The notes below the pieces were generated by a model. It saw nothing but the letters and a program-made list of their open reading frames with translations, did not search any database and had not been told where the DNA came from. DNA of 43,240 bases, from the NCBI GenBank assembly GCA_012838865.1, contig DUOK01000098.1, positions 1 to 43,240 on the forward strand, read 5' to 3'. Positions within the stretch are counted from its first letter, which is position 1. The number at the start of each line of letters is the position of its first letter. The stretch comes from Bacteroidales bacterium (GTDB taxonomy: Bacteria > Bacteroidota > Bacteroidia > Bacteroidales > Marinilabiliaceae). The translations under genes and the position numbers were made by a program. Of this stretch, positions 1-43,240 are shown in pieces.

Positions 1-688
1 AGGCAGGAAAATAAGCGTTACGCCCATCCTGCTCCACCAATTCCTCCACAGCCAGCAAAAGCACCGATTTCGACAGCTGGTTGCCGTGGGCCCCGTCCTT
101 CCAGTGCCTGACGGGACTCACCGTAAAAATCACCTGCAAATCAGGATTCACCTGCCGCAAGGCCATCAGCAAGCTTTGCCAGCGTTCAACTACAGCCCTT
201 ACCGATAAACGATAGCGCTGAAAATCCCTGGCCGGAAACTTATGACAATTCGCCACCACCTGTTGCGCCTCGCCAAAGGCATAGACCCAGGCCGTTCCAA
301 AAGTCACCACCAAACAACGGGCCTCCTTTAAAAACGAATGCCCCTTCAGGGTAGCTGCATTGACGTCCTGCACCACCTTAGCGGCATCGCAACCACTGAA
401 ACTGCCGTGGTGCTGAAAGCTGTGCCACAATCCGTCCCGCTCCACCAAGTCGCCCAAACCCACCTGCCGGTTCTCCAGAAAAGCCTCCAAAGCAGCGGCC
501 ACAGAAAAGGGATTAAAAAGCACTCCGTGCGGATTCACCAGTACCTTAAAACAGGCCTCCTCCATCCGCTGCCCCACATTCCCCGCAAAACAGGAGCCCA
601 TAAAAAGCACCCCGGAATGCACCCCCAATCTTTCCGCATCGGGAGCGGGAGTACAAACAATAGATGTTCTGAACGGATCCTTCTTCAT
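1..688 (-). CDS. GSCFA domain protein (3' part beyond window)
   Basis: The minus-strand frame is open from 688 to the window edge (229 codons) and is incomplete at its C-terminus. The name-giving GSCFA motif is present (MGSCFAGNVGQRM, about residues 30-42), followed by the family's NPHGVLFNPFS block and later VTFGTAWVY and FTVSPVRHWKDG. GSCFA proteins are a Bacteroidota family related to SGNH/GDSL hydrolases; the substrate is unknown. The ATG at 688 was chosen because translation from it (MKKDPFRTSIV) matches the usual short leader before the GSCFA motif. No Shine-Dalgarno site is visible. The same frame stays open upstream to 1051 without an ATG, so a longer product cannot be excluded. It lies downstream of, and in the same direction as, the hydrolase gene ending at 1047. 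Confidence 0.85.
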   Translation of the reverse strand, partial: MKKDPFRTSIVCTPAPDAERLGVHSGVLFMGSCFAGNVGQRMEEACFKVLVNPHGVLFNPFSVAAALEAFLENRQVGLGDLVERDGLWHSFQHHGSFSGCDAAKVVQDVNAATLKGHSFLKEARCLVVTFGTAWVYAFGEAQQVVANCHKFPARDFQRYRLSVRAVVERWQSLLMALRQVNPDLQVIFTVSPVRHWKDGAHGNQLSKSVLLLAVEELVEQDGRNAYFPA

Positions 689-1046
689 AAAGCGAGGGGG
701 ACTTCTGTACCCTCGCAAGATAACACTTTGCACCCACTCGCAAAACTCTTCCTCATAAAATACCGGTGGCGGAAGCCCTCTGCCCAGCGCGACAAAACTG
801 CAGTGGCAATAAACCAGCTTGAAAAAAGAAAGCAGTCCGGGAGGTCGCACTAGGCGGAGGGACTGCAGGGGGCAAGCCTCCGACTGTTTCCGATAAAGCG
901 ACTGAAGCAAGTGCAGCGTAAAAAGCCGGGCTGCCTGAGCCGAAGGCGAGTTCCCGGCTTTTAGCCAACGCACCGAAGGCGCCGGAAACAGACGGCAGCG
1001 CAGACCCTGCAATCCCGCAGCCACCAAGACCTCCCGCAACGCGCCC
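689..1046 (-). other. Gap between hydrolase and GSCFA gene, open in frame
   Basis: This 358-base stretch holds no gene that I recognise. On the minus strand it is open in the same frame as the GSCFA gene, from a stop at 1052-1054 (inside the hydrolase end) to the ATG at 688. It has no ATG, only TTG or GTG codons near 1039, 1027 and 1024. The hypothetical product is rich in Leu, Arg, Pro and Cys, has no motif I know, and ends in a more protein-like segment (YEEEFCEWVQSVILRGYR). It is either a GC-rich open frame by chance, an N-terminal extension of the GSCFA protein, or a small uncharacterised gene that has lost its start. Confidence 0.35.
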
Positions 1047-1889
1047 TTATTTCAAGCGCTCCTCCATCCACGCCACAATGTCGCTAAAAACAAGATCCGC
1101 CACCGGCTCCCGATGCAACTCATGCAAAGCCCCCCCATAGCCCTTATAACTACAGTTCTCCGGATACCGCGCAGCAAAACGCTCCGTAGCCCCGCAAGAA
1201 GTCAGCGGATCCGCCTCCCCGTGCAGTAAAAGCATCGGCAAGTGAAAATCCAGCCCCTTCGTCATCAAAAAGCGCGCACTGTCGTTCAACTCATTAAATA
1301 AGCGGAGACTGATGCGACCGTGCATCAAAGGATCCGCATCCGCCTCCTCCCGCTCTGCAGGGACACTCGTCATCTGGTCCGACCGGATGCCTGTAGAAAA
1401 AGTCCACTCCGGCCACCACACATCCGCCCAGCGCCCAAGGCGCTGCAACCAGGGCTTCGGCGGATGTACCAACTCCAGCCAGGGAGAAGTCACCACCACC
1501 CCTGCAAAATCCTGCCGACGAAAACGCAAGAAATTCAAAACCAGATTGCCCCCCATGCTGTGCCCGTATAAGAACCAGGGCACATCCTCAAAATTGCGCT
1601 CACAACGCCGCACCAGCATCGACACATCGTCCATCAACTCCGTAAGCGAATGCACAAAGCCCCGTGGGCCCTGCGCCTTCCCATGTCCACGATAATCCAG
1701 CGCATAGACAAAAAAGCCCAGCTTAACAAAGCGACGGGCCCAATCGTTGTAACGGGCACCATGCTCACCAATGCCGTGCACCAACAAAATACAAGCCCGA
1801 GGCTTCCCCTCCGGCTTCCAATAATGCCCATGCAGCGGCGTACCGTCGCCCGACACCAAAGTAAAAGTGTGATAAATCTTCCCCATCAC
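1047..1889 (-). CDS. Alpha/beta hydrolase, monoacylglycerol lipase-like (serine aminopeptidase S33 fold)
   Basis: The 280-residue protein has the full alpha/beta-hydrolase set. The oxyanion region is LLVHGIGEHGARY (residues 36-48), the nucleophile elbow GHSMGG puts the catalytic Ser at 111, the acid is Asp227 in HGEADPLTS, and the His is His256 in GALHELHRE. The GxxHEL ending and the HGIGEHGARY block are typical of the lysophospholipase/monoglyceride lipase branch (PldB/YtpA-like). There is no signal peptide, so it should be cytoplasmic and act on lipid or acylglycerol esters; the substrate is inferred. ATG codons occur at 1889 and 1886. A promoter-like box lies 26 bases upstream, so it may be transcribed apart from queG, which ends at 1986. 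Confidence 0.85.
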   Translation of the reverse strand: MMGKIYHTFTLVSGDGTPLHGHYWKPEGKPRACILLVHGIGEHGARYNDWARRFVKLGFFVYALDYRGHGKAQGPRGFVHSLTELMDDVSMLVRRCERNFEDVPWFLYGHSMGGNLVLNFLRFRRQDFAGVVVTSPWLELVHPPKPWLQRLGRWADVWWPEWTFSTGIRSDQMTSVPAEREEADADPLMHGRISLRLFNELNDSARFLMTKGLDFHLPMLLLHGEADPLTSCGATERFAARYPENCSYKGYGGALHELHREPVADLVFSDIVAWMEERLK

Positions 1890-1914
1890 CAGTAAAGTAA
1901 GTAGTAACGGGGGA

Positions 1915-1943
1915 CAAATCTAAAAGAAAATCAGATACGCCAA
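1915..1943 (-). promoter_or_regulatory. Candidate promoter for the hydrolase gene
   Basis: Read on the minus strand there is a TAGATTTG box (1922-1915), a full match to the Bacteroidota -7 consensus TAnnTTTG. A TTG (-33 element) lies 18 bases upstream. The box sits 26 bases before the start codon. This is a consensus match only. Confidence 0.4.
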
Positions 1944-1985
1944 GCACCTTGGACCCTAAAAACAAGAAACTTAAAAAAGAAGCCG

Positions 1986-2939
1986 CTAATCCCCTTGGCG
2001 CCTCTCAGCAAAAGCAAAGTTGCGCTGCCAACCACTGAATTTGGCCCTTTTTACCGCCGAACCCTTAAACAATCGGGAAAAATCCGCCTGCTCCATACTG
2101 CGCCAGCGGTCCACATCCATAGCCAGCAGCTCGGCAGAAGGCACAAAAGCCGGTTCGTCATGGGCGCCGGGGCGCCGGTTCCAGGGACAGACCTCCTGAC
2201 AAATGTCGCAGCCGAAGGTCCAGCCTTCGGTTTTACCCGCAAATTCTTCAGGAATATCCGCCGCCTTATTTTCAATGGTCAGGTAAGAAAGACAGCGTCC
2301 GGCATCTACCGTTCGGCCGGGGAGAATGGCGGTGGTGGGACAAGCATCGATGCACAAGGTACAGCCCCCGCATCGGTCGTTATAAGCAGGTGCATCCTCT
2401 GTCGGAAGATCGAGATTCAGCACCAGCTCCGACAAAAACACATAGGAACCCAGTTTGCGATGAATCAAGAGACTGTTCTTACCAATCCAACCGAGTCCCG
2501 CCCGGGCGGCGAGACTCCTTTCGAGCAAGGGCGCAGAGTCCACAAACACCCGTCCCTCCAACTGCGGGTAAAGGTCCCGCTTGATAAAATCAAACAGCGC
2601 ATTCAATTTGGCCCGGAGCACATCGTGGTAATCCTGCCCGTAAGCATAACGCGATATTTTGGGAAAACGCTCCGACAAGACGGGCTCGGCCGGCTTGTAA
2701 TTGTAGAGCAGCGAAACCACCGTTAAGGCCCCCTCCACCAGGCGGGCCGGATGCGTTCGCTTTTCAAAGTGCTTGGCCATATAGCCCATACCGGCATGAA
2801 GGCCGGCATCGAGCCAGGCCTGCAAGCGCTCCGCATCGCCCTCCAGTTGGGTGGCGCGACTAAAGCCCAGATCGGCAAAGCCCAGTCGCAGGGCCTCTTC
2901 GCGAATCTGCCTTTTCAGATGTTCGCCGGCCAAATGCAT
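1986..2939 (-). CDS. queG: Epoxyqueuosine reductase QueG
   Basis: QueG carries out the last step of queuosine synthesis, reducing epoxyqueuosine in tRNA to queuosine using cobalamin and two [4Fe-4S] clusters. The roughly 317-residue protein shows both ferredoxin-like cysteine sets, CGGCTLCIDACPT and CDICQEVCPWN. It also has the conserved VDSAPLLERSLAARAGLGWIG active-site region, where the Asp is the expected acid. The ATG at 2939 was chosen because homology begins there (MHLAGEHLKRQ). An upstream extension to 3005 would overlap the previous gene and reads as unrelated sequence. The start is one base after the TAA of the SufT-like gene, so translation is probably coupled. It lacks the long C-terminal HEAT-repeat extension seen in some QueG proteins. 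Confidence 0.93.
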   Translation of the reverse strand: MHLAGEHLKRQIREEALRLGFADLGFSRATQLEGDAERLQAWLDAGLHAGMGYMAKHFEKRTHPARLVEGALTVVSLLYNYKPAEPVLSERFPKISRYAYGQDYHDVLRAKLNALFDFIKRDLYPQLEGRVFVDSAPLLERSLAARAGLGWIGKNSLLIHRKLGSYVFLSELVLNLDLPTEDAPAYNDRCGGCTLCIDACPTTAILPGRTVDAGRCLSYLTIENKAADIPEEFAGKTEGWTFGCDICQEVCPWNRRPGAHDEPAFVPSAELLAMDVDRWRSMEQADFSRLFKGSAVKRAKFSGWQRNFAFAERRQGD

Positions 2940-2940
2940 C

Positions 2941-3258
2941 TTAGAGCAAACCCAGTTCGAGCAAAGCCTCGTCCGACAACATATCCCGATCCCACGGCGG
3001 ATCAAAGGTCATGTTCACCTCTGCCGAGGTCACCCCTTCCACACCAGCCACCACATCACGCACCTCTTCGGGCAGCGATTCCGCAACCGGGCAATTGGGC
3101 GAGGTCAGGGTCATCACAATACGCACCTTTCCATCCTCCTGCACATCCACCTCATAAATCAGTCCCAGGTCGTAGATATTCACCGGAATCTCCGGATCGT
3201 AAACCGTTTTAAGGGCATTGATGATGTCTGTTTCCTTACTCAAAAATTCGTTGCTCAT
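2941..3258 (-). CDS. SufT-like MIP18/DUF59 iron-sulfur assembly protein
   Basis: This is a 105-residue, single-domain DUF59 (MIP18) protein. Family hallmarks are the DPEIPVNIYDLGLIYEV block near residue 20 and TLTSPNCPVAESLPEEV, which contains the conserved Cys. The end, MTFDPPWDRDMLSDEA, is also characteristic. DUF59 proteins linked to suf operons (SufT) help mature Fe-S proteins, especially when Fe-S demand is high. The ATG at 3258 was preferred over an in-frame ATG at 3318 because it has one of the few clear Shine-Dalgarno sites in the window (AAGGAG, about 6 bases upstream) and matches the family start. It lies between sufE (25 bases upstream) and queG (1 base downstream), which encodes an Fe-S enzyme. 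Confidence 0.92.
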   Translation of the reverse strand: MSNEFLSKETDIINALKTVYDPEIPVNIYDLGLIYEVDVQEDGKVRIVMTLTSPNCPVAESLPEEVRDVVAGVEGVTSAEVNMTFDPPWDRDMLSDEALLELGLL

Positions 3259-3283
3259 AGTAGCTCCTTTTTTGGGTCGCCCC

Positions 3284-3709
3284 CTACCTGGCCAACTTGG
3301 TTTTATAAGCCAGCGCATACATACGCATCTGCTTAATCATAGCCACCAAGCCGTTCGAGCGGGTGGGCGACAAGTGTTCCTTAAGGCCAATGGCATCAAC
3401 AAAAGCCAAAGGGGCCTCTAATATCTCGTCGGGTGTTCGTCCGTTCAACACCCTGATCAGAAGGGCGACGATCCCCTTCACAATAATGGCGTCGCTGTCG
3501 GCCATAAAATAAATCAGGCCGTCCTTTTCCCAGGCGTACAACCACACCTTACTCTGACAACCCTCTATCAAATTTTGATTGCTTCGGTGCTCCTCCTCAA
3601 AATCGGTTAAATCGTTACCCAGCTCAATCAACAACGAATAGCGATCCATCCAGTCGCTGAGCATCGAAAACTCTTCAACAATTTCCTTTTCACGTTCCTC
3701 AATAGTCAT
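3284..3709 (-). CDS. sufE: Cysteine desulfuration protein SufE
   Basis: SufE accepts the persulfide from the SufS cysteine and hands it to the SufBCD scaffold. The 141-residue protein has the usual SufE length and the conserved NLIEGCQSKVWLYA block, in which Cys51 is the sulfur acceptor. It also has the C-terminal GLKEHLSPTRSNGL motif that is invariant in the family. The start at 3709 (MTIEEREKEIVEEF) is the usual one. It follows sufS by 44 bases and precedes the SufT-like gene by 25 bases, consistent with one transcript. Confidence 0.95.
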   Translation of the reverse strand: MTIEEREKEIVEEFSMLSDWMDRYSLLIELGNDLTDFEEEHRSNQNLIEGCQSKVWLYAWEKDGLIYFMADSDAIIVKGIVALLIRVLNGRTPDEILEAPLAFVDAIGLKEHLSPTRSNGLVAMIKQMRMYALAYKTKLAR

Positions 3710-3753
3710 CGTTCCTTATTTAGTAAAGGCCAAATTTCACGATTTTTTGATCC

Positions 3754-4974
3754 CTACGCAAAAAGTTGGCGCACTTTCAGCAGGCCCTCCGCCAAAGCGT
3801 CCACCTCCGACTTGGTGTTGTACAGTCCAAACGAAGCCCGTACCGTACCCGGAATCCCAAAACGATCCATCAAAGGCTGGGCACAATGGTGACCGGTACG
3901 CACGGCTATGCCCATTTTATCGAGCAGCGTGCCCGTATCAAAGGGATGAATACCTTCGGGTAAAAAGGAAAGCAGACTGCCCCGCTGAGCTGCCCTTCCA
4001 TAAAAAATAAGATCGCCCAGACCTTCCAGGCGCTCCACCGCATAGGCAAAAAGCTCCTTCTCATAGGCCGCTATCTCAGCCATCCCCAGCTGCTGCAAAT
4101 AATCCACCGCAGCACCGAGTCCCACCACCCCCACATAGTCGGGCGTACCCGCCTCAAACTTATAGGGCAGTTCGTTGTAGGTGCTGCCCGAAAAGCGCAC
4201 CTGTTGAATCATTTCTCCGCCACCCTGCCAGGGGGGCATGGCTTCAAGCAGTTCGACTTTGCCGTAGAGCACACCGGTGCCGGTGGGACCGTACATTTTA
4301 TGGCCCGAAAAAACGTAGAAGTCGCAATCGAGTGCCGCCACATCCACCTTGGTGTGATGAATGGCCTGGGCCCCGTCGATCAAGACCTTAACACCCTTGC
4401 TGTGCGCCAGCGCCACAATATCTTTTACCGGATTGATGGTGCCCAACACATTGCTGATGTGAGTAATGGCCAACAAGCGTGTACGCTCATCGAGTAAAGC
4501 AGGCAAGGCCGCCAAATCGAGCTCCCCATTGTCGAGTACGGGCAGTACTTTCAGCTCCAACTGCATCCGCTCAGCCAGCAACTGCCAGGGCACAATGTTC
4601 GAGTGGTGCTCCATTTCACTCACCACAAGGGCATCGCCCGGCTGCATAAAAGCCGCCCCAAAAGAATGGGCCACCAGATTGATCGCCTCGGTAGTGCCCC
4701 GGGTAAAAATAATTTGACGACTCTCCGCCGCGTTGATAAAGTCGCGCACCTTTTCGCGTGCCGCCTCAAAGGCCTCGGTACTGAGGTTGCTGAGCGTATG
4801 TATCCCCCGGTGTATGTTGCTGTTGTACTCATAATATACGCGGTCCATCGCCTCCACCACCTGGCGCGGCGTTTGTGCGGTAGCACCGTTGTCAAAATAC
4901 ACCAAAGGCCGCCCGTTCACCGGGCGGCTCAGTATGGGAAAATCCTTGCGGATTTCGTCAATGGGAAAATTCAT
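3754..4974 (-). CDS. sufS: Cysteine desulfurase SufS
   Basis: SufS is a PLP-dependent, group II cysteine desulfurase that removes sulfur from cysteine as a bound persulfide. The 406-residue product shows the PLP lysine, Lys226 in SGHKMYGPTGTG. It also has the catalytic His block SEMEHHSNIVPW (His123) and the active-site Cys364 in RTGHHCAQPLM. The ATG at 4974 gives the canonical start MNFPIDEIRKDFPIL. The frame is open to 5049, but the extra residues would overlap the end of sufD and do not resemble SufS. The start lies one base beyond the sufD TGA, so the two are probably translationally coupled. SufE, its partner, is the next gene. Confidence 0.96.
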   Translation of the reverse strand: MNFPIDEIRKDFPILSRPVNGRPLVYFDNGATAQTPRQVVEAMDRVYYEYNSNIHRGIHTLSNLSTEAFEAAREKVRDFINAAESRQIIFTRGTTEAINLVAHSFGAAFMQPGDALVVSEMEHHSNIVPWQLLAERMQLELKVLPVLDNGELDLAALPALLDERTRLLAITHISNVLGTINPVKDIVALAHSKGVKVLIDGAQAIHHTKVDVAALDCDFYVFSGHKMYGPTGTGVLYGKVELLEAMPPWQGGGEMIQQVRFSGSTYNELPYKFEAGTPDYVGVVGLGAAVDYLQQLGMAEIAAYEKELFAYAVERLEGLGDLIFYGRAAQRGSLLSFLPEGIHPFDTGTLLDKMGIAVRTGHHCAQPLMDRFGIPGTVRASFGLYNTKSEVDALAEGLLKVRQLFA

Positions 4975-4975
4975 T

Positions 4976-6355
4976 TCATTCGCTTTTAACGCGACCGGTA
5001 CCCAACTGGCCGCAAACCACACAGGAGTCGCATTTGTCGAGTTCGCCACGGAAGCGCTTCTCCACCAATTCCCGAATCTGCTCTTTCAGAGCGGGCACCT
5101 GAATTTTTTCGATCACCTCGTAGGCAAAGGCATACATCAGCAAAATATTGGCTTCTTCCTTACTGATGCCCCGTGCCCGCAAGTAAAACATCGCATGCTC
5201 ATCGAGCTGACCCACCGTAGCACCGTGACTGCACTTCACATCATCGGCATAAATCTCCAACTGGGGACGGGTATTCATTTTGGCGTTCTCGGTAAGCAAG
5301 AGGTTGTTGTTGCTCTGGTAAGCATTGGTCCGCTGGGCATCCGGCGCCACAAAAATGCGACCGGTAAAAGCACCGGTACTGGCATCGTCCATCACCCCCT
5401 TAAACAACTCGTTGCTCTCGCAATCGGGCACCGCATGATTGATGAACGAGAAATTATCCACGTGCTGGTTCTTGTCGATCACATACAAGCCCGAAATGTG
5501 GTTTTCGGCATGCGGTCCCCCCAGTCGTGAAAAAATATTGTTGCGGGCCACCCCGGTGTGCAGGGTAAAATAGTTGGCGTTAAGCAAGGAGCGCGTCTCT
5601 TGGTCGAAGTGATAAGCACCGACCTGAACCGTTCCGTTATGCTGATTCTGCAGGTTGTAAAAGTCGAGCATGGCCGACTCAGCCACATGCCCTTCCGTAA
5701 CGGTATTTACCACAAAACGGCTCATCGACATGGTATGGTCGCAAAACAAGACGCGTGCCTGAGCCTGCTCTTCCACCACAATGAGGTTGCGCTGGTTCAC
5801 CATCAAATCCTGTTCGCCGGTCAAGACATTCACCACCTGAATGGGCTTTTCTACCACCTTGCCCTTAGGCACGTAAATAAAAATGCCGTCGGTAGCAAAA
5901 AGGGTATTGAGGGCCACAAAACCGTCTTCCTCCACCTTGGCCAGCGATCCGTAGTAGCGCTTCAACAATTCGGGGTGCTTTTTCGAAAGTTCGGCAAAAC
6001 TGCCGGCCTCCACCCCGTCGGGCAAAGCCTCCACATTGCTGCCGGCCACAAACTTCCCGTTGACCGTAAATAAGGTGTAGGAGTCGAGCTCGTGCACATT
6101 GCACTCAAATTGCTTCAGCGCTTCCGAAGTCGCCCCGTTGAGTCCGTAAGCCTGCGTGTACCCGGCCTTAAACCAGGCCTGCAAGTTGGTGTACTTGTAG
6201 GCCTCCACCTTCGAAGAGGGAATGCCCAACTTCGAAAAGGCTTCCATCGCACCTTCCCTGGCTGCGTTCACCTCAGGTGCCGCATCCTTTTCAATCAGCT
6301 CCCTGTTCTCGGCAAAAAGCCGCTGCAGAGCTATGTCGTGTTCCGATAATTGCAT
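4976..6355 (-). CDS. sufD: Fe-S cluster assembly scaffold protein SufD
   Basis: SufD pairs with SufB in the SufB-SufC2-SufD scaffold on which Fe-S clusters are built. The 459-residue protein has the SufBD beta-helix core, with the conserved stretches FVAPDAQRTNAYQSNNNLLL and CSHGATVGQLDEHAMFYLRA (conserved SufD His). The N-terminal helical part contains the conserved SSKVEAYKYTNL. The C-terminus ends with CDSCVVCGQL, an extra pair of Cys residues that I see but cannot assign a role. It starts two bases after the sufC stop and runs to one base before sufS. Confidence 0.96.
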   Translation of the reverse strand: MQLSEHDIALQRLFAENRELIEKDAAPEVNAAREGAMEAFSKLGIPSSKVEAYKYTNLQAWFKAGYTQAYGLNGATSEALKQFECNVHELDSYTLFTVNGKFVAGSNVEALPDGVEAGSFAELSKKHPELLKRYYGSLAKVEEDGFVALNTLFATDGIFIYVPKGKVVEKPIQVVNVLTGEQDLMVNQRNLIVVEEQAQARVLFCDHTMSMSRFVVNTVTEGHVAESAMLDFYNLQNQHNGTVQVGAYHFDQETRSLLNANYFTLHTGVARNNIFSRLGGPHAENHISGLYVIDKNQHVDNFSFINHAVPDCESNELFKGVMDDASTGAFTGRIFVAPDAQRTNAYQSNNNLLLTENAKMNTRPQLEIYADDVKCSHGATVGQLDEHAMFYLRARGISKEEANILLMYAFAYEVIEKIQVPALKEQIRELVEKRFRGELDKCDSCVVCGQLGTGRVKSE

Positions 6356-6357
6356 AC

Positions 6358-7107
6358 TTACTCCATTTCCTTTTTAATCCAATCGTACCCGTTTTTCTCC
6401 AGCTCGTAGGCCAGTTCTTTGCCGGCCGACTTAACAATTTTGCCTTTGTACAACACGTGCACGAAATCCGGCACAATGTGGTCGAGCAAGCGCTGGTAGT
6501 GGGTAATCAGGATGGTGGCGTTATCGGGACGGCGCAATTTATTGACCCCGTTGGCCACGATGCGCAAAGCATCGATGTCCAGTCCCGAGTCGGTCTCATC
6601 CAAAATGGCCAGTTTCGGATCCAGCATAGCCATCTGAAATATTTCATTCTTCTTTTTCTCTCCACCCGAAAAGCCCTCGTTCACCGAGCGGTTGGTCAGG
6701 TCCGAATCGATATCGACCAGTTGTTTGCGATCGCGCATCAGCTTCAGAAAATCGCTGGCCGACAGAGGCGCCTCGCCCCGGTATTTTTTCTGCTCATTGA
6801 GGGCCGTACGCATGAAGTTGGTCATGCTTACACCCGGAATCTCCACCGGGTACTGAAAACTTAAAAAGAATCCCTCCCGGGCACGATCTTCGGGAGACAA
6901 ATCGAGCAAATCTTTTCCGTTAAACTCCACGCTGCCCTCAACAACTTCAAAAGCCTCATTTCCGGCAAGCACCGAGGCCAGGGTACTCTTACCCGAACCG
7001 TTGGGCCCCATAATGGCGTGAATCTCTCCGGCCTTCACATCCAGATCAATGCCTCTTAATATTTCTTTGCCTTCAATCTTGGCATGTAAATTTCTTATCT
7101 TCAACAT
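6358..7107 (-). CDS. sufC: Fe-S cluster assembly ATPase SufC
   Basis: SufC is the cytoplasmic ABC-type ATPase of the SUF scaffold; it is not a membrane transporter. The 249 residues contain Walker A (GPNGSGKST), the Q-loop region FLSFQYPVEIPGVS that is special to SufC, the modified signature FSGGEKKKNEI, and Walker B with the D-loop (LAILDETDSGLDIDAL). The H-loop follows in ITHYQRLLD. All residues needed for ATP hydrolysis are present. It lies between sufB (47 bases upstream) and sufD (2 bases downstream). Confidence 0.97.
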   Translation of the reverse strand: MLKIRNLHAKIEGKEILRGIDLDVKAGEIHAIMGPNGSGKSTLASVLAGNEAFEVVEGSVEFNGKDLLDLSPEDRAREGFFLSFQYPVEIPGVSMTNFMRTALNEQKKYRGEAPLSASDFLKLMRDRKQLVDIDSDLTNRSVNEGFSGGEKKKNEIFQMAMLDPKLAILDETDSGLDIDALRIVANGVNKLRRPDNATILITHYQRLLDHIVPDFVHVLYKGKIVKSAGKELAYELEKNGYDWIKKEME

Positions 7108-7154
7108 GATGGTATGTTTTTCTTTTTCTTAATTATTCAACAAGCTAAAACGAC

Positions 7155-8603
7155 TTATCCTACGCTGCCCTCCAGGCTGATCTGAAGCAGTTTCTGCGCC
7201 TCAACGGCAAACTCCATAGGCAATTGGTTAATGACCTCCTTCACATAACCGTTTACAATGAGGCCCACCGCATCTTCGGTATCGATGCCCCGCTGGTTAC
7301 AATAAAAGATCTGGTCTTCCCCAATTTTTGAAGTCGTTGCCTCGTGCTCTACCTTGGCCGAAGGATTGTTGATCTCCAGATAGGGGAAGGTATGTGCCCC
7401 ACACTTATCGCCCAGCAACAGCGAGTCGCATTGCGAGAAGTTCCTTGCATTGTCGGCCTTCTTCGATACTTTAACCAGGCCCCGGTAGGAGTTCTGACTC
7501 TTTCCGGCCGATATCCCTTTGCTTACAATCAGACTGCGGGTGTTCTTACCCAGGTGAATCATTTTGGTTCCTGTATCGGCCTGCTGATAATTGTTGGTCA
7601 GTGCCACCGAATAAAACTCGCCCACCGTATTGTTGCCCATGAGCACGCAACTCGGGTACTTCCAGGTAATGGCCGAACCGGTTTCTACCTGCGTCCACGA
7701 TATTTTGGAATAATCGCCCTTACAGATGCCCCGCTTGGTCACAAAGTTGTAAATACCTCCCTTGCCCTCCTTGTTGCCCGGGTACCAGTTCTGTACGGTA
7801 GAGTACTTCACTTCGGCCCGGTCGAGGGTCACAATTTCAACCACGGCAGCATGCAGCTGATTCTCATCACGCATGGGCGCAGTACAACCCTCCAGGTAGC
7901 TCACATAGCTGTCGTCTTCGGCCACAATAAGCGTACGCTCAAACTGTCCGGTATTCATCGTATTGATGCGGAAGTAGGAGGACAGCTCCATGGGACAACG
8001 CACGCCTTTGGGAATAAACACAAAGGATCCGTCGCTGAACACCGCCGAATTAAGGGCAGCAAAAAAATTGTCGCCCGGCGGCACCACCGAACCCAAATAC
8101 TTCTTAACCAAGTCGGGATACTCTCTGGCTGCCTCCGAGAAACTGCAAAAGATGATGCCCTTTTCGGCGAGGGTTTCCCTGAAAGTGGTTTTTACCGAAA
8201 CGCTGTCGATGATGGCATCGACAGCCACTCCCGCCAAAACCTTCTGCTCGTCGAGCGGTATCCCCAGCTTATCAAAGGTCGCCCGCAATTCCGGGTCCAC
8301 CTCATCCATGCTGTTCAGCTGCGGCTTCTTCTTAGGTGCCGCGTAATATATCATATCCTGAAAATCGATTTCCGGAATCTTCAGGTGCGCCCAGTCGGGC
8401 GACTCCATCTTTAACCAATTGCGATAGGCTTCCAAACGGAACTCCAACAAAAATTCCGGCTCCTGCTTCCTTCTGGAAATTTCCCGAATCACCTCCTCGT
8501 TCAATCCCTTAGGAAGCACGTCCATCTCAATATCGGAATGAAAACCGTACTGGTATTCGCGATTGGTTACTTCTTCCAACAACTTATCCTGTTCGCTTGC
8601 CAT
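7155..8603 (-). CDS. sufB: Fe-S cluster assembly scaffold protein SufB
   Basis: SufB is the main scaffold subunit on which the nascent cluster forms. The 482-residue length is typical. Recognisable family blocks are FKIPEID-like [17 protein letters not shown], the [18 protein letters not shown] strand, [21 protein letters not shown], and [19 protein letters not shown] near the C-terminus, which includes the Cys/His region used for cluster assembly. It is the first gene of the suf run. The ATG at 8603 ([12 protein letters not shown]) matches the usual start. Promoter-like boxes lie about 160 bases upstream. Confidence 0.97.
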
Positions 8604-8762
8604 AGTATTTTTAATCAGTTACTTTCTTACACATTTAAACAAGCCCCCCTGCAAAGAGTTCACCCCCTTTTTATCAGAAAAACCACCGTTTTATAACTGC
8701 GGTCTATATGCATTTGAATTACACAAAAACAAAATCCGACAATAAGAGCGAGGGCTGAAGGA

Positions 8763-8793
8763 CAAAATTACAAAACTATTTAGATTAATTAAA
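8763..8793 (-). promoter_or_regulatory. Candidate promoter of the suf run, in a 300-base gene-free region
   Basis: The 8604-8904 region has no gene. Read on the minus strand it carries two abutting -7 type boxes, TAGTTTTG (8778-8771) and TAATTTTG (8770-8763), both matching TAnnTTTG. A TTTA lies 19 bases upstream of the second box, close to the -33 TTTG. It would give a 5' leader of about 155 bases for sufB. I saw no clear regulator site (IscR or SufR type) by eye, and the leader is AT-rich and unstructured apart from short A/T runs. Confidence 0.4.
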
Positions 8794-8874
8794 CTTAAGG
8801 AGAGAAGAATGTCTTAAATTAAGACCCCTTAACAATATCTTGGCAACCAGGAAGTACTCCCTCCGGTTTTTCAT

Positions 8875-8882
8875 TAAATTTG
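8875..8882 (+). promoter_or_regulatory. TAAATTTG -7 box before channel remnant
   Basis: A full TAnnTTTG match lies 22 bases before the ATG of the broken ion-channel frame. No TTTG sits at the right distance upstream. It may be the original promoter of the channel gene, kept after its 5' coding part was deleted. Confidence 0.3.
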
Positions 8883-8904
8883 CAGCTATAAATAAGCGCG
8901 CTGC

Positions 8905-9273
8905 ATGGCGCCCGATGCCCAGGCCCTCATCGTCATCCGTGCCGTGCGCCTCCTGCGCATTTACCGCATTCTCAAACTCTACCACTTTGTACGCGCCGGC
9001 AAGCTACTGGTGCTTGCCCTGCGCCGCAGCGCCCTCAAAATACTCATATTCATGATGTTCATCGTCATTTTGGTGACCATGCTCGGCAGTCTCATGTACG
9101 TCATCGAACACGGTCAGAACGGTTTCTACAGCATCCCTTTGAGCATCTACTGGGCCGTCATCACCCTTACCACGGTGGGCTATGGCGACATTGTGCCCCT
9201 GACCGACCTCGGCAAATTCATCGCCTCCTTTATTATGAAGCCAATTTTTGCCGCATCTGCGACAAAAGACTGA
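8905..9273 (+). pseudogene. Broken voltage-gated K+ channel (S4 to selectivity filter only)
   Basis: The 122-residue frame contains only the middle of a six-helix K+ channel. It has an S4-like voltage sensor with regularly spaced Arg ([20 protein letters not shown]), an S5 helix ([21 protein letters not shown]), the pore helix, and the selectivity filter ([12 protein letters not shown]). Helices S1-S3 are missing before the ATG at 8905. The S6 helix breaks off after GKFIASFIM at about 9238, where the frame continues with a short unrelated tail to the stop at 9273. A working pore needs S6, so the fragment should not form a channel. It looks like a gene that lost both ends by deletion. It lies alone between the divergent suf promoter region and the HD gene. 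Confidence 0.8.
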
Positions 9274-9291
9274 GCTCCTGACAAAAAAACT

Positions 9292-9299
9292 TAACTTTG
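9292..9299 (+). promoter_or_regulatory. TAACTTTG -7 box upstream of HD gene
   Basis: A TAnnTTTG match followed by GCAG lies 38 bases before the TTG start of the HD-domain gene. A matching -33 TTTG is not visible. It is the likely promoter of the HD-lpxD group or of the HD gene alone. Confidence 0.4.
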
Positions 9300-9337
9300 C
9301 AGCGACAGCTTAGGATTTCATTAAAGGAAGTGCCGAT

Positions 9338-10585
9338 TTGAAAACCATTAATAAAAAGAAAATCATCAACGACCCGGTCCACGGCTTCATCAACATACCG
9401 GGCGAACTGCTTTTCGACCTCATCGAACACCCCTACCTGCAGCGCCTGCGCTGGATCAAGCAACTGGGCATGACCCCCCTTGTGTACCCGGGTGCCACCC
9501 ACACCCGCTTTCAGCATACCCTGGGCAGCATGCACCTGATGACGCAGGCCGTGGAGACCTTGCGGGCCAAGGGACAAGACATCAGTCCCGAAGAAGCGGA
9601 GGCCGTTCACGCCGCCATATTGATGCACGATTTGGGCCATGGTCCCTTTTCCCATGTGCTGGAATCGACCCTCGTGCGTGGCATTCACCACGAGACCATC
9701 TCCCTGCTGTTTATGGAAAGACTCAACCAGCACTTTGAGGGTCGCCTGCAAATGGCCATCGATATTTTCACCAACCGCTACCCAAAAAAATTTCTCCATC
9801 AACTGGTCAGCAGTCAGCTCGACATGGACCGCCTCGATTATTTGTTGCGCGACAGCTTTTTTACCGGCGTATCCGAAGGGGTCGTGAGTTCCGACCGCAT
9901 CATCAAAATGCTTTGCGTAGCCAACGATCAGCTGGTGGTGGAAGCCAAAGGCATCTACTCCATTGAAAAGTTTCTGATTGCGCGTCGCCTCATGTACTGG
10001 CAGGTGTACCTGCACAAAACCGCCCTCGTGGCCGAAAAAATGCTGGTCAACCTCTTCAGAAGAGCCCGTCAGCTGAGCGCCGACAACGATCTGGGAGCCG
10101 TACCGGCCCACCTGCTCTTTTTCCTGCGCCACCAGCCCTCGGTTGAAGATTTCCGCAATCGACCCGAAGTGCTCGATCACTTTGCCATGCTCGACGACAG
10201 CGACATCATGACCAGTCTCAAAAGCTGGACCCTGCACCCCGACAAAGTCTTGTCGACCCTGGCTGGGGGACTCCTACGCAGGGAACTTCTGGCCATAGAG
10301 GTGCAGGACGAGACTTTTCCGCCGGAACGCATCGCCAAACTTTTGGCCGCCACGCAGGAGTATTACCAGCTGGGCTCCCCCGAAGAAGCCGCCGCCTTTT
10401 GCTTTGCCACCAGTGTAGAAAACAACACCTACAGTGTGCGCGACGACAAAATCAACATCCTGGGCCGCAACGGCCAAATAAAAGACATCTCCGAAGCCTC
10501 CGACATGCTCGACTTGTCGGTCCTCTCCAAAACCGTAACCAAGCAAATTTTATGCTGCCCCAAAGCCCTGCGCAGTCCCGACTGA
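9338..10585 (+). CDS. HD-domain phosphohydrolase (dNTPase/SAMHD1-like)
   Basis: The 415-residue protein has the HD superfamily metal site: His60 in HTRFQHTLG, His97-Asp98 in MHDLGHGPFSH, and a later Asp in SSQLDMDRLDYLLRDS. This layout, together with DPVHGFI near the N-terminus, is that of the YdhJ/SAMHD1-like group, which removes triphosphate from dNTPs or acts on related nucleotides; the substrate here is inferred. The start is a TTG at 9338. It is supported by an AAAGGAAG ribosome-binding site ending 7 bases upstream and by the family start (KTINKKKIINDPVHGF). To my knowledge, an HD protein of this type commonly precedes lpxD in Bacteroidota. lpxD begins 76 bases downstream with its own candidate promoter. 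Confidence 0.88.
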   Translation: MKTINKKKIINDPVHGFINIPGELLFDLIEHPYLQRLRWIKQLGMTPLVYPGATHTRFQHTLGSMHLMTQAVETLRAKGQDISPEEAEAVHAAILMHDLGHGPFSHVLESTLVRGIHHETISLLFMERLNQHFEGRLQMAIDIFTNRYPKKFLHQLVSSQLDMDRLDYLLRDSFFTGVSEGVVSSDRIIKMLCVANDQLVVEAKGIYSIEKFLIARRLMYWQVYLHKTALVAEKMLVNLFRRARQLSADNDLGAVPAHLLFFLRHQPSVEDFRNRPEVLDHFAMLDDSDIMTSLKSWTLHPDKVLSTLAGGLLRRELLAIEVQDETFPPERIAKLLAATQEYYQLGSPEEAAAFCFATSVENNTYSVRDDKINILGRNGQIKDISEASDMLDLSVLSKTVTKQILCCPKALRSPD

Positions 10586-10637
10586 CCAGCCCCCGCCACC
10601 TCCCCGCGCCCTGCTTTTTTTACCTGCATTATTTTCG

Positions 10638-10645
10638 TAGTTTTG
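10638..10645 (+). promoter_or_regulatory. TAGTTTTG -7 box upstream of lpxD
   Basis: This TAnnTTTG match is 16 bases before the lpxD ATG, with a T-run (TTTT) at the -33 distance of 19 bases. It would give lpxD-lpxC/fabZ-lpxA their own short-leader transcript. Confidence 0.4.
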
Positions 10646-10661
10646 CACAAATATTTTTTTC

Positions 10662-11696
10662 ATGGAGTTTACTGCCGAACAAATAGCCTCCCTCATCGAA
10701 GGGAAAATAGAGGGAGACCCCAAAGCGCTGGTGCGCGATGTTTCCAAAATAGAAGAGGGCCGGCCCCAAACGCTGAGCTTCCTCTCCAACCCCAAATACG
10801 AGCAATACATTTATACCACCCAGGCCTCGGTAGTCATTGTTAACGACGACTTTAAGCCCGGTCAAGCGCTCAGTGCCACCCTCATTCGGGTGCCCGATGC
10901 TTACCGGGCACTGGCCAAACTCCTCCAGTTTTATCAGGAAGCTCAACCCAAAAAGACCGGGATTGAACAGCCTTCCTACATTGCCAAATCGGCCACATTG
11001 GGCGACTTTGCCTACGTAGGGGCCTTTGCCTACATCGGCGAGGGCGTAAAAATCGGCAACAACGTACAAATCTACCCCCAGGCCTACGTTGGCGACGGGG
11101 TAAGCATTGGCGACAACAGCATTGTTTATTCCGGAGCCAAAATTTACCAGGGCTGTAAGCTGGGACAAAAATGTGTGATTCACTCGGGCGCCGTAGTCGG
11201 CTCCGATGGCTTTGGCTTCGCACCCGGAGAAGACGGCCAATTCGAAAAAATACCACAGGTAGGTATTGTGGTACTCGAAGATCAGGTAGAAATTGGGGCC
11301 AACACCACCATCGACCGGGCCACCATGGGTGCCACCATCATTCGTCGCGGCACCAAACTCGACAACCTCATACAGGTGGCCCACAACGTTGAAATAGGTG
11401 AAAACAGCGTGTTGGCTGCCCAGACCGGCATCGCCGGAAGCACCAAAATAGGCAAGCAAGTCATGTTTGGCGGTCAGGTAGGCATCTCCGGGCATCTTAA
11501 AATTGCCGACGGCGTAAAACTGGCGGCGCAGACCGGCGTGTCCAAAAGCATCACCAAAGCAGGGACCGTACAAATGGGCTCTCCCTCCATGGATGCGATG
11601 CAATACAACAAAGCCTATGTGTTTTTCCGCAAGCTGCCCGAATTAAAGACGCGCATCGACGAACTCGAAAAGAAATCATCCAACCAACAACCATAA
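10662..11696 (+). CDS. lpxD: UDP-3-O-(3-hydroxyacyl)glucosamine N-acyltransferase LpxD
   Basis: LpxD adds the N-linked hydroxyacyl chain in the third step of lipid A synthesis. The 344-residue protein has the N-terminal uridine-binding domain ([17 protein letters not shown] to about residue 100). A left-handed beta-helix of hexapeptide repeats follows (for example [20 protein letters not shown]). The catalytic His lies in [19 protein letters not shown], and GSDGFGFAP is the typical acyl-site loop. The C-terminal helix ([20 protein letters not shown]) fits the trimer. The ATG at 10662 is 16 bases after a -7 box. The stop is followed two bases later by lpxC-fabZ. Confidence 0.96.
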
Positions 11697-11698
11697 AT

Positions 11699-13099
11699 AT
11701 GGCTGAAAAACAAAGAACCATAGCCAAGTCGGTCACCCTAAAAGGCCCCGGCTTGCATACCGGAGTAAATGTTAGCTTAAACCTGCAGCCCGCTGAAGCG
11801 GGCCACGGCTACAAATTCAGACGTACCGATATGGAAGGCCAGCCGCTGATCAAAGCCCTGGTCGATAACGTAAGCTACACCCAACGCGGCACCGTGCTGC
11901 AGGAAGGCGAAGCCAAAGTAAGCACCATAGAACACTGCCTGGCCGCCCTGCGGGGTTTGGGGGTCGACAACTGCCTCATCGACGTTGACGGACCGGAAGT
12001 GCCCATTCTCGATGGCAGCTCTAAGTTTTTTGTGGCCGCCATTAAAGAAGCCGGAATTGTAGAACAGGATGCCGAACGCGAATACTTCGAGATCCGTGAG
12101 AAAATGGTGGTGGAAGATCCTGAAACCGGCAGCTACATCATTGCCCTGCCCGACAATTGCTTTTCGGCCCAGGTCATGATTTCCTTCAACAAATCGCTGC
12201 ATTTGGCCAACCAATTTGCCACCATCGAAAGCCTCGATGCCTTTGAAGAGGAAATCTCGATGTGTCGCACCTTTGTGTTTTTGCACGAGTTGGAACCCCT
12301 GCTCAAAAACAACCTGATCAAGGGTGGCGACCTCGACAACGCCATCATCATCATCGACAAACCCATGGAGCAGGAGGAACTCGACCGCCTGGCCAAGCTG
12401 TTCAACAAACCCTCCGTAGAAGTAAAACCCACCGGCATTCTCAATAATCTGGAGCTGCACTTCACCAACGAACCGGCACGGCACAAATTGCTCGATGTAA
12501 TTGGCGACCTGGCCCTGTGTGGCAGTCCCATCAAGGGACGCATCATCGCCAACAAACCGGGACATAAAATCAACGCCGAATTCACCAAAATTCTGCGCAA
12601 GGAAATTCGCAAGCGCCAGCTCAAAATCGATGCCCCGCCCTACGATCCCAACCAGGAGCCCGTTTACGATGTCAATCAGATAAAGGGCATGCTGCCCCAC
12701 CGCTACCCCTTCTTACTGGTCGATAAAATCATCGACATTCAGGACAAAATGGTGGTGGGCGTAAAAAACGTAACAGGCAATGAACCCTTCTTTACCGGCC
12801 ACTTCCCCAACGAACCCGTAATGCCCGGCGTATTGCTGGTCGAGGCCATGGCCCAGGTAGGCGGCATTCTGGTTTTAAGTCAACTCGAAGATCCCCATAC
12901 CTACAGCACCTACTTTTTGAAACTCGACAACATCAAGTTCCGCAAAAAAGTGGTTCCGGGCGACACCCTCATTTTTAAACTGGAAATGATGACCGAGATC
13001 CGCCGGGGCGTAGCCAATATGAAAGGCATGGCTTTTGTTGGCGACAACATCGTGGCCGAAGGAGAGTTTATGGCACAAATCGCAAAAAACAAGCAATAA
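11699..13099 (+). CDS. lpxC/fabZ: Fused LpxC deacetylase / FabZ 3-hydroxyacyl-ACP dehydratase
   Basis: The 466-residue protein joins two enzymes. Residues 1 to about 310 are LpxC, the zinc deacetylase that commits UDP-acyl-GlcNAc to lipid A. The zinc His79 lies in TIEHCLAAL, and the other ligands lie in RHKLLDVIGDLAL. From about residue 320 the protein is FabZ, the hot-dog dehydratase of fatty-acid elongation, with MLPHRYPFLLVDKI and the catalytic His/Glu segment GHFPNEPVMPGVLLVEAMAQ. This fusion is well known in Bacteroidota, so it supports the taxonomic call rather than being new. It couples use and supply of hydroxyacyl-ACP. lpxA starts at the base after the stop. Confidence 0.96.
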   Translation: MAEKQRTIAKSVTLKGPGLHTGVNVSLNLQPAEAGHGYKFRRTDMEGQPLIKALVDNVSYTQRGTVLQEGEAKVSTIEHCLAALRGLGVDNCLIDVDGPEVPILDGSSKFFVAAIKEAGIVEQDAEREYFEIREKMVVEDPETGSYIIALPDNCFSAQVMISFNKSLHLANQFATIESLDAFEEEISMCRTFVFLHELEPLLKNNLIKGGDLDNAIIIIDKPMEQEELDRLAKLFNKPSVEVKPTGILNNLELHFTNEPARHKLLDVIGDLALCGSPIKGRIIANKPGHKINAEFTKILRKEIRKRQLKIDAPPYDPNQEPVYDVNQIKGMLPHRYPFLLVDKIIDIQDKMVVGVKNVTGNEPFFTGHFPNEPVMPGVLLVEAMAQVGGILVLSQLEDPHTYSTYFLKLDNIKFRKKVVPGDTLIFKLEMMTEIRRGVANMKGMAFVGDNIVAEGEFMAQIAKNKQ

Positions 13100-13894
13100 A
13101 TGAAGCAACCACTGGCATACATCCATCCCGAGGCCAAAATAGCCCCCAATGTGGTCATCGACCCCTTTGTCACCATCGATAAAAATGTGGTGATTGGTGA
13201 AGGCACCCGCATCGGCTCCAACGCCACCATTCTGGAAGGCACCCGCATCGGAAAAAACTGCAACATCTTCCCCGGCGCAGTCATTGGCGCCATACCGCAG
13301 GACTTAAAATTTGTGGGCGAAGAAACCACTGTAGAAATTGGCGACAACACCACCGTGCGCGAATTTGCCACCATCAACCGGGGGACCAAAGCCCGGGGCA
13401 AGACCGTAGTAGGCAGTAATTGTTTGCTCATGGCCTACGTGCATGTGGCCCACGACTGCATCATCGGCAACAACGTTATTCTGGTCAACAGCGTTCAGGT
13501 GGCCGGGGAGGTCGTCATAAACGACTTTGCCATCGTGGGGGGACTCTCAGCCATTCATCAGTTTGTGCACATTGGGGCGCATGTAATGGTGAGCGGGGGC
13601 TCACTGGTCAGTAAGGACATTCCGCCCTATGTCAAGGCCGGACGCGATCCGCTTTCCTATGTAGGCGTCAACTCCATCGGCCTGCGCCGTCGCTCCTTCA
13701 CCAACGAACAAATACGCGACATCCAGGACTGCTACCGCATGCTCTTCCAGTCAAAGATGAACAACTCAGATGCCCTGGTGCGCATCGAAGCCGAGCTGCC
13801 TGCCTCCAAAGAACGCGATGAAATCATCCTCTTCGTCAAAAACTCGCAGCGCGGCATCATCAAGGGCTACGGTGCCGTCAAACAGGAAGAATAA
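13100..13894 (+). CDS. lpxA: UDP-N-acetylglucosamine O-acyltransferase LpxA
   Basis: LpxA makes the first acyl transfer of lipid A synthesis. The 264-residue protein is a left-handed beta-helix of hexapeptide repeats (IHPEAKIAPNVVIDPFVTI onward). The catalytic His lies in LMAYVHVAHDCIIGNN, and the GGLSAIHQFVHIGAHVMVSGGS block is strongly conserved. The C-terminal helical domain starts near GLRRRSFTNEQI. Its ATG follows the lpxC-fabZ stop directly, so translation is probably coupled. It converges on pdxA with only 17 bases between the stops and no visible terminator hairpin. Confidence 0.96.
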   Translation: MKQPLAYIHPEAKIAPNVVIDPFVTIDKNVVIGEGTRIGSNATILEGTRIGKNCNIFPGAVIGAIPQDLKFVGEETTVEIGDNTTVREFATINRGTKARGKTVVGSNCLLMAYVHVAHDCIIGNNVILVNSVQVAGEVVINDFAIVGGLSAIHQFVHIGAHVMVSGGSLVSKDIPPYVKAGRDPLSYVGVNSIGLRRRSFTNEQIRDIQDCYRMLFQSKMNNSDALVRIEAELPASKERDEIILFVKNSQRGIIKGYGAVKQEE

Positions 13895-13911
13895 TACCTT
13901 CACGGGGATTT

Positions 13912-14973
13912 TTACTCATCGGCACCAAGACTGTTGGGGTCGTTGGCGTCCAGCGGATGGGCCTGCAATTCGGCATTCATCTTCCGGCTGTTGTACACAT
14001 CGATGGCGGTGTAAATGGCCGAGAGCAGGGATTGCGGATCGGCCTGATCCTGACCGGCGATTTCATAGGCCGTACCGTGATCGGGGGAGGTGCGCACCAC
14101 CGGCAGACCGGCTGTGAAGTTCACTCCTGTAGAAAACGACAAGGCTTTAAATGGCGCCAGACCCTGATCGTGGTACATCGCCAAAATCGCATCGTACTTT
14201 TTAAAGCCATCGGTTCCAAAAAAACCATCGGCCGGGAAGGGACCAAAAACGAGCAGGCCATTCTTTTTGGCTTCGGTAATGGCCGGCTGTATCAGCTCCT
14301 GCTCCTCCTTACCCAAAAGACCGTCGTCCCCCGCATGAGGGTTGAGTCCCAGCACCGCAATGCGGGGCCGGCGAATGGTGAAATCGTTCTTTAAAGTCGC
14401 ATTCAAAATCTTCAACTTTTCCAAGATCAGCTCCTTGCTGATGGCCGCACTCACCTCTTTTACGGGAATGTGGCCGGTAACCACCCCTACCCGCAACAAA
14501 TCACTCACCATCAGCATCAGGGGCGTACCATCAAAAACACTCGCCAGGTATTCGGTGTGTCCCGGAAAAGCAAACTCGGCCGACTGAATCACCTTCTTGT
14601 TGATGGGTGCCGTAACCAACACATCTATGGCCCCGTTTTTAAGATCTTCAACAGCTTTTTCGAGCGACTGAAGGGCGGCTTGTCCACCTACCTCTGTCGC
14701 CTTTCCCAGCTCCACCCGGGCATTGTCGTCGGTGCAATTCACCAGGTTCACCCTTTTGCTGTGTGCCTCTCCTCCGTCGCGCACGTTATTCATACTCAAA
14801 GGAGGCAGGTTTAAGGCTTTGCGATGATAGGCCGCTACCTTGGAGGATCCGTAAACCACCGGGGTGCAGATTTCCAGCATCCGGGGATCCGACAAGGCTT
14901 TGAAGATCACTTCATAGCCTATGCCGTTGATGTCTCCTTGTGTAATGCCTACCTTTATTTTTTGCTCACTCAT
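13912..14973 (-). CDS. pdxA: 4-hydroxythreonine-4-phosphate dehydrogenase PdxA
   Basis: PdxA oxidises 4-phosphohydroxy-threonine in the DXP-dependent pathway of pyridoxal phosphate synthesis. The 353-residue protein has the three metal-binding His motifs: FPGHTEYLA, MYHDQGLAPFK and SPDHGTAYEIAG. The N-terminal GITQGDINGIGYEV replaces the more usual GDPxGIGPE, a common Bacteroidota variant as far as I know. It is the last gene of a long minus-strand run, 24 bases after the aminopeptidase. PLP and the DXP made upstream of Dxr (same run) share metabolism, but the link may be only positional. Confidence 0.94.
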   Translation of the reverse strand: MSEQKIKVGITQGDINGIGYEVIFKALSDPRMLEICTPVVYGSSKVAAYHRKALNLPPLSMNNVRDGGEAHSKRVNLVNCTDDNARVELGKATEVGGQAALQSLEKAVEDLKNGAIDVLVTAPINKKVIQSAEFAFPGHTEYLASVFDGTPLMLMVSDLLRVGVVTGHIPVKEVSAAISKELILEKLKILNATLKNDFTIRRPRIAVLGLNPHAGDDGLLGKEEQELIQPAITEAKKNGLLVFGPFPADGFFGTDGFKKYDAILAMYHDQGLAPFKALSFSTGVNFTAGLPVVRTSPDHGTAYEIAGQDQADPQSLLSAIYTAIDVYNSRKMNAELQAHPLDANDPNSLGADE

Positions 14974-14997
14974 ATATTCTAATTTTTAATCGCTGTG

Positions 14998-16440
14998 TTA
15001 TTGTTGGGCACGGGCACTCAGAAAACGGTGCAGCAGGCGCACGCCAAAGCCTGTCCCCCCCAAGCCCCTATAAGTGTGTTTCCGCTCCAGAAAAGCCGGT
15101 CCCGCAATATCAAGATGCAACCAGGGCGCGGAAACAAAATGAGCCAGAAACTTACCTGCGGTAATGGCTCCGGCTTCGCGGCCACCCAGGTTCTTCACAT
15201 CGGCCACATCGGATTTAATGGCCTCGTCGTAATCCTTCCAAAAGGGAAACCAAACGACTCTTTCACACACAGCTTCTCCGGCTGCTTCCAGCGCGCTCTG
15301 CGTTTCCCTGGAGGCTGTTCCCATACCCACACAGGCCTGAGAACCTATGGCCATTACAGCATTGCCGGTAAGGGTGGCCAAATCGATCACCAACTCGGGC
15401 TCGTAACGCCCGGCATAAGACAAGGCATCGGCCAAAATCAAGCGACCTTCGGCATCGGTATTGATGATTTCGACCGTACTGCCCGAGTGCATGGTCAACA
15501 CATCACCGGGCACAATCGCATTACCCCCCGGCCTGTTGTCCGTTGCGGGAACCAATCCCACCACATACAAGGGCACCTTTGTCGCTGCCAGGGCAACGAA
15601 AGCACCCACCACCGCTGCCGCACCGCCCATATCGCACTTCATGGTATCGAGGCTCCCGGGAGGGGTCTTCAGGTTGATGCCGCCGGTATCGAAAACCACC
15701 CCTTTGCCCACGAGAACGATGGGGCGTTCATTTACTGCGTTTTTGGGTTTCCACTCCAGCACCGAAAAGGTGGGCGGATCCACACTGCCCCGGTTCACGC
15801 CCAGTATCCCCCCCATCTTAAGTGCTTCGATTTTTTGTTTGTTAAAGACCTCTGTCGAAAAGCCAAAACGCTGCGCCAAATCCTGTATGGTCTCACCCAA
15901 CTTTACTGCAGTCAGGTAAGAAACCGGTTCATTCACCAGATCGCGGGTCACAAACACCGCCTCCACAAGCTGATTCAGCTGCTCCACCTGCACTTCACTT
16001 GGCGCTCCCACCAACGCAATTTCAAGGACAGGCAAAGCCTCCGCCTTGGTCTTATATTTCTCAAAGCGATAACGGGCCAGCGCCAAACCCTCGGCCCAGG
16101 CCAGGAGCTCATCGGCGTCCCCGACCTGACCGACAAGTGCCACCTGTTGGCAATGTTCTGCGCTGAGCTCGGCTTCGAGCTCAGCGCCCCAACGGCGCAA
16201 AGCTTCCAGGCGCTCTGCCGGGGCAAGGGCAGTATCAGTAACTGCCACGCCTTTAATTCCATTGGCCTGCTTTAAAATAACCTGACCGTTCCCCTGGCTT
16301 TTTTCCAGCTTGCGGACGACATAATCCTTCTCCGTCTTCGTCAAAGCATCGAGCCCTTCCGGCTTCTCACAAAGGAAGAGGGCAGCAAAGCCCTGGGGGA
16401 CCGCAGTCTGCTTTTCTATCTTTACCAACATATTCTGCAT
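14998..16440 (-). CDS. M17 leucyl aminopeptidase family protein
   Basis: The 480-residue protein is a cytosolic, two-metal aminopeptidase of family M17 (PepA-like). The metal and catalytic blocks are all present: VGKGVVFDTGGINLK, MKCDMGGAAAVVG, and the signature NTDAEGRLILADAL. The less conserved N-terminal domain covers about residues 1-170. The start at 16440 is used, with an alternative ATG three codons in. It follows the DUF4837 gene by 61 bases. A perfect 12-base-arm hairpin lies in its 5' third (16160-16187). Confidence 0.92.
   Translation of the reverse strand: MQNMLVKIEKQTAVPQGFAALFLCEKPEGLDALTKTEKDYVVRKLEKSQGNGQVILKQANGIKGVAVTDTALAPAERLEALRRWGAELEAELSAEHCQQVALVGQVGDADELLAWAEGLALARYRFEKYKTKAEALPVLEIALVGAPSEVQVEQLNQLVEAVFVTRDLVNEPVSYLTAVKLGETIQDLAQRFGFSTEVFNKQKIEALKMGGILGVNRGSVDPPTFSVLEWKPKNAVNERPIVLVGKGVVFDTGGINLKTPPGSLDTMKCDMGGAAAVVGAFVALAATKVPLYVVGLVPATDNRPGGNAIVPGDVLTMHSGSTVEIINTDAEGRLILADALSYAGRYEPELVIDLATLTGNAVMAIGSQACVGMGTASRETQSALEAAGEAVCERVVWFPFWKDYDEAIKSDVADVKNLGGREAGAITAGKFLAHFVSAPWLHLDIAGPAFLERKHTYRGLGGTGFGVRLLHRFLSARAQQ
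16160..16187. repeat. Perfect inverted repeat inside the aminopeptidase gene
   Basis: Arms of 12 bases (16160-16171 and 16176-16187) around a 4-base loop are exactly complementary. The stretch encodes Ala/Glu/Leu-rich residues (GAELEAELSA), so codon choice alone could produce it. No T-run follows on either strand. Confidence 0.6.
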
Positions 16441-16501
16441 CTAAAATTTTAACAGCAGCTCACTGTAAGCGACTGCTTTTCCCTTCCACCCTAACTGGAC
16501 T

Positions 16502-17548
16502 TTATTCTTCGCTCACTTCAGCAAGCTCTTCTTCTGCGAATTCTTCATCGACCTCACCATCGGCAAACTTCACCGAATGGAAAAGAGATTCCAACTGCCA
16601 GACATAGTTCCGCTTCTTGGGTTCATCCGGGTAATACACATAGGCATCGGTGACAACCACCCGGTTGTTGGCCGCATCGTGATGGGCATACAACACAAAG
16701 GGCCCACCCATCAAATCGCCAATAACCTTCCACAAACCACGTAACTCCACCGTAGGGTGCCCGTTTAAGCTAAAACTCTTGTAAGTAATGGGCAATTCGT
16801 GCTCACTACTCATATACGAACCTTCTGAGGGACCCGGCATATTCTGTCGTAAAACAGAATCCCGTTTGTTCAAAAGATACTCCCGCGAAAAAGTCCCCTC
16901 ACCGATATAGGGAAAGCTGTAAATCATCAAACCCTGACTCAGCTCTCTGGTTTCGTTACTCAACCAGGTAAAAGTGTCGGAACTCTTGTTTTTCTGAAAG
17001 GAATTGGGCACTACCATCGAAAAATCCCACTGCTTTTCTATATCCTCCATCAATTTGGCCTCCGGATAACGGGTATAGTAGGCCAGACTACGACGTCTTT
17101 CGGCACGAAGCAGAAAGGCAACGATGCGCAACTCGCTCTCCTCCACCAACTCAATAAATTTCTCCGGAGTTCTTGCATTGATGTGCAACATGGCCTGTCC
17201 ACGCGCCCAGCTCGACTCACTAAAGAAACGCACACCTTCGTTTTCAACATTGGGACCAATATTCACCACCACCAAATTACGGCGGGTACGCAAGGCTCCG
17301 GTAAAAGCACGATGCGGAGTTATGGATACCGTAAAAATCGGTTCCGGTTGTGGAAGGCCCTCCATAGCTTGCTTCAAAATGGTTTGCAGGGCATCGCCGG
17401 CGGGACCATTACGCCACTTATCGTCCATAATTACCAGTACCTCGCCCATGGCTCCGGTAATACTGGGTTTCTGATTGCTGCTGTTTTTGCAGCCGCTTAA
17501 TAGGGCCAGCAGTATCACAACAAGGGCAAATGCAGTATTTCTGTTCAT
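16502..17548 (-). CDS. DUF4837 family lipoprotein
   Basis: The 348-residue protein starts with a lipoprotein signal (MNRNTAFALVVILLALLSGC) whose lipobox LSGC puts the lipidated Cys at 20. The rest matches the Bacteroidota DUF4837 family as I recall it (GEVLVIMDDKWRNGPAGDAL and RRNLVVVNI near the N-terminal half, VYYPDEPKKRNYVWQLESL near the end). The function is unknown. It should be exported and membrane-anchored. The C-terminus is very acidic (DEEFAEEELAEVSEE). It lies between a LysM transglycosylase and a cytosolic aminopeptidase, which suggests an envelope role only weakly. Confidence 0.85.
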   Translation of the reverse strand: MNRNTAFALVVILLALLSGCKNSSNQKPSITGAMGEVLVIMDDKWRNGPAGDALQTILKQAMEGLPQPEPIFTVSITPHRAFTGALRTRRNLVVVNIGPNVENEGVRFFSESSWARGQAMLHINARTPEKFIELVEESELRIVAFLLRAERRRSLAYYTRYPEAKLMEDIEKQWDFSMVVPNSFQKNKSSDTFTWLSNETRELSQGLMIYSFPYIGEGTFSREYLLNKRDSVLRQNMPGPSEGSYMSSEHELPITYKSFSLNGHPTVELRGLWKVIGDLMGGPFVLYAHHDAANNRVVVTDAYVYYPDEPKKRNYVWQLESLFHSVKFADGEVDEEFAEEELAEVSEE

Positions 17549-17611
17549 AGCTTCTTCCTTTGGGGTTATTACTTAAGACTTACAAGATACAAAAACCGTG
17601 CAGAACAAACC

Positions 17612-18877
17612 TCAGGGTTGAGCGTTTTTGACACCTGCCTCCTTGGCTTCTGCACCAGCTTCCTTCAACCAACTCCGATCCACGTAAAACAAAGGCAACT
17701 CCGCCGGCTTTTTCCAAATCTCCAGCTGCTGACCAGCTTTTAAATGTCGCGACGACAAACGATTCCAATGTTGAACATCTTCTACCCGCACGCCATAACT
17801 CATTGCTATGCGATGAAAAAACTCTCCCTTTCGTACGGTATGAATAATTTTGTGACGCCCTTGCCGCTCGCCAATCGGAGGAAGTCCGGCAGAAGGAGGG
17901 GCAGCCTCCTCCTGCAGCAAATGCCGCTGCTCAAAAAACAAAAGCAGCTTCTCCCGGGGCAAAGCAATCTCTACCGGCTCATCAATCACCGGGATATAGT
18001 CGCGTAAAAAAACAGGATTAAGTAAGCGTAAGAGCGTTACGTCCACCTCAATCAAAGCAGCCAGCTGCTCAAACGACACCGACCGCCCCAAATGGGCAAA
18101 ACCCAAATCTTCATAGCGAAAAGGGGCCGGCGTAGGAACGATCCCATAATCGTGGTAATGGTTCATGGCATAATTCACTGCAATAAAGGCAGGCACATAG
18201 CCACGGGTCTCGGCCGACAAGTAGGGCCTGATTTTCCAGTAGTCGCGCTCGCCACCGGCTTTTACAATGGCCTCATTGACCACACCAATGCCTCCGTTGT
18301 AGGCAGCCAGCACCAGATGCCAATCCTGAAAATTATCGTAAAGATACTTGAGGTAGCGACAAGCAGCCTCTGTTGATTTCACGGGATCGGCACGCTCATC
18401 GAGGTAGGAACTCACTTCCAAATCAAACATACGACCCGCCTGATACAAGAATTGCCAAAGGCCCACCGCTCCTGAAGAGGAACGCGCCCTCGGTTCCAGG
18501 GCCGACTCCACTACAGCCAGATACTTCAGTTCAAGCGGCAGCCCCATTTTGTCGAGCTGCTCTTCAAACAAAGGGAAGTACAATTCGGCCCGTCCAATAA
18601 TGGCCGCCAGGTGTTCCTGGCGTTGCCGCGTGTAAACATCTATGTAGGCCTGAACCTGCGCGTTGTAAATTAATGAAATGGGTGTAGCCGCATCCAAACG
18701 CGCCATGCGTGAGGCCACCAGCTCCTCGGAGACAACCGGCACCTGCGCAGCTGAGTCCGACCCAAAACCCAAATGCAGCAAAAGCAAAAGGGTAAGCCCG
18801 AACAGCCGGCCCAATTCAGCATTTTTAAGCCGAAAATACCAATCAGGCCTTCTTATCTTGCGATTTATCCGACTCAT
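17612..18877 (-). CDS. MltD-like lytic transglycosylase with C-terminal LysM
   Basis: The 421-residue protein has a signal peptide (hydrophobic segment about residues 27-42, cut near SAAQ) and no lipobox. The SLT/GH23 lysozyme-like domain follows, with the catalytic Glu in LAVVESALEPRARSS and the downstream AVGLWQFL and LVLAAYNGGIGVVNEA motifs. A single LysM peptidoglycan-binding repeat lies near the C-terminus (HTVRKGEFFHRIAMSYGVR onward). It should cleave peptidoglycan in the periplasm. E. coli MltD carries two LysM repeats; here only one is clear. Its ATG at 18877 overlaps the tatA end by 35 bases in another frame. Confidence 0.92.
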   Translation of the reverse strand: MSRINRKIRRPDWYFRLKNAELGRLFGLTLLLLLHLGFGSDSAAQVPVVSEELVASRMARLDAATPISLIYNAQVQAYIDVYTRQRQEHLAAIIGRAELYFPLFEEQLDKMGLPLELKYLAVVESALEPRARSSSGAVGLWQFLYQAGRMFDLEVSSYLDERADPVKSTEAACRYLKYLYDNFQDWHLVLAAYNGGIGVVNEAIVKAGGERDYWKIRPYLSAETRGYVPAFIAVNYAMNHYHDYGIVPTPAPFRYEDLGFAHLGRSVSFEQLAALIEVDVTLLRLLNPVFLRDYIPVIDEPVEIALPREKLLLFFEQRHLLQEEAAPPSAGLPPIGERQGRHKIIHTVRKGEFFHRIAMSYGVRVEDVQHWNRLSSRHLKAGQQLEIWKKPAELPLFYVDRSWLKEAGAEAKEAGVKNAQP

Positions 18878-19037
18878 CTTCTTCGTTGCGTGCCTTTTTA
18901 AATTCCTTAAGGCCCTGTCCCAAACCCTTCATCATTTCCGGGATTTTCCGCCCCCCAAAAAGCAAGACTACGACAAGAACGATAACAATCAATTCCCAGC
19001 CGCCAGGAATTCCGAGGAAAAATAGTTGAGCCGTCAT
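18843..19037 (-). CDS. tatA: Twin-arginine translocase subunit TatA/E
   Basis: The 64-residue protein has the TatA layout: one N-terminal transmembrane helix (WELIVIVLVVVLLFGG), the FGGRKIPEMMKGLGQGLKEFK hinge and amphipathic helix given here in part, and a short charged tail (SDKSQDKKA). TatA forms the variable-size pore of the Tat pathway for folded proteins in the inner membrane. No tatC is present in the window. Its end overlaps the start of the transglycosylase gene. It follows rseP by 44 bases. Confidence 0.94.
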   Translation of the reverse strand: MTAQLFFLGIPGGWELIVIVLVVVLLFGGRKIPEMMKGLGQGLKEFKKARNEEDESDKSQDKKA

Positions 19038-19081
19038 ACGCCTGTATTTAGTGGATGAACAAAGTTAAAAAACCTCAGAGA

Positions 19082-20401
19082 TTATTTAAACAGCCAGCGA
19101 TACAAATCGTTGCCGTTGGCAAAAATCAACAATCCAAAGAGCAAAATCATGCCGGTCATTTGAGCGTACTCCATAAACTTATCGCTGGGCTTGCGCCGGG
19201 CCACAATTTCATAGAGTAAGAACATAACATGGCCGCCATCCAAAGCCGGAATGGGCAAAATATTCATAAAAGCCAGAATTATCGACAGGAAAGCGGTCAT
19301 GTGCCAAAAAATCTGCCAGTCCCATGCCGATGGGAATAAACTCCCGATGGTTCCAAAGCCCCCAAGCTGCTTGGCGCCTTCGCGACTGAAGACCAATTTC
19401 AACTGTTTTACGTAGTCGCCCAGCACGGTCACTCCCTTGCTGATTCCAGCCGGGAAAGCTTCCCAAAATCCATACTGCACTTCCTTTACGCCCAAAATAC
19501 TTGCCGGATCCTTAACAAAAAATCCCATCAAACCTTTTTCGTCCACCTCAATGGGCAAGGTCAAGGCTTCTCCGTTTCGGTAAATGGTGGCCTGAGTAGT
19601 TTGGCCTGCCACTTCACCGAGGTAGGCCGAGAGTTGATGAAAATAGGGAACGGCTGCCGTGTCCAGTGCCACAATGTTATCGCCACGCTGCAGGCCCGCC
19701 CTGGCGGCTCCACTTCCCGCTTGAACCGAATCTACAATGGTAGGAATCTGGTAAGAGGCCAGCATCCTGACCTCTTCGGCCAAAATCCGTTGATTAAAAT
19801 CGGCCGGAATATTCAAAACAAAGAGCGAATCGCCCCGCTGCACCTGCACAGCGTGCCCCTCCTCCACCAAAATCATTTTCACAATGGAAGAGACCTCTTC
19901 TACCGGATTGCCGTCGATGGCTAAAATGTGGTCGCCATCCTGCAGTCCAATCTCATGGGCGAGGGGATGAAAGTACAAGCCATAACGTGCATTCTCTGCC
20001 GGAATATAGGCATCGCCCCAGCGAAACAAGATCATCCAGAAAATAACGATGGCTGTAACAAAATTCACCACCACTCCGCCGACCATAATCAAGAGTCGCT
20101 GCCAGGCCGGTTTCGATCGAAACTCGTAGGGCTTCGGCGGCTGAGCCAGTTGCTCTTTATCCATCGACTCGTCGATCATTCCTGAAATTTTCACGTAACC
20201 ACCCAGCGGCAACCAGCCCAGGCCGTACTCCGTGTCGCCCTTTTTGAATTTAAACAGCGAAAAACCCGCATCGAAAAAGAGATAAAACTTCTCTACCCTG
20301 GTCTTGAACAAACGAGCAAAGAAAAAGTGACCAAACTCATGCAAAATCACCAATATGGAGAGACTCAGAATAAGCTGTAATACCTTAATAAAAAAATCCA
20401 T
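19082..20401 (-). CDS. rseP: RseP-type site-2 intramembrane metalloprotease
   Basis: The 439-residue membrane protein has the zinc motif HEFGH at residues 21-25 in the first helix and the second active-site motif NILPIPALDGGHV near the C-terminus. Two PDZ-like domains lie between them (around GLQDGDHILAIDGNPVEE and AGLQRGDNIVALDTAAVP). RseP enzymes cut anti-sigma factors and leftover signal peptides within the inner membrane. No anti-sigma or sigma-E gene is visible here. It lies 41 bases after dxr, a neighbour of rseP in many bacteria. Confidence 0.95.
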   Translation of the reverse strand: MDFFIKVLQLILSLSILVILHEFGHFFFARLFKTRVEKFYLFFDAGFSLFKFKKGDTEYGLGWLPLGGYVKISGMIDESMDKEQLAQPPKPYEFRSKPAWQRLLIMVGGVVVNFVTAIVIFWMILFRWGDAYIPAENARYGLYFHPLAHEIGLQDGDHILAIDGNPVEEVSSIVKMILVEEGHAVQVQRGDSLFVLNIPADFNQRILAEEVRMLASYQIPTIVDSVQAGSGAARAGLQRGDNIVALDTAAVPYFHQLSAYLGEVAGQTTQATIYRNGEALTLPIEVDEKGLMGFFVKDPASILGVKEVQYGFWEAFPAGISKGVTVLGDYVKQLKLVFSREGAKQLGGFGTIGSLFPSAWDWQIFWHMTAFLSIILAFMNILPIPALDGGHVMFLLYEIVARRKPSDKFMEYAQMTGMILLFGLLIFANGNDLYRWLFK

Positions 20402-20442
20402 TGAACCCAGTGTTTAATAATAGCTTGCAAAGATAGTGTTTT

Positions 20443-21594
20443 TTAGCGCACCAGCGACGTGGCCAGCTCGCGCGCTTCGCAATCGCTTTCCACAAAATCG
20501 TTAAGGCTGCAGTCGGACTTAAAACTGGCCCGGGCCAGGGTTTGTTCAATGATCGACGACATTTCTACAAAACCGGCCTTCCCCTTTAAAAAGGCGGCAA
20601 CGGCCACTTCGTTGGCCGCATTCAACACGCAGGGCGCATTGCCCCCTTTTTCCATCGCCTCATAGGCCATAGCCAGGTTGCGGAACACCGCCACATCGGC
20701 CTTTTCAAAAGTCAGAGAAGGAAAATCCATAAAGTTGAAGCGCGGAAAGCTGTTGGGTAAGCGTTCCGGATAACCCAGGGCATATTGAATGGGCAGACGC
20801 ATATCGGGCAAGCCCATCTGGGCCTTTATGGAGCCATCAGCAAACTGTACCATACTGTGCACAATGGATTGCGGATGCACCACTATCTCAATCTGCTTGG
20901 GCTGAACATTAAAGAGCCAGCGTGCCTCAATGGCCTCCAGACCCTTATTCATCAGCGAAGCCGAATCAATGGTGATCTTATCGCCCATCTTCCAGTTGGG
21001 ATGATTCAACGCCTGGCAGCGCGTAACCTTACGCAAAAAATCCACACTCTTACCCCGAAAAGGTCCCCCCGAAGCGGTTAAGAGAATCTTCTCCACCGGA
21101 TTTTCAGCCTCCCCCTGCAAACACTGAAAAATGGCAGAATGTTCCGAATCGACAGGCAATACGGGCACTCCCTTACGTCGTGCCAGATCCATTATCAACT
21201 CCCCGGCCACCACCAAGGTCTCCTTGTTGGCCAGAGCTACGGGAATGCCGGCTTCCAGAGCACGGACCGTCGGCAACAAACCCGCAAAGCCCACCATCGA
21301 GGTCAACACCATATCGTTGGTAGATACCGCGGCCAATTGGGCTATCGCCTCGGCACCGGCAAAGACCTTAATGCCCTCCGGCTCCAGAAGACTTTTCAGC
21401 TGTGGATAAAGCGCCTCGTTACCAATGGCCACCATATTCGGCTGATACTTCAAAGCCTGGGCAGCCAATAAATCCACATTATTATGGGCCGTAAGCACTT
21501 CCACCGAGAAGCGATCGGGATGCGCATCCACTACTTCAAGGGCTTGCGTACCAATGGAACCCGTAGATCCCAAAATGGCAATACGTTTCAACAT
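20443..21594 (-). CDS. dxr: 1-deoxy-D-xylulose-5-phosphate reductoisomerase
   Basis: Dxr makes 2-C-methyl-D-erythritol 4-phosphate, the committed step of the MEP isoprenoid pathway. From the ATG at 21594 the 383-residue protein starts with the NADPH-binding motif MLKRIAILGSTGSIGTQAL. Other family blocks are ALANKETLVVAGE, PVDSEHSAIFQCL (metal-binding Asp and Glu) and HPNWKMGDKITIDSASLMNK. The frame is open far upstream, but those residues lie inside the M23 gene and are not Dxr-like, so the shorter start was chosen. It lies between the M23 peptidase and rseP. Confidence 0.97.
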   Translation of the reverse strand: MLKRIAILGSTGSIGTQALEVVDAHPDRFSVEVLTAHNNVDLLAAQALKYQPNMVAIGNEALYPQLKSLLEPEGIKVFAGAEAIAQLAAVSTNDMVLTSMVGFAGLLPTVRALEAGIPVALANKETLVVAGELIMDLARRKGVPVLPVDSEHSAIFQCLQGEAENPVEKILLTASGGPFRGKSVDFLRKVTRCQALNHPNWKMGDKITIDSASLMNKGLEAIEARWLFNVQPKQIEIVVHPQSIVHSMVQFADGSIKAQMGLPDMRLPIQYALGYPERLPNSFPRFNFMDFPSLTFEKADVAVFRNLAMAYEAMEKGGNAPCVLNAANEVAVAAFLKGKAGFVEMSSIIEQTLARASFKSDCSLNDFVESDCEARELATSLVR

Positions 21595-21626
21595 AATTTG
21601 TTCAGGTTTAGCAGCAAGCAGCCAAC

Positions 21627-22505
21627 TCAGAAAGAAATGTAGTCGGTGGGATTTAAAGGTACCCCGTTGTACCACAACTCGAAATGCAGATGCGGACCGG
21701 TAGTTAATTCTCCGGAGTTGCCCACACGGGCAATGGCCTCGCCGGCCTTTACAACCTGTCCCACTTCCTTCAATATGATTTCGTTGTGCTTGTAAATAGA
21801 TATCAGGTTGTTCGGGTGTTGTACCTGCACCACATAGCCCGTTTCCACCGTCCATCCGGTAAACACCACCATGCCGTCCATCACAGCGGCTACCCGTCCC
21901 CCGGGGGCCGCTACAATATCCACCCCGTAATGCCCCTTCGTCTCTCCAAAGCCATTCACCACCATGCCCTTAATGGGACTAACAAAAAAGGCACTTTCAA
22001 GCGCCACAGTACGCTGGGGACTTTCCCTGGCCGAAAGATTAAAGCGCTCCTCACGCTCTACCTGAGCCCGAAGCAGGGAATCTTCTTCGGAACGAGAAAA
22101 TGTGGGAACAACCGCTAGGGCGTTCGTTTCCGGTTGCTCCTTATCATCGGGCGCCGAATCATCAGGCACCTCACCATGCAATATGGCCTTAAAACTGTTA
22201 ATAAAACGATCGCGTTTGTCGATCTCCACCAGCAGTGAATCCACCCGTTGGGCATTGCGGACAATCAACAAGCGCTGTTGGGCATCCGGATAACCCGGAA
22301 TGTATTCCCGCAAACCGGTAAAGGCAATCAGCAGCGTTACCAAAACCACCAATAACACCGCGATGCTACCCGCTACAGTAAATACATTCAGCCGCGAAAG
22401 GCGCATAACAAACAACTCCTCATAACTCTGCTCATTAAAGATGGCCAGGCGATATTTATCTCTGAGCTTCTTCAGCAGCGTTTTTTTCTTCTTCTGATCA
22501 GTCAT
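21627..22505 (-). CDS. M23 family membrane-anchored metallopeptidase
   Basis: The 292-residue protein has a basic cytoplasmic N-terminus (MTDQKKKKTLLKKLRDKYR), one transmembrane helix (about residues 43-63) and a periplasmic part with a short coiled region. It ends in an M23/LytM domain. Zinc ligands are visible in GHYGVDIVAAPGG and the HxH of GPHLHFELWYNG. M23 enzymes cut peptidoglycan cross-links; the intact HxH suggests it is active. The ATG at 22505 was preferred over one at 22532 because the added residues (MLSPYYTTR) overlap the promoter box. It heads the minus-strand run leading to dxr. Confidence 0.92.
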   Translation of the reverse strand: MTDQKKKKTLLKKLRDKYRLAIFNEQSYEELFVMRLSRLNVFTVAGSIAVLLVVLVTLLIAFTGLREYIPGYPDAQQRLLIVRNAQRVDSLLVEIDKRDRFINSFKAILHGEVPDDSAPDDKEQPETNALAVVPTFSRSEEDSLLRAQVEREERFNLSARESPQRTVALESAFFVSPIKGMVVNGFGETKGHYGVDIVAAPGGRVAAVMDGMVVFTGWTVETGYVVQVQHPNNLISIYKHNEIILKEVGQVVKAGEAIARVGNSGELTTGPHLHFELWYNGVPLNPTDYISF

Positions 22506-22529
22506 TCGCGTAGTATAATAAGGTGACAG

Positions 22530-22537
22530 CAAATTTA
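22530..22537 (-). promoter_or_regulatory. TAAATTTG -7 box before the M23-dxr run
   Basis: Read on the minus strand this is a full TAnnTTTG match 24 bases before the ATG at 22505. A second match, TAGTTTTG, lies about 40 bases further up. No clear -33 TTTG was found for the first. The 141-base region between the divergent genes is very AT-rich. Confidence 0.4.
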
Positions 22538-22646
22538 TTAAAATTTACCAGAAGGGGAAATTTTAATAAAAAACAAAACTATCCAACAAAATTCATATAT
22601 TGCTACTCATTAAGCTTTTACCACTGTTTAAACAACAACTATCCAA

Positions 22647-24497
22647 ATGAAAAAATTGAAGCCTTTGGCGCTTTGGTGCCTCACACTAATGTTGCCCCTC
22701 TTGGGCAGCAGCTGTCAAACAGCCACGGAAGTCTCCGAAGTTAAAGAACTGGTCTATGGCCCCATCCCCATGGTGTACGAACTGCCCGAAGTAAGCGGCA
22801 CCATCTTTTACGCCGCACCCGATGGAGATCCCGCGGCTGAAGGAAGCATCCTTGAAGCACCCACCACCATCGAGTCGGCAATAAGCCGTGTAAGCACAGG
22901 CGACGCCATTGTACTTCGTGGAGGCACCTACCGCACCGGAGACCTCACCTTTAACCAGGGCATCACCATTCAGCCCTACCGCGATGAACAACCCGTATTA
23001 AAGGGCACACTGGTAGCCGAAAACTGGGAACAGGATGAAGCAGGTGTTTGGTTTACCCGGTGGACGACTCTTTTTCCCGGTCAACCCGAAGCCTGGTGGG
23101 TGCCTGAGCGCAACCTGGAATTCACCCCCCTGCACCGCTTCAACAACGACGGCATTTTTATCAATGGGGCTTATTTGCAATCGGTCGGCAGCATTGCCGA
23201 ACTCACCCCGGAAACCTATTTTGTTGATTACGACGCCGAACGCATATATTTGGGCAGCGACCCCAATGGCCGGCTCGTAGAAATCACCGCCTTCCGAAAA
23301 GCCATTTTCCGTACCACCGCAGAAGTTCATGGCAAGCAAAACGACGGTAAGGGGCCCATCATTCGCGGCTTAGACATTCAGCAGTACCCCGACACCATGG
23401 TGCACATCGACGGCTACTACCCCCAGGGCATCTCGGCCGAGCACGAGCATGGCACCGACGTGGTGGGCACCGTTTTTGAAAATTGTTCCTTTACCCAATG
23501 CTTCCGCATAGGAGTCTTTGCCATTGGCAACGATATGATTATGCGCAACTGCCGCATCGAAGACACCAACACCGAAGGCTTGTATGTGGTGGCCTCCAAC
23601 GACGTCTTGCTCGAGCGCAACATCTTTGCCCACAACAACATTGAAAAATGGACCGGCTTCTTCCCGGCTGCCGTAAAAATATTCAACCAAAGTCACCGCG
23701 TTACAGCCCGTGAAAACCTCATCACCAACCATCCCAACTCCAACGGCTTGTGGTACGACGTGGGCAACGAAAACGGCGTTTTTGTCAACAACCGCATCGA
23801 AAAGGTGGGCAGTCCCGAAGGCCCCTTCCGCAAAGATCAGGTTTGGCCCAGCAGCAACGGCTTCTTCTTTGAAATATCCAGCGGTGTTTTGGTTGCCGGC
23901 AACACCTTTGTCAACAACAACCAGGGCCTCCTGATCCTCAACAGCGACGACGCCGAAATTTACAACAACACCTTTATCGACAGTCGCGTAGCCTTTGGAC
24001 GCAACGAAAGAGGCGACGACGCGGACCACTTCGGCTGGCACATTCGTACCGGCCCCGCCGTAGATGCCCGCGAAAACCATGTCTTTGTCAACAACCTGAT
24101 GGTACAGACCCGCAACTACGATTGGCCCATGGTCCACGTATGGCAACCCGCCGCAATGTGCGATCGCCTGACCAGTCCCACCCTAAAAGCCATGAACAAC
24201 AACGTGTACGTGAAGCAAAGCGAAGGCAAGCAGACGCCCCTGCTGCTCTGGTCACCGGCAGCCTCCGAAGAGAACTGCCAGAGAAGCTTTATGCAGCCCT
24301 CCGACTTCACCGCCGTTTACCACTACTTTGAAGCCAACAGTCGGCTCTTCGACAACTACAACGGTCCCCTCCTGATTAAAGACCAGGCCATCTCGGCCGA
24401 CTTTGAAGGACACCAGGCCGCCACCACCCTGCCCGACCACGTTCAGGCAGCTACCGGCTGGCCCGCTGCCGAAACCCCCTTTGTCGGAGCCAGGTAA
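22647..24497 (+). CDS. Right-handed parallel beta-helix lipoprotein
   Basis: The 616-residue protein begins with a lipoprotein signal (lipobox GSSC, Cys23). It then has an opening typical of surface beta-helix proteins (TIFYAAPDGDPAAEGS, then PTTIESAISRVSTGDAIVLRGGTY). A long right-handed beta-helix with Asn-rich turns follows (VFENCSFTQC, MRNCRIEDTNTEGLYV, LLERNIFAHNN, VAGNTFVNNNQGLLI, IYNNTFIDSR). This fold is used by pectate and alginate lyases and other polysaccharide enzymes. I see no family-defining catalytic motif, so the substrate is unknown. There is no T9SS C-terminal domain; the chain ends soon after the helix. It is alone, with no SusC/SusD or glycoside hydrolase neighbours. The ATG at 22647 gives a good signal sequence. 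Confidence 0.85.
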   Translation: MKKLKPLALWCLTLMLPLLGSSCQTATEVSEVKELVYGPIPMVYELPEVSGTIFYAAPDGDPAAEGSILEAPTTIESAISRVSTGDAIVLRGGTYRTGDLTFNQGITIQPYRDEQPVLKGTLVAENWEQDEAGVWFTRWTTLFPGQPEAWWVPERNLEFTPLHRFNNDGIFINGAYLQSVGSIAELTPETYFVDYDAERIYLGSDPNGRLVEITAFRKAIFRTTAEVHGKQNDGKGPIIRGLDIQQYPDTMVHIDGYYPQGISAEHEHGTDVVGTVFENCSFTQCFRIGVFAIGNDMIMRNCRIEDTNTEGLYVVASNDVLLERNIFAHNNIEKWTGFFPAAVKIFNQSHRVTARENLITNHPNSNGLWYDVGNENGVFVNNRIEKVGSPEGPFRKDQVWPSSNGFFFEISSGVLVAGNTFVNNNQGLLILNSDDAEIYNNTFIDSRVAFGRNERGDDADHFGWHIRTGPAVDARENHVFVNNLMVQTRNYDWPMVHVWQPAAMCDRLTSPTLKAMNNNVYVKQSEGKQTPLLLWSPAASEENCQRSFMQPSDFTAVYHYFEANSRLFDNYNGPLLIKDQAISADFEGHQAATTLPDHVQAATGWPAAETPFVGAR

Positions 24498-24531
24498 AGC
24501 AAGCTACAAGGAGGCAGAATTTAGTACCGCT

Positions 24532-24870
24532 CTAATATAGGAATCCAAAAAGCCATAATGGGATTTTGTTACCAAAGCCAAATTCTGTATTGTCTGTTAC
24601 AATAAATGCATCATGGAGCTTGGCTATTTGCTTTTTGCTTTTTGTCCTTCCTCCAATTTCAAAGGAATATTTCCGATTCACTATAAAATCTGCGGTGTCG
24701 GATAACTCTATTGTGTGTTTGTATTTTAGTTGATTGACAAAGAATGTTTCGCGCATATTTCCTTTATTGATTGATTCGCCCTTGAAAGTGTACATAAGGT
24801 TACTATTTTCAAGGTATAGTTTGTCTGGCTTTTGTAAAAGACTTATGCCTTTAGAGTTTTTATATGCTGA
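24532..24870 (-). pseudogene. C-terminal remnant of a DUF4143-type AAA ATPase
   Basis: About 110 residues match the end of the common ATP-binding proteins with a C-terminal DUF4143 domain. The match runs through GISLLQKPDKLYLENSNLMY, GNMRETFFVNQL, then SFEIGGRTKSKKQIAKLHDA and the diagnostic last residues FGFGNKIPLWLFGFLY before the stop. The N-terminal two thirds, including Walker A and B, are absent. Upstream of about 24870 the sequence belongs to a different gene fragment. Intact members have about 380-430 residues and are often mobile, accessory genes of unclear role. The fragment cannot hydrolyse ATP. Confidence 0.8.
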
Positions 24871-24872
24871 AT

Positions 24873-25239
24873 CTACAAAGATAGTATTTTGCTGGTTGCA
24901 GAATACAATACAAAGGATGTTTTGTTGGCTGTAGTGTACACCACCTTGCCTGCATCACAACACACGCATAATGAACGTCTAGACTTTTATCACCAGTCAT
25001 AAATATATCAATGTAAACGTTCCCAGCTAAAATAATCAAACCTATACTATTCTTTTCACTCAGGATACCAGAAGCTCCTTTGCCTCTATATACCGTATAA
25101 CCAAATCATTATAACCTCTATCTGAATACAACCGCGTAGCATACAATACAATCAGAGCAGTGTCATTATTAAAGAGCGTTTCATGGGATATTTTTTGGTT
25201 AACATATACATGACTAACAACACCATGCTTTTTCTCCAT
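24873..25239 (-). pseudogene. Frameshifted unrecognised small gene (second of a coupled pair)
   Basis: A minus-strand ATG at 25239 starts a protein-like frame (MEKKHGVVSHVYVNQKISHE) that reads through ATRLYSDRGYNDLV. It then needs a frame change to continue as YTVYRGKGASGILSEKNSIG, IILAGNVYIDIFMTGDKS and HYACVVM. A second change follows near 24945, to GKVVYTTANKTSFVLYSATS, ending at a stop at 24873. Rejoined, it would give about 120 residues. I do not recognise the family. Its ATG overlaps the stop of the preceding fragment (TAATG), a sign that the two were once translated together. The frameshifts are my reading and could also be separate chance frames. Confidence 0.5.
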
Positions 25240-25523
25240 TAATAAGCAATCGAATGACTATCTTTTTTGAATAAAGTAAAAACAGACATCTCGGTCGTTT
25301 TAACAGTCTTGGGAATAGCCTTACTACTCAATATCTGGTTGCTGACATTCTTCGCTTTTAACTCTACAGAAGAATCTGTCACAGTTTTTACAACCGGTTT
25401 TTTAGCTCCACCCTCTCCTTTCACCGCCTATATGGCCATATCCATAAAATCATATCCACTCGAGAAGGAACCAATACTTACTCTGGGATTCAACAAGCCT
25501 ATTAGGTTTGTTACCAAATCTTG
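25239..25523 (-). pseudogene. Broken unrecognised gene with internal stop (first of a coupled pair)
   Basis: One minus-strand frame reads QDLVTNLIGLLNPRVSIGS then FSSGYDFMDMAI and meets a TAG at 25428-25430. It continues in the same frame as AVKGEGGAKKPVVKTVTD, through KAKNVSNQILSSKAIPKTV, to a TAA at 25239. The reading on both sides of the TAG is protein-like, so the stop looks like a mutation. A further fragment in another frame (NLEYEGGVSLLARFG, about 25510-25570) may be its upstream part. The family is not recognised. The stop overlaps the next fragment's ATG. A toxin/immunity or other two-gene accessory unit is possible but unproven. Confidence 0.5.
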
Positions 25524-25660
25524 CTAACAGACTAACACCGCCTTCGTATTCCAAATTCACTTTTACCATACGCAGTTCGCTGGTCGAAAGTACCACCATT
25601 GGACTGATAGCTATTCTCTTTTTTATTATGCTCACAACCTCCTTCGTTAGATCCCAGCCG

Positions 25661-25814
25661 TGGGGCACGGGTGCCCCAGGCCGCGGACTTCAGTCCGCTT
25701 TCCAGAACAGTGCGAAGCGCTGACCACTTCCTCCCAATCATAACCCAGGGTTTCAACCCTGGGGGTTTGTGTGCCTTGGCCCTGCCCCCACCCGCAGGCC
25801 CAAGGCACACAAAC
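25661..25814. repeat. REP-type array of four consecutive hairpins
   Basis: Four inverted repeats follow one another. Positions 25661-25678 have 8-base arms and a GG loop. Positions 25683-25698 (GCGGACT-TC-AGTCCGC) have 7-base arms. Positions 25744-25763 (CCCAGGGTT-TC-AACCCTGGG) have 9-base arms. Positions 25765-25814 have 21-base arms with one mismatch and an 8-base loop. The short GC-rich palindromes with a TC centre resemble the extragenic palindromes mobilised by RAYT (TnpA-REP) transposases. No RAYT gene is in the window, so this would be a non-autonomous copy. It lies between the decayed islet and tRNA-fMet. Confidence 0.75.
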
Positions 25815-25817
25815 GCA

Positions 25818-25852
25818 AGAGCCTCTGTAAACATACTGTTTACAGAGGCTCT
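25818..25852 (-). terminator. Strong hairpin just downstream of tRNA-fMet
   Basis: Perfect 15-base arms (25818-25832 and 25838-25852) enclose a 5-base loop, starting 7 bases after the tRNA 3' end on the minus strand. The position suits a terminator or 3'-processing signal for the tRNA. The T-run after it is poor, so it may equally be a fifth member of the hairpin array. Confidence 0.5.
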
Positions 25853-25858
25853 ACCTAG

Positions 25859-25931
<73 letters not shown>

Positions 25932-25970
25932 ATATATCTTCAGAAGCTTTCTTCTATCGTTTTGCGTGTG

Positions 25971-26002
25971 CAAATATAGGGTGAATTTTCCGAACTTGCA
26001 AG
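25971..26002 (-). promoter_or_regulatory. Candidate tRNA-fMet promoter
   Basis: On the minus strand a TATATTTG box (25978-25971) matches TAnnTTTG, with CTTG (26002-25999) 20 bases upstream as the -33 element. It lies 39 bases before the tRNA 5' end, leaving a short leader to be removed by RNase P. Confidence 0.5.
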
Positions 26003-26020
26003 CTTACTCCTGTAGTTTTT

Positions 26021-26057
26021 ATAAAAAAGCGGGCGCCCGATGTTTCAAGCGCCCGCT
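26021..26057 (-). terminator. Rho-independent terminator of rimP-nusA-infB
   Basis: On the minus strand a GC-rich hairpin with 9-base arms (26057-26049 and 26036-26028) and a 12-base loop is followed by a run of six T. It starts 26 bases after the infB stop and separates that operon from the tRNA gene. Confidence 0.85.
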
Positions 26058-26082
26058 CTCACTTGGCCCAAAGGGCAGTAGC

Positions 26083-29022
26083 TTAGAGGGTACGACTCAC
26101 CTCTATTTCTTCGTAGGCTTCTACAATGTCGCCTATTTTTATGTCGTTGAAATTGTTGATGTTCAGACCACACTCGTAGCCCGAAACCACCTCTTTCACA
26201 TCGTCTTTAAAGCGCTTGAGCGAGCCCAAATCACCGGTGTAAATAACAATGCCGTCACGTATCAGGCGGATCTTGGAATTTCGCTTGATCTTACCTTCTT
26301 TAACCATACAACCGGCAATGGTGCCGACTTTGGTAATCTTGAAGACTTCGCGTACTTCCACGGTGGAAACAATCTGTTCCTTAATTTCCGGCGAAAGCAT
26401 GCCTTCCATAGCGGCCTTGATTTCTTCGATGGCGTCGTAAATAATGGAGTAGAGACGAATATCGATTTCCTCCTTTTCGGCAATCTTCCGGGCCGCCATA
26501 CTCGGGCGCACCTGGAAACCAATCACAATGGCATTAGATGCAGTGGCCAGCATAATGTCCGACTCGGATATGGCACCTACCGCCTTGTGAATCACATTCA
26601 CCTGAATTTCTTCGGTACTCAGTTTGATCAAGGAATCGGACAAGGCCTCGATGGATCCATCCACGTCGCCCTTCACAATCAGGTTCAGCTCCTGGAAGTT
26701 GCCAATGGCAATTCGTCGGCCAATCTCATCGAGGGTAATGTGCTTTTGGGTACGCATCCCCTGCTCACGCTGCAGCTGCTGACGCTTGTTGGCAATATCC
26801 TTTACTTCCTTCTCACTCTCCAACACATTAAACTTTTCACCGGCCTGAGGTGCTCCATTTAAACCAAGAATAAGCACCGGCTGAGAGGGACCAACCGACT
26901 CAACTTTCTGGTTGCGCTCATTAAACATGGCCTTAACATGGCCATAATAGCTTCCCGTAAGAATGAGGTCGCCTACTTTTAAGGTTCCGGCCTGCACCAA
27001 CATGGTGGCCACGTAACCACGACCTTTGTCCAGTGAAGATTCAATCACACTACCCACAGCTGGTTTATTCGGATTGGCCTTCAACTCGAGCAAATCGGCC
27101 TCCAAAAGCACCTTCTCCAACAGCGATTTGATGTTGGTACCATGCTTCGCGGAGATTTCCTGACTCTGGTACTTTCCACCCCAGTCTTCTACCAGGTAGT
27201 TCATATTGGCCAGCTCTTCCCGTACTTTATCGGGATTGGCACCGGGCACATCTATTTTATTGATGGCAAACACAATGGGCACACCGGCAGCGGTCGCATG
27301 ATTAATGGCTTCTACCGTCTGGGGCATCACATTGTCGTTGGCCGCTACAATAATAATGGCAATATCGGTGACCTGGGCGCCACGTGCACGCATAGCTGTA
27401 AAGGCCTCGTGACCCGGGGTATCCAAAAAGGTGATTTGTCGACCACTTTCCAATTTAACGCTGTAGGCACCAATGTGCTGGGTAATACCCCCTGCCTCAC
27501 CGGCAGTCACGTCGGCCTTACGAATGTAGTCGAGCAAGGAAGTCTTACCGTGGTCAACGTGTCCCATAACCGTAACAATGGCAGGACGCTCCTGCAGATC
27601 GGCCGGATCGTCTTCTTCCTCTACAATGCTGTCGATTACATCGGCACTGACAAACTCCACTTTAAAACCAAACTCCTCACTCACCAGGGCAATGGTTTCG
27701 GCATCCAAACGCTGGTTGATCGACACAAAAAGGCCCAGGCTCATACAGGAGGCAATAATCTGGGTTACCGGCACGTCCATCATATTGGCCAACTCATTGG
27801 CCGTTACAAACTCGGTGGCCTTAATGGTCTGCTTCTCCTCATCCATCCGATCCATTTCGGCCTGATGACGCTGGGAAGCCATGTCGCGCTTATCGCGACG
27901 GTGACGTGAAGCCTTGGACTTGCCCTTGGTGGTCAAACGCGCCAAAGTGTCTTTAATCTGACGTGCCACATCCTCCTCACTGACCTCGGCCCTTACGGGA
28001 CGCTTTTTAACCTTAGGCGCCTTTTTCTTAGCGGCTCCGGCTCCGGCAGCCTGACCCTGACCGGGCTTGCGGTCGCCGGGACGGGAAGCGTCTCCTCCTG
28101 CAGCGGCCTTGTCGCCCACCGCAGCTATATTCACTTTTTCTTTATCCTTTTTAATGCGCTTCCGCTTTTTGCGGCGCGACTTGCGGTCTTCGGCACTACC
28201 TCCTCCATTACGGGAGTCCACCGGCAAATCGATTTTCCCCACTACAGTAGGCCCGGAGAGCTTTCGTACCTGAGTAGGCATGAAATCTTCTTTTTTCTCC
28301 TCCTTTACGGGGGCGGCAGGCTCAGTCTTTGTTGGTTTTTCCGGTGCAGGCGCCTTTTTCTCTTCCGGAACTGCTTTTTCAGCAGCAGGCGCCGCATCGG
28401 CCGACGTGGGCTTGGCAGCAGGTTTTGGGGCCGCTTTGGCGGGAGCATCGAGTTCGATCTTACCCACTACTTTGGGCGCTTCTGCCGGCTTATCCGATTT
28501 CATCGAAATGTGTTCCGGCTCCTTGGGCGCAGCAGGTTTTTTCGCTTCAACCGGTTTTTCTTCCTTCTTTTCCTCCTTTACGGGAGCAGGTTTGGCCGGC
28601 GCCTCAGCGGCGGGCTTCTCTTCCTTCTTCTCCTCTTTGGCAGGCGCGGGAGCAGGTTTGGGCTTACGCAAATCCACCTTGCCAACCACCTTCACTTCGG
28701 GGCCTTTGCGAGCGCGATTCATGATTTCGTCGATGGACACCTTATCGTTCTCTACATCTTCCTCAACCGGCTTGTGGACTGTTTCAATAGATACCGCTTC
28801 CTTCTTTTCCTTTTGCTTGCGCTCAATCAGTTCTTCCGAAGCCTTTTTCACACTCTGGTCTTGTCTGAACTCCTTTTTCAAAAGCTCCACCGTATCTGCG
28901 TCAACCTTGGTATTGGGGTTCATATCGAGCTCAATCCCTTTCTTATGAAGGAATTCGACGATGGTGGAAATACCAACGTTACATTCTCTTGCTACTTTAC
29001 TTAGTCTTTGTCCAACTGCCAT
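26083..29022 (-). CDS. infB: Translation initiation factor IF-2
   Basis: IF-2 is the GTPase that brings initiator tRNA to the small ribosomal subunit. The 979-residue protein has the IF2_N-like start ([20 protein letters not shown]). A long Lys/Glu/Ala/Pro-rich linker with repeated KEEKKEEKP-type segments follows (about residues 90-320). The G domain shows G1 [15 protein letters not shown]3 DTPGHEAF and G4 NKID, and the C-terminal domains bind fMet-tRNA. The ATG at 29022 is preferred to one at 29037 because the IF-2 family starts there. The gene ends near a strong terminator, and the initiator tRNA gene lies just beyond it. Confidence 0.97.
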
Positions 29023-29097
29023 AAAAGCTACTTTCAATTAAATACAGAAGATGTGATGAGGAATCGGTAAAACGTTTACCCGACAAAGATAGAGGAA

Positions 29098-30339
29098 TTA
29101 TTCAAATTCGGATTTCAATATTGAAATGACGTGTTGAATGGTCTCTTCTTCGAGGTCGGTACGCTTAGCCAAATCATCCATCGGCAAATCGAGCACCGAC
29201 TTAGCGGTGTCGCAACCAATGGCCTTAAAGGCATCCAGTACCCAGGCATCAATTTCATCTGAAAACTCATCCAGAGAAACGTCTTCCTCTTCTTCTTCCT
29301 CTTCGGTTTCACGATAAACATCCAGCTCGTATCCACACAACTGACTGGCCAGACGAATGTTGAGTCCGCCCTTACCAATGGCTTTGGATACTTCTTCAGG
29401 ATCGAGATAAACCTGGGCCCTGCCCAGATCTTCCAGAATCTTAATGCTGTTTACCTTCGCGGGATTCAAGGCCCGTTGAATAAACAGCTGAATGTTGGTC
29501 GTATAATTTATTACATCAATATTCTCGTTACGCAATTCGCGCACAATGCCGTGGATGCGTGAGCCCTTCATGCCCACACAGGCACCCACCGGGTCAATGC
29601 GGTCGTCGTACGACTCCACCGCCACCTTGGCGCGCTCTCCGGGCTGACGAACAATTTTCTTAATGGTAATGAGTCCGTCGTTGATCTCGGGTACTTCCAG
29701 CTCAAACAAACGCTCCAGAAACACTTCGGCAGTTCGCGACAACACAATAAAAGGATTGTTGTTGCGAATGTCCACCTTAGCCACTACGGCACGGATACTG
29801 TCGCCCTTGCGAAAGAAGTCGCCGGGAATCTGCTCCGTTTTGGGCAGAATCAGCTCATTGCCCTCATCGTCGAGCACCAGCATTTCCCGCTTCCAAATCT
29901 GATACACCTCACCGGTAATGATCTCACCAATGCGTTCCTTGTATTTGTTAAAAACGGCATCCTTCTGCAACTCCATAATCCGTGCGGAGAGGTTCTGACG
30001 GAGACTCAGAATGGCACGGCGACCAAAATCGAGGAATTTCACCTCATCGGTCACCTCTTCACCCAGTTCGTAATCCTCGTCTATCTTTTTAGCCTCACTC
30101 AGGGCAATCTGCAAGTTCTCATCCTCTACTTCGCCATCGGCCACCACCTCGCGGTTGCGCCATATTTCGAAGTCGCCCTTATCGGTATTGATGATGACGT
30201 CAAAATTATCGTCGGTACCAAAAAGTTTTACCAGCACACTTCTGAAAGCGTCTTCCAGTACCCGAATCAGAGTTACGCGGTCGATGTTTTTCAACTCCTT
30301 AAACTCCGAAAATGTATCGATCAAATTTATATGTTCCAT
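29098..30339 (-). CDS. nusA: Transcription termination/antitermination factor NusA
   Basis: NusA binds RNA polymerase and nascent RNA and modulates pausing and termination. The 413-residue protein has the N-terminal polymerase-binding domain, then an S1 domain (IGEIITGEVYQIWKREMLVL) and two KH domains (VGACVGMKGSRIHGIVREL; AIGKGGLNIRLASQLCGYEL). A very acidic stretch (about residues 348-362) precedes a short C-terminal helical part. It lacks the two full acidic repeats of E. coli NusA, as is usual outside Proteobacteria. It lies 23 bases after rimP and 75 bases before infB. Confidence 0.96.
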   Translation of the reverse strand: MEHINLIDTFSEFKELKNIDRVTLIRVLEDAFRSVLVKLFGTDDNFDVIINTDKGDFEIWRNREVVADGEVEDENLQIALSEAKKIDEDYELGEEVTDEVKFLDFGRRAILSLRQNLSARIMELQKDAVFNKYKERIGEIITGEVYQIWKREMLVLDDEGNELILPKTEQIPGDFFRKGDSIRAVVAKVDIRNNNPFIVLSRTAEVFLERLFELEVPEINDGLITIKKIVRQPGERAKVAVESYDDRIDPVGACVGMKGSRIHGIVRELRNENIDVINYTTNIQLFIQRALNPAKVNSIKILEDLGRAQVYLDPEEVSKAIGKGGLNIRLASQLCGYELDVYRETEEEEEEEDVSLDEFSDEIDAWVLDAFKAIGCDTAKSVLDLPMDDLAKRTDLEEETIQHVISILKSEFE

Positions 30340-30362
30340 GCCTTATTGGTATATAAGCGGGA

Positions 30363-30827
30363 TTAAAACTTCAATTCTTCCTTAACAGATTTAACGTCTT
30401 CAAAATTAAAGGTGTGCTCGTAAACCTGCAACTCTTTTTTCTTCTTCCCCTCGGGCTTCACCATTTTTTCCTCCTTCACCACAAAACCGGTCTCTGTAAC
30501 CGTGGTCAATTCGCCACGATACTTCATCCCGCTTTTGGCCACCACCTCAACCGTGCGACCCACATTTTTCACAAACTGGCGGTGCACTTTAAAAGGCTGC
30601 CCGATACCCGGAGAAGAAACCTCCAGTTCATAATCTTCGGTTTCACGGTCCAGCGACTGCTCAATCAATCTGGAAATACCCACACAATACTCAATGGGAA
30701 TACCCTGATCCCCGTCGAGCAAAACCACGATGCGGTTGGAAGGCTTTACCTCCACATCCACAACAAAGTAGCCGTCCCCGGCAACTTTATCCTCTATCAA
30801 AGTCCTGACTTGCGTAGTCCCTATCAT
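30363..30827 (-). CDS. rimP: Ribosome maturation factor RimP
   Basis: RimP helps assemble the 30S ribosomal subunit. From the ATG at 30827 the 154-residue protein matches the family: VVLLDGDQGIPIEYCVGISR in the N-terminal domain, then YELEVSSPGIGQPFKVHRQF, and a C-terminal Sm-like barrel (KYRGELTTVTETGFVV). The frame is open upstream to 31037, but those residues run through the promoter and into the divergent gene, so the shorter start was chosen. It heads the classic rimP-nusA-infB operon. Confidence 0.95.
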   Translation of the reverse strand: MIGTTQVRTLIEDKVAGDGYFVVDVEVKPSNRIVVLLDGDQGIPIEYCVGISRLIEQSLDRETEDYELEVSSPGIGQPFKVHRQFVKNVGRTVEVVAKSGMKYRGELTTVTETGFVVKEEKMVKPEGKKKKELQVYEHTFNFEDVKSVKEELKF

Positions 30828-30905
30828 AAACAGCCACTTAATTACAAAACCGGGAACAAAATGGGGGACACAAAGTCCCCCAGCTGTTCCGGTACGAAAT
30901 CTGCG

Positions 30906-30937
30906 CAAATGTAAAGAGGAATAAGTTATTTTCCAAA
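30906..30937 (-). promoter_or_regulatory. Promoter of rimP-nusA-infB
   Basis: The best promoter match in the window. On the minus strand TTTG (30937-30934) is followed after 20 bases by TACATTTG (30913-30906). Both elements match the Bacteroidota -33/-7 consensus exactly. It lies 79 bases before the rimP ATG. Confidence 0.65.
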
Positions 30938-30975
30938 CTTTTACCCCCGCAAATAAGGAGATGCGCCGTTTTTTG

Positions 30976-30983
30976 TATCTTTG
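30976..30983 (+). promoter_or_regulatory. TATCTTTG -7 box before ThiL-like gene
   Basis: This full TAnnTTTG match lies 32 bases upstream of the ATG at 31016 and points away from the rimP promoter, so the two operons are divergently transcribed from a region of about 190 bases. No clear -33 TTTG is visible. Confidence 0.5.
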
Positions 30984-31015
30984 GTCGCTTTTACCAAACC
31001 AGAAAAGAATTTGAG

Positions 31016-32053
31016 ATGAGTGAGCAGGGAAAATCATTGAACGACCTGGGTCTTTACGGCCTTATTGAACACGTCAACCAAAAAGTAGCCGAAACGCAAG
31101 AAAAGGCTGCCGGTCCGGACAGCGGCGACGACGCCGCCGCCCTGACCGAAAATCCGGAAATTCTGCAAGCCGGCACCCTGCTGCTCGAAGGCATCCACTT
31201 CGACCTCACCTACACCCCCCTGCAACACCTCGGCTTTAAAGCCGTAACCATAGCCATCAGCGACCTGCTGGCCATGAATGCCCGCCCGGTGCAACTCAGT
31301 CTCAACCTGGGCATCAGTCAAAAGATAAACCTCGACATGATCGATCAATTTGTGGAAGGTCTTTTGGCCGCCTGCACGCTTTATGGGCTACGCCTGGCCG
31401 GCTTTAAACCCGTCCCTTCCCTCACCGGCTTCACCATTGCCCTGCAGGCCACAGGAAAAGCAGCCCCGGGGGAACAGGTTCTGCGTTCCACCGCCCGGGA
31501 AAACGAAGTCTTGCTGGTAAGTGGCGACCTGGGTGGCGCCCTCATGGGCCTGCACCTGCTGGAACGCGAAAAACGCGTACTCAAAGACAACCAGGAAAGC
31601 CAGCCGGATTTTGGCAACAACGACTACGTATTGCAAAGGCAGCTGAAACCCATGGCCCGCACGACTGTTGTCGAAAAGCTGCGACAACTGGGCTTGAAAC
31701 CGGGCGCCATGACCGTGGTCACCGAAGGACTGGCCACCGCCACCCGCCTGCTTTGCAAAGCCTCCCATAAAGGCTGCCGGCTGCATGAAGAAAAAATCCC
31801 CCTGCACCAAAGCACCCTCAAAGCCGCCGCCGAACTCAACTACAATCCGCTGATTGCGGCACTCAACGGCGGGGAAGACTACGAGCTTTTGCTGACCCTG
31901 CCGGCCGAGGACTTTGAAAAAAACCGCGAAGCCCTTGAGGAAGTACTGCATCCCATCGGCTACATTTGCGCCCCCGAAAAAGCCTGTCGCATGATCAGTC
32001 GCAGCGGCGAAGAAATCGACCTTAAAGCCCGTGGCTGGGGCAACAACCAATAA
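31016..32053 (+). CDS. ThiL-like protein (AIR synthase fold) with altered catalytic residues
   Basis: The 345-residue protein aligns over its whole length with Bacteroidota thiamine-monophosphate kinase, ThiL. Shared blocks are GDDAAA (37-42), [22 protein letters not shown] (82-91), [19 protein letters not shown] and [15 protein letters not shown]. Several acidic residues expected in the ATP/Mg site are changed, judged against the family pattern I recall. The TTD before LLxEG is AGT (52-54). The GGDTT motif is GFKPV (129-133), which removes its Asp. The DISDG motif is VVTEG (234-238). A thiamine-phosphate kinase activity is therefore doubtful; it may bind ligand without catalysis or have another role. 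It starts the run with ruvA and sprA, ending 11 bases before ruvA. Confidence 0.8.
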
Positions 32054-32064
32054 AAAAAGGCAAC

Positions 32065-32646
32065 ATGTACGAATACATCTCAGGAAAAATAGTCGAAAGC
32101 AGTCCCACCCACGTCGTCCTCGAAAACAACGGACTGGGCTACTTCATCAACATTTCGCTGAACACCTATGCAGCGGTAAAGGAACTGAAAGAAACCACCC
32201 TGCTGGTGCATGAGCACATCCGTGAAGACGCCCATTTGCTCTACGGCTTTCACGAACGGGGCGAGCGCGAACTGTTTCAGCAGCTCATCTCCGTTTCGGG
32301 CATCGGTGCCAACACCGCCCGCATGATGCTCTCCTCTCTGCCTCCGGCCGAACTCCGTGCCGCCATCCTGAGCGAAAACACCGCCCAGCTGAAAAGCATA
32401 AAGGGCATCGGACTCAAAACCGCCCAACGGGTCATCGTGGACCTCAAAGACAAGCTCGGCAAGGAAGGGGCCGACCAAAAATTATTTGCCGTGGCAGACA
32501 ATACCATACGAGATGAAGCGTTATCTGCTTTAGTTATGCTGGGCTTTGCCCGCGCTGCCTCGCAAAAGGCCGTGGACAAGATTCTGGCCACTGAGCCGGG
32601 AGCACGAGTGGAGCAAGTGATTAAACTGGCACTGAAAATGATGTAG
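32065..32646 (+). CDS. ruvA: Holliday junction branch migration protein RuvA
   Basis: RuvA binds Holliday junctions as a tetramer and loads the RuvB motor. The 193 residues show the N-terminal OB-fold ([20 protein letters not shown]) and two helix-hairpin-helix motifs ([36 protein letters not shown]). The C-terminal RuvB-binding domain follows ([20 protein letters not shown]). RuvA next to sprA is a recurrent order in Bacteroidota. sprA starts 36 bases downstream. Confidence 0.96.
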
Positions 32647-32682
32647 CGCCTTACCGGCAATGCCCCTTAAAGCCTTTATCCT

Positions 32683-35600
32683 TTGAAGACAAAGATCAGA
32701 TATCGCTTACTCATCCCGCTTTTGGCCTTTTTGGCCGTTATGGCCGTAGCCAGCGACCATCTTCCGGGCACAGTGCACAGCAACAACTGGCAAAGTCCCG
32801 AAGGACAGGGACTGGACGAAAGTCCCGACCCGCAGCGCATCAATCCCCCCACACAGGGACTTCCGCCCGTTCTGGAAAAGGATAAGGACCCAATAAGTCT
32901 GCCCGACCCCAACAACGTCAGCTACTCGGCCGAATACGACCCGGCTACCGGTATGGTCACCGTGTACCGAAAAATCGGAAACATTGCCGTTCGCCTGCCC
33001 TACACCATGACGCTGGAAGAGTACAACCAGCATGAACTGCGCAACTCCATGCAAAACTACTGGAGTGCCCAGACCAGCGATCAGGAGGCAGCCGGAGACG
33101 ACCAGTTTGGCCGCTTTCGGGTAGGCGGAGAAGCCTTTGAAACCGTATTCGGCAGCAACGTCATCAACATTCGCCCCCAGGGCATCGCCGAACTCAGTCT
33201 GGGTGTCCGCACCACCAAAATCGACAACCCCACCCTGCAAGAGCGCATGCGCAAGACCACCACCTTCGATTTTGATCAGCGCATTCAAATGAACATCCAG
33301 GGCACCATTGGCGATAGGTTGAAACTGGGCATCAACTACAATACCGAAGCCACCTTCGATTTTGAAAACCAAATCAGTCTGGAATACACCGGCAAGGAAG
33401 ACGACATCATCAAAAATATTGAAGCCGGAAACGTCAGCCTCTCCCTGCCCGGAACCCTCATTACAGGAAGCCAGAGTCTTTTTGGGGTAAAGACCGAAAT
33501 GCAATTCGGCAAGCTCAACGTGCAGACCATCTTTTCGCAACAAAAAGGAGAGACCTCCGTCATGAACATCCAGGGCGGCGCCCAGACCCAGGATTTTGAA
33601 GTGGCAGCCAACGAGTACGACCGCAACCGACATTTCTTTCTGTCGCACGTCTTTAAGGACCAGTTTGACCGGGCCATGGCCGACCTGCCCGTGGTCAATT
33701 CGCCCTTCAACATCAATCGTGTCGAAGTCTGGATCACCAACCGCTCGGGCGACTTTGAAAGGGCACGCAACATTGTTGCCTTTAGTGACCTGGGGGAGGG
33801 ACTCCCCAACATGGAAAAGCCCAACACCTGGAACGGTCAGCCCAACGTACGCCATCCACACAACAACGCCAACGAAATCTACCGGCGTATGACCAACGAA
33901 TACAGCGGCATACGCGACATCAATCAGAGCACCACCATCCTGTCGGCCATTCCTTCGGCCGACAATACGCCCTTTACCACGGCGCGCGACTATGAACGCA
34001 TTGAGAACGCCCGCCTGCTGCCCCAGTCGGAATACACCCTCAACAGCAAACTCGGTTACATCTCCCTGAACAGTCAGCTCAACGCCGATGAAGTCCTTGC
34101 CGTGGCCTACGAATACACCTACAACGGAGAAGTCTACCGCGTTGGAGAATTCAGCAACAGCGGCATTGAAGCCCCTCAAACCCTCCTCCTCAAACTGCTG
34201 AAGGGCACCAACCTGTCGCCCCGCATGAAAAACTGGCAGTTGATGATGAAAAACATTTACTCCATCGGAGCCTACCAGGTGAGCGACAGCGATTTCCGTC
34301 TCAACGTGGTGTATATGAACGACTCGGTGGGCACCCATCTGAATGTATTTACCGAAGAAGGCGCACAAAACGGCCAGCTCTACCTGAGCCTGCTGGGTCT
34401 CGACAAACTCAACAAGCAGTTGGAGCCCTACCCCGACGGGACCTTCGACTTTGTTCCGGGCTATACCATTATTCCGGGCCAGGGGCGCATCATTTTCCCG
34501 GTCCTTGAACCCTTTGGCCGCCACATGGAGGCGCAACTGCAGGATGTACCTGCCAACCTGCGCGAAAAATACATTTTTAAGGAGCTGTACGACTCTACGC
34601 TTACCGTGGCCAGCCAAACGGCCGAAAAAAACAAATACCGGCTTACCGGCTCCTACAAATCTTCAGGTGGGGCCGAAATCTCCCTCAATGCCTTCAACAT
34701 TCCCAGAGGGTCGGTGGTGGTGACCGCGGGCGGCTTGCGCCTCACCGAAAATGTAGATTACTCGGTGGACTATACCTCGGGGCGCATCCGCATCCTCAAC
34801 GAAGGTCTGATGGAATCGGGCACACCCATTCAGGTGGCCCTCGAAAGTCAATCGCTCTTTAACCTGCAGACCAAAACTTTGCTGGGTACCCATTTCGACT
34901 ACCGTTTCAGCGAAAACTTTAATGTAGGCGCCACCGTCATGCACTTGCGTGAGCGACCGCTCACGCAAAAAGTAGGCTTTGGCGATGAGCCCATCGCCAA
35001 CACGATATGGGGCCTCAACACTTCGTGGTACACGCCCTCGAACTTCATCACCACCCTCATCGATAAGCTGCCTTTGGTGGAGACCAAGACCCCCTCCTCG
35101 GTCAGCTTCGAAGCCGAATTTGCCCACCTTGTGCCGGGTCACCCCAGTGTTATTGAAAAAGAAGGAACGGCCTACATCGATGATTTTGAAGGCACCAAAA
35201 TCCCCATCAGCATGAAACAAAGGGATGCCTGGCATCTGGCCAGCACCCCGCAGGGACAAGCAGATAAATTTCCTCAGGCCGGAACCATCAACGACCTGCG
35301 TTACGGTTACGAACGGGCACGACTGGCCTGGTACCACATCGACCCCCTCTTTACCAGGACCAGCACCCTGACCCCCGACCACATTCGTCGCGACAAAGAC
35401 CAGCTTTCGAATCATTACGTACGTGAGGTTTACGAACGGGAAATCTTTCCCAACCGCAACCCGGCCTACGGCGAACCCACCAACATCTCGGTCCTCAACC
35501 TGGCCTACTACCCCGAGGAGCGCGGGCCCTACAACTTCAACCCCAACCTCGACTTCCACGGTCGCCTGACCCAGCCACGTACTTCGTGGGGAGGCATCAT

Positions 35601-38600
35601 GCGGCGCATCGACACCAACGATTTTGAGTCGGCCAACATCGACCACATCGAATTCTGGATCATGGACCCCTTTATTTACGATGAGGGCAGTCACCAGGGT
35701 GGGGACCTCTACATCAACCTGGGCGACATTTCGGAGGACATTCTGCGCGATTCGCGCAAGTTTTTTGAGCAGGGCCTGCCGGGACCGGGAGAACCCTTCG
35801 ATGTGGACTCCACGGCCTGGGGCTACATCCCCAAACAACAGAGTCTGGTCAATGCCTTCAGCAACGACCCCGAAACACGTTTGATGCAGGACGTCGGTCT
35901 CAACGGCATGAATTCCGAAAATGAACGACGCTTTTACCGCCAGGGCAGCAATCCTTACCTTGCGGTCATCGACAACCTTTACGCCCAGGGCAACTTGTCC
36001 GAAGCCGCTTATCAGAAAATCATCGGCGACCCCGCCGGCGATGATTTTCGCTACTTCCGCGGTCGCGAGCAGGACCAGCAGGAAATGAGCATCCTCGAAC
36101 GTTACAAATACTTCAACAACCCCGAAGGCAACTCCCGTCCCTCCGAAGATTCGGGCGAATCTTTCAGCACAGCAGCCACCAACCTGCCCGACGGCGAAGA
36201 CATCAACCGCGACAACACCCTGAGCGAGGCCGAAAACTACTACCAGTACCGCATTGCCCTGCGGCCCAACCAAATGGAAGTCGGCCAGAATTACATCACC
36301 GACGTAGTGACCGCCTCGGTCACCCTCGAAAACGGCAACACGGAGGAAGTGCGCTGGTACCAGTTTAAGGTTCCGGTGAACGACCCCGACGATAAAATCG
36401 GCAACCTCGACGACCTGCGCTCAGTGCGCTTCATGCGTATGTTTTTACATGATTTTGCCGACACCGTAGTGCTGCGCTTTGCCTCACTGGATTTGATTCG
36501 TGCCGAATGGCGACGTTACGAGCGCGACCTCAACGACCCCATCGACCGCAACAATGTAAACCCCAATCCGGATACGCGCTTTGAAGTATCTGCCGTCAAC
36601 ATCGAAGAAAACGGTCGCCGCGAGCCCGTCAACTACATTCTGCCTCCGGGCATCGACCGGGTCATCGATCCTGCCAACCCCTCGGTACGAGAGCTCAACG
36701 AACAATCTCTGGCACTCAAAATCGGCGCCCTGGCCAGTGGCGATTCCCGGGCGGTTTATAAAAACACCGAGCTCGACATCCGGCAATACCAGCGCATCAA
36801 AATGGAGATCCATGCCGAAGCCGTGGAAGGCTACGACCTCAGAGATGGGGAAATGACCGCCTTCATACGCCTGGGCACCGACTACCAAAACAACTACTAC
36901 GAATACGAATTGCCCCTGAAGCTGACGCCACCCGGTTATTACGTCGACAACAATCCGGGGCACCGCCAAATTGTCTGGCCCGAAGACAACCGGCTCGACC
37001 TGCCCCTGGAACTCCTGAGGGATGTCAAACTCCGAAGGAACGATGCCATGCGCAGGTCCGATTCGAACCTGCAATTGGCCAACGAGTACAGCTTTCCCGA
37101 TCCGGAAAAACCCAACAACACCGTTAAAGTACGGGGAAATCCCAACCTGGCCAATGTGCGCACCATCATGATTGGGGTACGCAACAGCAGTCGCGACGAA
37201 AAAACCACCGAAGTGTGGTTCAACGAGCTGCGACTGACCGACTTCAACGAGCGGGGCGGCTGGGCCGCCAACAGCCGTATGAACATTAAGCTGGCCGATC
37301 TGGGTTCGGTTTCGGTAGCAGGAAGGGCCAGTACCGTAGGCTTTGGAAGTATCGACCAGAGTGTGAACGAACGCAGCCAGGAGAATTTTTACCAGTACGA
37401 TGTAGCCACCAACCTCGAGCTGGGCAAATTCCTCGGACCCGACAGTCGCCTTTCCATTCCCTTTTATGCAGGCATCAGCGAACAGGTAGCGACCCCCGAA
37501 TACAATCCGCTCGACCCCGATGTGCCCCTGGATATGGCCCTCGACCATGCCGCCAACAAGGCCGAACGCGACAGCATCAAACAAACAGCGCAGGATTACG
37601 TCAAACGCAAGAGCTTTAACTTTACCAACGTGCGTCTGCAACCCAGGGATGAGCAGCAGCCCTTCTATTCCCCCACCAACCTGAGTGCCACCTATTCGTA
37701 CAACGAAACCTACCGGCGCAACAACGAAACAGAGTACCTCACCGACAAAAACTATCGGGGCATCCTGGGTTACAACTACCTGCACCGCCCCCAGCCCATT
37801 GAACCCTTCAAAGCGCTGCAGGGGGAGGCCTTTAAGCTTTTGCGCGACTTCAACTTTTACCTGGCGCCTACTCAGGTGGGTTACCGCTGGGAAGTGATGC
37901 GGGGCTACCGCGAAGAACAGTTGCGCAACCTGAGCAATCCCGAATTTGCCATTCCCGTTTACGTCGACAAAAATTTCTACTGGAACCGGCATTTCGACCT
38001 GACCTACAACCTCACCCGCTCCCTGAAATTCGATTTCCGGTCGACCAACAATGCGGTCATTGACGAGCCGGAGGGACCCGTAAGCAAAAACCGCTATCGC
38101 GATGAGTACGAGCAGTGGAAGGATTCGGTAATGGACAAGCTCCTGAGTATGGGACGCACCACCAATTACCAACACAACGTCAACATCAGCTACAACCTGC
38201 CCATCAACAAATTGCCGTATATGGACTGGACTTCAGCCACCCTTAATTACGGCGCCTTGTACAACTGGCAGCAGGGCCCCGTTACCCGGCTCGACTACGA
38301 TTGGGGCAACGTCATCCGCAACTCCAACAACATCCAGGGCAACGCACAGTTGAACTTCAACACCCTTTACAACAAGTCGACCTACCTGCGCGAACTCAAC
38401 CGTCCGGTACGCCGGGGACAACAGGCCGCTGCCAATCAGGGCGAAAGTGTGCGCTTTACCCAGCACAACCAACAACTTACAGCCGGTGAACCCTTTACCG
38501 TTTCGCACCAACTCGGCACCAGTACCGTTACCGCCCGGGTCTTTAACGAATCGGGGCAACCGGTGCGCGGCCGGCAGGACGTACTCGACAACAACACCCT

Positions 38601-40149
38601 CACCTTTACCTCCGATGAAGACATCAGCAATGCCCGCATCATGGTTACAGGTCGCAAAACGGAAGAACCCAATGCCGGCAAACAGATCAAAGATTTTGGT
38701 CTGCGCCTGTTGACCAGTCTCCGCAACGTCACGCTCACCTATTCCGAAAACAACGGAACCATCTTACCCGGATACATGCCGGGCAGCAAGTTCATGGGTA
38801 CCGAAAACTATCAGGGACTCTCTGCCCCGGGCCTTCCCTTCATGCTGGGTTGGCAGGAAAGGGACTTCGCCTACCGGGCCGCCGAAAACAACTGGCTGAG
38901 TACCGACTCTACCCTCAACTCGGCCTATGTCATGAACCACACCCGCGATCTGACTGTACGGGTGATGCTCGAACCGCTTCCCGGCATGAAAATAGACCTG
39001 AACGCCAATCAGCGCTATGCCAACAACATGAACGAGTACTACCTCTATCAGAACGGGGGCTTCGATGCCTACAACACCACTGAGAACGGCAGTTTCTCAA
39101 TGACCTTCAACGCCATTGCCACCGCTTTCCAGAAGGTGGACAAAAAAGGCAGCTTCCAATCGGAGGCCTTCGACCAGTTTTTACAAAACAGGCAGACCAT
39201 CGCGCGCCGACTGGCAGAGGAGCGCCGGGGACAAATCATTCCCACCGGCATCTATGGCGACAGTCCCTATGCCGCCACCGAAGGACAAGCCTACAACCCC
39301 GATGGTTACCCCGATGAAAATCTGCCCGCCGGCAGCGGTCGCGACGGCTACAGCCTGAGCGCCCAGGACGTGATGATTCCGGCCTTTCTGGCGGCCTATT
39401 CCGGCAAGAGCGCCGACAACATCTTCTTAAAAGCCATGCCTTCCCTTCTGCATATGCAGCCCAACTGGCGCGTGACCTACGACGGGCTCTCCCGCGTAAA
39501 GTTTTTGCAAAAATACATTCGTTCCTTCGACTTAAGTCACGCCTACCGGTCGACCTACAACGTGGGCCAGTACCTCACCAATCTCGATTGGGAGGACATG
39601 CGCGACGGCTTCAGCTATGTACGCGATGAGCAGGGCAACTTTGTTCCCAAATACGAAATCAGCGGCGTCTCCATCTCCGAGCAGTTTGCCCCCTTCCTGC
39701 AATTCAACATCACCTGGAACAACAGTCTCTCTACCCGGGCCGAATACAAAAAGGGCCGCATCCTCAACCTGAGTCTGAACAACAACCAGCTGATTGAGAA
39801 CCACAACAGCGAATGGGTGGTGGGACTGGGTTACCGCTTCGACAAAATGAACATGATCCTGGGCTCGGGCAACGGACAGCGCCAAATGTCTTCGGACCTT
39901 AACCTGCGCGCCGACCTCTCCATACGCGACAACTTCTCCATCATCCGACGGATAGAGGAAAGGATGAATCAGATGACGGCAGGACAGCGCATCACCACCC
40001 TTAAATTTACGGCCGACTACGTACTGAGCGACCGCTTTAACATGCAGCTCTTTTACGACCGCGACATCAGTGCCCCCTACATATCAACCAGCTATCCCAT
40101 CACCAACAGCAGCTTCGGTGTTAATTTCCGCTTTTCACTGGCGCAATAA
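32683..40149 (+). CDS. sprA: Type IX secretion translocon SprA (SOV)
   Basis: SprA is the giant outer-membrane beta-barrel through which T9SS cargo passes. At 2488 residues it has the usual SprA size. The TTG at 32683 gives a good signal peptide (KIRYRLLIPLLAFLAVMAVA). No suitable upstream ATG exists, and the first in-frame ATG lies inside the signal sequence. Family features include the early barrel region (DFDQRIQMNIQGTIGDRLKL), repeated ERPLTQKVGFGDEPIAN-like strand segments, the IDDFEGTKIPISM plug-region block, and a C-terminal set of aromatic-rich strands ending in FGVNFRFSLAQ. It supports surface export of CTD-bearing proteins and, in gliders, adhesins. PorW/SprE follows 2 kb downstream. 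Confidence 0.95.
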   Translation: MKTKIRYRLLIPLLAFLAVMAVASDHLPGTVHSNNWQSPEGQGLDESPDPQRINPPTQGLPPVLEKDKDPISLPDPNNVSYSAEYDPATGMVTVYRKIGNIAVRLPYTMTLEEYNQHELRNSMQNYWSAQTSDQEAAGDDQFGRFRVGGEAFETVFGSNVINIRPQGIAELSLGVRTTKIDNPTLQERMRKTTTFDFDQRIQMNIQGTIGDRLKLGINYNTEATFDFENQISLEYTGKEDDIIKNIEAGNVSLSLPGTLITGSQSLFGVKTEMQFGKLNVQTIFSQQKGETSVMNIQGGAQTQDFEVAANEYDRNRHFFLSHVFKDQFDRAMADLPVVNSPFNINRVEVWITNRSGDFERARNIVAFSDLGEGLPNMEKPNTWNGQPNVRHPHNNANEIYRRMTNEYSGIRDINQSTTILSAIPSADNTPFTTARDYERIENARLLPQSEYTLNSKLGYISLNSQLNADEVLAVAYEYTYNGEVYRVGEFSNSGIEAPQTLLLKLLKGTNLSPRMKNWQLMMKNIYSIGAYQVSDSDFRLNVVYMNDSVGTHLNVFTEEGAQNGQLYLSLLGLDKLNKQLEPYPDGTFDFVPGYTIIPGQGRIIFPVLEPFGRHMEAQLQDVPANLREKYIFKELYDSTLTVASQTAEKNKYRLTGSYKSSGGAEISLNAFNIPRGSVVVTAGGLRLTENVDYSVDYTSGRIRILNEGLMESGTPIQVALESQSLFNLQTKTLLGTHFDYRFSENFNVGATVMHLRERPLTQKVGFGDEPIANTIWGLNTSWYTPSNFITTLIDKLPLVETKTPSSVSFEAEFAHLVPGHPSVIEKEGTAYIDDFEGTKIPISMKQRDAWHLASTPQGQADKFPQAGTINDLRYGYERARLAWYHIDPLFTRTSTLTPDHIRRDKDQLSNHYVREVYEREIFPNRNPAYGEPTNISVLNLAYYPEERGPYNFNPNLDFHGRLTQPRTSWGGIMRRIDTNDFESANIDHIEFWIMDPFIYDEGSHQGGDLYINLGDISEDILRDSRKFFEQGLPGPGEPFDVDSTAWGYIPKQQSLVNAFSNDPETRLMQDVGLNGMNSENERRFYRQGSNPYLAVIDNLYAQGNLSEAAYQKIIGDPAGDDFRYFRGREQDQQEMSILERYKYFNNPEGNSRPSEDSGESFSTAATNLPDGEDINRDNTLSEAENYYQYRIALRPNQMEVGQNYITDVVTASVTLENGNTEEVRWYQFKVPVNDPDDKIGNLDDLRSVRFMRMFLHDFADTVVLRFASLDLIRAEWRRYERDLNDPIDRNNVNPNPDTRFEVSAVNIEENGRREPVNYILPPGIDRVIDPANPSVRELNEQSLALKIGALASGDSRAVYKNTELDIRQYQRIKMEIHAEAVEGYDLRDGEMTAFIRLGTDYQNNYYEYELPLKLTPPGYYVDNNPGHRQIVWPEDNRLDLPLELLRDVKLRRNDAMRRSDSNLQLANEYSFPDPEKPNNTVKVRGNPNLANVRTIMIGVRNSSRDEKTTEVWFNELRLTDFNERGGWAANSRMNIKLADLGSVSVAGRASTVGFGSIDQSVNERSQENFYQYDVATNLELGKFLGPDSRLSIPFYAGISEQVATPEYNPLDPDVPLDMALDHAANKAERDSIKQTAQDYVKRKSFNFTNVRLQPRDEQQPFYSPTNLSATYSYNETYRRNNETEYLTDKNYRGILGYNYLHRPQPIEPFKALQGEAFKLLRDFNFYLAPTQVGYRWEVMRGYREEQLRNLSNPEFAIPVYVDKNFYWNRHFDLTYNLTRSLKFDFRSTNNAVIDEPEGPVSKNRYRDEYEQWKDSVMDKLLSMGRTTNYQHNVNISYNLPINKLPYMDWTSATLNYGALYNWQQGPVTRLDYDWGNVIRNSNNIQGNAQLNFNTLYNKSTYLRELNRPVRRGQQAAANQGESVRFTQHNQQLTAGEPFTVSHQLGTSTVTARVFNESGQPVRGRQDVLDNNTLTFTSDEDISNARIMVTGRKTEEPNAGKQIKDFGLRLLTSLRNVTLTYSENNGTILPGYMPGSKFMGTENYQGLSAPGLPFMLGWQERDFAYRAAENNWLSTDSTLNSAYVMNHTRDLTVRVMLEPLPGMKIDLNANQRYANNMNEYYLYQNGGFDAYNTTENGSFSMTFNAIATAFQKVDKKGSFQSEAFDQFLQNRQTIARRLAEERRGQIIPTGIYGDSPYAATEGQAYNPDGYPDENLPAGSGRDGYSLSAQDVMIPAFLAAYSGKSADNIFLKAMPSLLHMQPNWRVTYDGLSRVKFLQKYIRSFDLSHAYRSTYNVGQYLTNLDWEDMRDGFSYVRDEQGNFVPKYEISGVSISEQFAPFLQFNITWNNSLSTRAEYKKGRILNLSLNNNQLIENHNSEWVVGLGYRFDKMNMILGSGNGQRQMSSDLNLRADLSIRDNFSIIRRIEERMNQMTAGQRITTLKFTADYVLSDRFNMQLFYDRDISAPYISTSYPITNSSFGVNFRFSLAQ

Positions 40150-40160
40150 CAAAAAATGCT

Positions 40161-40168
40161 TAATTTTG
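40161..40168 (+). promoter_or_regulatory. TAATTTTG -7 box before gcvH
   Basis: A full TAnnTTTG match lies 27 bases upstream of the gcvH ATG, just after the sprA stop. No -33 TTTG is visible at 17-23 bases. Confidence 0.4.
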
Positions 40169-40195
40169 GTGTGTAACCAAAAAAATACAAACATC

Positions 40196-40573
40196 ATGAA
40201 TCTACCTGAAAGCTTGAAGTATACAAAGGACCATGAGTGGGTCAGGATAGAAGGCAATATGGCCGTAGTAGGCATTACCGAATTTGCGCAGAACGAATTG
40301 GGCGACATTGTTTTTGTTGAGATAGACAGCGAGGACGAAGAGCTGGCCCGTGATGAAGTTTTCGGGACCATCGAAGCGGTAAAAACCGTTTCCGATTTGT
40401 ACATGCCCCTGAGCGGCAAAATTGTGGAAGTAAACGAGGAGCTGGATCCCAAGCCCGAGCTGGTGAACAAAGAGCCCTACGACGGAGGCTGGATGATTAA
40501 AATTGAAATCAAGGACCCGGCTGAAATCGAAGGCTTACTGAGCGCTGCCGACTATAAGGCCCTCATCGATTAA
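40196..40573 (+). CDS. gcvH: Glycine cleavage system H protein
   Basis: GcvH is the small lipoyl carrier that shuttles the aminomethyl group between the P, T and L proteins of glycine cleavage. The 125-residue protein has the standard length and the start NLPESLKYTKDHEWVRIEG. The lipoylated Lys63 lies in FGTIEAVKTVSDLY, and the conserved end is NKEPYDGGWMIKIEI. The ATG at 40196 is preferred; the frame extends upstream only into the sprA 3' end. P and T genes are not in the window. Confidence 0.97.
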   Translation: MNLPESLKYTKDHEWVRIEGNMAVVGITEFAQNELGDIVFVEIDSEDEELARDEVFGTIEAVKTVSDLYMPLSGKIVEVNEELDPKPELVNKEPYDGGWMIKIEIKDPAEIEGLLSAADYKALID

Positions 40574-40599
40574 GCAAAAAATCTGAAACAAGGCAGTAC

Positions 40600-40627
40600 A
40601 AGCCTGCCCCCCCGGGGGCAGGCTTTT
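40600..40627. terminator. Terminator between convergent gcvH and regulator genes
   Basis: A hairpin with 12-base arms (40600-40611 and 40614-40625), very GC-rich, ends in a short T-run on the plus strand. It lies 26 bases after the gcvH stop and touches the end of the convergent regulator gene. It may serve both directions. Confidence 0.85.
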
Positions 40628-41974
40628 CTATTTCTCCCCCTCGCGGCTCCATTGCTGTATCATATTGTAAACGGTCGACTTGCCCACCCCCAGCTTTTCA
40701 GCCACCACCAGCACATTTCCGTACTTTTCCAAATAATGCCGCACAATCTTCTCGGTATATTCTTTCAGGGTCAATTCCTCGGTCAGCAAATCCGAAACCG
40801 GCGCAGTACCATTAAACACCAAATGCTCCTCCCCGATTTCACGCTGACCCGATAAAACAGCCGCCAACTCCGTCACCGCCTTCAACTCCCGCACATTCCC
40901 GGGAAAAGGATAGCGCACCAGCTTGTGCCTGGCCGCTTCGGACAAAACCCGCTCTTCCATCCCATTGTCCCTGCAAAAACACTGCAAAAAATACTCCGCC
41001 AGCAAAAGCACATCCTTTTGGCGCTCCTTCAAAGCAGGCAAATGAATGGGCAAGCCCAGCAGCAAAAAATACAGATCATCCCTGAAACGACGTGCTTTCA
41101 CCGCCTCAGACAAGTCGGTCGCCGAGGCACTGATGATGCGCACATTCACCCTCCGTTCCAAATCACTGCCCCTGCGCCGCACCCTGCCCTCCTGCAACAC
41201 ATGCAAGAGTTTCACCTGCAAGTCGGCACTCAGGAGGTCCACATCCTCCAAATAAAGCGTACCTCCGTCGGCCTCCTCCAACTTTCCCGGCTGTCCCCAG
41301 CGGGAAGACCCCGAACTGCCCGCCTCAACACCAAAAAGATCGGCCTCGGCCAAAGTCTCTGGCAAGGCAGCCAGGCGCAGGCGGACAAAGGGGCGGTCGG
41401 ACCGCACCGAAGCTGCGTGAATGCTGCGGGCCACCAACTCTTTACCCGTACCGGGCGCCCCCCTTATCGAAACATTCAAACGCGGCACCCGAACCGCCTT
41501 GTCGATGAGTCCCCGCACCCGTTTTATCCCGGAACTCTCGCCCACCAGCACCTCTTTAACCTTATAACGCTGCGAAAGCTCATCCTGCAAAAGGTTAAGA
41601 CGTTCCTGCAGGGCCAGCTTACGGGCGATATGTTGCAAACAGTGTCGCAAGCGCTCCTCCACATTCTCATCCTTGGCAATGTAATCATAAGCCCCCTCAC
41701 GCAGCAGCTGCACCGCCAGTTTCAAATCGTCCTGCCCCGAAATGACAATCACCTCGGTATGGGGACTTTCCTCGCGGATGCGCGACAAGAGCTCGTGCCC
41801 CTCCATATCGGGCAGGCCCAGGTCCAGCGTAACCACCTCGGGTTGCTCCCTGATTTGCTGCAGGAAAGCAGCACCCGACAGAAAACCCTTCACCGTATGC
41901 GTCGCCACCTTTTCCAGCGCCTTCACCAAAATCGCATTATAAAAACGATCGTCTTCAACCACAAAAATCTTCAT
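40628..41974 (-). CDS. NtrC-family response regulator lacking the sigma-54 GAFTGA loop
   Basis: The 448-residue protein has a receiver domain (acidic EDD at 7-9, phosphorylated Asp51, Lys101). An AAA+ domain follows, with Walker A GAPGTGKE at 172-179, Walker B region GGTLYLEDVD at 238-246, arginine-finger segment RRFRDDLYF and sensor II PGNVREL. A Fis-type HTH lies near the C-terminus (VVAEKLGVGKSTVYNMI). The L1 loop that contacts sigma-54, normally EKGAFTGA, reads EAGSSGSSRW (217-226). The key Phe-Thr-Gly is lost and so activation of sigma-54 polymerase is unlikely. It may act as an ordinary DNA-binding regulator. No histidine kinase is adjacent. It lies between gcvH and porW. Confidence 0.88.
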   Translation of the reverse strand: MKIFVVEDDRFYNAILVKALEKVATHTVKGFLSGAAFLQQIREQPEVVTLDLGLPDMEGHELLSRIREESPHTEVIVISGQDDLKLAVQLLREGAYDYIAKDENVEERLRHCLQHIARKLALQERLNLLQDELSQRYKVKEVLVGESSGIKRVRGLIDKAVRVPRLNVSIRGAPGTGKELVARSIHAASVRSDRPFVRLRLAALPETLAEADLFGVEAGSSGSSRWGQPGKLEEADGGTLYLEDVDLLSADLQVKLLHVLQEGRVRRRGSDLERRVNVRIISASATDLSEAVKARRFRDDLYFLLLGLPIHLPALKERQKDVLLLAEYFLQCFCRDNGMEERVLSEAARHKLVRYPFPGNVRELKAVTELAAVLSGQREIGEEHLVFNGTAPVSDLLTEELTLKEYTEKIVRHYLEKYGNVLVVAEKLGVGKSTVYNMIQQWSREGEK

Positions 41975-42188
41975 CCCGGCAAGTCTTTATTATCTTTAAG
42001 GCCGCAAAAGGAGACCCACACAAATAAACCGGCGTCCGACTGCTGAACAAAAGCAAAAGCAGACTCCGCTTAAATTTAAAAAATGTTTTGCGCTTCCCCC
42101 TGTTTTCAATGGATATTTATTTTATTTACACCCGAACAAAATAAATCTACACAAAGCCTGTTTATTACTTACAACCTTGTCATTTAAA
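41975..42188. promoter_or_regulatory. Divergent intergenic region, regulator and porW
   Basis: These 214 AT-rich bases separate divergent starts. I found no exact TAnnTTTG box in the direction of either gene; TATCTTTA near 41990 and TGTTTTG near 42088 are partial matches. Any shared control of the regulator and porW would act here, but no clear operator was seen. Confidence 0.3.
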
Positions 42189-43240
42189 ATGCCTATCAGA
42201 AGATTCTCCATAGCACTCAGCCTGCTCTTGCTGGTGTCCTGTTCTACCCAAAAAAACACCTGGCTGTCCCGCTCCTACAACAACCTTACGGCGCGCTACA
42301 ACATCCTGTTTAACGGTCAGCAAAGTTTTTTGCGTGGTGAACAACAGCTCACCCAAACCCAGGCAGGCGACTTTACCGGCATTCTGCCCCTCTTCCCCTA
42401 CACCGGGGCCCAGGGTGCGGTAGACGGGGAAATGGACCGCGCCATAGAAAAAGGGCTCAAACTCATCCGGGAAAAGAGCATTACCGTAAAACCCGAACGA
42501 CAACCGGCCAGGGGCAGCAGTCGCCAGGATTTCTACATGCAGCGCGAGTTCAACCGCTATGTTGACGATGCCTACCTGCTCACCGGTAAGGCCCATTTGT
42601 ACAAGCACGAATACCAGGATGCCCTTACCGCCTTCGACTACGTATTGCGCGACTTCCCCGGTCAGCCCGCCAGCTTCGAAGCCCTCATCTGGATGGCCCG
42701 CACCCGCATTGAGATGGGCGATTTTGAGAATGCCCGCATTCTGCTCGACCGCTACGACGCCTTAAGTCCCGCACCCGCCCGCCTCTATGGCGAATACATG
42801 GCCACCTGGGCCGATTTTCATTTGCGCCGACAAAGCTACAACAGCGCCCTGCCTTTTTTACAGACCGCCGCCACCGAAGCCGGTGGCAAATGGGACAAGA
42901 CCCGACGAAATTACATTCTGGCCCAGGTCTACGCCCAAACCGGGCAGCACCAGCTGGCCGCAAACACCTTCCGTCAGGTTGTCCGCTCCAATCCCGACTA
43001 CGAAACCAGTCTACATGCCCGAGTCAACGAACTGCTTAACCGGGCAGCAGCAAGTGGCGACTATGCAAGCATCCAGGACGAGCTCATTGCCCTGGCCTCC
43101 ACTGCCAAAAACCGGGAGTTCCGGGACCTCCTCCACTTTGCCCTGGCCGAAAACTACCTGCAGCAGGGCGACACCCTGCACACCCATACCCAACTGCGTC
43201 TTTCAGCCGGCTACAACAACGGAAACCGTGACCTCCTGCG
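42189..43240 (+). CDS. porW: PorW/SprE-type T9SS lipoprotein with TPRs (partial)
   Basis: The frame runs from 42189 off the end of the window (350 codons so far). It starts with a lipoprotein signal (MPIRRFSIALSLLLLVSC, lipidated Cys18). The hallmark N-terminal block follows: TWLSRSYNNLTARYNILFNG, then GILPLFPYTGA, MDRAIEKGLKLIREKSITVK and DDAYLLTGKAHLYKHEYQDA. Tetratricopeptide repeats then take up the rest. PorW (SprE in Flavobacterium) is an outer-membrane lipoprotein needed for T9SS function, thought to link the translocon with the PorLM/GldLM motor. Intact proteins are about 600-900 residues, so the C-terminal part is missing here. sprA is 2 kb upstream. Confidence 0.9.
   Translation, partial: MPIRRFSIALSLLLLVSCSTQKNTWLSRSYNNLTARYNILFNGQQSFLRGEQQLTQTQAGDFTGILPLFPYTGAQGAVDGEMDRAIEKGLKLIREKSITVKPERQPARGSSRQDFYMQREFNRYVDDAYLLTGKAHLYKHEYQDALTAFDYVLRDFPGQPASFEALIWMARTRIEMGDFENARILLDRYDALSPAPARLYGEYMATWADFHLRRQSYNSALPFLQTAATEAGGKWDKTRRNYILAQVYAQTGQHQLAANTFRQVVRSNPDYETSLHARVNELLNRAAASGDYASIQDELIALASTAKNREFRDLLHFALAENYLQQGDTLHTHTQLRLSAGYNNGNRDLL

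Follow-up and report, generated by a model that had tools for sequence, protein, structure and literature searches.

A thiL-like gene with altered kinase motifs

The window, meaning the whole stretch of 43,240 nt of Marinilabiliaceae DNA that was analysed, contains at positions 31016-32053 of the forward strand one intact open reading frame of 345 aa starting from ATG, followed by ruvA and sprA. The features relevant here are given below, with counterparts in Pseudomonas aeruginosa ThiL as named in PMC13254938.

31016..32053, + strand: thiL-like coding sequence, 345 aa, a native (type I) ThiL whose kinase motifs are lost (open reading frame, profile score, AlphaFold2 model)
31052..31054, + strand: residue 13, Leu in place of the Glu in the N-terminal GEFG motif (alignment)
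31169..31177, + strand: residues 52-54, AGT replacing [ST]TD; D54 corresponds to the metal ligand Asp47
31196..31198, + strand: His61, retained; counterpart of the TMP-contact residue His54
31262..31264, + strand: Asp83, retained; counterpart of the metal ligand Asp75
31400..31414, + strand: residues 129-133, GFKPV replacing GGDTT; nucleotide/metal positions Gly121/Asp122/Thr123
31715..31729, + strand: residues 234-238, VVTEG replacing D[IV]SDG
31865..31891, + strand: residues 284-292, NGGEDYELL, retained
32065..32646, + strand: ruvA, downstream neighbour; gene order of the family Marinilabiliaceae, not specific to kinase-dead copies
32683..40149, + strand: sprA, second downstream neighbour; gene order of the family Marinilabiliaceae

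The protein reaches 206.6 bits with the thiL profile TIGR01379 and thus exceeds the cut-off of 184.15, so annotation pipelines would still name it a kinase. It lies below both curated NCBIfam cut-offs for selD (41.6 of 125 bits) and hypE (32.9 of 251.6 bits). The AlphaFold2 model has a predicted ThiL fold with a mean pLDDT of 86.9; values below 50 occur at the two ends and in residues 31-44, the stretch containing the GDD loop. In a Foldseek search with this predicted model ThiL chains rank first, and the ten best VIA-align rows are all ThiL (Z 31.9-33.2, rmsd 1.9-3.0, 265-299 residues), with 3c9u at Z 33.2 and rmsd 2.2 over 274 residues. The predicted fold and the TMP-contact His are shared with the solved ThiL proteins of Aquifex aeolicus (3C9T/3C9U), Acinetobacter baumannii (5DD7) and P. 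aeruginosa (8YKU). Profile score, full-length homology and structural matches agree with the first-pass annotation, made from the letters of the window, that ThiL signatures extend over the full length of the protein.

In P. aeruginosa ThiL, PMC13254938 names Asp30, Asp47, Asp75, Asp122, Asp211 and Ser45 as metal ligands, Gly28, Gly121 and Thr123 as nucleotide contacts and His54 and Tyr189 as TMP contacts, with Asp29, Ser213, Asp214, Asp219 and His222 as further active-site residues. The same paper reports Asn at the Asp122 position of A. aeolicus ThiL; hence, a single such change is tolerated. The active site is located in the dimer interface, with TMP bound within one subunit, as stated in PMC6416309. 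We transferred the ligands by motif and alignment, and the assignment of Tyr189 to K211 is our own mapping. Glu287 and Trp341 are presumably substrate residues as well, based on database annotation.

The annotated replacement of TTD, GGDTT and DISDG by AGT (52-54), GFKPV (129-133) and VVTEG (234-238) proved exact in coordinates, frame and residues. Displacement of the catalytic Asp residues does not explain it: in a MAFFT alignment of the window protein with 166 relatives selected for bearing the motifs, the alignment is unshifted, columns 54, 131, 234 and 237 are Asp in 166/166 relatives and T, K, V and E here, and HMMER alignments to the solved ThiL chains agree on motif placement. Among the aspartates described as strictly conserved in P. 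aeruginosa ThiL (Asp30, 47, 75 and 211), the window protein keeps two (D39, D83) and loses two (T54, V234); with Asp122 and Asp214, which correspond to K131 and E237, four of the six members of the metal/ATP Asp set are replaced.

A second ThiL and a clade of kinase-dead copies

A second, canonical thiL, which the first-pass annotation had proposed to look for, is present in the same genome at G000:C261:1889-2863 (locus L092; G, C, L and f are our labels for genomes, contigs, loci and families). This type II ThiL is likewise a ThiL by TIGR01379 (310.5 bits), but all its motifs are canonical, and it is 32% identical to the window protein. A third ThiL match in the genome is weak (22.7 bits) and below the cut-off.

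ThiL matches were obtained in 65 of the 71 Marinilabiliaceae genomes searched and in none of the other six; genome G043 yielded a fragment only. The full type I gene could be read in 64 genomes, 45 with and 19 without the motifs. We call the latter copies kinase-dead, which denotes a class by motif loss in the sequence, assigned from three of the motifs. Type II ThiL occurs in 22/71 genomes, comprising all 19 with a kinase-dead type I gene and three with a canonical one (G018, G031, G050), while the catalytic motifs are kept in all 42 genomes that have a full type I but no type II gene. In a tree calculated without the motif columns, the 19 kinase-dead copies, which carry nine genus labels, form one clade with support 100/99. 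Judged from this tree, motif loss in Marinilabiliaceae is a single event, after which the lineage split into two subclades. Related losses are thus shared across a clade of 19 genomes, and all 19 copies have full-length open frames. The type I gene of G031 (L088) has canonical motifs on a very long branch (1.51), perhaps as a sign of early relaxation; this genome also possesses type II ThiL and a pyrophosphokinase.

In nine other genomes, three of Marinilabiliaceae and six of the order, a type II match lies less than 1 kb from a thiE match on the same contig, and in two of these nine a TPP riboswitch was detected near the type II/thiE genes in a scan of the Marinilabiliaceae loci. These are L040 and L046, where the riboswitches lie by the thiE-type II ThiL pair of G018 and G050, and type I is catalytic in both. 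At gathering score, no TPP riboswitch was found within the window or near type II in the kinase-dead genomes, for which 17 of 19 loci were scanned (20 sources overall).

The location before ruvA and the T9SS gene sprA had been taken as a hint of a non-thiamine role. The same order is found beside catalytic copies, however. Neighbours were counted at 30 Marinilabiliaceae loci flanked by up to 1.5 kb per side, the other 34 loci having too little flank: ruvA directly follows thiL in 14/15 kinase-dead and 15/15 catalytic copies, the exception being the kinase-dead L014, and sprA is next after ruvA in 14/15 and 13/15 copies, respectively (27/30 loci). The window gene is therefore the native, positional ThiL, and its place is no evidence for a T9SS or recombination role; deriving such a role from the genomic place was rejected. 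In other families the kinase-dead copies lie beside different genes, which from their sequence starts we take to be ispG-like, suf and dnaE-like, purine nucleoside phosphorylase and SpoIID-like genes, and clustering found no neighbour common to kinase-dead copies across families.

Within the 19 copies, the catalytic residue is kept in 58/266 nucleotide/metal cells against 1578/1976 cells at 104 other conserved columns, a contrast that is partly circular since three of the counted motifs defined the class. On the TMP side, 70/76 cells are kept at four positions, two of them based on database annotation; the two positions given in PMC13254938 alone are kept in 34/38 cells and do not differ from the other conserved columns (p 0.22). 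New residue classes occupy positions 113, 130, 131, 132 and 240 in at least 90% of the clade, among them Phe130 in 18/19, Lys or Arg at 131 in 18/19, where the 166 motif-bearing relatives have Asp, and Pro132 in 19/19 members. The net charge over seven acidic ligand positions changes from -7 to between -2 and -4. The claim that just the metal/ATP ligands had been lost was slightly too strong: the motif ligands are gone, but Asp39 (19/19), Asp83 (16/19) and an acid at 237 (18/19) survive in most of the clade and may perhaps suffice for a residual metal site. Similarly, the scaffold motifs GDD, SD..AMN and NGGEDYELL are all retained in the window protein as annotated, but across the clade D38 is found in 7/19 copies and parts of SD..AMN drift, with D39 (19/19) and NGG.D persisting.

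Ratios of dN/dS were calculated by the Nei-Gojobori method with our own script. For four genome pairs they amount to 0.185, 0.060, 0.046 and 0.111 for the kinase-dead type I gene and to 0.107, 0.068, 0.092 and 0.123 for type II, where dS is about 1 or more in the pair G037-G036; pairs from f2 and f9 have saturated dS and yield no ratio. For ruvA, two of the pairs gave 0.045 (type I there 0.185) and 0.060 (type I there 0.060). In the window's own pair, parts of nusA and sprA gave 0.008 and 0.087, and the kinase-dead gene is the fastest of the five genes compared. Overall, constraint on the kinase-dead type I gene is similar to that on its type II paralogue, and the gene is under purifying selection, not decaying. 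Together with the second canonical ThiL and the clade-wide related losses, this upholds the first-pass interpretation as a pseudoenzyme or changed activity as opposed to decay.

Losses in other families and alternative TPP-making enzymes

Across 393 genomes of the order, a profile built from the kinase-dead clade matched in 380 and a type II profile reached E 1e-60 in 339. A second search covered the genomes whose type I gene missed E 1e-60 with the type II profile, and motifs were read wherever a locus was available. In a class-level sample of 227 genomes, 31 fell under the E 1e-60 line, of which two had been read before and 29 were searched again, 20 of them with a match. Kinase-dead or partly dead copies were found in the order in families f2 (4), f9 (5), f87 (1), f91 (1) and f55 (4, three of which keep most ligands), and the class sample added three broken copies in f172 (2) and f169 (1, mild). 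In total there are 37 kinase-dead copies in eight families, 18 of them outside Marinilabiliaceae in seven families, with four of the 18 mild. A tree of 101 rows, 30 of them kinase-dead (f172 and f169 left out), was built by a quick method with the ligand columns removed and has many weak forks. It requires six state changes, and no fewer than four when weakly supported branches are disregarded. These sequences suggest repeated, independent loss of the kinase site in Bacteroidia.

Some changes recur in these copies. Glu13 of the GEFG motif is lost in 37/37 kinase-dead copies (34/34 at order level, 3/3 at class level) and kept in all 15 Asp-intact class-level copies showing the position. Gly130, whose counterpart contacts the ribose according to the structural literature, is Phe, Leu or Ile in 30/37 copies and five of the eight families; it remains Gly in f55, f172 and f169. 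Thr132, whose counterpart contacts the adenine in the same literature, is Pro, Val, Ile or Leu in 36/37 copies. Val, Ile or Leu at 132 is found also in nine Asp-intact copies of other families (L282, L284, L285 and six of f162), which makes the column a poor indicator; it was dropped as a marker of dead sites, for which Glu13 and Gly130 are more reliable. The nucleotide site thus seems, by its residues, to have been closed in parallel in five families. This would suit a protein that has given up ATP binding yet still has to fold.

Three further groups of sequences deserve mention. The six f162 copies (L293, L294, L296-L299; genomes G629, G656, G570, G600, G537, G499) have intact metal-binding Asp residues, the TMP-contact His changed to Asp (E-x-W-D-F), GGED changed to GGEE and Ile or Leu in place of Thr132; their genomes gave no pyrophosphokinase match, and their substrate handling is possibly altered. 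L284 and L285 of f136 (G473, G668) are Asp-intact with GGDTT changed to GGDIA and SDG to SDS, possibly a beginning loss, and a pyrophosphokinase is present in both genomes. In G156, G257 and G409 of f87, two ThiE-like matches close together in open frames of 647-683 aa suggest a fused thiamine synthase protein.

Another TPP-making enzyme is present in 37/37 kinase-dead genomes: type II ThiL in 21 (the 19 Marinilabiliaceae plus G124 and G392) and thiamine pyrophosphokinase (TIGR01378) in 16. A rule that kinase loss occurs only with type II ThiL is ruled out by the losses without it; rather, in the genomes sampled, kinase loss is found only where some other TPP-making enzyme exists. In the 393-genome sample such an enzyme accompanies 17/17 kinase-dead but 84/349 catalytic copies, by counts compiled by hand (Fisher p 1e-10, a value inflated by relatedness). 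By family this is 6/6 against 24% in the order sample, and 8/8 once the class sample is added. The 349 catalytic copies were classified by profile score (333, some also read), among which a single changed ligand could hide, or by reading (16), in some cases from partial genes; left out were 13 genomes with no match, seven whose matches were all type II, unrelated or very short, and seven with fragments only. The 84 catalytic genomes with an alternative have a pyrophosphokinase in 76 cases (one under the cut-off) and only type II ThiL in eight (one a fragment). Since these 84 keep a catalytic type I gene, the alternative enzyme permits loss and does not force it.

Five genomes with a pyrophosphokinase (G160, G347, G361, G405, which is 71% complete, and G411) and one with type II (G181) have no full type I gene. 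In six Bacteroidales genomes that are at least 92% complete (G173, G412, G416, G135, G228, G346), neither ThiL nor pyrophosphokinase was found and only weak SelD-like matches were obtained, pointing to another TPP source or to assembly gaps. Some Bacteroidetes import thiamine via pnuT-tnr3 operons, and Alistipes is wholly transport-dependent, as described in PMC5613172; in such a setting ThiL catalysis could be dispensable.

Possible roles of the kinase-dead protein

We consider it probable, at roughly 0.65, that the window protein is a native ThiL turned into a non-catalytic ThiL-fold protein that has lost its ATP/metal site and acts by binding. That kinase activity is gone, and in which order the events took place, is inferred, and the binding target (thiamine phosphate, a protein partner, or both) is guessed. 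An ancestor of this Marinilabiliaceae subclade would have had a type II ThiL able to supply TMP kinase activity. The native copy could then have lost its ATP/metal site, with the bulky Phe130 and Pro132 at the place of the nucleotide and Lys or Arg instead of the Mg-binding Asp131. The fold would have been kept, as would, in the Marinilabiliaceae clade, the residues in contact with thiamine phosphate. Today the product is probably a dimeric ThiL-fold protein without nucleotide binding, kept for a binding function.

For the Marinilabiliaceae copies, in which the TMP side persists, a thiamine-phosphate-binding protein (a buffer, carrier or sensor) would be the most economical guess from the residues. 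Retained TMP binding as the specific function was not upheld as a general answer: it is suggested in Marinilabiliaceae, not in f9 (6/20 TMP-side cells), and is weak on the two sourced positions. Since f9 has an eroded TMP side too, a role as protein scaffold is equally likely when all families are considered. Human SEPHS1 (selenophosphate synthetase 1, SelD-like) is not known to make selenophosphate and serves as a structural partner. It is an AIRS-fold enzyme paralogue like the window protein, and the entry 9hjt 'Zincore (SEPHS1:QRICH1)' is among the structural matches (Z 22.4, rmsd 4.0 over 271 residues). However, it comes from a different enzyme family (17% identical in the aligned part), is eukaryotic and was solved with ADP according to the title of 3fd6, and it may serve by analogy as a same-fold precedent for the working mode, not as a functional relative.

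The first alternative, a changed enzyme, would use Asp39, Asp83 and Glu237 as a reduced metal site together with the new Lys/Arg131 for a different reaction, e.g. as a phosphatase. The persistence of these three acids in most of the clade and the fixation of residues 130-132 agree with this idea, but a bulky residue sits at the nucleotide-contact Gly130 in five lineages, f9 has kept the gene with the triad almost wholly gone (D39 0/5, D83 0/5, acid at 237 1/5), and no neighbour common across families names a pathway. We regard it as unlikely. Less probable still is that the protein regulates the active type II ThiL or forms a heterodimer with it, in the way that some pseudokinases regulate an active paralogue: ThiL works as a dimer with its active site at the interface (PMC6416309) and all 19 kinase-dead Marinilabiliaceae copies coexist with type II, but the two paralogues are just 32% identical, and the kinase-dead copies of f2, f9, f87, f91 and two f55 genomes occur without a type II match. 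That the protein is still a TMP kinase with unusual ligands, as its score above the curated thiL cut-off and some remaining acidic residues would allow, is very improbable given T, K and V at the metal ligands Asp47, Asp122 and Asp211 (PMC13254938), Asp at those columns in 166 motif-bearing relatives and the canonical paralogue. A decaying relic, for which the long branches in the clade and a rate above that of ruvA in one of two pairs (0.185 vs 0.045, with 0.060 for both genes in the other) might be cited, is equally hard to reconcile with full-length frames in 19/19 copies, dN/dS of 0.046-0.185 as in the type II paralogue and residues newly fixed across the clade.

The non-catalytic, binding ThiL-fold protein favoured here may be part of a broader pattern. 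Tentatively, and with somewhat less than even odds, the native ThiL of Bacteroidia would have an ancestral second, non-kinase function, so that the kinase site becomes free to be lost once another TPP-making enzyme (a second ThiL or thiamine pyrophosphokinase) takes over, as in several lineages, and the protein stays; the window protein would then count among four or more independent, naturally occurring separation-of-function versions. Such a second role would not be essential in every genome, since several with an alternative enzyme lack a full type I gene.

Pseudoenzymes as such are well known, and ThiL is usually regarded as a drug target and as an enzyme with one biosynthetic purpose. A search of openly licensed PMC papers found none titled on a kinase-dead ThiL, and to our knowledge a recurrent pseudoenzyme in the ThiL family, tied to the replacement of its reaction, is new. 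The apparently repeated loss of the kinase site, with the protein kept under selection, offers natural variants by which a hidden second role can be tested directly. In addition, a kinase-dead thiL can be annotated as a thiamine-phosphate kinase, which may mislead predictions of vitamin B1 synthesis.
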